Shown: positions 1 to 36,243 of the stretch, piece by piece
Position numbering within the stretch: position 1 is the stretch's first letter
Layout: each line of letters opens with the position of its first letter
Assembly (NCBI GenBank): GCA_026708965.1
Contig: JAPOTY010000026.1
Coordinates: forward strand, 1 to 36,243
Length of the DNA stretch: 36,243 nucleotides
Reading direction: 5' to 3'
Source of the DNA: Gammaproteobacteria bacterium
Lineage (GTDB): Bacteria > Pseudomonadota > Gammaproteobacteria > Steroidobacterales > Foliamicaceae
The notes under the pieces: generated by a model
What the model saw: only the letters and a program-made list of their open reading frames with translations
The model's database searches: none
What the model was told of the DNA's origin: nothing
Position numbers and translations under genes: made by a program

Positions 1-60
1 CCCTTCCCGGCCCAGGCAGGCGCCGGGAAGTACCCTGAGACCGGCCCCGCGCCACAGCCT

Positions 61-191
<131 letters not shown>

Positions 192-283
192 TGAGTCGTT
201 TCATGATTTCTCCTTTCAGGTTGGCCGCCTGTGAAAAGAAACAAGCCAGCTAGCAAGCTTGCATTGATGCGGCACCTACTCTA

Positions 284-1135
284 TCACAGAACCTCGCAAG
301 CGGTTGTGCGGGTGTCCACGTGTCTTTGTGGTTTTTTATCCGTCTGCCTGCGCGAATATCTGCAATGCGCTTTTGACAATGGCAAAAGCCCCGCCAGCAC
401 CGATCCCCCCGCAAGCCGCTCATGGGCTATCTCGACATATTCAGGAATGATATCGCAGCCATAGGCATGTCGTTTGTGCTTGCGGGCCGCTATGAGCGTT
501 GATCCGACACCCATATATGGGTCGAGCACCTCATCGAGTTCATTGGTCATGGACAACACGAGACGCTCCACCAACTCAACGGGAAACTGACACGGATGCC
601 CTGTTTTTTCCGGGTGATTGCTCTTTACGTTCGGAAATATCCAGACATCGCTGGGGTTCTTACCCTTGGGATTGCCGGACAACCGGCCTCGATTCGGACC
701 TTTGAAATGGCGTTTGCCCGGATACTTTGACGGAACGCGAATAGGGTCCAGGTTCCATGTGTATTCATCGCTTTTGGTCCACCAATTGATCGTCTCATAC
801 CGCCCGGACAACCGCTTCGAACAGTGCAAGCCGTGGCCGAAATGCCAGACGATGCGATTACGCAGTTTTAGCCCGAGGGAACGGAAAACGGGGTACAGAA
901 TGGAATCAAGCGGAACAATCTCTCCCTTTTCCACATAGTTGCCTACTTGCCAACAAAGGGATCCGCGACGGTCCAGCAAGCGCGCGCATTCCTCAATAAC
1001 TTTTTTCTGCGCAGCGAGATAAATATCTAAAGGCGACTTTCCCTCCTTGTCCGCCGCCAAGGCATGAATGGCGCGCCGATTGACACTATCAGAAACTACT
1101 ATAAAACAATGCACAGCGTGTTCTTCAACCCGCAC
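284..1135 (-). pseudogene. N-terminally truncated site-specific DNA methyltransferase (N4/N6 class)
   Basis: The product resembles beta-type DNA adenine/cytosine-N4 methyltransferases of restriction-modification systems. The segment from LDIYLAAQKKVIEEC through GSLCWQVGNYVEKGEIVPLD, RNRIVWHFGHGLHCSKR, SGRYETINWWTK and LSGNPKGKNPSDVW follows the family order, and the SAM-binding FxGxG-type motif DPYMGVGST is present near residues 205-213. The (D/S)PPY catalytic motif IV, which should lie just before LDIYLAAQ, is absent: the first 35 or so residues match nothing in the family, and I found no SPPY in the other minus-strand frames just upstream. The frame has only a GTG start (1135) without a convincing ribosome site. 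The last 40 or so residues also look unrelated. No restriction endonuclease gene is visible. I infer a decayed fragment, probably inactive as a methylase. Confidence 0.72.
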
Positions 1136-1210
1136 AGCAGGCGAAGCGGGCCGAGGTCGGATGATTCCGCTGGGTGCTGCGATAATGGGAAAGCCTAGGC
1201 GGAGGAATTG

Positions 1211-2002
1211 ATGCGGATTGGGATTATCGGCACGGGCGCGATTGGCGGCTACGTGCGGGATGCGTTGAAAAGCAGGGGGTTCGCGGTACGGGCGCTTCTC
1301 GTTCTTCCGGAGCTTTTGGAGGAGACCGCCGGCGAGTTCCCTGATTTCGTGTGCGTTTCATCGGTGCCGGACCTGCCCGACGATATCGACCACATGATCG
1401 ACTGCGCGGGCCACCTTGCCTTAAGAATCCACGGCCCCGGAATATTGCGCCGGGGTTGCGACCTGACGACGGTATCGGTGGGTGGCTTGGCGGACGCAGC
1501 GCTCTACAGCGATCTGGACCGGGCCGCCGCCGAAGGCAACGCGAAGCTTTATCTCGTGAGCGGCGCGATTGGCGCGCTCGATTGCTTGCGGGCGGCGGGC
1601 GCAGGCAACCTGCGCTCTGTGACCTATACCGGTCGCAAGCCGCCGAAGAGCTGGAAGGGCTCGCCCGCTGCTGAGAAACTCGACCTTGATCGCCTCGCCG
1701 GCGACGCGCAGGTCCATTTCGAGGGCACCGCGCGGGCTGCGGCTACGCATTACCCCGCGAACGCCAACGTGGCGGCCGCCGTCGCGCTCGCCGGCATCGG
1801 ATTCGACGAGACGCAGGTCAGGCTGATCGCAGATCCGAATGTGGACCAGAATATCCACAAGGTCGTGGCGACAGGCGATTTCGGCCAGTTCTCATTTGAA
1901 ATCAAGGGCAATGCGATGCCCGAAAACCCGAAAAGCTCGGCGCTTGCGGCAATGAGCGTCGTTAGCAGGTTGGAGCAGGAAACGCGACGCATCCGTTTCT
2001 AA
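1211..2002 (+). CDS. nadX: Aspartate dehydrogenase (NadX-type)
   Basis: Predicted NAD(P)-dependent L-aspartate dehydrogenase, which converts aspartate to iminoaspartate or oxaloacetate and can feed NAD synthesis. The N-terminal Rossmann motif GIIGTGAIGG is at residues 4-13. The C-terminal domain carries the family signatures HYPANANVAAAVALAG and a final stretch containing ENPKSSALAAMSV; the overall length of 263 aa is normal. The ATG at 1211 is preferred because GGAGGAA (1201-1207) sits at proper spacing; a TTG three bases upstream lies too close to that site. The gene stands alone between the methylase remnant and the zinc receptor. The NAD-biosynthesis role is family knowledge; no nadA or nadC neighbour is present to confirm it. 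Confidence 0.85.
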   Translation: MRIGIIGTGAIGGYVRDALKSRGFAVRALLVLPELLEETAGEFPDFVCVSSVPDLPDDIDHMIDCAGHLALRIHGPGILRRGCDLTTVSVGGLADAALYSDLDRAAAEGNAKLYLVSGAIGALDCLRAAGAGNLRSVTYTGRKPPKSWKGSPAAEKLDLDRLAGDAQVHFEGTARAAATHYPANANVAAAVALAGIGFDETQVRLIADPNVDQNIHKVVATGDFGQFSFEIKGNAMPENPKSSALAAMSVVSRLEQETRRIRF

Positions 2003-2043
2003 AGGGATTCGGATGAATGCCCGCTATATCCCCACGCAGGCGC

Positions 2044-2109
2044 TTATGGCTTGAGCTCGCGGGCGACGCGGAAACCGTGTTCTCGAAGCGCTCGCCGCGC
2101 GGGCGCCAA
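2044..2109 (-). pseudogene. C-terminal remnant of a formylglycine-generating-enzyme/sulfatase-modifying (SUMF1) domain
   Basis: Read on the minus strand this short stretch ends in ALREHGFRVARELKP followed by TAA. GFRVAREL near the extreme C-terminus is typical of SUMF1/FGE-sulfatase domain proteins. Nothing upstream in the same frame continues the domain, because the TonB receptor gene begins its 3' end at 2130. It looks like a leftover 3' end of a deleted gene. Only about 20 residues support the call, so it is tentative. Confidence 0.35.
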
Positions 2110-2129
2110 AGCGCTAAATATCCAATCCG

Positions 2130-4316
2130 CTAGAACGCCATGCGCATTCCCGCTTCGATTGTGCGTCCGGGCTGTGGCGCGAGGTCCTTGACGACGGACG
2201 TGTGCAGCCGCTGCTCGTCGTTGGTGAGATTGCGCCCGGCAAGGTACAAGTCCACCGTGGTGTTGGCGGGGCGCAAGCGCCAGGCGATACGGGCGCGGAG
2301 ATCGTTGTAGCCGTCCGTGGGCAACTCGAACTCGGCGATATCGTCCTGGTCGGCTGCCCGCACATAGTCCACGTTGGCCCGCAGGCGGTCGCTCGTGAAC
2401 TCGATCGATACGCCCACCCGGTCCGGCGGCATGAGCGGCAGATTGTCATTGGCAGAGATATCCAGCGACGGCGAGACCCTATCGTAGAAGATGCCCAGGT
2501 CGAGACGGCCTGCGCCCCACTCGGCCACGGTCAACCGGCCTTCCACCTCGAAGCCGGAGAAGGTGGCGTCGGCCTGGGCGTAACGGCGCACGTCGAAGCC
2601 GCTCCGCTCTTCATTCGTGGCCGCCTGGTAGATGAAATCCGCGAAGTCCGTATGGTAGAAGGTGCCGCTCACGGACCAGCGGTCGCCGCGGCCGGCGAGG
2701 GTGGCCGCTAGGTTGCGGGCCTTCTCGTGGCCGAGTTCCAGATCCCCGATTTCAAAGAAGCCCGTGCCGGGATGCGGGGCATCCGAGAACAGTTCCTCGC
2801 CCACCGGAGCCCGCGACGAGAAATCGGCCAGCAACGTGCCTTCCCAGCCTTGGCTAAGCGGCACGATCAGGCCCAGCGAAGCGCTGCCGCCGCTGAAGTC
2901 GCGGCTGCTGCCCCCTGCGGGATCGTGTTCGACCCGGTCGTAGCGCAGGCCCGCCTCCAGCCCCAGCCTGCCGAGAGAGCGCTCGCCAACCCAGAACAGG
3001 CCGGCGGACGACGTATCGACAGGGGGCGTGAAGGCTTCTTCGCCAGCCACGGAGAACTCGCGGTCGCCGAGCTGGATGCCGAAGGCGCCGCGCCACCCGC
3101 CGACCGGGCCGTGCGTCAGTTCCGCGCGCGCCTCCCATGCCTGGTTCGAGAAGGCCGTTCCCGCTTCGCCTGCTTCGTTCTCCACATGTTCGTAGTCGTT
3201 GATGCCGAGCCGGAAGCTTAGGCTCTCGAAGCCGCCGAACGGATCGGCCAAGGCAGCCTTGAGGTCAATGCGCGTCTGTTCGAGGTCAACGATGGGAGCG
3301 CTCTCGGCTTCATGCTCATGGTGCTCATCCTCCTCGTGGTGGTCCTCGTCCTCGTGGTGGCCCATCTCTTCGTGGTCGTGCTCGTCGTGCCCGTGCCCAT
3401 GATCGTGGCTGTGGCCCGGGATGCCGTAATCGGAATCGAGATTGCTGACCGAGAGGCCCACAAAGCCTCGGTCGCCCACCCAGGAGAGGCCGACGGAGCC
3501 GCCGCGGGTCTCAAGGCCGCTGCCCTGCAAGCGGCCTTGAGCTTCTTCCTCGTCGTGGTGCTCATCGTCGTGATGCTCGTCGTCATCGTGCTCGTCGTCG
3601 TGGTGCCCCTCCTCCTCATGGTGCTCGTCATCGTGATGCTCCTCTTCCTCTTGCGCCCGCAAGGCCGCGGACTCTGCGAACCCGGGGATGTCGTAGTCGT
3701 CCGCTTCGCGGGCAAAGGCATCGACGTGCCACGCGATGCTGCCGCTGCCGCCGCCTAGCCGGAAACTGCCGTTCCTGCCGTTGCCGTTGTTGTTGCCGCG
3801 CAGGTTGACGGCGCCGCGGATGCGCTCCGGCACTTCCTGCGGAATGCGGCCCGTTTGCACATCGACCACGCCGCCGATAGCGCCGGAACCGTAGAGCAGG
3901 GTAGCCGAGCCTTTCAGGATTTCCACGCGCTCCGCGACGAAGGGATCAACCGTGACCGCGTGGTCGCCGCTGCTGACGGAAACGTCGAGCGTATCGATGC
4001 GATCTTCCATGATCCGCACACGCGGGCCGCCCAGGCCGTGGATGACGGGGCGCCCGGCGCCCACGCCGTAGGAACTGTTGTGGATGCCCGGCTCATTGCC
4101 CACGGTTGCGCCGATATTGTCCACCGTCTTGCGCTCAAGCTCGTCGGCCTCCAGCACGTCGGCGGCCTGCGCCAGTCCTTCGCGCCCGAGCGGGTGCGCC
4201 AGTACGATGATCTCCTCGATGGTCCCCGCGTCTTCCGCTGCGGGCGCTTCTTCGGCGAGCGCGGCTGCCGCCAGCAACGGCGCTGCCACCAGTAGAGACA
4301 GTAGTTTGCCTTTCAT
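2130..4316 (-). CDS. znuD: TonB-dependent outer-membrane receptor, ZnuD-like, with His-rich loops
   Basis: Predicted 728-aa outer-membrane receptor for zinc or a zinc chelate. A signal peptide ends near residue 21 (AALA), followed by a TonB-box-like EEIIVLA and a plug domain containing RPVIHGLGGPRVRIMEDR and VERVEILKGSATLLYGSGAIGG. The remainder is a 22-strand-type barrel ending in the terminal Phe (MRMAF) expected of outer-membrane proteins. Two surface-loop segments, about residues 222-257 and 299-339, are extraordinarily rich in His, Asp and Glu and are probably metal-binding; such loops are known in ZnuD of Neisseria and relatives. The gene is divergent from a MerC-like/Zur pair, with a Zur-box-like palindrome in the shared promoter region, so zinc-repressed expression is likely. 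Zinc as the substrate is inferred from the loops and neighbours; nickel or copper is possible. Confidence 0.85.
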   Translation of the reverse strand: MKGKLLSLLVAAPLLAAAALAEEAPAAEDAGTIEEIIVLAHPLGREGLAQAADVLEADELERKTVDNIGATVGNEPGIHNSSYGVGAGRPVIHGLGGPRVRIMEDRIDTLDVSVSSGDHAVTVDPFVAERVEILKGSATLLYGSGAIGGVVDVQTGRIPQEVPERIRGAVNLRGNNNGNGRNGSFRLGGGSGSIAWHVDAFAREADDYDIPGFAESAALRAQEEEEHHDDEHHEEEGHHDDEHDDDEHHDDEHHDEEEAQGRLQGSGLETRGGSVGLSWVGDRGFVGLSVSNLDSDYGIPGHSHDHGHGHDEHDHEEMGHHEDEDHHEEDEHHEHEAESAPIVDLEQTRIDLKAALADPFGGFESLSFRLGINDYEHVENEAGEAGTAFSNQAWEARAELTHGPVGGWRGAFGIQLGDREFSVAGEEAFTPPVDTSSAGLFWVGERSLGRLGLEAGLRYDRVEHDPAGGSSRDFSGGSASLGLIVPLSQGWEGTLLADFSSRAPVGEELFSDAPHPGTGFFEIGDLELGHEKARNLAATLAGRGDRWSVSGTFYHTDFADFIYQAATNEERSGFDVRRYAQADATFSGFEVEGRLTVAEWGAGRLDLGIFYDRVSPSLDISANDNLPLMPPDRVGVSIEFTSDRLRANVDYVRAADQDDIAEFELPTDGYNDLRARIAWRLRPANTTVDLYLAGRNLTNDEQRLHTSVVKDLAPQPGRTIEAGMRMAF

Positions 4317-4396
4317 TGCCTTTCTCCTGCATCAACGAATAGCTGAGCGACATGCGGGCCCGCTGGTCTTGACGGTCCGCCACAGTGGTTAAAGAT

Positions 4397-4411
4397 TGTT
4401 ACAATATAACA
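4397..4411. promoter_or_regulatory. Predicted Zur operator
   Basis: TGTTACAATATAACA is a palindrome with perfect 5-bp arms (TGTTA/TAACA) in an AT-rich patch between the divergent receptor and merC-like/zur genes. It closely resembles the gammaproteobacterial Zur consensus core (GTTATA-N-TATAAC type). Its position allows repression of both transcription units and autoregulation of zur. Confidence 0.7.
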
Positions 4412-4436
4412 TAAATCTTGTTTCGGGAAATTTTCC

Positions 4437-4862
4437 ATGGCGGAGAAATATCAGCCTTCGGCGCCGTCGGCCGTCGATGCCGCAGGGGTTCGATGGGGGC
4501 GGTCGGCGCGGCTGGATCTATGCGCGGTTGGGATATCGACGCTATGCGTGCTCCATTGCGTTGCGCTGCCCGTGCTCGCAGCGCTGATGCCGGTTGCCGC
4601 CCAGGCCGCGGAGAGCGAGCTGGTGCATAAGGTGTTGGTCGCAGCCGCCGTCCCTGTGAGCCTTAGGGTGATCTGGAAGACGCGGTTGATGGCTGGCAAC
4701 AGGTGGTTCGCAGGCGCGGTGCTGCTTGGCATTGGGCTGCTCCTGTCGGCCGCATTTATCGAGGCGGCATCGGCGTACGAGCAGCCGCTGACCATTGCTG
4801 GCGCCTCGCTCGTGGGCTTGGCGCATCTCTGGCGCTATGTGCGACAATGCAAAAATGGCTAG
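4437..4862 (+). CDS. MerC-domain small membrane protein
   Basis: This 141-aa protein matches the MerC family: an N-terminal region followed by LCAVGISTLCVLHCVALPVLAALMP, with the CxxxxxC-LHC cysteine pattern around residues 27-38, and four predicted hydrophobic segments. MerC proteins move or bind soft metals such as mercury in the inner membrane; in marine gammaproteobacteria MerC-domain genes are often found beside zur, where a zinc-related role is suspected. The ATG at 4437 directly follows the promoter region holding the Zur box. The 3' end overlaps zur by 8 bp, implying one transcript. The substrate is not established by the sequence. Confidence 0.75.
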   Translation: MAEKYQPSAPSAVDAAGVRWGRSARLDLCAVGISTLCVLHCVALPVLAALMPVAAQAAESELVHKVLVAAAVPVSLRVIWKTRLMAGNRWFAGAVLLGIGLLLSAAFIEAASAYEQPLTIAGASLVGLAHLWRYVRQCKNG

Positions 4863-5331
4863 GCAGCCAGTGAGTTCGGCGCCGCTTGCGGCGAAATGGC
4901 GAAAGCTCGCCGAACAGCGCTGCATCGAAAAGGGCGAGCGGCTGACCCCGGCCCGATTGGCGGTTTATGCGGAAATGCTGACTCGCGACCGACCGGTTTC
5001 CGCTTATGAGCTCATCGGACTGCTGGAGCAGCGGCAGAAACGCAAGATCGCGCCTCTAACCGTTTACCGGCATTTGGACTTCCTGATCCGAATCGGCCTC
5101 GTTCATCGTCTGCAATCCGCCCAGACCTACTTGCCGTGCGGGCATCCCGACCATGCCCACGAGAGCCAGTTTCTGCTTTGCTCCTCGTGCGGCCATGTGG
5201 ACGAGGTGGAGTCGAGAGGCGTGGAGAGGCTGCTGTCCCGGATCGCGGACGAGCACGGATTCCGGGCCGACAAAGCGGTTGTGGAGGTCAAGGGTTTGTG
5301 CGGCGCCTGCGCCGCCGTCGAACCGGGCTGA
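4855..5331 (+). CDS. zur: Fur-family regulator, probably Zur
   Basis: A 158-aa Fur-superfamily repressor. The N-terminal winged helix contains RLTPARLAVYAEML and LTVYRHLDFLIRIGLVHRL. The C-terminal dimer/metal domain has the CGHPDHAHESQF segment, the structural zinc pair CSSC and a final CGAC. Length and motif order match Zur rather than Fur, and zinc-type neighbours support this. The start at ATG 4855 overlaps the end of the merC-like gene by 8 bp; longer in-frame starts exist inside that gene but would duplicate coding sequence. It probably binds the palindrome at 4397-4411 when zinc-loaded, shutting off the receptor and its own operon. Confidence 0.85.
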   Translation: MARQPVSSAPLAAKWRKLAEQRCIEKGERLTPARLAVYAEMLTRDRPVSAYELIGLLEQRQKRKIAPLTVYRHLDFLIRIGLVHRLQSAQTYLPCGHPDHAHESQFLLCSSCGHVDEVESRGVERLLSRIADEHGFRADKAVVEVKGLCGACAAVEPG

Positions 5332-5363
5332 GCGCGCTTCGCCTGCTGAGATCTTTTCAGGGC

Positions 5364-5404
5364 CAGAGGTCCAAGACCGGGCAAGCAGCAATTGCCGACC
5401 TCTG
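5364..5404 (+). promoter_or_regulatory. Stem-loop in the zur-dnaX gap (dnaX leader)
   Basis: CAGAGGTC (5364-5371) pairs perfectly with GACCTCTG (5397-5404). An inner stem GGCAA (5380-5384)/TTGCC (5392-5396) sits beside an 8-nt bulge. The element ends 13 bases before the dnaX ATG, so it could include or mask the ribosome site; there is no U tract for a terminator. SRP RNA was considered because it often lies next to dnaX, but the conserved GGAAG-type tetraloop core is absent. Confidence 0.45.
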
Positions 5405-5417
5405 ATAGGCTTCGCCT

Positions 5418-7064
5418 ATGAGTTACTTGGTCTTGGCGCGCAAGTGGCGGCCCCGGAAGTTTTCCGAAGTGCGGGGACAGCCGCATGCCGTGCGGGCGTT
5501 GAGCAACGCGATTTCGGCTAAAAAAGTCCATCACGCTTGGCTTTTCGCGGGAACCCGAGGGGTGGGCAAGACGACGCTGGCGCGCATTCTGGCCGCCGCA
5601 TTGAACTGCGAGGCCGACGCCGCGCCCGAGCCATGCGGCGAGTGCGGGAGCTGCGTGAGCATCCAGGAAGGAAGCTTCGTGGATCTCATGGAGGTGGACG
5701 CGGCCTCGCGCACCAAGGTGGAGCAGACCCGCGAGTTGCTTGAAAACGTGCAGTACGCGCCCACCGAAGGCCGCTGCAAAATCTATCTGATCGACGAGGC
5801 GCACATGCTCAGCGCCTCCTCGTTCAACGCGCTCTTGAAGACGCTGGAGGAGCCCCCGCCGCATGTGAAGTTCCTGCTCGCCACCACCGAGCCGCGGCGG
5901 CTTCCGGTCACAGTGCTGTCGCGCTGTTTGCAAATCAATCTGCGCGCCATGGACAGCGAGACCATCGCCGGCCAGCTGACAGCCATCTGCAAGGGCGAGG
6001 AGGTGAATGCCGAGCCGGGGGCGCTGGCGCGGATCGCCCGCGCGGCCGGCGGCAGCATGCGCGATGCCCTGAGCTTGCTGGACCAGGCGGTCGCCTACGG
6101 GGGCGACGCGGTGCGCGAGACCGATGTGGCAGACATGCTGGGCGGCGCCGACCAGCCCAGCATTGTCCACCTCCTCAACGCCATCGCAGTCGGCGACGGC
6201 GAAGCTTTGCTCGGCGGCGCCAGGGAATTGCGCGAAAGGCTGGCCGATCCGGCCAATATCCTGGCGGAACTGGCTTCGGCGCTACAGCGTTTGGCGCTTA
6301 TTCAGGCGGTGGGAGCAAGTGTTGTGGACGAGGACGACCAGCCGGATACGCTGGCCCCGCTGGCCGAAGCATTGCCGGCCGACCAGGTGCAACTGCTTTA
6401 CGAAATCGCGATTCAAGGCCGCAGCACGCTTCCGCTGGCGCCGGATCCCGGCCTCGGGCTGGAAATGACCCTGTTGCGCATGCTCGCTTTTCAGCCGGAT
6501 GCGGCGGCAAAGCATGTTCGGGAGGGCCGCAAGGACGCAGGGGGGCAGGGGCCTGTTTCCGCAGGCGGCGGGTTGACGCGGACGGGCGCCACGGAGCCGG
6601 TTGAGGAAGGCGCTATGCCTGGCTCGCCGCCGCTGTCCATGGAGAAACAGACGCTCACCGCCGATTCCTGGCCGGAAACGGTGCGCGGCCTGGACCTTCA
6701 GGGACTGCCCGGCGAGATTGCGGCGCACAGCGAACTGGTTCAAGCGAAGAACGAATGCCTGCACCTCCGCCTGGACGGCCAGCACGAAAATCTGCTCACC
6801 GATGACGCCCTCAAGGAACTGCGCGTGGCCTTGATTGCCACGCTCCCGGCTTTTCGCGAGGTTGAGATAGAAATTGCTGGCGCCGGCCAAGGGGGAACTC
6901 TGGCCGGTCGCGACCGGGAAACAGAGCGCCGGCGCCAGCAGCGAGCCGAAAGGGAATTCAGGGCAGATCCCTTTGTTCAGGCGTCGCTTGATATATTCGG
7001 AAACGATATCGAAATTGGATCCATTCGTCCGATAGACGGCGGCCAGTCCTTGCCCGGGCAGTGA
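5418..7064 (+). CDS. dnaX: DNA polymerase III subunit tau/gamma
   Basis: Clamp-loader ATPase subunit of the replicative polymerase. The opening SYLVLARKWRPRKFSEVRGQ is diagnostic. Walker A is GTRGVGKTT, the zinc module is CEADAAPEPCGECGSC, Walker B is IDEAHM and the sensor region LLATTEPRRLPVTVLSRC is intact. The 548-aa length and the C-terminal region containing NECLHLRLDGQHENLL indicate a tau form with a shortened linker. I see no clear A-AAA-AAG slippery site, so a frameshifted gamma form is not supported. Its stop overlaps the recR GTG start by four bases (GTGA), giving translational coupling. The ybaB/ebfC gene usually found between dnaX and recR is missing here. Confidence 0.95.
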   Translation: MSYLVLARKWRPRKFSEVRGQPHAVRALSNAISAKKVHHAWLFAGTRGVGKTTLARILAAALNCEADAAPEPCGECGSCVSIQEGSFVDLMEVDAASRTKVEQTRELLENVQYAPTEGRCKIYLIDEAHMLSASSFNALLKTLEEPPPHVKFLLATTEPRRLPVTVLSRCLQINLRAMDSETIAGQLTAICKGEEVNAEPGALARIARAAGGSMRDALSLLDQAVAYGGDAVRETDVADMLGGADQPSIVHLLNAIAVGDGEALLGGARELRERLADPANILAELASALQRLALIQAVGASVVDEDDQPDTLAPLAEALPADQVQLLYEIAIQGRSTLPLAPDPGLGLEMTLLRMLAFQPDAAAKHVREGRKDAGGQGPVSAGGGLTRTGATEPVEEGAMPGSPPLSMEKQTLTADSWPETVRGLDLQGLPGEIAAHSELVQAKNECLHLRLDGQHENLLTDDALKELRVALIATLPAFREVEIEIAGAGQGGTLAGRDRETERRRQQRAEREFRADPFVQASLDIFGNDIEIGSIRPIDGGQSLPGQ

Positions 7065-7669
7065 CGGCGAACGTTTTCCCTCCGCGCCTGACGGAACTTC
7101 TGGAGGCGTTGAAGTTTCTTCCCGGCGTGGGGCCGCGATCGGCGGAACGCATGGTGCTGCACATGTTCACGCGCCAGCCCGACGGCGCCCGCCGATTGTC
7201 GCGAAGCCTCCGTGAAGCTCTTGACGCGGTGCGCACCTGTTCGCGCTGCGGGATGCTGGCCGACGGCGAGTTATGCCTTATTTGCCGGTCCGCGAGCCGC
7301 GATCCCGCCCAGTTGTGCGTGGTGGAAACACCTTCCGATCTGGCTGCGGTGGAGTCCTCCGGCGCCTATCGCGGCCTGTTCTTCGTGCTCTCCGGGCGTC
7401 TCTCGCCGTTGGATGGGATCGGCCCCGAGGAACTGGGTCTGGACCGCCTTGAACGGCGTCTTGAGGACAAGGTGGTGACGGAACTGATACTGGCCACCAG
7501 CGCCACGGTGGAAGGCGAAGCCACCGCTGCCTATCTGGCGCAGATGGCCCAGCGGGCCGGCATCCGGGCCACACGGATTGCGCAGGGAGTGCCGCTTGGC
7601 GGCGAATTGAGCTACGTGGATGCAGGAACGCTGTCGTCCGCGCTGATGCAGCGCCGGCGGATTGAGTAG
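7061..7669 (+). CDS. recR: Recombination mediator RecR
   Basis: RecR works with RecO (and RecF) to load RecA at gaps and stalled forks. The 202-aa protein has the helix-hairpin-helix FLPGVGPRSAERM near residues 19-31, a C4 zinc finger (CSRCGMLADGELCLIC) and a Toprim domain starting LCVVETPSDLAAVE with the Walker-like segment RLSPLDGIGPEEL. The GTG start at 7061 overlaps the dnaX stop; no better start is available. Length and domain order are standard. Confidence 0.95.
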   Translation: MTANVFPPRLTELLEALKFLPGVGPRSAERMVLHMFTRQPDGARRLSRSLREALDAVRTCSRCGMLADGELCLICRSASRDPAQLCVVETPSDLAAVESSGAYRGLFFVLSGRLSPLDGIGPEELGLDRLERRLEDKVVTELILATSATVEGEATAAYLAQMAQRAGIRATRIAQGVPLGGELSYVDAGTLSSALMQRRRIE

Positions 7670-7696
7670 CTTGGCCGGCGTGGCGGAGTATCCCGG

Positions 7697-8605
7697 CTAG
7701 GCGAGCGGAGGCTTGCGTTCGAATTCGCGCAGCAGGGCCAGATAGCCTGCATAGCGCCCGGCGGGAATTCTGCCCGCCGCGACTGCCGCTAGAACCGCGC
7801 AGCCCGGTTCTTTGCGGTGCCTGCAATTGGCGAACCGGCATTCCGCCGCGTAGGGGGAGAATTCCGGGTAGCCCGCCAACAGGTCGGCGTGGTTGTCCAA
7901 TACCGGCATCAGCGAGCGCACGCCGGGCAGATCCATCACGCGCGCGCCGTTCGGCAGTGTGTGCATCGCCGCGGAAGCCGTGGTGTGCCGGCCCTGCCTC
8001 GCGCCTGCCGAGAGATTGCCGGCCGCCGCCACCTTGCGGCGCAGAAGGGCGTTGATCAGCGTCGATTTTCCGCTGCCCGATTGGCCTGCGAACACGGTGA
8101 CGCGCTCTTTCAAGCGCCGCGCCAGATTCCGCATGCGCGTGCCGGCAAGGGCGCTTACGGATAGAACCTCGAATCCGGCGCGCTCGTACTCGCGCAGCCG
8201 CGCCGGGCGCTTCCGGCCCAGGTCGATCTTGTTCCATACCAGCAAAGCCTCGGTGCCGGACCGGGCGGCGGCGCATATCAGCCGGTCCGCCAGCTCGTAA
8301 TCGGGCAGCGGTTCGGCGGCGGCCACCACGGCCAGCAGCGAAAAATTGGCTGCGATCACTTCGGTGCGCCAGTTTGCGCCCGCCCGCGCCAGTTCGCTGT
8401 CGCGCGGGAGCACGCCGTTCAGCAGCGCCGGCGAGTCGTCGCCGCGCACATCGAACCGCACCCGGTCGCCGCATACCGGCTTGTGGCGGCGGCTTGCGGC
8501 GAGGTAGTCGAGCTGTTTTCCCGATGCCGTTTCGAGCTGCCCGCGGCGTCCGAAACAGGCGGTCACACGCCCGATGTTCGGGGAATTTTTGTGTTCGGCG
8601 CTCAC
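7697..8605 (-). CDS. rsgA: Ribosome small-subunit maturation GTPase RsgA
   Basis: Circularly permuted GTPase that acts in late 30S assembly. The OB-fold N-terminus is followed by permuted GTPase motifs in the family order: G4 NKIDLGR, G5 SALAG, then G1 GQSGSGKST, G2-region RQGRHTTASA and G3 DLPGVRS. A C-terminal zinc module is visible in CRFANCRHRKEPGC. At 302 aa it is of normal size. It is divergently arranged with orn, 39 bp apart, an arrangement seen in many gammaproteobacteria. Confidence 0.93.
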   Translation of the reverse strand: MSAEHKNSPNIGRVTACFGRRGQLETASGKQLDYLAASRRHKPVCGDRVRFDVRGDDSPALLNGVLPRDSELARAGANWRTEVIAANFSLLAVVAAAEPLPDYELADRLICAAARSGTEALLVWNKIDLGRKRPARLREYERAGFEVLSVSALAGTRMRNLARRLKERVTVFAGQSGSGKSTLINALLRRKVAAAGNLSAGARQGRHTTASAAMHTLPNGARVMDLPGVRSLMPVLDNHADLLAGYPEFSPYAAECRFANCRHRKEPGCAVLAAVAAGRIPAGRYAGYLALLREFERKPPLA

Positions 8606-8644
8606 GGGACTAAAATCCGCGCCCGAACGGTTCAGGAGATTGCC

Positions 8645-9211
8645 TTGGGCGAAAAAGACTCACGACTGGTATGGATCGACTTGGAAATGACCGGTCTGGA
8701 TCCGCTGCGCAACCACATCATCGAGATTGCCACGGTCGTCACCGACGGGAAACTCGATATTGTGGCCGAAGGTCCGAACATCGTTATCCACCAGCCGCGT
8801 TCGGTCATGTACGAAATGGACGACTGGAACACGCGCAACCACACCGCGTCGGGATTGTTCGAGGCGGTGCTTGCCAGCCGCGTGAGCGCCGAGGAGGCGG
8901 AGCGTGCGACCCTGGAGTTCCTCAAGGCGCATTGCGCGCCGAAGAGTTCGCCCATGTGCGGCGCCAGCATTTGCCAGGACCGGCGCTTTCTGGCCCGCGC
9001 AATGCCCGACCTTGCGGCATTCTTCCATTACCGCAACCTGGACGTAAGCACCATCAAGATTCTGGCCGGGCTATGGGATCCCAGCGTGCTCGAAGGCATC
9101 GAAAAGGAGGACCGCCATCGCGCCAGAAGCGATATCCTCGCTTCGATCGACGAGCTCAGGCACTATCGCGGCACGATATTCCGCTCAGGCGAGAGCGGCG
9201 GCAACGAATAG
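8645..9211 (+). CDS. orn: Oligoribonuclease
   Basis: DEDDh 3'-5' exoribonuclease that finishes degradation of 2-5 nt RNAs, including pGpG. Exonuclease motif I is WIDLEMTGLD, motif II lies in SICQDRRFLARAMP and motif III is HRARSDILASIDEL with the catalytic His and Asp; YRNLDVSTIKILA is the Orn signature. I chose the TTG at 8645 because AGGAG (8634-8638) is correctly spaced and the protein then aligns with the family N-terminus (188 aa). Longer in-frame readings enter the rsgA promoter region. The 3' end overlaps the convergent MAPEG gene by 27 bp. Confidence 0.93.
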   Translation: MGEKDSRLVWIDLEMTGLDPLRNHIIEIATVVTDGKLDIVAEGPNIVIHQPRSVMYEMDDWNTRNHTASGLFEAVLASRVSAEEAERATLEFLKAHCAPKSSPMCGASICQDRRFLARAMPDLAAFFHYRNLDVSTIKILAGLWDPSVLEGIEKEDRHRARSDILASIDELRHYRGTIFRSGESGGNE

Positions 9212-9565
9212 CCCCGTTACAGCCGAAAGGCCGATCGTCCAGGCAATCGACCGGAGCATGGGCCGGTTAATGCAGTAGAACACCCCGTGAAAAATGCGGG
9301 CCACCACGAAAACCGCCGCCAGCCCGTTTGCCCAGGTTTGATTGGCGCCCAGGTAATGCGCGGTCAGCACGGCGGCGGCGAACTGCGCAAACGCCTCCCA
9401 AGCATTGCTCTGCGCCCATGCGGCGCGCTGCCTGAAGCCCTCTTGCCGCTCCAGCCATTTGCGGGGCGCTGAATTATCGTAGTTCCTGAGCCCCCATTTC
9501 GCGGCGACGGCCCAGATGAGCGGCAACCACATGGCGATGAACAAGCTCCACAGTGCGAAGGTCAT
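9185..9565 (-). CDS. MAPEG-family integral membrane protein
   Basis: A 126-aa protein with four hydrophobic segments (beginning FALWSLFIAMWLPLIWAVAA) and the MAPEG-like loop RQRAAWAQSNAWEAFAQFAAAV followed by RIFHGVFYCINRPMLRSIAW. MAPEG relatives (membrane-associated eicosanoid/glutathione metabolism) in bacteria are mostly uncharacterised; some have glutathione transferase activity. The ATG at 9565 places the first helix at the N-terminus and has GAGG upstream. An ATG at 9610 with GAGGAA nearby would add 15 charged residues and is an alternative. Confidence 0.75.
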   Translation of the reverse strand: MTFALWSLFIAMWLPLIWAVAAKWGLRNYDNSAPRKWLERQEGFRQRAAWAQSNAWEAFAQFAAAVLTAHYLGANQTWANGLAAVFVVARIFHGVFYCINRPMLRSIAWTIGLSAVTGLFVAAALA

Positions 9566-9708
9566 TTGCGCGTCCTCAAGCTGCTCGGCCCGCCGCCTTG
9601 ATTTCCGCATTCATTCCACGTTCCTCATTGCCGTGGGCCTCGACCCGGAGATTACCGCCGCGCCAGCGTCGGCGCAACCGTTTCCGATTCTGCTATATTC
9701 CGGTTTCC

Positions 9709-10224
9709 ATGCTTTCACTCGCAAAGGTCTCCGAGCAACTCGCCCCGGCAATGCTGCTGGGGAACAGGCCGCTGGGCCTAGGCGCGCTGATCGAGATGTA
9801 CGAGAGCAATTACGCCCGCCTGTGGCGGCTGTTCGGATATGCGCTGCGCGAGCCCGGATGGCATGTGTCGCACAGCCCCGTTAATGGCGAACTGCACCTT
9901 GAGGTGGAGCGCAAGTCCGCGTTCACCACGGTGCTGCGCATGACCTATCTGTTCCCGGAGGACGGCCATTCGCGGCCGGAACCGGATCTGGTCGTTCATT
10001 TGTGCGAGGATGCCCGCGTGGCGGAGGTCGCCTGCTGGTCGCAGCGCTATGGGGACTGCAATGCCGGACCCGGAACTTTCGCCGATTGCTGGCGGCGCAA
10101 CCGGGTGCTCGGTCAATGGCTGGAGTTTTTGGTGGATTCCCACCACGGGCCTGTCCGGCCGCGGCCCGCAAGTCCGCCGTTTCAGTTCAGTGAACTGGCG
10201 GCGGCGGGCGACGAGGCGGCCTGA
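9709..10224 (+). CDS. DUF1249 family protein (YqiB-like)
   Basis: 171-aa cytoplasmic protein of the DUF1249/YqiB family, which is common in gammaproteobacteria and has no known biochemical role. Matching features are LIEMYESNYARLWRLFG, LEVERKSAFTTVLRMTYLF, PDLVVHLCEDARVAEVACW and the C-terminal NRVLGQWLEFLVD. The ATG at 9709 is the natural start because upstream in-frame codons do not resemble the family. Its last 43 bp overlap the convergent prc gene. Confidence 0.85.
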   Translation: MLSLAKVSEQLAPAMLLGNRPLGLGALIEMYESNYARLWRLFGYALREPGWHVSHSPVNGELHLEVERKSAFTTVLRMTYLFPEDGHSRPEPDLVVHLCEDARVAEVACWSQRYGDCNAGPGTFADCWRRNRVLGQWLEFLVDSHHGPVRPRPASPPFQFSELAAAGDEAA

Positions 10225-12344
10225 AGCCGCGCCAGGTCCGCCGCAACCTCCGAGGCCTGCTCCAAGGCCATGTCGGGCAGGTCCATGCCCCGCAGTTCCT
10301 CCAGGCTTTCGATTGACGCAAGGCCGTTTCTTTCCAGCCACTCGTTGGTCATCGCCAGCCGCTGCGCCCGCCGGGCCTCATCCTCCGAGCGGCGGCGCTC
10401 GAGGTGGATGGGCACGGACTCGCGCTCGGCAATTTCCTGCATGGACCTGACGCGGCCCAGGAGCCGGCGCCACTCTGCATCTTCCGATTCCCTGCGCTGA
10501 TAGTTGGCCGCCAGCATGCTCAAGGTGGCCCCGTCCACGGTTCGGCCCGGATAATCGGTTTGCGGGATCGTGTCCCAGGGCAGCGCGTTGTCGCTGGCGC
10601 TCTCGCCCACCTCGTCGCCGATCACTTGGCTGGGAAACACCGCCGGAAGCTCAACGCCGGCGGCCGACAGCGTAATATCCGGCGCCACTCCGCGATGCTG
10701 CGTGCTTTCTCCGGTCACGCGGTAGTACTTGCCCATGGTGAGCGTCAAGCGGCCCGGCATGTCCTCCTGCCGGCGCGGTATCCGGTAGATGTTCTGGACC
10801 GTTCCCTTGCCGAAGGTTCGCTGGCCCACCACCACGCCGCGTCCGTAGTCTTGTATGGCGGCGGCCAGGATTTCCGAGGCCGAGGCGCTGAGCCGGTCCA
10901 CCAGCACCACCAGCGGGCCATTCCAAACCGGAGTTTGGCGGCGGTTTCGCAATACCTGCGTGCGCAACGCGGAATCGCGCACCTGCACCACCGGGCCCTT
11001 GCCCACAAACAGGCCGGCCAGCGAAATGGCTTCTTGCAGATGCCCGCCCCCGTTGCGCCTCAAATCCAGCACCAGGCTTTGCGCGCCGTCGGCTTTGAGT
11101 TCCTCCACAAGGCGCCGCACGTCGCGGGTGGAGCTCGGGTAATCCTCAATCCCCGCGTCGCGGCCGTCCATGTCGAAATAGAAATTGGGAATCTGGATCA
11201 CGCCCACGCTGAACCGGGCGCCTTCCCGATCCACCTCCAGCAGCTCCTTCTCGGCGCCGGCGAGGGTCACGCGGCCGCGCGTGAGATCAAGCAGGAAGGA
11301 CTCGCTGCGCGCGGAATCGCCGCCCGGAAGGATGCGCAGAACCACCGGCGTGTCCGCGTTGCCGCGGATCAGTTCCACCACGTCTTCCAGCCGCCAGCCC
11401 ACCACGTCGGTCATATCTCCGCTCGCCGATCCGTCCACGCCGGCAATCCGGTCGCCGGCCCTGAGCCGGCCGTCCTTGTCGGCCGGCCCGCCAGGCAGAA
11501 CCTCCCGCACCAGCACGTAGTCGTCCTCCATGCCCAGCGATGCGCCCACGCCATGGTAGGCGCGGCTCATCTGGATGCGGTATTCCTCGTAGTTGTGCGG
11601 CGAAAAGTAGTTGGAGTGCGGATCGAGGGCATGCGTGAAGGCGTTCATGAAGTAGGCGAACACATCGTCGGAATCCTGGGCGTAAAGCGACTTGCGCTGG
11701 CGCGCATAACGCTTGCGCAGCGCCTCGACGGCCTCCTCGTGGCTGCGCTCGTCCAGCACCAGGTTGATCAGCTCATGGCGTATCCGGTTGCGCCATAGCT
11801 CATCCATTTCCGCCTGGTTTGAGGGACGCGGTACCTGTTCGCGGTCGATCGTCCATTCGCGATCCGTTTCCAAGCTCGGCCCGCTGTCGAGGTAGGCCTT
11901 GGCAAAGTCGAAGTAGCCGGACATGCGGGCGCGGAACAGGCGGTAAATATCGAAGATCGGATTCAGTTCGCCGCGTCGCATGGCATCGTCTAAGCGGCTG
12001 CCGTAGCGGCGCAGGAAGTAATCCTCCTGGTTCTTGAGGAAATAGAGGTGCTGGCCGTCGAGCAGATCGATGAAGTTGCGCAGCGTCCGCTGCGACAGGC
12101 TGTCGTCCACATCCACCTGCTCGTAGTGCTCGCGCTCGGCGTAGATCAGCACCCTAGCGGCCGTTTCGCGGTGGCTGTCGGTGATTCGCAGCGCTTCGGG
12201 CTTGTCGCCGGGGGACGGCCCCGCGGCGGCGCCGATAACCAGCAGCGCCGCGCCCACCAACAACGCGGTCCGGCGCGCTCCCGCCCGGCTGCGGGCGCGC
12301 TCCCGCCCGGCCGCTTGTGTCCTTTGCGCGGTTATGATTCGCAT
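10182..12344 (-). CDS. prc: Tail-specific carboxy-terminal protease Prc/Tsp
   Basis: 720-aa periplasmic S41A peptidase that trims or degrades envelope proteins from exposed C-termini and shapes peptidoglycan-hydrolase turnover. An N-terminal hydrophobic segment (ALLVGAALLVIGAAAG) exports it. The Tsp helical N-domain (ALDPHSNYFSP signature), a PDZ domain with VREVLPGGPADKDGRLRAGDRI, and the protease core follow. The catalytic Ser lies in RLSASASEILAAAIQDYG near residue 486 and the Lys in RTFGKGTVQ about 25 residues later, the expected spacing. It is convergent with the DUF1249 gene. Confidence 0.93.
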   Translation of the reverse strand: MRIITAQRTQAAGRERARSRAGARRTALLVGAALLVIGAAAGPSPGDKPEALRITDSHRETAARVLIYAEREHYEQVDVDDSLSQRTLRNFIDLLDGQHLYFLKNQEDYFLRRYGSRLDDAMRRGELNPIFDIYRLFRARMSGYFDFAKAYLDSGPSLETDREWTIDREQVPRPSNQAEMDELWRNRIRHELINLVLDERSHEEAVEALRKRYARQRKSLYAQDSDDVFAYFMNAFTHALDPHSNYFSPHNYEEYRIQMSRAYHGVGASLGMEDDYVLVREVLPGGPADKDGRLRAGDRIAGVDGSASGDMTDVVGWRLEDVVELIRGNADTPVVLRILPGGDSARSESFLLDLTRGRVTLAGAEKELLEVDREGARFSVGVIQIPNFYFDMDGRDAGIEDYPSSTRDVRRLVEELKADGAQSLVLDLRRNGGGHLQEAISLAGLFVGKGPVVQVRDSALRTQVLRNRRQTPVWNGPLVVLVDRLSASASEILAAAIQDYGRGVVVGQRTFGKGTVQNIYRIPRRQEDMPGRLTLTMGKYYRVTGESTQHRGVAPDITLSAAGVELPAVFPSQVIGDEVGESASDNALPWDTIPQTDYPGRTVDGATLSMLAANYQRRESEDAEWRRLLGRVRSMQEIAERESVPIHLERRRSEDEARRAQRLAMTNEWLERNGLASIESLEELRGMDLPDMALEQASEVAADLARLQAASSPAAASSLN

Positions 12345-12385
12345 ACGGTTCGGTTTCTTTTTGACCGCGGGATCATACCAGCAGC

Positions 12386-12673
12386 ATGCGCCCCTTCAGC
12401 ATTCTTCTCGGAATCTTTCTCGGCAGTTGCTTGGCCATATTCGCCGGCCTTGCGATCGTGTGCCTGACCTTTTGGGTCATTATGGACGAATATCCCCGTC
12501 TGGAAGCCGAGTTGCCGCTGCTCATGGTGGCGACCGGGATGTTCGGCGTATGTGCCGTGCTGGGCGGGCTGGGCATGTGGGGGCATCTGCGCCAAACCGC
12601 TTGGCGCTGGGCGCCGCTATGCTTGTTCTGGCTTTCGCTCGCAGGCGTGGGCGCGTATTTCTGGCCGGACTAG
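12386..12673 (+). CDS. Hypothetical small membrane protein
   Basis: I do not recognise a family. The 95-aa product has three hydrophobic stretches: residues about 4-32, 43-64 and 75-92, separated by DEYPRLEAE and RQTAWRW. The ATG follows the prc promoter region directly, and the gene is divergent from prc. The stop overlaps the convergent neighbour by four bases. Base composition matches the chromosomal neighbours, so it is plausibly a real resident gene. Confidence 0.6.
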   Translation: MRPFSILLGIFLGSCLAIFAGLAIVCLTFWVIMDEYPRLEAELPLLMVATGMFGVCAVLGGLGMWGHLRQTAWRWAPLCLFWLSLAGVGAYFWPD

Positions 12674-12945
12674 AGTTTCAGTTTCCTCAGCGCCGCCCGC
12701 ATGATCCAGGCGATCTGGAACATGGCCAGCGGCCCCAGCAGGAACGCCAGCCCGGCGGCGCCGAACCGCGCCGCATCGCCATAGATGCTGGTCCACAGCG
12801 TAAGCAGCCCCCCGGGGTCGGCATAGGCGCCGGCCAGCTTGCCGCCCATCCAGTAGAGCGCCACCGGGCCGGCCAGCAGGCCAGCGAGCAGCGTGGCGGC
12901 GGAGCCGACCGCCCACGGCAGCGGCAATTTTTTCCAGCTTGCCAT
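12670..12945 (-). CDS. Hypothetical small membrane protein
   Basis: A 91-aa product with a basic N-terminus (MASWKKLPLPW), two or three hydrophobic helices (about residues 12-37 and 60-85) and a basic tail (RAALRKLKL), a topology that keeps both ends cytoplasmic. No family recognised. It converges with the 95-aa membrane protein gene through a CTAG overlap and is divergent from the Tat-nitrilase gene. Confidence 0.55.
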   Translation of the reverse strand: MASWKKLPLPWAVGSAATLLAGLLAGPVALYWMGGKLAGAYADPGGLLTLWTSIYGDAARFGAAGLAFLLGPLAMFQIAWIMRAALRKLKL

Positions 12946-13013
12946 TACATGGCCGATTGTCCGCAGCGGGCAGTAGAATGCAACTCCTGTCTCATCATCC
13001 GGGAGGTGTCACC

Positions 13014-14177
13014 ATGACAAAAAGCAAGGGTATCGACCGTCGGCGCGTTCTTCAGGGCGCGGCCTTGGCAGGACTAACGGCAGCTGCCGGGGGCGGCGCG
13101 GCAAGGCGGGCCTTGGCCGCCGAGGCGGGCGGAAGCGATGAAGTATCGGTGCGCGCCGACGGAACCTACGATACTGTGCCGCTGGCCAAGGACAATATCC
13201 GCCTATGCGTGGTCCAATCGGTGGTGCGGCCGGTGGATGCCGCCAACCCCGGTCCCGGCAAGCGCAGAAACCTGGACCACATGCTGGATCTGATCGACAT
13301 GGCGCAGTCATCGGGGTTGCCCGCCGATATCCTGTTCTTCCACGAATTTCCGATCACCGGTTTTCGCTTTACCTGGACCCGCGACGATGTGCAGCGCGCC
13401 GCGATCGAAATTCCCGGCGAGGAAACCGAGGAGATTTCCAAGCTGGCGCGCAAGCACGGCTGCTACATCGTGTTTGGCAGCTACGTGAGGGATCCGGACT
13501 GGCCCGACCATAATCTTTCGATCACCACCATCATCGGCGACGACGGCGAAGTGCTGGCGAAGCACTGGAAGGCCCGCAATATCAAGGGCGTGTTCCGGGT
13601 GGGCAAGCGCAATATCGAGCTGATGACCACCACCATCTACAACGTGCTCGACCGCTATGTGGAGATGTACGGCGAGGACGAGGTGATCCCGGTGACGCGC
13701 ACCAAGTTCGGCAATATCTGCACCACTGCGGTGCAGCTTGAGCCGGAGCTGATCCGCGCTTATGCGCTGAAAGGTTGCGAGCTGATGCTGCGCACCGCCA
13801 CCGGCGGCTTCAGCCAACTCGATATCCGCTCCGGCGCGAGGCATAACGGGATCTACACGGCGCTGGTCAACAACGCCCATTCGCCGGGCACACGCGGCAT
13901 TTTCGGCGATACCGGCGGCGGCGGCTCGGGCATCTGGGGGCCGGACGGCGAGCCGCTGGCGGAGGCCCGCAGCGGCTTCGAGCAGCCGATCGCCGCCACG
14001 GTGCCGATGGCTGCGTTCCGCGCCCGGCACCGCATACCGGATGTCCACTGGCGCCTTTACGAGCCCGTGTACAGCCGCTACCAGCCGAAATTCGGGCCGA
14101 ACCTGTTCTCCGAGCACCTGCCGGCGGATTTGGACGATGCCGGCGCCTACCTCGCCGACAAATCCCGCTGGAAATAG
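13014..14177 (+). CDS. Tat-exported carbon-nitrogen hydrolase (nitrilase/amidase fold)
   Basis: 387-aa member of the nitrilase superfamily, which hydrolyses amides, nitriles or carbamoyl groups. The N-terminus has a twin-arginine-type signal (IDRRRVLQGAALAGLTAAAGG with cleavage near ALAAEAG), so the enzyme is predicted to act in the periplasm; most family members are cytoplasmic. The catalytic triad is visible as Glu111 (FFHEFPITG), Lys186 (KHWKARNIKG) and Cys236 (GNICTTAVQLEPE). The residues after the Cys differ from the usual Cys-(Y/W/H)-(E/D), so the substrate cannot be inferred. GGGAGGTG at 13001-13008 supports the ATG at 13014. Confidence 0.8.
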   Translation: MTKSKGIDRRRVLQGAALAGLTAAAGGGAARRALAAEAGGSDEVSVRADGTYDTVPLAKDNIRLCVVQSVVRPVDAANPGPGKRRNLDHMLDLIDMAQSSGLPADILFFHEFPITGFRFTWTRDDVQRAAIEIPGEETEEISKLARKHGCYIVFGSYVRDPDWPDHNLSITTIIGDDGEVLAKHWKARNIKGVFRVGKRNIELMTTTIYNVLDRYVEMYGEDEVIPVTRTKFGNICTTAVQLEPELIRAYALKGCELMLRTATGGFSQLDIRSGARHNGIYTALVNNAHSPGTRGIFGDTGGGGSGIWGPDGEPLAEARSGFEQPIAATVPMAAFRARHRIPDVHWRLYEPVYSRYQPKFGPNLFSEHLPADLDDAGAYLADKSRWK

Positions 14178-14209
14178 GCGCGATCGAAGCGCCCTTTATG
14201 CGGGGGCGG

Positions 14210-14866
14210 CTAGTCGAGGTTGAGGTAGTCGCGGATCTGGGTTGCGATGCTGCCGCAGGCCTTCTCGCGGGTGCGGGAAATAATGGGGATGGGAATCACC
14301 AGCGCCGGGATGACCGAGGTGCCGCGCACCGCGGCCTTCATGTCGCCCATGTCGCTGAGCTTGTTGATATCCCAAACCGAGGCGGTGTATTCGGAATTGT
14401 TCTGCCACCAGGCCACCCCGAAACAGCCCGCGCCGCCCGGTCCGGCGGCGCAGGAAAGGCCGCCGCCGCTGCCCTCGCGAAGCGTTTGCCCGCTCAGCCA
14501 TACCAGGTAGCGCACACCCTTGCGGCGAATCGCGTCGGCCACGCCCGGCCGCGCCATGAAATCGCCGAGATCGGCGCTTTCGCGCGGCATGGTGCGCGGT
14601 TCCAGCCAAGGATAGAGGTCATCGACGAACTGCCGTTCCGCATGGATCACGGGGCGCTTGCCGCCGGAGCGGATTTTTTTCGAGACGCAGCGCACGAAGT
14701 CCTCTTCAGTGCGGTTGCCGGCCAGGTAGCTGGTTCTGATCAGCACCAGCGATTCCGCTGCTTCCTCGGCCGCGGCCGCCTTGGGCGCGAGGCTCCCGGC
14801 CAGGCCCGGCAGCATCGCGAGGATTGCCAGGGGCAGAAGGCGGGGGAGTGTTGCGCGAATATTCAT
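14210..14866 (-). CDS. Exported hypothetical protein
   Basis: 218 aa with an N-terminal signal peptide (LPRLLPLAILAMLPGLAGSLA). The body contains VRYLVWLSGQTLREG and a Cys/Gly-rich stretch CAAGPGGAGCFGVAWW, then YTASVWDINKLSDMG and VIPALVIPIPIISRTREKACG. I do not recognise a named family. It starts at ATG 14866 and overlaps the stop of the upstream lipoprotein gene by four bases (ATGA), so the pair form one operon and may form an envelope complex. Confidence 0.6.
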   Translation of the reverse strand: MNIRATLPRLLPLAILAMLPGLAGSLAPKAAAAEEAAESLVLIRTSYLAGNRTEEDFVRCVSKKIRSGGKRPVIHAERQFVDDLYPWLEPRTMPRESADLGDFMARPGVADAIRRKGVRYLVWLSGQTLREGSGGGLSCAAGPGGAGCFGVAWWQNNSEYTASVWDINKLSDMGDMKAAVRGTSVIPALVIPIPIISRTREKACGSIATQIRDYLNLD

Positions 14867-15465
14867 GAGCGGTTGCCGATAAGCGCAAGAATAGCAGCGT
14901 CGGCGTTCAACTCCTGGGCCAGCGCCGCGCCTGCGTCGCGCAAGGCGTACTCGGCGGCCTGGCTCAGGCTTTTGCCGCCGCCGCTCCCATGCGAGCCTTC
15001 TCCGTAACCCCGAATCTTGAGCCGGGTGAGCGGCGCGCCGTCGCCGCTTCGGATTCGCACATTGAATTCGATCCAGGCGGCGGGCACATCCACCTTTGAG
15101 CGCCCCGGAACGCCGAGCTCGAACTGTAGGATTTCCGGCTCGATAATCAAGTCGGGCGCGGCGCCGGCCAGGTTCTCGGGGGCCACGCTCAAAGTGGCGC
15201 CGAACACGCTCTCCAGCATTCGGACGCTGGGTTCGCCGATGGCGATCGTCCAGCGAGTGGAGTCCAAGGCTTCCTCCACGTGGGTGAAAGCTCTTAGCTT
15301 TTCCGGGTACTGGATTTGCGCGGTGAGCGGCAGGCGGCCCATCAGCGGGGCCGGGAAGCCGGCGTTCAGCGCAACGGCTCCGCCGCATCCGGCGAGGCAC
15401 GCGGATAGGGCCGCGAGGGCCGTTGCGGCCCTAAGCCCTGTGCCTGAAACGCCGTTCTTCGCCAC
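14863..15465 (-). CDS. Hypothetical lipoprotein
   Basis: About 200 aa with a lipoprotein signal ending in LAGC (lipid-modified Cys27), followed by a beta-rich domain (AQIQYPEKLRAFTHVEEALDS, LIIEPEILQFELGVPGRSKVD, WIEFNVRIRSGDG). The architecture resembles small outer-membrane-associated lipoproteins, but I cannot name the family. I chose the GTG at 15465; a TTG at 15495 would add ten residues. A GAGTATACTC palindrome containing a TATACT -10-like box lies at about 15470-15479, just upstream. The gene is coupled to the exported-protein gene downstream. Confidence 0.6.
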   Translation of the reverse strand: MAKNGVSGTGLRAATALAALSACLAGCGGAVALNAGFPAPLMGRLPLTAQIQYPEKLRAFTHVEEALDSTRWTIAIGEPSVRMLESVFGATLSVAPENLAGAAPDLIIEPEILQFELGVPGRSKVDVPAAWIEFNVRIRSGDGAPLTRLKIRGYGEGSHGSGGGKSLSQAAEYALRDAGAALAQELNADAAILALIGNRS

Positions 15466-15521
15466 GCGCTTGAGTATACTCCCGCAAGCGGACAAGGCGC
15501 AGCGGAGACTTAAGGCGGATC

Positions 15522-15983
15522 GTGACGGTCACAGCATTTCTCGACCAGGCTTTGAAGGCGGGCGCGCCGCCGATGAAAGGCGGGCGGCTGGTGGCCCGGC
15601 GTCTCGGCTCCACAAAGGAGATGTGCGACCTGCTTTTGGGACTGGTTCTTGAGGAGCGGAAGACCTGCACCTATTCGCTGGCGCAGTTCCTCGAAGAGGA
15701 GGGCGGGATTCCCGAGCCGGGCGACCGGATCGTTTTTCTGGACGTGGAGCGGGAGCCGCGCTGCCTGGTGGAGCTTGACGGCTGCGAGCAACTGGCTTTC
15801 AACGAGGTGTCGGAGCGGCATACGGCCGGGGAAGGTCCCGCGGCGCGGGAAGTGAGCGTGTGGCGGCGCATCCACCGTGCCTACTGGAGCAAGTGGCTCG
15901 AGGCCCGCGAGCAGAGCTTCCACGAGGAAATTGCGGTGATGTGGCAGTCTTTCCGCCTGTTGCATCCCCGGCCGGCGTCCTGA
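15522..15983 (+). CDS. ASCH-domain protein (YhfF-like)
   Basis: 153-aa protein with an ASCH fold, a PUA-like domain proposed to bind RNA or modified nucleosides. Supporting segments are VARRLGSTKEMCDLLLGLVLEERKTCTYSL, EPGDRIVFLDVEREPRCLVEL and AFNEVSERHTAGEG, then the C-terminal WRRIHRAYWSKWLEAR typical of YhfF-type members. It starts at GTG 15522 and is divergent from the lipoprotein gene. No function can be assigned beyond the fold. Confidence 0.7.
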   Translation: MTVTAFLDQALKAGAPPMKGGRLVARRLGSTKEMCDLLLGLVLEERKTCTYSLAQFLEEEGGIPEPGDRIVFLDVEREPRCLVELDGCEQLAFNEVSERHTAGEGPAAREVSVWRRIHRAYWSKWLEAREQSFHEEIAVMWQSFRLLHPRPAS

Positions 15984-16026
15984 CGCGCCGCTAGCAGGGG
16001 CATTCCGTCCTCGGCGCCGATTCTCC

Positions 16027-17283
16027 ATGAACCTTGGCGAAATATGGCCTGCCGCAAGCGCTTGGCTTGCCCAGCGGCCCACGGCCGCGGCGGCGGCGGC
16101 GCTGCTGGTTCTTGCTGCTGCGGCGGTTCTGGCCGATTGGCTGGTTCGTCGGGGCATCGCCGCAACCGCCCGAAAGGCCTTGCAGTCCTCGCGCCGGGGC
16201 GCGCTGGGCGGCGCGTTGCTGGAATCGAGGGTGCTGCTGCGGTTCTCGCACCTGGCGCCGGCGCTGGTGATGCTTGCGGGTTTGAGCGCCGCGCAGCCCC
16301 TGCTCAGCGCGACCCTGGGCCGGACGCTCGGCGTGCTGGCGTTCGCGGCCGTGGTTTTGACGGCTATCGCCGGCATTGTTGCGCTGATCAACGCCGTGAG
16401 CCTCTATTTGCAGAAGGCGCCGGGCAGCCAGGCGCGCCTGCCGCTCAAGGGCTACGCCCAGGCGGTTTCGCTGGTGCTGTACGCGGTTGGCGCGCTGGTT
16501 ATCGTGGCCTACGCGGCCGAGGTGTCCGTCTGGCTGCTGCTCAGCAGCCTGGGCGCGCTCACCGCCGTGCTGCTGCTGGTATTCCGCGACACGCTGCTAT
16601 CGCTTCTGGCCAGCGTCCAGATTTCCGTCAACGATATAGTGCGGGTAGGGGATTGGGTGGAGATGCCCTCCCGCAATGTGGACGGCGACGTGGTGGATAT
16701 CGCCCTGCACACCGTCACGGTGCGCAACTGGGACAAGACGCTGAGCACCGTGCCCACGCAGGCGTTTATCAGCGGCTCGTTCAAGAATTGGCGGGGCATG
16801 AGCCAGGACGGCGCCCGGCGGATCAAGCGGTCGCTGTTCATTGATATGGCCACGGTGCGCTTTCTCGATGAGGCCGAGATCCAACGGTTCTCGCAGTTCA
16901 AGCTGCTGGAGGGCTATATTCCCGAAAAGCAACGCGAACTGTCCGATTACAACCGCCGGATCGGGGCCGAATCGCTGCCGGTGAATCTGAGGCGGCTCAC
17001 CAATATAGGCACCTTCAGGGCCTATCTGTTCAACTACATCAGAAACCATCCCAAGGTGCATGCCGAGCGCACCACTCTGGTCCGGCAATTGCAGCCGGCG
17101 GCGGATGGCCTGCCGATCGAAATCTATTGCTTTGCGGCCACCACGGACTGGCGAGCCTATGAGGACCTGCAATCCGATCTGTTCGACCACTTTCTGGCGG
17201 TGGCGCCGGAATTCGGCCTCAGCCTGTTTCAGCGCGCCTCCGGGCGCGATCTGCGCGAAAGCGCGCGGCCGCTAGTGACGTAA
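16027..17283 (+). CDS. MscS-family mechanosensitive ion channel (YbdG-like)
   Basis: 418-aa inner-membrane channel predicted to open on osmotic downshock. The first 190 residues hold four or five membrane helices. The conserved MscS pore helix and beta domain follow: LVFRDTLLSLLASVQISVNDIVRVGDWVEM, then GDVVDIALHTVTVRNWDKTLSTVPTQAFISGSFKNW. The extended C-terminal domain (LEGYIPEKQRELSDYNRRIG, IEIYCFAATTDWRAYEDLQSDLFDHFLA) matches the YbdG/MscM-like branch rather than short MscS. It appears monocistronic. Confidence 0.88.
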   Translation: MNLGEIWPAASAWLAQRPTAAAAAALLVLAAAAVLADWLVRRGIAATARKALQSSRRGALGGALLESRVLLRFSHLAPALVMLAGLSAAQPLLSATLGRTLGVLAFAAVVLTAIAGIVALINAVSLYLQKAPGSQARLPLKGYAQAVSLVLYAVGALVIVAYAAEVSVWLLLSSLGALTAVLLLVFRDTLLSLLASVQISVNDIVRVGDWVEMPSRNVDGDVVDIALHTVTVRNWDKTLSTVPTQAFISGSFKNWRGMSQDGARRIKRSLFIDMATVRFLDEAEIQRFSQFKLLEGYIPEKQRELSDYNRRIGAESLPVNLRRLTNIGTFRAYLFNYIRNHPKVHAERTTLVRQLQPAADGLPIEIYCFAATTDWRAYEDLQSDLFDHFLAVAPEFGLSLFQRASGRDLRESARPLVT

Positions 17284-17423
17284 CGGGAGCATGGCGGAGC
17301 GCCGCAGCTTCCCGGGAGCGGCAGCCAATCGTTGCGCTTGGCGTGAAAACGCAGCGAACGGCATGGGGCGCGCGTGGATGCGGGTAGTATCCGGGTTTCG
17401 ATTTCGGAAGGGTAGGGCGAACC

Positions 17424-18473
17424 ATGCTCATGAATTCATTGCTTGAGAGCGTTATCAGCCGGCGCGGCCTTTTGGGCGGGGCGCTGGGCGGGCTGGCCGC
17501 GACGGGGCTGGGCGCGTGCGCATCGCCGCAAAACGGCGGTGCGCCGGTGGCGGGCGCCAGCGCCGGCGACACGTCGGCGGGCGGCGGGCTGGATCTCGCA
17601 AAGCCCGCGGACAATCTTTACGCTTTCGGCAAGATCTGGGGCACCTACGCCGACAAGCCCATCTACAGCGGCTACCAGGGTGTGCAGTTCGCGCGCATCG
17701 GCGTGAACAAGCTCACGCCACTATTCGGTTATGTGGGCTGCGGGAACATGCAGTGCAGGATGGACGGCAACGGCCACCTCTGGATCCGGGGCACCGAGGC
17801 CGGCTATTTCACCGACCTGGCAAGCGGTGAAATCATCGACTACTGGGACAACCCCTACAGCGGCGAGCGCGTGGAAGCGTTTCCCTTCTTCAACTATGGC
17901 CTGCGCGGGCGCCTCACCCAGGAGATGCCGCGCTTCTCGATGGGCGGCGCGGCGGATGACAACACGCTGATGAACGCGGCCGACGCCCGCGTGAACGAAG
18001 ACGGGGTGACTCCGTTTATCCTGCCGTTTCAGAAGGTACACGACCAGTATCTGCTGGCTTGGGAATACGCGCACGAGTACACCAACCCGGTAACGCCCGA
18101 GAGTTGGCCCAAGGCATCGACCGGGAAGAAGATCAATCCGTCGGAGCACTTCGTTTTCTATATTCCCGCAGCGGAACTCGAAGACCGGAGCCGGCCGTCG
18201 GCCCGCTTCCATGCCGGCTTCATGCGCACATCGCCGTGGTGGCCGTGGATGCGCATGGGGCAGACGGAGATGCGCGAAGGCGCCTTGTTCGGGCGCATGC
18301 ATAGTTTCAAGATCTCGGGGGAGCTCGACAATATTCCGCGTGTGGTGCTGGAGCGCCTCGAACGGGACAAGCCTGAGCTGCTTGAGCCGCAGACCGGCTG
18401 GGAGGCCGGCGCTAATCCGCGCGGCACCTGGGAATTGTTTTCTGAGGAAGTTCCGCCGGAAGTGCAGGCCTGA
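17424..18473 (+). CDS. DUF1838-family exported lipoprotein
   Basis: 349-aa protein with a Tat-like N-terminus (SRRGLLGGALGGLAATGLGAC) that also ends in a lipobox (LGAC), so it is probably a Tat-dependent lipoprotein. The mature part resembles DUF1838: ADNLYAFGKIWGTYADKP, RCRMDG-type segment, FTDLASGEIIDYWDNPYSGE, and a late FHAGFMRTSPWWPWMRMGQTEMREG. DUF1838 proteins are common in marine bacteria near catabolic genes; their activity is unknown. The ATG at 17424 follows an AGGGCG-type site weakly; ATG 17430 is an alternative. Confidence 0.75.
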   Translation: MLMNSLLESVISRRGLLGGALGGLAATGLGACASPQNGGAPVAGASAGDTSAGGGLDLAKPADNLYAFGKIWGTYADKPIYSGYQGVQFARIGVNKLTPLFGYVGCGNMQCRMDGNGHLWIRGTEAGYFTDLASGEIIDYWDNPYSGERVEAFPFFNYGLRGRLTQEMPRFSMGGAADDNTLMNAADARVNEDGVTPFILPFQKVHDQYLLAWEYAHEYTNPVTPESWPKASTGKKINPSEHFVFYIPAAELEDRSRPSARFHAGFMRTSPWWPWMRMGQTEMREGALFGRMHSFKISGELDNIPRVVLERLERDKPELLEPQTGWEAGANPRGTWELFSEEVPPEVQA

Positions 18474-18497
18474 CCGGCCACTGCCGGGCTGTCTTGC

Positions 18498-19415
18498 TTA
18501 GGCCTTGCCGAACTCGTGGGCGGTGGGCCGATAGCCCGCCGGATCGGGATGCAGCAGCAGCTCGCACTGCGGGTATTCGGCCTGGATGCGGTCTTCGATC
18601 TCGTCGAGGATGCGATGGGCCTCGGCGAGGTTTAATTCGGCGGGAAGAAGAACGTGGAACTGCACGATGAAGTGGGCGCCGCCATGGCGTGTCTTGAGAT
18701 CGTGGATATCGATGACCTGCGGATGGCTTTCCGCCAGATCTGCGATCTTGAGACGGTCTTCATCGGGAATCTCGCGATCCATGAGGATATCCAGCGCGCG
18801 CCCGGCAATCTTCCAAACTCCGAACAGCAGGTAGGCCATGACGGCCGCGGCCACCAAAGGATCAGCCAGCCCGCCGCCGGGCAGGGTGCTGGCTGCGATC
18901 GCTGCGGCCACGCCGAGGTTGATGGCTAGATCGGTCTTGTAGTGCATGGCGTCGGCCTCGATGGCCGCGGATCCGGTTTTGAGCCGCACATGCCTTTGCA
19001 CGCCTACCAGGATCAGCGTCAGCAGGGCGGAAATCAGCATGACCGCGATGCCGAGCGGCGCCTGTTCGACAGCTGAGGGGTTGAGGAGGCGCTCGATGGT
19101 TTCCTTGAGCACATAGGCTGCGGAGGCCGTGATGATGACCGATTGCGCCAGCGCCGCCAGGCCCTCGGCCTTGCCGTGCCCGAAGCGGTGCTCCTGGTCG
19201 GCGGGCTTGAGCGAGACGCGCACCGCGAAGAACGTGATCAGCGAGGCCAGCACATCCAGCCCCGAATCCGCCAGCGAGCTGAGCAGCGAAACCGAGTCGG
19301 TGATCCGCCAGGCCCAGGCCTTGAGCGCCACCAGCAGCGTGGCGGTGATGACCGACGCGTAGGTGGCCAGCTTGAGCAGCCGGGCGCGCTGCGCTCCTGT
19401 GGCGATGCGGTTCAT
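18498..19415 (-). CDS. Cation diffusion facilitator (FieF-like metal exporter)
   Basis: 305-aa inner-membrane divalent-cation/proton antiporter. Six helices are predicted. Metal-site motifs are DSGLDVLAS in helix II, HRFGHGKAEG in the following loop and EADAMHYKTD (HxxxD) in helix V. The cytoplasmic ferredoxin-like domain (VIDIHDLKTRHGGAHFIVQFHV) is complete. The ATG at 19415 is chosen because longer readings run backwards into the tmRNA gene. Zinc or iron export fits the family. It is divergent from ssrA, leaving only 22 bp between start codon and tmRNA 5' end, so the promoters overlap. Confidence 0.88.
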   Translation of the reverse strand: MNRIATGAQRARLLKLATYASVITATLLVALKAWAWRITDSVSLLSSLADSGLDVLASLITFFAVRVSLKPADQEHRFGHGKAEGLAALAQSVIITASAAYVLKETIERLLNPSAVEQAPLGIAVMLISALLTLILVGVQRHVRLKTGSAAIEADAMHYKTDLAINLGVAAAIAASTLPGGGLADPLVAAAVMAYLLFGVWKIAGRALDILMDREIPDEDRLKIADLAESHPQVIDIHDLKTRHGGAHFIVQFHVLLPAELNLAEAHRILDEIEDRIQAEYPQCELLLHPDPAGYRPTAHEFGKA

Positions 19416-19437
19416 TGGAGTACAATATCGCATATCT

Positions 19438-19789
19438 GGGGGCGACATGGCTTCGACGTGGGCTGTGAAATCCTTGGTGTGCATGCCGAGGCGCAGGGTT
19501 CCTCGTAAATCCGCCTGCAAAACCAATAGTTGCCAACGACGACAACTACGCTCTGGCGGCTTGACCGCCAGCGCTCCTGCCAGGATTTCCTGTGGCCAGG
19601 CCGGAGCGTCGCTTGCATAGGATCGCCCGTGGCATTGATCGGCGCGCACGGGTTAAGAGCTAGCTGATCAAAACGGTGCTTCCGTCCTGCCCGTCGGGGA
19701 ACCACCGCGACTAAGACGCGGCTAAGCATGTAGAGCGCCTCGGCCAGTAACGCTTGCGGACGCGGGTTCGATTCCCGCCGCCTCCACCA
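19438..19789 (+). ncRNA. ssrA: Transfer-messenger RNA (tmRNA)
   Basis: The 5' end GGGGGCGACATGGCTTCGAC and 3' end GGGTTCGATTCCCGCC plus GCCTCCACCA are the tmRNA signatures, and GGGGGC pairs with GCCTCC to form the acceptor stem (one G-U pair). The 3' CCA is encoded. The internal message reads GCC AAC GAC GAC AAC TAC GCT CTG GCG GCT TGA (bases from about 19528), giving the tag ANDDNYALAA. Together with SmpB (not in this window) it rescues stalled ribosomes. Its 3' end is the attachment site of the mobile element and remains intact after integration. Confidence 0.97.
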
Positions 19790-19791
19790 CC
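19775..19791. repeat. attL core (17-bp direct repeat)
   Basis: CCGCCGCCTCCACCACC spans the last acceptor-stem bases and CCA of tmRNA and is repeated exactly at 35369-35385. It is read as the left recombination core. Confidence 0.8.
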
Positions 19792-19835
19792 CACCCAATA
19801 TAATTCTTTGAAATATAAGGAATTATATTGGGTGG
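19791..19835. repeat. 16-bp inverted repeat next to attL
   Basis: CCACCCAATATAATTC (19791-19806) is perfectly inverted at 19820-19835 with a 13-nt A/T-rich spacer. It begins on the last base of the att core. It may be an integrase or accessory-factor binding region, or a tmRNA downstream hairpin; there is no U tract after it. Confidence 0.55.
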
Positions 19836-20027
19836 TGCTTGTGGTTATCAGCCAGCATATTATCCCTAATTGCGGCGGCACCCCGCAGACGCTCTCAGCT
19901 TCCGAAGCCTTCGGAAGGAGTCAAGCCAGCCATTTCGCGCAAAGCGCATAGCCTCCGAATGGCCGGTGTGTTTTGCCTTGTCCGCTAAAGTGCGCGGAAG
20001 TCCGTTTTTGTTCTTTGTGTTTACGTA

Positions 20028-20046
20028 AGCATAAATATGTTATGCT
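20028..20046. promoter_or_regulatory. Palindromic operator candidate upstream of the HTH gene
   Basis: AGCATAA-ATATG-TTATGCT has perfect 7-bp arms and lies in an AT-rich promoter-like patch (TATGTT/TATGCT -10-like boxes) 28 bases before the ATG at 20074. GAGAGGAGGGGAAG follows as ribosome site. It is a natural binding site for the HTH protein encoded next, which would be autoregulatory. Confidence 0.5.
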
Positions 20047-20073
20047 GCTCCGCAGAGAGAGGAGGGGAAGATC

Positions 20074-20526
20074 ATGCGAGACCTCGAAACCGACGGTTTG
20101 TCCGCGCCGCCGAGCGGGCCGAATGCCGATGTGGCTGCCGCCGCCGAGAGCGCGCGGCGGGCCGGCAGGGAGCTGGTGACGCCGAAGGCGCTGGCCGAGT
20201 TGCTCGGCCTCACCGACACCGCCATTCGCACGGCGCGGCTCAACGGGCGGGTCGAATCGCCGTTCGCGCTGGCGCTCACGGGCAAGAAGCTGCATCTGAT
20301 CACGGTGGCTAGCGCCATCAACTATTGGATCGGGGAGTCCCCCGGGGAGATCGAGCCGCATCTTGACGCAATGCGCCGAAAGGGGACGACGATGGTGCTG
20401 GGCGGCCAGTTCTACAATATCTTGTCGGATCGCCGGGTTGACGAGCCGGGCCTCCTGCGGCCTGGCCCCCGGTTTGGATCACGATTCCCGCAGGCGGGCG
20501 GACCGAAAGACAGGTGGCCGCAATGA
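20074..20526 (+). CDS. Helix-turn-helix-like protein, partner of the peptidase-ATPase
   Basis: 150 aa. The central part, about residues 33-86, contains TPKALAELLGLTDTAIRTARLNG, which has the spacing of a helix-turn-helix, then SPFALALTGKKLHLITVASAINYWIG, reminiscent of MerR/excisionase-type wings. The C-terminus is Pro/Gly/Arg-rich and probably disordered. No named family is recognised. A strong Shine-Dalgarno (GGAGGGG) precedes the ATG. Its stop overlaps the next ATG (ATGA at 20523-20526), so the two proteins should be made together, implying a joint function. It may be a DNA-binding adaptor that directs the ATPase to its DNA, analogous to accessory proteins of T4CPs, or simply a repressor. 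Confidence 0.65.
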   Translation: MRDLETDGLSAPPSGPNADVAAAAESARRAGRELVTPKALAELLGLTDTAIRTARLNGRVESPFALALTGKKLHLITVASAINYWIGESPGEIEPHLDAMRRKGTTMVLGGQFYNILSDRRVDEPGLLRPGPRFGSRFPQAGGPKDRWPQ

Positions 20527-22964
20527 CCGGGTTGGCTCAACGGCCCTTGCTTCGGCCCGCTGTCGCCCGCGTCCGCCTGAGCGGCCTGATCTGCGACGAT
20601 TTGGTGAACCGGTGCGTCGAGGAGGCGGACGCGCTGATCGAGGAATACTTCTACGAGCGCGTCGAGTTCTTGATCGACTCGCCGGGCGGCAGCGCCGCCA
20701 GCGTGTTCTATCTGCTTGAGGCGTTCGTCCGCTGGCAGGAGGCGGGGGTGCGGATCGACACCCGGGCCCTGACCAACGCGGAGAGCGCCGGCGCCTTGGC
20801 GTTGTCCTTGGGCGACACCAGACGTGCCGCCATGACTTCGCGGCTGCTTTACCACAGCGCGAGGGTTGCGCCGCAGGGCAATTCGTTCCTGACGGCATCA
20901 AATATGCGGAGCGAAGGGCGGCGGCTCGGCGAGCTCGACCGGACGATGCTTAGGCGGCTCGCCGAACGGGCCTGCCGGATCGACCGGGAAAGCTGGATGG
21001 AGCACTTGCTCAACCAGCCCGCCGGACTGGAGGAGGCCGGGTTCAATAAGCGGCTCATTTGCGAGCGCCTGTTCCAAGCGCCCCCGGCTTCCGCCGGACC
21101 GGACGAGATGGCGGCAGAGGCGCTGGCAGGTCGGCAGGCGGGGGAAACCGAGGCCGGACAGCGCGCGCAAGCCGCGCCGGAGGCGGCGGAAACGCCCGCA
21201 GGGGCGGTTTCCGCCGGTTTTCGCGGTGATCCCGATGCAACCCTGAACAAGCGCATGGCCGACGTGCTGATGTCCGAGGCGGACGGGGATTCCGCCCGGG
21301 CGCGCTTCTTCAGTATCTACAAGAACCTGTTCGCCTTGGACGTGCCGGTCAGCGCGGCGACGGCGAAGTCGCTCGGGCTTATCGATGCGGTCGGAGCGGA
21401 CGACCCCAACCCGCTGCGGGCGCTGCGCCATGCCCGGGAACCTGCCCAAAAGCCGGGGCTGCCGGATAGCAGCCGCCTGGACATCCCCGAGTGGGGCGCG
21501 ATCCGCCCGGGCGGTGCGCCCGTCGAGACACTGGCGCGCCACACTTTGATCCTGGGCGAGACTGGATCGGGCAAGACGGTCTCCGGGGTGCTGCCGATCG
21601 TTCGCGCCGCCCTCAGGCGGATGGGCCGGGATTGCGCGGGCCGCGCGGTCGGTTGCTTGCTCATCATCGATCCAAAGCGCGACATCGCGCCTGCGCTCGA
21701 CGGCGCGGTCGGGGCAGACATCCGCCGCCTCGCCATCAGCGGCGGTCAGGAGGGCGAGCGCGTCCGCCTCGACCTGATGGCCGGGACCCCCATCGACCTG
21801 TCGGTGCCGGACCTGCGGCAGGCTGCCCGGGGCATCCTGGGCAAAGCGGCCTCGATTGATCCGAACAACCCGATGAAAACCTTGTCGGCGGAAGGAGCAG
21901 CCACGGGGAACGATAGGTTCTGGACTCAACAAGGCACGGAGTTAGGGCTGGTGTTCCTCGAAATGGCCCTCATCCTCCTGAACCTGTTCGGCGACTATAA
22001 GGAAGCCGCCAAGTGGCATGAGCGGATCGACGGTCGGTTGCGGAAATTCATCGAGCACCGCGATGCCGGCAAGAACGTGCTGTTTCTGGCCAACCACTTG
22101 CTGAGCGGGTTCAGCGGCTTGCGCTCGTCGGACAATTTGCCCTTATTGGGCAGCCTGGCCCGGTCGCTGGCCGCCCCGGAGCAGCTCGACAACCGGCGGG
22201 CCGTCTCGCAGATCAAGGCGTGGAGGGCGAGGACCGAGCGGCTGGAAAGCTACATGCAGGAGGAGCGGCTTTACACCAGCATCGTCGCGTCCTCCGACGG
22301 GTGCTTCATGGAATACTGCGCGCCGGACGCTGCGGAGTCGCTCTATTTCGGGTGCGAGCCGATCATTGCGCGGCAGCCCTCCGAATGCCTCGACCTCGGC
22401 GCGCTCGTGTCGCCGGACATCCCCCGCCCGCAGGTGCTGCTGATCCAGCCGGACATCCAGCGGGCCGAAGGGGCGCTGCTCGCCCGGGCGTTCAAGGCGG
22501 CGTTCTTCCAAGCGGTGCTGCGCGATCCCGCCAGGAGCGCGCCGGATGCCGCGGGCATCCCGCTGGTCGGCTACGTGGCCGACGAGTTCCACCGCTTCAT
22601 CACCGCCGACCTGCGCCACGGGGAGCAGTCGTTTCTCGACACCTGCCGGTCGTTCGGGGCTTTCTGCGTCCTTTCGTGCCAGTCGGTATCGAGTCTCGAG
22701 CACGCGCTGCGCGAGATCGGTGCCGGCGTGTCAACGGAATCGTCCATCCGCGTTTTGCTCGCCAACACCGGCACCAAGCTGTTCTTCAGATCGACGGATC
22801 AAGAAACCCAAAGGTTGCTGCGCGATGTCGTGCCGACGGGCCAGTGGGGATCGCCGCTTGAGGCCCGGCCTGTCACCACCCTGCGGACCGGCGAGTGCTA
22901 CGCGGTGCTTACCGGCGGGCAGATCGCTAGGCGGCAACTCGGCTGGGTGGACTTGCGGAAATAG
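20523..22964 (+). CDS. Fusion of ClpP-like serine peptidase with VirD4/TraD/HerA-type ATPase
   Basis: 813 aa. Residues about 15-150 have a ClpP/SDH-type serine peptidase fold: VEFLIDSPGGSAAS supplies the oxyanion-hole GG, NAESAGALALSLGDTRRA carries the presumed nucleophile Ser88, and RLLYHSAR the presumed His111, at near-ClpP spacing. AKSLGLIDAVG near residues 281-291 resembles the end of the ClpP fold, separated by an Ala/Glu-rich insert. Residues about 320-813 form an additional-strand P-loop motor of the coupling-protein/HerA group: Walker A GETGSGKT (345-352), LLIIDPKRD, Walker B YVADEFHRF (684-692), the CQS sensor, and LANTGTKLFFRSTDQET as in TraD/VirD4. No transmembrane helices are visible, unlike most T4CPs. 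The ATG at 20523 is favoured over GTG 20514 by the ATGA overlap. Function is unknown: a peptidase-linked DNA pump or a defence ATPase is inferred. Confidence 0.8.
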   Translation: MTGLAQRPLLRPAVARVRLSGLICDDLVNRCVEEADALIEEYFYERVEFLIDSPGGSAASVFYLLEAFVRWQEAGVRIDTRALTNAESAGALALSLGDTRRAAMTSRLLYHSARVAPQGNSFLTASNMRSEGRRLGELDRTMLRRLAERACRIDRESWMEHLLNQPAGLEEAGFNKRLICERLFQAPPASAGPDEMAAEALAGRQAGETEAGQRAQAAPEAAETPAGAVSAGFRGDPDATLNKRMADVLMSEADGDSARARFFSIYKNLFALDVPVSAATAKSLGLIDAVGADDPNPLRALRHAREPAQKPGLPDSSRLDIPEWGAIRPGGAPVETLARHTLILGETGSGKTVSGVLPIVRAALRRMGRDCAGRAVGCLLIIDPKRDIAPALDGAVGADIRRLAISGGQEGERVRLDLMAGTPIDLSVPDLRQAARGILGKAASIDPNNPMKTLSAEGAATGNDRFWTQQGTELGLVFLEMALILLNLFGDYKEAAKWHERIDGRLRKFIEHRDAGKNVLFLANHLLSGFSGLRSSDNLPLLGSLARSLAAPEQLDNRRAVSQIKAWRARTERLESYMQEERLYTSIVASSDGCFMEYCAPDAAESLYFGCEPIIARQPSECLDLGALVSPDIPRPQVLLIQPDIQRAEGALLARAFKAAFFQAVLRDPARSAPDAAGIPLVGYVADEFHRFITADLRHGEQSFLDTCRSFGAFCVLSCQSVSSLEHALREIGAGVSTESSIRVLLANTGTKLFFRSTDQETQRLLRDVVPTGQWGSPLEARPVTTLRTGECYAVLTGGQIARRQLGWVDLRK

Positions 22965-22996
22965 GGCGCGGCATGTCGCGCCGTTGGCGCATTGCG

Positions 22997-23032
22997 GCGA
23001 GAACGCCGCCGCCGCAGCCAGCGCGTTCTCGC
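22997..23032 (+). other. Hairpin downstream of the peptidase-ATPase gene
   Basis: GCGAGAACGC (22997-23006) pairs perfectly with GCGTTCTCGC (23023-23032). It lies 33 bases past the stop codon and lacks a U tract, so it is a possible factor-dependent or RNA-stabilising 3' structure. Confidence 0.4.
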
Positions 23033-23095
23033 ATAGCTCGGGTGTGCAAGTCGTCGATCCGTGTCCGCCTTCGGCGCGGTGGCGGAGGAAGTCAG

Positions 23096-23179
23096 GCACG
23101 GCGGGTGAAGGATGGCCGCAGAGGTTGCGGCGAAACAAACCTTGTGGAGAATCCCGCGCTCTTCAACGCGGGCGGCGAG
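23096..23179 (+). pseudogene. Fragment related to the N-terminus of the MobV-like gene
   Basis: The roughly 500-base stretch 22965-23463 has no convincing gene. In one frame it encodes ARRVKDGRRGCGETNL followed by FNAGG, which matches ARRVKDGCRGYGETCL and FNVGD in the MobV-like protein at 26357-27544. The differences fall mainly at third codon positions (cgg/cgc, gtg/gtc, aag/aaa, gat/gac), showing that the two diverged under protein-level constraint. The flanking residues do not align, so this is read as a gene remnant or a short shared module. Confidence 0.4.
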
Positions 23180-23463
23180 CCCCGATGGGTTGGCCGTGTC
23201 CGCTGGCGCAAAGGACAAGAAAAACCCCCGCGAACTGCTGCGGACAAAAAACGATGCTATTATCCGTTTCCGCAAACATCGACGCAGAGGCCCCGTGTCG
23301 GGCCACCTGCTGAATACAAGAGCCGAAAACCCGGCCCGGGGTCGCTCCCCAAGCCGAGGCGAACAGGCAGGGGTCTCACGCTTCTCTGCGCGATGTTTGC
23401 AACGGCCCGGCCCCTATGCCGGGCTGATAGCAACATGCAACTCAGGCCCAGAGGGGGGACACC

Positions 23464-23694
23464 ATGCAGTTAGAAACAGATTATGAAGCTGAACGCGCCG
23501 CCGTTGTAGCCAAAGGTGAAGCCCTACACGAAAAGTCTGCCTTGGAATTGAAGCGGCGCGGCGCAGGTGGGCAGGCTTACAGGGGCAGCATATTTGTGGT
23601 CTCTTGGGCTGTTTGGATTCTGGTGGTGCTAGGGGTGCTGCAAACGTGGCTGTTATTCCTGATAGGGGGCTCTCCGGGAGTATCCGCCTTTTAG
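23464..23694 (+). CDS. Hypothetical single-pass membrane protein
   Basis: 76 aa with a charged N-terminal half (YEAERAAVVAKGEALHEKSALELKRR) and one hydrophobic helix, FVVSWAVWILVVLGVLQTWL, near the C-terminus. GAGGGGGGAC just upstream is a strong ribosome site, which argues that it is translated. No family recognised. It opens a run of small membrane or exported proteins that ends at 26175. Confidence 0.55.
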   Translation: MQLETDYEAERAAVVAKGEALHEKSALELKRRGAGGQAYRGSIFVVSWAVWILVVLGVLQTWLLFLIGGSPGVSAF

Positions 23695-23704
23695 GGGAAA
23701 AACT

Positions 23705-23854
23705 ATGAAAGCATTGGGAATCATCGCGGTCGTATTGGCAGTGATTGGGTTCTGCGTTCCAGTCGCTGGGTCTTTCCGCCTTATTCCATACATCATCTTG
23801 CTGCTGCTGACCATCATCGGGCTGATCGTGGGCAGAAAAAAGGGTTTGGCATAG
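23705..23854 (+). CDS. Small membrane protein, internally shortened paralogue of the 24637 gene
   Basis: The 49-aa frame starts MKALGIIAVVLAVIGFCVPVAG and ends IIGLIVGRKKGLA. Both ends are nearly identical to the 92-aa protein at 24637-24915, including the upstream AGGGGAAAAACT ribosome-site region, but 43 internal codons (129 nt) are missing. The frame is preserved across the deletion. The result is two short helices and a basic tail, so it may be functional or a decaying copy. Confidence 0.5.
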   Translation: MKALGIIAVVLAVIGFCVPVAGSFRLIPYIILLLLTIIGLIVGRKKGLA

Positions 23855-23889
23855 CTCATGAATCACAGTTTCCGCAGGGGGGCCTGAAT

Positions 23890-24582
23890 ATGAACAACAA
23901 GCTTCTCGCCAATGGCCTGACGCGGGTCAATGCGTTGCTTGCCGAAACGAAAAGGATACTGAAAGCGTTTCTTGTATCGAGCGCGCTATTGCTCGCCGGC
24001 GCCATAGGCGGCGCTGCCGCGACCTTGTTGACCGTGCCTATGCTGGTCGGCTGCGGCCCGTCGAAGGAGGAGCAGCTACAGATCGACACGTACACCGCTG
24101 CGGCGGCTGCGGAGGGTTCCACCCCCCTGCTCGTGGCGGTGGGACGCGGCGACGCTGCGGCGGTGGAGGCGCTGTTGGAATCTGGCGCGTCCGTGAACGC
24201 GACGGGGGAGGACGGCGCGACGCCGCTGGGGGCGGCGGCGCGGCTTGGACGGGCGGAGAGCGCGAAGGCATTGATCGACGCGGGCGCGGACGTGGACGCG
24301 ATGGGCGAGGACGGCGAGACGGCGCTGATGAAGGCGGCGGAGTACGGCCATGCGGAGATTGCGAAGCTGCTGGTCGACGCGGGCGCGGACGTGAACGCGA
24401 AGGACGGGGGCGGCTCCACGCCGCTGATTCGGGCGGCTGATCGCGGCCATGCGGAGATTGCGAAGCTGCTGATCGACGCGGGCGCGGCCGTGAACGCGAA
24501 GGACGGATCCGGCTTGACGGCGCTTCGTCGTGCGCGTGGTGATGGAATTAGGGCGATGCTGCGGGAAGCTGGCGCGAAATGA
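23890..24582 (+). CDS. Ankyrin-repeat protein, membrane-anchored or lipoprotein
   Basis: 230 aa. A hydrophobic stretch (KAFLVSSALLLAGAIGGAAATLL) is followed by LVGCGPS, a lipobox-like site, placing the rest in the envelope or outside. About four ankyrin repeats follow, with the consensus forms DGETALMKAAEYGHAEIAKLLVDAGADVNAKDG. Ankyrin repeats bind other proteins; in symbionts and pathogens they are often host- or partner-directed. The repeats are close in DNA sequence to those of the next ankyrin gene, indicating recent duplication. The partner is unknown. Confidence 0.8.
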   Translation: MNNKLLANGLTRVNALLAETKRILKAFLVSSALLLAGAIGGAAATLLTVPMLVGCGPSKEEQLQIDTYTAAAAAEGSTPLLVAVGRGDAAAVEALLESGASVNATGEDGATPLGAAARLGRAESAKALIDAGADVDAMGEDGETALMKAAEYGHAEIAKLLVDAGADVNAKDGGGSTPLIRAADRGHAEIAKLLIDAGAAVNAKDGSGLTALRRARGDGIRAMLREAGAK

Positions 24583-24636
24583 CCGGCGGCGTAGGCATTG
24601 CTCCAACCACAACAACACACAACAAGGGGAAAAACT

Positions 24637-24915
24637 ATGAAAGCATTGGGAATCATCGCGGTCGTACTGGCAGTGATAGGGTTCTTCGTTCCAGTCGCTG
24701 GGCCTTACCTTGTTTGCGTCGCGCTCATATTTGCGAGCATTGCCGCTTTTCTTGGCGAGAAGCCATTGACAATCGCGACGCTCGTCTTCGGCATCGTCAA
24801 TATCTTTTTGAGTCCGACTTTAGTGCTCAACCCGTTCCTGCTTACTCCATACATCATCTTGCTGCTGCTGACCATCATCGGGCTGATCGTGGGCAGAAAA
24901 AAGGGATTGGCGTAG
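24637..24915 (+). CDS. Hypothetical small membrane protein
   Basis: 92 aa, almost entirely hydrophobic: IIAVVLAVIGFFVPVAGPYL, CVALIFASIAAFLG, and YIILLLLTIIGLIVG, ending in the basic tail RKKGLA. The ATG at 24637 follows AAGGGGA; the longer reading to 24598 adds residues with no support. It is the full-length parent of the 49-aa copy at 23705 and lies between two ankyrin lipoprotein genes, so an alternating pair (small membrane protein plus ankyrin protein) seems to have been duplicated. Confidence 0.6.
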   Translation: MKALGIIAVVLAVIGFFVPVAGPYLVCVALIFASIAAFLGEKPLTIATLVFGIVNIFLSPTLVLNPFLLTPYIILLLLTIIGLIVGRKKGLA

Positions 24916-24973
24916 TGAGCTCCGGCGGCAAACGGCTGCCCGCAGAACCACTTTGAATACCTTGGAGGGAAGC

Positions 24974-25792
24974 ATGAACACCACCAGAATCAGAGCCGCG
25001 CCGCTAGCCATAGCTCTGCTGGCCTTGCCGCTGCTGGCGGGATGCGGGGGTATGACCGAAGAGGAGAGGATGCTTGCAGAGGCTTACACCACGAAGGTGG
25101 TTGGCACTGGCAAAACGCCGCTGGAACTTGCGTTAGAGGACCAGAACGCGGCTGCTGTGCGGGCGTTGGCGGCGGCGGGCGTGGACTTGGACGCGAAGAA
25201 CGAGGACGGCGAGACGGCGCTGATGAAGGCGGCGGAGTACGGCCATGCGGAGATTGCGAAGCTGCTGGTCGACGCGGGCGCGGACGCGGACGCGGAGACC
25301 GAGCACGGCGATACGCCGCTGATTCAGGCGGCGGAGTACGGCCATGCGGAGATCGTGGAGATGCTGATTGACGACGCGGGCGCGGACGTGAACGCGAAGG
25401 GCAACGCGGGCTTGACGGCGCTGATGTTCGCGGCAGGAAATGGCCATGCGGAGATAGTGGAGATGCTGATTGACGCGGGCGCGGACGCGGACGCGGAGAC
25501 CGAGCACGGCGATACGCCGCTGATTCAGGCGGCGGAGTACGGCCATGCGGAGATCGTGGAGATGCTGATTGACGACGCGGGCGCGGACGTGAACGCGAAG
25601 GGCAACGCGGGCTTGACGGCGCTGATGTTCGCGGCAGGAAATGGCCATGCGGAGATAGTGGAGATGCTGATTGACGCGGGCGCGGACATGGACGCGAGGA
25701 GCGAGGACGGCGAGACGGCGCTGATGTTCGCGGCACAAAATGGCCATGCGGAGATAGTGGAGATGCTCCGGGAAGCGGGCGCAAGGGAATAG
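24974..25792 (+). CDS. Ankyrin-repeat lipoprotein
   Basis: 272 aa. A clear lipoprotein signal (APLAIALLALPLLAGC) precedes a short linker and about seven ankyrin repeats, many with the helix pair ALMFAAGNGHAEIVEMLIDAGAD. GGAGGGA lies correctly before the ATG at 24974. Residues about 100-233 are two copies of a 67-residue double repeat that are identical at the DNA level, showing very recent expansion. A lipid-anchored ankyrin array would display a protein-binding surface in the periplasm or at the cell surface. The ligand is unknown. Confidence 0.85.
   Translation: MNTTRIRAAPLAIALLALPLLAGCGGMTEEERMLAEAYTTKVVGTGKTPLELALEDQNAAAVRALAAAGVDLDAKNEDGETALMKAAEYGHAEIAKLLVDAGADADAETEHGDTPLIQAAEYGHAEIVEMLIDDAGADVNAKGNAGLTALMFAAGNGHAEIVEMLIDAGADADAETEHGDTPLIQAAEYGHAEIVEMLIDDAGADVNAKGNAGLTALMFAAGNGHAEIVEMLIDAGADMDARSEDGETALMFAAQNGHAEIVEMLREAGARE
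25271..25672 (+). repeat. Perfect tandem duplication, 2 x 201 bp, inside the ankyrin gene
   Basis: Bases 25271-25471 and 25472-25672 are identical by direct reading, and the next 15 bases repeat again before divergence. Each unit encodes 67 residues (two ankyrin repeats), so copy-number change keeps the frame. Confidence 0.9.
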
Positions 25793-25797
25793 CCGCC

Positions 25798-26175
25798 GTG
25801 GCGAACCAAGACAAGATCATCAACATGGGCGCACTGGCGGACAGGCTGAAGAAGCTGAACGATGGGAATGACCTTCTCGCAGCCGCCTCAGGCAAGCTAA
25901 ACGTCAGAAGCGCGGTTTTGATAATTGCTGTAGGGGGCGGGCTAGGCGGTCTCTTGGCCGGTTTATTGCTCGGTTCCGTAGGGAGGGCTTTGGCGTTCTT
26001 TGGCGGTGTCCCCGCCTCCATAGTGGCCACTGGCGTTTTCCTGGGTATATCTCTGGGCGGATTGTTTAATGCCGGTGTGTTGAGCGTCCTTTTGCTTTGT
26101 AATCAGCGTGTGATCCTTGCCGATATCCAAAATGACTTAAGAAAAATTGCCAGTCCGAGCCCGGCTGCCAACTGA
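25798..26175 (+). CDS. Hypothetical two-helix membrane protein
   Basis: 125 aa starting at GTG 25798, six bases after the ankyrin gene's stop, so probably cotranscribed. The N-terminus is charged (MGALADRLKKLNDGND); two Gly-rich hydrophobic helices follow (LIIAVGGGLGGLLAGLLLG and IVATGVFLGISLGGLFNAGVL), then a polar tail (LADIQNDLRKIA). No family recognised. No strong ribosome site, which fits translational coupling to the upstream gene. Confidence 0.5.
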   Translation: MANQDKIINMGALADRLKKLNDGNDLLAAASGKLNVRSAVLIIAVGGGLGGLLAGLLLGSVGRALAFFGGVPASIVATGVFLGISLGGLFNAGVLSVLLLCNQRVILADIQNDLRKIASPSPAAN

Positions 26176-26356
26176 GGCCGGCATGAGAAGCAATGAGCGA
26201 GGCCGGGAGGAGGGACACCGCCAAGCGCGCCCATCTTGCTTACGGAGTCGCGGGAGCCTTGCCTGCGGATATTTCCACAGCAGGGGACGACCGAAAGGAA
26301 ATGGCAGAACGCTTTGATGGGAGCATGTCTGCCCGTTTTGTGGAAGGTTTCGCGCC

Positions 26357-27544
26357 TCATTGCCGGGAGTGGGTTTTGCGGATCACCTTGTAATTCCATC
26401 CCTGCTGTTTGCAGGTCTGGCGAGCCGCGCGAATGGCGTTTTTGTGTTTCTCGAACTCCGTTTCATCGAATTGGGGGTAGTCGCTGCGGCGGACGGACTG
26501 TTGCGCGAGATTCACGGCCCGGTCCCGCTCGTCATAGAACTCTTTGGCGGCGCACTGCGTGGCTTCGGCGGTTTCCTCGCCCATTTCGTCGCGAAAATCA
26601 GGCCAGCGTGCCACCGCGAGCAACCACGCGGCGGCGCGTCTGAAGTGGCCTTGCGTTTCTCCTAGCCGGGCAACCGCCCGTTCGTAGTTCAGGCGGCGGC
26701 GTTTGGGTTTCGGCGCTTTGTCGGCTTCGGCATCAAGCAGCGCCCGGTCTTCCCCGGCGATGCGGTTGAAGTTGAAAGGCAGGAAGTCCCGCATGGCGGC
26801 GGCCACGCGGCGCAGCGCATTCTGTCGGCGCTGGTCTTGCGCCCGCCCGTAATCCTCCGGGCTGAGGTGCTCGCGCTTCGTCTTGCCCTTCGGCCTTCCG
26901 CGCCGGATGCGCTCATCGAGGTTGACTTGGCAGAACTTCGCCCACGAGTCTTGGAGGGCCGCGTAGCCTGCGCCCTTCTTCCTCCCATGCTTAAGCGCGA
27001 GTTCCGCGAGCGCCTGATTGCAGGCCACCATCTTCCTCTTCACCCTGCCTCGCCCGATCTCCTGCGTTCGCACGGGAACAACGAACAGGTCGATCGTTGA
27101 GCGCCCGCGCTCATCGAGGTCGATTCTCGACCCGATGACCGAGTTTGCCCCGAAGGTTTCCTTTGCCCATTGGCGGGCGGCACGGTAAAGCTGTCCTCGC
27201 GCAACGCCGATCTTGAAGCCTGCGGCCTGGCGGTCGGCGACCCAATCGTCGCTCACTGCGGCCAGCAGGTGCAGGCCGATGGCCGCGCCCTTGCGCGTGT
27301 GGGCGCCTGAGGCTTCCACCCGCCGCTTCCATGCTTTGGTGAGGTTGGTGTGGTCGCCGGCATCGCCCACATTGAACCTCTGGGCTCTATCGGTGAGGCA
27401 GGTTTCGCCGTAGCCCCGGCATCCGTCTTTGACGCGCCTCGCTTTTGCCTTCGCTCCGATGCCCCTGCCATGCTGTTGCTGGCTGGTCAGGTGCTGCGGA
27501 GTTCGGATCAGGTCGCAGCGGATGGCGCAGAGAAACTCGCTCAT
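26357..27544 (-). CDS. MobV/Pre-like plasmid mobilization protein with altered HUH motif
   Basis: 395 aa. The order GAAIGLHLLAAVSDDWV, LYRAARQWAKETFGANSVIGSRIDLDE, then TIDLFVVPVR follows the Mob_Pre (MobV relaxase) pattern, where the third segment normally reads H-x-D-E-x-x-P-H-x-H-x-x-x-V-P. Here it reads DLDERGRSTIDLFVVPV (roughly residues 139-158), so the metal-binding histidines are replaced. The C-terminal half is Arg/Lys/Glu-rich and helical (KPKRRRLNYERAVARLGETQ). The ATG at 27544 starts SEFLCAIRCDLIR. It faces a hairpin-rich non-coding region on its 5' side where an oriT would be expected. I infer a relaxase relative that may have lost nicking activity; the family call itself is moderately secure. 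Confidence 0.55.
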   Translation of the reverse strand: MSEFLCAIRCDLIRTPQHLTSQQQHGRGIGAKAKARRVKDGCRGYGETCLTDRAQRFNVGDAGDHTNLTKAWKRRVEASGAHTRKGAAIGLHLLAAVSDDWVADRQAAGFKIGVARGQLYRAARQWAKETFGANSVIGSRIDLDERGRSTIDLFVVPVRTQEIGRGRVKRKMVACNQALAELALKHGRKKGAGYAALQDSWAKFCQVNLDERIRRGRPKGKTKREHLSPEDYGRAQDQRRQNALRRVAAAMRDFLPFNFNRIAGEDRALLDAEADKAPKPKRRRLNYERAVARLGETQGHFRRAAAWLLAVARWPDFRDEMGEETAEATQCAAKEFYDERDRAVNLAQQSVRRSDYPQFDETEFEKHKNAIRAARQTCKQQGWNYKVIRKTHSRQ

Positions 27545-28058
27545 GCGAGGAAGCGGGGAGGGGCATCGGGGAGGGGCGGCAGCCCATCCCTGATTCGGGG
27601 GTTGGGGTTATCAGGGGAGGGGGCAGGCAGCCTCCGCCCTTGAGCGGGTTTGGGGTCGCGGGGAAGGGTGGCCCCTGCCCCGTGCGGGAGAGGGTTGAGC
27701 CTTTCCTGAATGATGGGAGCGCAAGCGAGCATCGGAGCGGAGCGCATCACGCGCCGAGAATGCTCCGGCCTTGCCGGAGCGGAGGGCAAAACTTTGCCCT
27801 CAACCCACTTGGAGTATTTCCGGCTTGCTTCGCCGCCTTCAATCCTCGCAAGTGGGCCAACAGGGGGAACGCGCTTCGCGCTACCCCCTCTTTGGATTCC
27901 ACCCCCCAAGGGCAAGCCCCTACGAAATCCTGCCCCATGATTTCTACCCCTCGCCCGCTATCGCGGCCGCATGGGAAGGGCGTTCCGCCCCTCCCCCTCT
28001 CGCGTTGCGATTCACCCCCTCCCATAGGGCTGCCGCCCTATCCGCCTCGCGGCTAATA
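27545..28058. other. Hairpin-rich non-coding region, candidate oriT or structured locus
   Basis: No credible gene is seen in 514 bases, which are GC-rich with pyrimidine/purine strand bias. Perfect stems include GCTCCGGC-CTT-GCCGGAGC at 27762-27780, GAGGGCAAA/TTTGCCCTC at 27782-27801, CCCACTTG (27804-27811) with CAAGTGGG (27849-27856), and GGGGG (27863-27867)/CCCCC (27884-27888) enclosing CGCG-CTT-CGCG. It lies upstream of the MobV-like gene, the usual place for a MobV oriT. Confidence 0.5.
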
Positions 28059-28259
28059 TCATCCGCTCTCTTCATCCCGAACCGGAGCGTTAGAAATAGC
28101 GTTCGCCTTGTAGTAGCCGTTTCGAGAGAGTATTTGATGCACTCGCTGGCGACTGATTTCGCCCAACCTCTCGCCTATCTCGCGCAACGTCAAACCCTCA
28201 GATCGAAGGCGGTCGATCTCCCTGTCTCGCCTGCTATCTCTCTCGGGCTCGGAAGTCAC
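28059..28259 (-). CDS. Small helix-turn-helix protein
   Basis: 66 aa. The segment IDRLRSEGLTLREIGERLGEISRQRVHQIL is a clear sigma-region-4-like helix-turn-helix (the TLREIGERLG...SRQRVHQIL form also appears in resolvase and sigma factors). Charged tails lie on both sides. It starts at GTG 28259, overlapping the stop of the upstream membrane-protein gene by four bases (GTGA), which argues for real translation. It probably regulates the pilin operon or binds element DNA. Confidence 0.65.
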   Translation of the reverse strand: MTSEPERDSRRDREIDRLRSEGLTLREIGERLGEISRQRVHQILSRNGYYKANAISNAPVRDEESG

Positions 28260-28696
28260 AGCGGCAACCGATCATCGTATAAGGGTTTTCTCGGCGGGAG
28301 GAACTCCATGTCGACATCGCTCGAATCGACCAGCAGCGAGGCTCGCGTGCAACTTAGCACCTGTGAAAGTTTGATTCCCGCAGTTTCTTTTAGCGGTGCT
28401 AAGCCCTCCATGCAGTCTTGCGCGAACGCCAACGATTTCCAGTTGAGGCTGACGAGTGTCAGGCCAGCCTTCCCCTCCTCGCCCAAACAGTGAACATACT
28501 GCGGCGAGTAGTTGTCGCCGACCTCCATCTCGCACAGCTCAGGGGTCGCTTGTGTGAGCGTGTCGATGTGGGAGAGCGTCGCGTTCTTCCGGTAGAGATT
28601 GAACGAAAGAACTCCGCCCGCAATCACAACCAACCAGACAAATGCGGTGATACCCACTTGCAGAATGATGTTGTAGTGTTCGGTAAATGTTTTCAT
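28256..28696 (-). CDS. Hypothetical membrane-anchored protein in pilin operon
   Basis: 146 aa with one N-terminal helix (ILQVGITAFVWLVVIAGGVLSFNLY, residues about 10-34) and an exported domain containing three or four Cys (PELCEME, YVHCLGEE, FAQDCMEG, VLSCTRAS). No family recognised; the layout (one N-terminal helix, Cys-bearing outer domain) would suit a minor pilin or pilus-assembly accessory protein. It lies 6 bases after the prepilin-like gene's stop and overlaps the HTH gene, so three genes form one operon. Confidence 0.55.
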   Translation of the reverse strand: MKTFTEHYNIILQVGITAFVWLVVIAGGVLSFNLYRKNATLSHIDTLTQATPELCEMEVGDNYSPQYVHCLGEEGKAGLTLVSLNWKSLAFAQDCMEGLAPLKETAGIKLSQVLSCTRASLLVDSSDVDMEFLPPRKPLYDDRLPL

Positions 28697-28702
28697 TGGG
28701 GA

Positions 28703-29623
28703 TTAGTCGCACAGCACCAAGATTGATTCGTGGCCGGAAGGGAGGTTTGTGAAAGTTTCCCCGGAGTTGCCTTGCGTGCCTAAACTCGGCCCGTAGCAAG
28801 CAAGACCTCGGAACGTATCGAGCTGTTCCGCTCTATCTAAAACCCCCAAACAAACGTCGTCGTTTGGCATTGCAATCTCGAAAACGGCCCGAGTGGGATT
28901 AGGGCATTCCTCCCAAATTTCCCCTGTATCAGCGGTGGCTTGCGCGTCAAGGGTGGAAGTGGCATCGCCCGCCGCTGGGTACAAGGCGAACGCCATTTCC
29001 AACGCTCCGGTTCGGCCTTGTCGAATATAGTATTCGGCGTTGGAATCGTCTTCATGTCCGCCGGGCCCGTATGCTACCGAGGGCATCCTGATAATTGTAT
29101 TGAGTGAATCCATTGGGCGGGCGGAAACGGTGTAGGCGGTCGTGCTCACGGGAGCTTGGATGCCTGGACCATGAACCTTCCTGCACAAGTAATTTCCGTA
29201 TGCTTGTGCGCTATCTGTGCCAGTGGAAGCCCACGCGGCCTGCGCGGCGCTGGCGGCTCGGCAAGTGGTGAGGGCTAGCGGGTCGCTTGTTGGGGCGACG
29301 GCGGCTGCGCCACCGGCCCCCCATTCTCGAATGGCAGAATCCGGGTGATTAGCTGTAACCGATTGTCCCGCAGCAAGAGGTTCGTTGCGAAACTGGCGCT
29401 TTGCGGCTTTGAAATCGAGCATGAATACTTGGACACCCGACCAAGTGTTCGAGATTGCCGTTCGAGTAATAGCTGCATTGAAAGCAGTAATACCGCCAAT
29501 AATCAAAACGGCTCCGATAGCCAGCGCAAGCAGAATCTCCAACAAGCCGATGCCCGCCTCTTTTCCGTCGATTCGGCGGGCTGCGCGGTAGCGGAGGATG
29601 GGGTTGAAGTTAGCGATTTTCAT
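28703..29623 (-). CDS. Type IV prepilin-like protein (PilS-type)
   Basis: 306 aa. The N-terminus has a long 24-residue leader followed by G24/I25-GLLE29 and a hydrophobic helix ILLALAIGAVLIIGGITAF: the prepilin-peptidase signature with Glu at +5. The following segment (TRTAISNTWSGVQVFMLDFKAAKRQF) and the final Cys pair (GLACYGPSL ... ILVLCD) resemble type IVb/PilS pilins of conjugative thin pili (R64 type). The ATG at 29623 has GGAG six bases upstream; a longer reading to 29767 crosses a large inverted repeat. No pilus ATPase, platform protein or prepilin peptidase lies nearby, so host or helper machinery would be needed. Confidence 0.65.
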   Translation of the reverse strand: MKIANFNPILRYRAARRIDGKEAGIGLLEILLALAIGAVLIIGGITAFNAAITRTAISNTWSGVQVFMLDFKAAKRQFRNEPLAAGQSVTANHPDSAIREWGAGGAAAVAPTSDPLALTTCRAASAAQAAWASTGTDSAQAYGNYLCRKVHGPGIQAPVSTTAYTVSARPMDSLNTIIRMPSVAYGPGGHEDDSNAEYYIRQGRTGALEMAFALYPAAGDATSTLDAQATADTGEIWEECPNPTRAVFEIAMPNDDVCLGVLDRAEQLDTFRGLACYGPSLGTQGNSGETFTNLPSGHESILVLCD

Positions 29624-29659
29624 AAAAATCTCCAATTCGTTGAAAGGTGGCGGCGGAAG

Positions 29660-29760
29660 TATGGGAACCTTCACTTCGAGGTATCGAGCACCCGCTTCCG
29701 ACCGCCGGTGCTCGACGGAAGTGAAACTGATGAATTGGTTTTGAATTGGGGGTTCCCATA
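29660..29760. repeat. About 100-bp imperfect inverted repeat upstream of the prepilin gene
   Basis: Three nested perfect stems: TATGGGAACC (29660-29669)/GGTTCCCATA (29751-29760), TTCACTTC (29670-29677)/GAAGTGAA (29718-29725) and TCGAGCACC (29684-29692)/GGTGCTCGA (29707-29715). It ends 37 bases before the prepilin ATG. Possible roles: leader RNA structure, protein-binding cruciform, or MITE-like insert. It lacks integron attC R-box sequences. Confidence 0.7.
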
Positions 29761-29853
29761 AGCACAATCTAGCCCCTTTTTGGAGGGGTTCTAAAAGGAC
29801 AATATGGGACGTTGGCGGACTGTGGCTTCGGCCGCGTGGTATGATCCCAAGCC

Positions 29854-30102
29854 ATGAGCACGGCCACCTTCGACTCGTTGCAAGCCGCTCGTGACCTCGA
29901 AAAAACCGGGCTTGAGCGCGCTCAGGCAGAGGCTATAGCCCAAGCCATCCAGCGCCGCAGCCAGGACTACGCGACGAAAGCCGACATCTCCGCCCTCCGG
30001 TCAGAAATCGTGGCGGTTGTCGAGAAGGCCAAGAATGCCGTGTTGCTCGCCGTCCTTGCGGCAACCGGACTCATCATCGCAAGCGTAGGGTTGTTCGCCT
30101 AA
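29854..30102 (+). CDS. DUF1640/CCDC90-like coiled-coil membrane protein
   Basis: 82 aa. The sequence FDSLQAARDLEKTGLERAQAEAIAQAIQRR followed by YATKADISALRSEIVAVVEKAK and a terminal helix (AVLLAVLAATGLIIASVGLFA) is the arrangement of small bacterial DUF1640/CCDC90-type proteins: amphipathic coiled coil plus one C-terminal membrane helix. These are frequent in mobile elements and symbionts; the role is unknown. It is divergent from the prepilin operon and followed by terminator-like hairpins. Confidence 0.65.
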   Translation: MSTATFDSLQAARDLEKTGLERAQAEAIAQAIQRRSQDYATKADISALRSEIVAVVEKAKNAVLLAVLAATGLIIASVGLFA

Positions 30103-30110
30103 CAACCAGA

Positions 30111-30134
30111 GGCGGGAGATTTCGCTCTCCCGCC
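30111..30134 (+). terminator. Terminator-like hairpin after the DUF1640-like gene
   Basis: GGCGGGAGA (30111-30119) pairs perfectly with TCTCCCGCC (30126-30134), starting 9 bases after the stop. The U tract is lacking, so termination efficiency is uncertain. Confidence 0.45.
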
Positions 30135-30335
30135 CATCGTCCCGGGCGCTGGCGCGCCACCCCCAACCCACTTGGCCTACTGTCCGAAAGTAAGCCTGTG
30201 AGAGGCGCTCTCGCGGGAGAAGGCGATGCCCCGAAGCGCGGAGCACCTAAAGGGGAGAAAATCGCTCTACGGCGATTACAGCGGCTATCGCGAAACCATT
30301 TCGCTCCACCTGCATCCTATGACACCCGAAATGAG

Positions 30336-30379
30336 AAATGACCGGGCACAACCCATACTCCCCCGTGCCCGGTCATTTT
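30336..30379. terminator. Strong bidirectional terminator
   Basis: AAATGACCGGGCAC (30336-30349) is perfectly inverted as GTGCCCGGTCATTT (30365-30378), with T residues following on the plus strand and the mirrored run on the minus strand. It insulates the plus-strand DUF1640-like gene from the convergent replication gene. Nothing else coding is seen in 30135-30520. Confidence 0.75.
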
Positions 30380-30520
30380 AGTCTTTCAGCACTCGAACCC
30401 ATTTATTACGAGTTCCTTTTGCACGCTTTGCTTGGGATACTTTACGGATGCCTTCGAGGGCATATCCTTTTCCCACCCCGGTTTGTTGAAAATGCCTCAA
30501 AACCATGAAATTTGGCCGTT

Positions 30521-30711
30521 AGGGTGGTCAAAGGTGGTCAAAATGGCAAGGTGGTCAGACATGTGTTGACCACCTTGACCACCTTTGTACATAGATTGTT
30601 TCTATAGGAAAACCCTTTATTTTGCAGTATTTTGCGATTTTCGAAGGTGGTCAAACAAAGGTGGTCAAAAATCGTTTTTTGTCTGACCACCTTGACCACC
30701 TTTGACCACCT
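30521..30711. repeat. Iteron cluster, candidate replication origin (oriV)
   Basis: Ten copies of the octamer GGTGGTCA are present. Five are on the plus strand (30523, 30533, 30550, 30646, 30660) and five on the minus strand (30567, 30576, 30684, 30693, 30703; start positions). They form two arms, each arranged as forward repeats followed by inverted repeats. The 60 bases between them (30584-30643) are markedly A/T-rich, as expected of an unwinding element. The adjoining gene encodes a primase plus RepA-type ATPase. This is the organisation expected of an iteron origin. Confidence 0.7.
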
Positions 30712-30739
30712 TTGTCCGAATTTCGCCCTCTTTCACCGC

Positions 30740-33004
30740 CTATTCCGATACGCTCCGATGCTCTTTTTTCAAAACCCGGTAATAGATGCGTCCCTCATTG
30801 CGATTAGAAGAAATCCGTCTCATCGCGGTTCGGATGTTGGTTTTTCCTATGCCGGTCGCTTCCTCCACTGCCTTTATAAAATCTTCCGTTTTCATGGTTT
30901 TGCTATCAGCTGCGTTTAGTATCTCCACCCCCGCTTTCATAGCATCGCTCACCGAATCGATTTTCTCTTTCATTCGCTGCTTCGCTTCGCGCTCGGTCGC
31001 CGCTTCTGGCGCTTTCCCTGCGAACTCATCGTAGGTCTCGAAAATCTGATTCGGCGTGAGATCGGCGATCATCTGCTTGTTGACGCGCACATAGGCATAG
31101 GTGGACTCGTTCAATTCGGTGTTGCCCTGTATCGGCAGAGCCTTTTCGCTAAATTTCGCAATCGGCAACTCGTAGTGCCATCCGCCCTCCTTATTGGCGA
31201 TGTTGACGGCGATGCGTGTGATGCAGCCCACGACTTTCGCATTGGTCGAAAGATTGCGTTCGGAAATCTTGTATCGCTTGCACGGAGAGACGCGCCCGCC
31301 CTTACCGCCTTTTCCGTAGGCGATTTGCGCGGGCAGCCCTTCGACTCCAAGCACAACTCGCGGGTAGGCCGTCCAAGCCTGACTTCCTAGAACCTCATCC
31401 TCCAACGCGGATTTGTTATTGCGCCGTCCACCCTGTCCCTTTCGCGTGTGGTGAATGCCGAGTGTGGCGATGCCGAGTTCGTGGATAGGTTCGAATGCGC
31501 GTTCTAGTCCGTGCCGCACATTTTTCGCATCGTTGGGGTTGCCCGCCACCACATCGATGGCTGGATCGACGACGACCAAGCGGATGGGTGGATGAGTGTC
31601 CTTTTCCCGTTCGAGCTGCGATATGAAATGCTCGAAAGGAGAGGGGGTTGAGTTGCTGTTCCCATCGGTTTCCGGTTTGGCCGTCCAATCGAAGGAATGG
31701 GGTTTCCTCGCGCCCTCAAGCGGCCTGATTAAGGCGGTATCCGCGCCCATCATCATCAGTCTGGGGAGGATCGTATCTTCGTAGCCGTCCTCTCCGCTGT
31801 AGTAGATGACGCGCCCCGGTCCGTCCTTCGTTTTCTTTTCCGTGAAAGGTTCGATGCCTTTCGTCACGCACGCCGCGATATACATGGCGACGGTGGATTT
31901 CCCGATTTTCTGTCGACCGGCCAAGAGAGTCAATTTGTAGGGCAGCCATCCTTCCGTGAGCCATTGGATGGCTTCGGGTGATTTCTCCGCTTGGAAATCA
32001 AACTGCGCGGCGGGTTTCTCCTCCCACTTGCTTTTGCGCGATTCTTCGTCCCTATGTTCTTTCAGAATCGCCTCGTAGTTGGCACCGCCTTCCTTCGCTA
32101 TCTGCACGATAGTTCCGAAGCTCTTGCCGCCGCCGGTGGAAAAGGTTTGCCACTTGCGAGCGCACAAGCCCTGCTCATAATTACCGCCGTTCTTGCTCCA
32201 TTCGTCCCACAACTCCAACGCCTGCTCGCTCCCGTCAAACTTATCGTGCAGCCCGAATCCGACATCCAGCCAGCCCTCATCGTGTTTGATGTTCGGGTTG
32301 ATGTGCGCGAGTAGCGCACGGGCGACATCGATCTGCCCGGACTTCGTGCCTGTCCGCTTTTTCGCGGTCGGTGTTGCCTTTCGTCGCTTGTAGATTTGCG
32401 AAAGGTCGGTATCGCCCGATACGCCGCCATTCACCGCTGCGGCCACCCGCTCGGGGTCGTGGAGAATCACATAGCCGCTACCGCCGCGAATTTCACCGCT
32501 GCCTTCGGGCAGTTTCCAATCGCCGTTAGGCTGCTCTCCCTCTTTCGCAAACCATAGGTGGTATCCGCCCTCGCGCCGTGTTTCGTGGCAGCACACCGGC
32601 TCGCCGAGTTTCTCTTTCAGAGCGGCTACCGCTTCGAGCCCGCCGTAATCCACATCGACGACGGCCATGCCGAGGGAGTTCGGTCGAACGCCTATGAGCG
32701 CCTTATCGTCGCTCTGCAAATGGTCTATCGCGTCGGCGGCGGAGAGGTATCGCGTCTTCCAGCCAAACCCTTTTCGCGGGCTCTTATCGGCTTCGCATGG
32801 GATGAGCCAAGCGTTTTTATCGGCGAGGTCGCGAATGGCTTGTTGGAAGGCGGGCGTGTTGCGTCCGGGAAACTTCCCGGAATCCGAGGCATCGGCCTTT
32901 CCGTTTGGTTTTGGTGTAGAATGCCCTTTGTCGTATGGGCGTTCTACACGAGCGTGTTTAGAGCCGGAGGGGGCGACCCCTCCGGCTTTTTCTTTGCTGG
33001 CCAC
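30740..33004 (-). CDS. Primase-polymerase/RepA-type replicative ATPase fusion
   Basis: 754 aa. The N-terminal PrimPol domain has GMAVVDVDYGGLEAV (catalytic acidic pair near residue 116) and ETRREGGYHLWF. A PriCT-2-like primase C-domain follows (DEGWLDVGFGLHDKFDGS...WDEWSKNGGNY). The ATPase, from about residue 345, carries Walker A LLAGRQKIGKSTVAMYIA, EDGYEDTILPRL and Walker B RLVVVDPAID, then GIHHTRKGQGGRRN, as in RepA/AAA_25 helicases of RSF1010-like plasmids. A C-terminal winged-helix-like stretch (IGKTNIRTAMRRISSN) may bind DNA. The only usable start is GTG 33004, six bases after the AlpA gene's stop. It is probably the initiator of the element, with iterons just past its 3' end. Confidence 0.82.
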   Translation of the reverse strand: MASKEKAGGVAPSGSKHARVERPYDKGHSTPKPNGKADASDSGKFPGRNTPAFQQAIRDLADKNAWLIPCEADKSPRKGFGWKTRYLSAADAIDHLQSDDKALIGVRPNSLGMAVVDVDYGGLEAVAALKEKLGEPVCCHETRREGGYHLWFAKEGEQPNGDWKLPEGSGEIRGGSGYVILHDPERVAAAVNGGVSGDTDLSQIYKRRKATPTAKKRTGTKSGQIDVARALLAHINPNIKHDEGWLDVGFGLHDKFDGSEQALELWDEWSKNGGNYEQGLCARKWQTFSTGGGKSFGTIVQIAKEGGANYEAILKEHRDEESRKSKWEEKPAAQFDFQAEKSPEAIQWLTEGWLPYKLTLLAGRQKIGKSTVAMYIAACVTKGIEPFTEKKTKDGPGRVIYYSGEDGYEDTILPRLMMMGADTALIRPLEGARKPHSFDWTAKPETDGNSNSTPSPFEHFISQLEREKDTHPPIRLVVVDPAIDVVAGNPNDAKNVRHGLERAFEPIHELGIATLGIHHTRKGQGGRRNNKSALEDEVLGSQAWTAYPRVVLGVEGLPAQIAYGKGGKGGRVSPCKRYKISERNLSTNAKVVGCITRIAVNIANKEGGWHYELPIAKFSEKALPIQGNTELNESTYAYVRVNKQMIADLTPNQIFETYDEFAGKAPEAATEREAKQRMKEKIDSVSDAMKAGVEILNAADSKTMKTEDFIKAVEEATGIGKTNIRTAMRRISSNRNEGRIYYRVLKKEHRSVSE
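32962..32995 (+). terminator. Rho-independent terminator antisense to the start of the PrimPol gene
   Basis: AGCCGGAGGGG-GCGA-CCCCTCCGGCT (32962-32987) is followed by TTTTCTTT on the plus strand: a textbook intrinsic terminator, but inside codons 6-15 of the minus-strand replication gene. A second hairpin, GTAGAA(T)GCCC / GGGC(G)TTCTAC, lies just before it at about 32916-32946. Together they resemble a short antisense RNA with its terminator. Confidence 0.55.
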
Positions 33005-33010
33005 GGCGGA

Positions 33011-33325
33011 TCACTTGCCTTCGGCGGCTTTCGCCGCTTCCGATTGATCCGCAGCAGCGCCGTTCACCGCTTTCGCTGCATCTATCGCCGCTCGCTCCCG
33101 TGCCTCGGCAGATGCCACGCTGAGCGGGCGCGAGTCGATCCATCGGTCGATCTCTTCGCGTTTCCAAGCGACGGCGCGGTTGCTAAGTTGGATGCTGCGC
33201 GGGAATGTCGGGTCTTCCTTCACCAGTTTGTAGATGCCGGTACGCCCGAAGTTCAGGTAAGCCATCAGGTCCCTGACTCTCAAGAGAGCGGGTTGGATGT
33301 GTGTTAATGATTGTAGGTTTGCCAC
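33011..33325 (-). CDS. AlpA-family transcriptional regulator
   Basis: 104 aa. LLRVRDLMAYLNFGRTGIYKLVKEDPTFPRSIQLSNRAVAWKREEIDRWIDSR is the AlpA/excisionase winged-helix (shown here as contiguous family matches around residues 15-67). AlpA proteins activate integrase genes or act as excisionases in P4-like satellites. The C-terminal tail is Ala/Glu-rich. It starts at GTG 33325, whose ribosome site (AGGAG) is inside a palindrome, and runs into the PrimPol gene 6 bases after its stop, so the two are cotranscribed. Confidence 0.85.
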   Translation of the reverse strand: MANLQSLTHIQPALLRVRDLMAYLNFGRTGIYKLVKEDPTFPRSIQLSNRAVAWKREEIDRWIDSRPLSVASAEARERAAIDAAKAVNGAAADQSEAAKAAEGK

Positions 33326-33334
33326 AATGGATTC

Positions 33335-33350
33335 TCCTGATTTATCAGGA
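33335..33350. promoter_or_regulatory. Palindrome overlapping the alpA ribosome site
   Basis: TCCTGAT-TT-ATCAGGA is perfectly inverted and contains the AGGAG Shine-Dalgarno of the alpA-primPol operon on the minus strand. As RNA the hairpin would hide the ribosome site; as DNA it is a possible operator. Confidence 0.5.
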
Positions 33351-33535
33351 TGAATCTCTTTTGTAGCGGCGCCGACTCTATAGCTATTGTTCGACTCTGA
33401 CTCAGCATCCTCAAGGCGAGATTACGGCCTATTGGACTTCCCCGGATTTCCTAGTTGGCACGTCCCCAAATAGCTTGGATCGCACCAACGGGGCCTCGGA
33501 GCCTGTCCGCAGAGTATTTCAATTATATCATAAAT

Positions 33536-33994
33536 TTATGGGAGATAAGTCTTCTCGAACTCATTGCGTTCGGCCTCCGCTTCGCGGAGTTTTTTTTGGG
33601 CGAGATTTCGCTTCGCACTGCCGGGCACGGTCTTCGCGACTTCAGATCGTGCGCGTTCCTCATGGCGGATGAGCATTTCTAGGGGGTCTTCGCCAACTTC
33701 TCCCCACTCTAATTCTTCCAGCTCTTCCTCCGCTTTGCGGAGTTCTTCTTGGATTTGATCGTGGCGCTGGGTGCCGGGCTTTACGGTCTTTAATTTTTCG
33801 CGCAACTCCCCGACATGAACATCAAGCAGATCCAACCCCTCAAGTTGTAGTTTGTCTATTTCGCTCTCTCGTTGAGCCCATGCTTCCAGTGACTCTCCGG
33901 GTTCGCGATCCGTGTAGCGGGCGGGATGCTTTGCCGCCTTAGCAAGTTGCTGGCGGCGTTGGGATTGTTGGGATCGTCGCTGCGATCGGTTCAT
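33536..33994 (-). CDS. Hypothetical coiled-coil protein coupled to the integrase
   Basis: 152 aa, basic N-terminus (MNRSQRRSQQSQRRQQLAKAAKH) and long heptad-like helices rich in Glu, Lys and Leu (VGELREKLKTVKPGTQRHDQIQEELRKAEEELEELEW). No catalytic motif or family is recognised. ATG 33994 has AGGAGA eight bases upstream and overlaps the integrase stop (ATGA), so it is cotranslated with the integrase. It could be a recombination accessory factor or a structural protein. The 210 bases between it and alpA hold no other gene. Confidence 0.6.
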   Translation of the reverse strand: MNRSQRRSQQSQRRQQLAKAAKHPARYTDREPGESLEAWAQRESEIDKLQLEGLDLLDVHVGELREKLKTVKPGTQRHDQIQEELRKAEEELEELEWGEVGEDPLEMLIRHEERARSEVAKTVPGSAKRNLAQKKLREAEAERNEFEKTYLP

Positions 33995-35190
33995 GGCATT
34001 TCTCCTGTAACGAACATGCTCCAATGATCCATCAGCTTGCGCCGCTTCTCAAGCAGGTCTGAGCGGGCGTAGGCGCGTTCGGCGGCGTTGGGGATGGTGT
34101 GGGCCAGCGCCGCTTCCATGACGGCGTGGGACGTGTCGGTTTGCTCGGCCGCCCAATCGCGGAAGGATGAGCGGAAGCCGTGCGGCACCGCTTGGATGCC
34201 GAGTTCGCGGCACAGCTTGCTTTTGGTCGAGTTGGACATGGCCTGCCCTGAGACGTTCGGGAACACCCACGCGCACCCGGCGTGTTGAGCCGTCATCGGC
34301 TCCTCGCTGATCGACCGGGCTTGTTTCAGCGCGGCCAGCGCCGCATCAGCCAGCGGGACGCGGTGTTCGATCTTGGCCTTCATCCGGTGGGCCGGGACGG
34401 TCCACATGCGCTCGAACAGGTCGATCTCCTTCCAAGTCATCAGGCGGACTTCGCCGCTTCTCGCCGCCGTTAGGATCAGGAACTCGAACGCCAGCTTGGT
34501 GCCGATCCATGCGTTGGAGCGGCGAATCTTCGCCAGCGCTCCGGGAGCCTCGGCGTAGGGCAGGGCGGCGAAGTGGCGCTTCGCCTGCCCCGTGCCTTTG
34601 GGCAGCGCCTCCAAGACGGCGGTTCCCGCCGGATCGTGCGCGATATAGCCTTTGGCCACGCACCAGCGCATGATGATGCTGATTCGCTGGCGCAACCGCA
34701 TGGCGGTTTCTCGCTTCTTCGCCCAGATCGGCTCCACGGCCTCTAGAACGTCCGCTGTGGCGATTTTGTCCACCGGCATGGCCCCGATGACCGGATAAGC
34801 GTAGGTCTCAAGGGAGGCGCGCCAGATGGCCGCTGATCCGCCGCCGTTTTTCCAAGCGGGCTCGCGTAGCCGGATGACCTTCTCGGCGGCGGCGGCGAAG
34901 TCCGGCGTCGAGCGCTTGCGTCGCAGGGCGCGGGGATCGCCGCCGCGCCACACGATCCGGCGGTTTTCCAGCGCCTGCTTGCGCGCTTCGGCGAGCGTGA
35001 CCACCGGATAGCCGCCCAAGCCGAGGGTGCGGCGCTTCCCGTAAATGGTCATGCGCTGAATCCAGTGCTTGGAGCCGCCGGGATGGACGCGAAGGTATAG
35101 TCCTCCCCCGTCGCCGCGCTGTTCTTCGCTGCGGGTTCGCCCCGAATGCTGGAGGTTTCGGCACTGCGCGTCGGTGAGTTTATTAGCCAT
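33991..35190 (-). CDS. int: P4-type tyrosine integrase
   Basis: 399 aa. The DUF4102-like N-terminal arm-binding domain (KLTDAQCRNL...GDGGGLYLRVHPGGSKHW, GLGGYPVVTLAEAR) and SAM-like core precede the catalytic domain. Active-site residues visible are Arg244 (TAARSGEVRLMTW), a Lys in HRMKAKIEHRVPL, His337 and Arg340 (HGFRSSFRDWA), His364 (LAHTIPN) and the nucleophile Tyr374 (ERAYARSD). All are intact, so the enzyme should be active. It lies inside the right att core and points inward. Integrases of this family often target tRNA or tmRNA 3' ends, in agreement with the direct repeats here. Confidence 0.93.
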   Translation of the reverse strand: MANKLTDAQCRNLQHSGRTRSEEQRGDGGGLYLRVHPGGSKHWIQRMTIYGKRRTLGLGGYPVVTLAEARKQALENRRIVWRGGDPRALRRKRSTPDFAAAAEKVIRLREPAWKNGGGSAAIWRASLETYAYPVIGAMPVDKIATADVLEAVEPIWAKKRETAMRLRQRISIIMRWCVAKGYIAHDPAGTAVLEALPKGTGQAKRHFAALPYAEAPGALAKIRRSNAWIGTKLAFEFLILTAARSGEVRLMTWKEIDLFERMWTVPAHRMKAKIEHRVPLADAALAALKQARSISEEPMTAQHAGCAWVFPNVSGQAMSNSTKSKLCRELGIQAVPHGFRSSFRDWAAEQTDTSHAVMEAALAHTIPNAAERAYARSDLLEKRRKLMDHWSMFVTGEMP

Positions 35191-35300
35191 GTTTTCTATC
35201 GCCTTCTACCGGATTTAGCAGCCGGTTTCTGCGCCCGAAAACTTGCGGTAGGCAAAACATCTCTACGGACATAGGTGGATCAATAAATCCGGCGGGAAGT

Positions 35301-35368
35301 CAAGTGCCGCAAAGCTTTCTGGAAGTTTATGAAAATCAAGGGTATTTTACAGCACACTGCGGCACTTG
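35301..35368. repeat. 11-bp inverted repeat abutting attR
   Basis: CAAGTGCCGCA (35301-35311) and TGCGGCACTTG (35358-35368) are perfect inverted copies; the second ends exactly where the 17-bp att core begins. This is a likely integrase or excisionase arm-site arrangement, or a cruciform next to the crossover site. The rest of 35191-35300 is the integrase promoter region. Confidence 0.6.
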
Positions 35369-35385
35369 CCGCCGCCTCCACCACC
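35369..35385. repeat. attR core (17-bp direct repeat)
   Basis: Exact copy of the tmRNA 3'-end segment at 19775-19791, lying about 180 bp upstream of the integrase start codon. Confidence 0.8.
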
Positions 35386-35859
35386 ACGCTTGCCATGCGC
35401 GTCGAATTCAATGAAAACGGCGCGCGTGGTTAGTCGAATTCTTCATCCCCGCGTCGCGTCGCACGCGAAGAGCTTGGCAGCCTGTTCGAGCAGCGATTCG
35501 AGGATATTGGCACTGCGGTGCCTTACCGGAGCTTTCTGCAATCCGTTGTTCCCGCGTTGGATTGACGCTGTCAATCGCTTCCCTGGGATCGGCTGTTCGC
35601 TTTGCCGGCTTCCAACGGCGGAGGCCCCTGCGGAAGCGCTTTCCTGGATCGCGATCGCTCAAGATCGAATGGCTTCGCTACCAGCGGTATTTGAGATTGA
35701 TTTCGAAGCCGCGCTCGGCGCCGCCCAATCCGCTCTCGCGGCGGATTCCGAGGCCGCGAGAGCGCGGCTTTTGTCTGAGGCCATGCGCGTCCACAGGGCA
35801 TCCGAAACGACTGCTAGCGCCGGACCGCCGTCTCCCCGGAATCGTGCGCCTCGTTTTGA
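35386..35859. other. Non-coding flank with nested hairpins
   Basis: No gene is supported; readings on both strands are Arg/Ser/Ala-rich frames without motifs. A strong hairpin, CGCTCTCGCGGC (35731-35742)/GCCGCGAGAGCG (35753-35764), is enclosed by or competes with AGCCGCGCT (35708-35716)/AGCGCGGCT (35761-35769), which is followed by TTTT on the plus strand. It may be a terminator or a REP-like element. Confidence 0.5.
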
Positions 35860-36243
35860 TCATTCCTTCGAGGCAGCTTTTCGCAGCAGCTTTACAAGCT
35901 CCACGTTATTGCGAACCCGCATCAGCGCAGTCTTGCCTTCCCTGTCTTTCACGCTCACGTCCGCTCCCGCGCCGACGAGTTCCTTCGCAACCTCCGCATG
36001 GCCTTTCTCCGCCGCCTGCATCAGCGCCGTCCTGCCGCGATTGTCTTTCACGTCCGCGTCCGCTCCCGCGCCGATCAGCGCCTTCGCAGCCTCCGCATGG
36101 CCTTCCCCCGCCGCCAGCATTAGCGCCGTCCTGCCGTGATTGTCTTTCACGTCCGCGTCCGCTCCCGCGCCGATCAGCGCCTTCGCAGCCTCCGCATGGC
36201 CTTCCCCCGCCGCCAGCATTAGCGCCGTCCTGCCGTGATTGTC
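35860..36243 (-). CDS. Ankyrin-repeat protein (partial, 5' end outside the window)
   Basis: The reading frame is open to the right edge, so the N-terminus is missing. At least 3.5 ankyrin repeats are seen, with units such as GRTALMLAAGEGHAEAAKALIGAGADADVKDN, ending in a divergent cap (ALMRVRNNVELVKLLRKAASKE). It lies to the right of attR, so it is either chromosomal or in an older neighbouring element, yet it resembles the ankyrin genes inside the element in composition and repeat form. Whether it has a signal peptide cannot be seen. Confidence 0.8.
   Translation of the reverse strand, partial: DNHGRTALMLAAGEGHAEAAKALIGAGADADVKDNHGRTALMLAAGEGHAEAAKALIGAGADADVKDNRGRTALMQAAEKGHAEVAKELVGAGADVSVKDREGKTALMRVRNNVELVKLLRKAASKE
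36041..36238 (-). repeat. Perfect 2 x 99-bp tandem repeat in the partial ankyrin gene
   Basis: 36041-36139 and 36140-36238 are identical; each unit is one 33-residue ankyrin repeat, and a third copy starts at 36239 and leaves the window. The array is probably longer outside. Confidence 0.9.

Follow-up and report, generated by a model that had tools for sequence, protein, structure and literature searches.

The fusion gene and its island

The window, by which we mean the whole stretch of 36,243 nucleotides analyzed here, contains one gene that joins an N-terminal serine peptidase of the ClpP fold to a C-terminal motor of the VirD4/TraD type (Table 1). The open frame extends from 20514 or 20523 to 22964 on the forward strand, with a GTG codon at 20514 as a possible alternative start, and its codon-position G+C content (0.67/0.50/0.85) is the pattern of a real gene. 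The motifs that the first-pass annotation had listed for the 813-aa frame were all found, namely SPGG (53-56), Ser88 in NAESAGA, His111 in LLYHSAR and AKSLGLID (281-288) in the peptidase half, and GETGSGKT (345-352), VADEFH (685-690), SCQS (718-721) and TKLFFRSTDQET (751-762) in the motor half. Its division of the frame into two domains is likewise upheld by profile and fold matches. We found no description of a ClpP-coupling-protein fusion in the open-access literature, including the available portions of PMC5512222, PMC12839542 and PMC7824862.

Table 1. Positions of the fusion gene, its domains and the surrounding island features in the window
Feature	Position	Strand	Remarks
tmRNA gene (ssrA)	19438..19789	+	
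17-nt direct repeat, left copy	19775..19791	+	At tmRNA 3' end; candidate attL
HTH-like protein, 150 aa	20074..20526	+	ATGA overlap with fusion gene
Fusion gene (ClpP-like peptidase and VirD4-type motor), 813 aa	20523..22964	+	ATG start
ClpP-like domain, residues ~1-289	20523..21389	+	Ser88, His111, Asp273
VirD4/TraD-type motor, residues ~314-813	21462..22961	+	Walker A 345-352, Walker B 683-688, Gln720, Arg756
Two ankyrin-repeat genes	23890..25792	+	23890-24582 and 24953-25792; island cargo
Prim-Pol / PriCT_2 / AAA_25 replication protein	30740..33004	-	
AlpA-type regulator	33011..33325	-	
Tyrosine integrase, P4 type	33991..35190	-	Arm-DNA-bind_3, Phage_int_M, Phage_integrase
17-nt direct repeat, right copy	35369..35385	+	~180 bp from integrase start; candidate attR

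The evidence supports a location of the gene in a tmRNA-side integrative island of the P4 type. The earlier placement in an integrative element was borne out by the P4-type integrase, the AlpA and Prim-Pol genes, and the direct repeat at the tmRNA gene, a 17-nt match (2 of 356 random probes matched equally well). The DNA 3' of ssrA is variable both here and in sister genomes, and synteny with the latter picks up again at ~39.1 kb of contig C20; the right end of the island is a candidate.

An HTH-like ORF of 150 aa overlapping the fusion by ATGA is present as annotated. The palindromic operator ascribed to it had been given no position, and the best candidate upstream, at 20014-20035, is an inverted repeat of low grade (85%). 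The overlap would fit a regulatory protease of the element: in response to DNA damage or copy number it would degrade a repressor, such as the neighboring HTH protein, and thereby bring about excision, in the way that ImmA acts on a repressor to trigger ICEBs1 excision. However, relatives of the HTH gene were found neither at the other 10 family loci nor among the remaining 395 genomes searched in the order, and we consider this explanation improbable. The proposed coupling to an HTH partner is thus specific to this locus, and the HTH gene was rejected as a part of the family.

The peptidase and motor halves

The first-pass annotation had offered the lack of a ClpP fold in the N-terminal half as a test of its reading; the fold was found there by profile, AlphaFold2 model and Foldseek comparison. 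The fusion passes the CLP_protease Pfam cut-off narrowly (21.6 versus 20.2 bits, E=2.2e-4), the family profile matches solved ClpP chains in the PDB at E=1.1e-6, and the AlphaFold2 model of the N-terminal 300 aa (pLDDT 70, pTM 0.70) matches ClpP crystal structures at E=4.7e-8 with an rmsd of 2.2. Ser88, His111 and Asp273, the last of which was absent from the earlier annotation, line up with the catalytic triad of the host ClpP. The serine and histidine are kept in all 11 intact copies of the family, while the third position is Asp in six copies and Glu in five, the latter being all five copies of genome G578.

The family shares with ClpP (S14) of ClpXP and ClpAP the fold, the Ser-His-Asp order and the end motif. 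In contrast to ClpP, the peptidase is fused to a motor, which by profile and fold is not of the AAA+ class, and the distance from His to Asp is 109-278 residues in the 11 copies as compared with 49 in the host ClpP. None of these copies has a compact handle between His and Asp: the handle carries 60-229 additional residues in the family, and in the window the extra segment (residues ~155-254) follows the handle helix and comes before the helix that leads to Asp273. In ordinary ClpP the handle joins two rings, and the extra residues therefore suggest that the motor carries one peptidase ring and that no free double ring is formed. The fusion is not the housekeeping ClpP of its host, since an ordinary ClpP (284 bits) is encoded elsewhere in the genome.

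The motor is the weaker half of the assignment: the profile matches that place it in the VirD4 class are marginal, and the structural model is of low confidence. The fusion matches TrwB_AAD_bind with 26.1 bits against a cut-off of 20.5 (E=4.8e-6); in the whole-genome search this profile fell on the fusion in two of six genomes and was below the cut-off in the window, and the L014 copy stays just short of it (20.2 versus 20.5 bits). The TraD match is also below its cut-off (E=4.3e-4). The P-loop region of the family profile matched DEAD-box RNA helicases among PDB chains (DDX28, E=4.5e-4), and no coupling protein appeared in the 60 of 113 matches listed. Walker A and B sequences of the VirD4/TraD nucleotide-binding domain are present, although Pfam matches are marginal or absent in other members. 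All six aligned rows agree in Walker A up to its Lys, in the Asp-Glu of Walker B and in the Gln motif. Confidence in the full-length model is poor (pLDDT 51); among PDB folds it is closest to the VirD4-type ATPase Cagbeta (E=9e-4), with ClpPs next. In this low-confidence model residues 431-606 are mostly helical, at the place of the all-alpha domain, and the stretch linking motor to peptidase (residues ~290-330) is itself of low confidence and probably flexible.

Compared with VirD4, TrwB, TraD and Cagbeta, the family has in common the Walker A, Walker B and Gln motifs, the TrwB_AAD_bind match and the top fold match, and differs in carrying a peptidase in place of the membrane domain; in addition, the neighbors scanned showed no recognizable genes for type IV secretion. 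Most type IV coupling proteins (T4CPs) have an N-terminal membrane domain, according to the accessible part of PMC7431656. Here the ClpP domain takes up the first 300 aa, the membrane-anchor position, and no N-terminal hydrophobic segment above 1.6 was found within the first 120 hydropathy windows of any of the 11 copies. Membrane contact may still be made through the helical region of the motor, because hydropathy windows just above 1.6 occur there in three of the 11 copies (the window, L014 and L015).

Among PADLOC profiles, compared with the fusion and HTH proteins, the MADS component mad8 matched over the motor (E=5.4e-6), a likeness limited by a weak score of 24 bits, and HerA matched at E=0.0041. 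No paper naming mad8 was found in the open-access literature on MADS.

Distribution and genomic context of the family

Altogether we identified 11 intact fused copies in six genomes, none with an internal stop, and four of these genomes have records titled 'chromosome'. An artefact of assembly or annotation joining two genes, which the first-pass annotation had also named as a test, is therefore refuted and retains a negligible probability, even though metagenome-assembled genomes stand behind all nine loci with record titles shown. The ClpP / VirD4-type fusion is a real, conserved family in some uncultured gammaproteobacteria, where it lies within mobile DNA, at several loci in integrative or mobilizable islands.

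The fusion was found only in the window's own genome among 185 genomes of the class, 398 of the phylum and nine of the family, and in two of 396 genomes of the order; with the motor alone as query, G216 itself was the only hit among the 22 genomes of its family. The class search scored up to five initial candidates from each genome, the order and phylum searches up to two, and both family searches all of them, so weak relatives may have been missed in the first three. Further members may also exist because the scan of genome_contigs relied on two short peptide patterns. Pairwise dN/dS values are not uniformly low: they were 0.20 in the ClpP core and 0.53 in the motor for L008 and L013, 0.27 and 0.44 for L008 and L034, and, on very few changes, 1.12 in the ClpP core for L013 and L034. 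The G578 copies are too similar among themselves for such a judgement.

No relatives were found in plasmids, in 50,697 phage records, or in viral_contigs by pattern-based scans. This absence from viral records argues against a satellite or phage packaging part, that is, a head-maturation protease of the ClpP type fused to a packaging motor. Such a role could draw on PHROG hits that are weak both for the fusion (head-maturation proteases, E=0.11-0.16) and for the HTH protein (terminase small subunits, E=0.036), and on the P4-like replication and integration genes. However, in the viral fold comparison a conjugal transfer protein comes first (E=8.7e-4), and the best 50 of 192 matches, some of which are nameless, include none named as a packaging ATPase. 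We reject packaging machinery as very improbable.

The neighbors of the fusion vary between lineages, and genomic context therefore does not settle its role. MoxR, DUF2201-VWA and ParB genes accompany all seven copies of G578 and G579, and partial matches to the window-type integrase occur at four more loci (L009, L013, L016 and L035, the last flanking L008). Relaxase matches lie near four of the 11 copies: MobA/MobL, which was searched in all six genomes, at a distance of ~3-6 kb in the case of two copies in G578 and one in G579, and Mob_Pre, detectable only where ORFs were scanned, near the G582 copy. Together with the VirD4-type motor, these relaxases would suit a mobilisation coupling protein that passes relaxase-DNA to a resident type IV secretion channel while the peptidase trims or recycles transfer proteins. 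We regard this as unlikely. No relaxase was found among the island proteins scanned in the window, and the window's genome gave no MobA/MobL match. Moreover, the N-terminus lacks a hydrophobic segment in every copy, and in the part of PMC7431656 available to us TrwB, MobB and PcfC lose function without the membrane domain, with TcpA as a partial exception that retains a lower level. Since deletion of this domain mostly ends transfer, the 'soluble coupling protein' suggested in the first-pass annotation is weakened.

Other neighbors would fit a role in defence. The G216 copy adjoins AbiEi/AbiEii, PP2C and NYN genes, and next to the L015 copy is a restriction-type helicase protein in which ResIII and Mrr domains were detected, along with weak matches to methylases; G216 also holds a decayed second copy of the fusion, which suggests gene turnover. 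With the mad8 and HerA matches and the precedent of HerA-effector complexes in the available text of PMC11291478, these observations are consistent with an anti-phage or anti-plasmid effector, whose motor would sense or run along foreign DNA and switch on a peptidase cutting host or invader proteins, abortively or directly, like HerA-nuclease systems. On the other side, seven of the 11 copies lie instead in the MoxR-VWA-ParB element backbone and the HTH partner is not conserved; we consider a defence role possible but rather doubtful.

A proposed protease driven by a VirD4-type motor

We tentatively favor, at somewhat less than an even chance, a soluble energy-dependent protease in which the VirD4-type motor feeds nucleoprotein substrates to the tethered peptidase, for conflict between elements or their own handling. 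The peptidase and motor activities are themselves predicted, and the stacked rings and DNA-gated proteolysis suggested in the first-pass annotation are putative. In the proposed scheme, a soluble VirD4-type ATPase, with the ClpP-like peptidase replacing the coupling-protein membrane domain, would form a ring and engage a protein or protein-DNA complex, such as a relaxase, a replication or partition protein, or a phage protein on DNA. It would then pull and unfold the bound substrate and hand it to the attached peptidase, so that an FtsK-HerA/VirD4-class pump would take the place of an AAA+ unfoldase. The likeliest use would be conflict or housekeeping on mobile DNA, either removing the nucleoproteins of rival elements or clearing or processing relaxase and partition complexes that belong to the element itself. 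That this amounts to a new class of protease, a soluble VirD4-class pump threading DNA-bound proteins, or DNA with a covalently attached relaxase, from nucleoprotein complexes into a tethered ClpP-like ring by which mobile elements dismantle rival or own nucleoproteins, is a speculative possibility.

Among the known systems close to this arrangement, FtsH and Lon are single-chain energy-dependent proteases; they resemble the fusion in carrying motor and protease on one polypeptide and differ in both motor class and protease fold. To our knowledge, all energy-dependent proteases known use AAA+ motors, and motors of the FtsK-HerA/VirD4 group serve in DNA movement and effector export. HerA-Sir2 is one HerA-effector complex. 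In HerA-DUF4297, as presented in the accessible portion of PMC11291478, a ring motor of the FtsK-HerA superfamily likewise works with an enzyme, and HerA hexamers are topped by stacked effector layers, an established architecture in defence. The difference is that the effector there is encoded by a separate gene next to herA, whereas here the peptidase is in the same chain and the defence role is putative.

Ordinary ClpP forms a heptamer ring and T4CPs are hexamers, so joining them 1:1 creates a symmetry mismatch for which the model has to account, a clean structural puzzle. The conserved union of the two in one chain raises the question of whether pumps of the VirD4 type are able to power proteolysis. 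In the part of PMC5826034 available to us, unfolding is required for transport of conjugative substrates, the T4CP is one of the conjugative system's three ATPases, and the responsible unfoldase is unknown. The fusion offers a soluble system for testing what unfolds type IV secretion substrates.

A ClpP-like peptidase joined to a putative VirD4-type motor

The 813-aa frame is a coding gene, as judged by its G+C by codon position (0.67/0.50/0.85). Within its product, two Pfam domains lie just above their curated cut-offs, CLP_protease (residues 17-149) and TrwB_AAD_bind (residues 703-768). The first-pass annotation had described it as a fusion of a ClpP-like serine peptidase and a VirD4/TraD/HerA-type DNA motor. 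For the N-terminal half, the proposed ClpP fold was recovered both by a profile built from six family members, which matched PDB ClpP chains (E=1.1e-6), and by structural modelling of the N-terminal 300 residues with 8 alignment rows. The best of five models (pLDDT 70, pTM 0.70; the remaining four had pLDDT 50-58) matched ClpP crystal structures in Foldseek at E=4.7e-8 and rmsd 2.2, and among 875 matches at E<=0.001, the 50 listed were all ClpP.

Ser88 and His111, previously proposed as catalytic, indeed align onto the catalytic Ser and His of the host's own ClpP, an ordinary protein whose gene lies on another contig (C29; 284 bits), and both positions are kept in all 11 intact copies of the family. 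Asp273 aligns onto the catalytic Asp; six of the 11 copies have Asp at this third position, and all five from genome G578 have Glu. The His-to-Asp spacing is 109-278 residues in the 11 copies versus 49 in the host ClpP. Since the 60-229 extra residues sit at the site of ClpP ring-ring contact, the fusion proteins probably depart from the usual double-ring arrangement. Estimates of dN/dS (NG86) for the ClpP core and motor were 0.20 and 0.53 between loci L008 and L013 (core of 106 codons), and 0.27 and 0.44 between L008 and L034; these pairs indicate a constrained peptidase core, whereas the L013/L034 pair does not (1.12 and 0.53, with a ClpP-core dS of only 0.04). The copies within G578 are too similar for such a judgement.

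The assignment of the motor to the VirD4 type is less certain than that of the ClpP half. The full-length protein gave a poor model (pLDDT 51). Among PDB structures, the Helicobacter pylori Cagbeta ATPase, a VirD4-type coupling protein, matched this model best (E=9e-4), ahead of ClpPs and SppA; among viral folds, the best match was to a conjugal transfer protein (E=8.7e-4). The fusion protein also matched mad8 in PADLOC (E=5.4e-6) and TraD in NCBIfam (E=4.3e-4, far under the cut-off). Against the VirD4 assignment, the family sequence profile matched DEAD-box RNA helicases of the PDB in the P-loop region (E=4.5e-4), with no coupling proteins among the best 60 of its 113 PDB matches, and the other family members match TrwB_AAD_bind marginally or not at all.

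Distribution and genomic context of the family

The same fusion recurs in other genomes. Among 396 genomes of the order, one besides the window's own, G216, had a relative, at 38-41% identity in two pieces of one frame, and a scan of genome contigs found nine loci in five records, including the G216 locus (L014). A profile search of six genomes gave 11 intact copies (one each in the window, G580, G581 and G582, two in G579 and five in G578). In G580, which has the same locus as G216, one decayed C-terminal copy accompanies the intact one; it adjoins AbiE genes, and ~2 kb separate it from the intact copy, which is on the opposite strand. The family is rare within the sampled genomes, being present in 1 of 185 genomes of the class sample, 1 of 398 of the phylum sample and 1 of 9 of the family-rank sample, each time the window's own genome. 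No fusion relatives were found in plasmid, phage and viral collections. One chromosome record, OY282433.1, carries five copies of a long element (L008-L012) with ~10 kb shared, mostly 95-98% alike, and OY282353.1 carries relatives at 82-90%.

The 150-aa HTH-like frame that precedes the fusion gene had been regarded as coupled to it and as a possible constant neighbor. The two frames overlap by ATGA in the window, but the HTH gene had no match at any of the other 10 family loci, so that constant association does not hold; a search of 395 further genomes of the order gave no match either. All seven copies of G578 and G579 have genes for a MoxR-type AAA protein, a DUF2201-VWA protein and ParB beside the fusion gene, and five of the seven a SLOG/DprA-like gene. 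At L008, the one copy followed further out, genes for a strawberry-notch helicase, RadC and a DUF7146-Toprim protein come next, and a second copy, L037, shares the last part of this stretch. Relaxase matches lie near 4 of the 11 copies, namely MobA/MobL at a distance of ~3-6 kb for two of the G578 copies and one of the G579 copies, and Mob_Pre within the fetched flank in G582; the search across all genomes covered MobA/MobL only, and an additional MobA/MobL match in G578 is distant from every fusion copy. The G216 fusion is surrounded by AbiEi, AbiEii, PP2C, NYN and phosphoesterase genes; near the fusion in G581 are genes for an SRAP protein and for a restriction-type helicase with ResIII and Mrr domains. 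Partial matches to the window-type integrase occur at L009, L013, L016 and L035, the last flanking L008.

The tmRNA-side region of the window

Coordinates of the features in the window contig (C20) and related genomes
Feature	Position	Strand	Remarks
C and G tracts	33-198		very long, as inverted repeat at contig start
45-nt repeated units	3301-3654		12-18 nt apart, within 728-aa minus-strand gene
17-nt direct repeat, left copy	19775
Hairpin	19785-19837		long, near-perfect; starts inside tmRNA 3' end, at island's left edge; arms: outer 9 nt 100%, inner 19 nt 95%
tmRNA gene, 3' end	19789
Fusion open frame	20523-22964	+	813 aa
Nearly identical stretches	23693-23854, 24625-24915		by first ankyrin gene; 85- and 81-nt blocks, 94%; ~125 nt between the two blocks of the second stretch
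Ankyrin-repeat genes, first set	23890-25792		99-nt units
17-nt direct repeat, right copy	35369		~180 bp from start of P4-type integrase gene
Ankyrin-repeat genes, second set	35860-37302		99-nt units; orientation opposite to first set
Decayed motor-only copy	L005 6714-7676 (G216 C4, ~326.7-327.6 kb)		stop inside
tmRNA-part matches, sister G232	C1 2492931, 2494295
tmRNA-part matches, sister G262	C61 12510, 31899

A match as long as the 17-nt direct repeat was reached by 2 of 356 random probes. Its right copy falls inside a 34-codon open frame, with ankyrin genes on both sides, and the integrase gene is adjoined by genes for AlpA and a Prim-Pol/PriCT_2/AAA_25 protein. The tmRNA locus was fetched from four sister genomes, one of which has a contig that ends too early; in the three comparable ones, only ~4-6 kb separate the tmRNA from the gene block that starts at ~39.1 kb in the window contig. 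Thus variable DNA of differing length lies behind the tmRNA gene, and the right end of the candidate island may be at 35385 or nearer 39 kb. In two of seven sister genomes searched (G232 and G262), paired tmRNA-part matches lie 1.4 kb and 19 kb apart, respectively, as if an insertion had duplicated part of the tmRNA. The two ankyrin gene sets, which flank the integrase gene, are 70-76% alike in longer matches, and rearrangement between them could occur. Far upstream, the 728-aa gene looks like a putative TonB receptor, judged by eye, and its repeats are perhaps a His/Asp/Glu-rich, metal-binding stretch.

Proposed role of the fusion

A simple coupling role is unlikely for the fusion, since most coupling proteins stripped of their membrane domain no longer work in conjugation, one partial exception aside (PMC7431656). 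Type IV secretion substrates require unfolding by an unfoldase as yet unknown, and the coupling protein is among the three ATPases that are candidates for this task (PMC5826034). In a defence complex already described, effector layers are stacked on HerA rings (PMC11291478). From these three lines of literature we infer that a soluble motor would pass protein or nucleoprotein substrates to the tethered peptidase ring. The target may be nucleoprotein of a rival, in which case the fusion would serve conflict or defence, or nucleoprotein of the element itself, in which case it would serve transfer or maintenance; the defence-like and backbone-like neighbors point in different directions, and the context therefore favors neither. 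Each half by itself is nothing new, and titles and abstract beginnings of the open-access papers found yielded no description of their union. The fusion is a variant of the known motor-plus-enzyme scheme.
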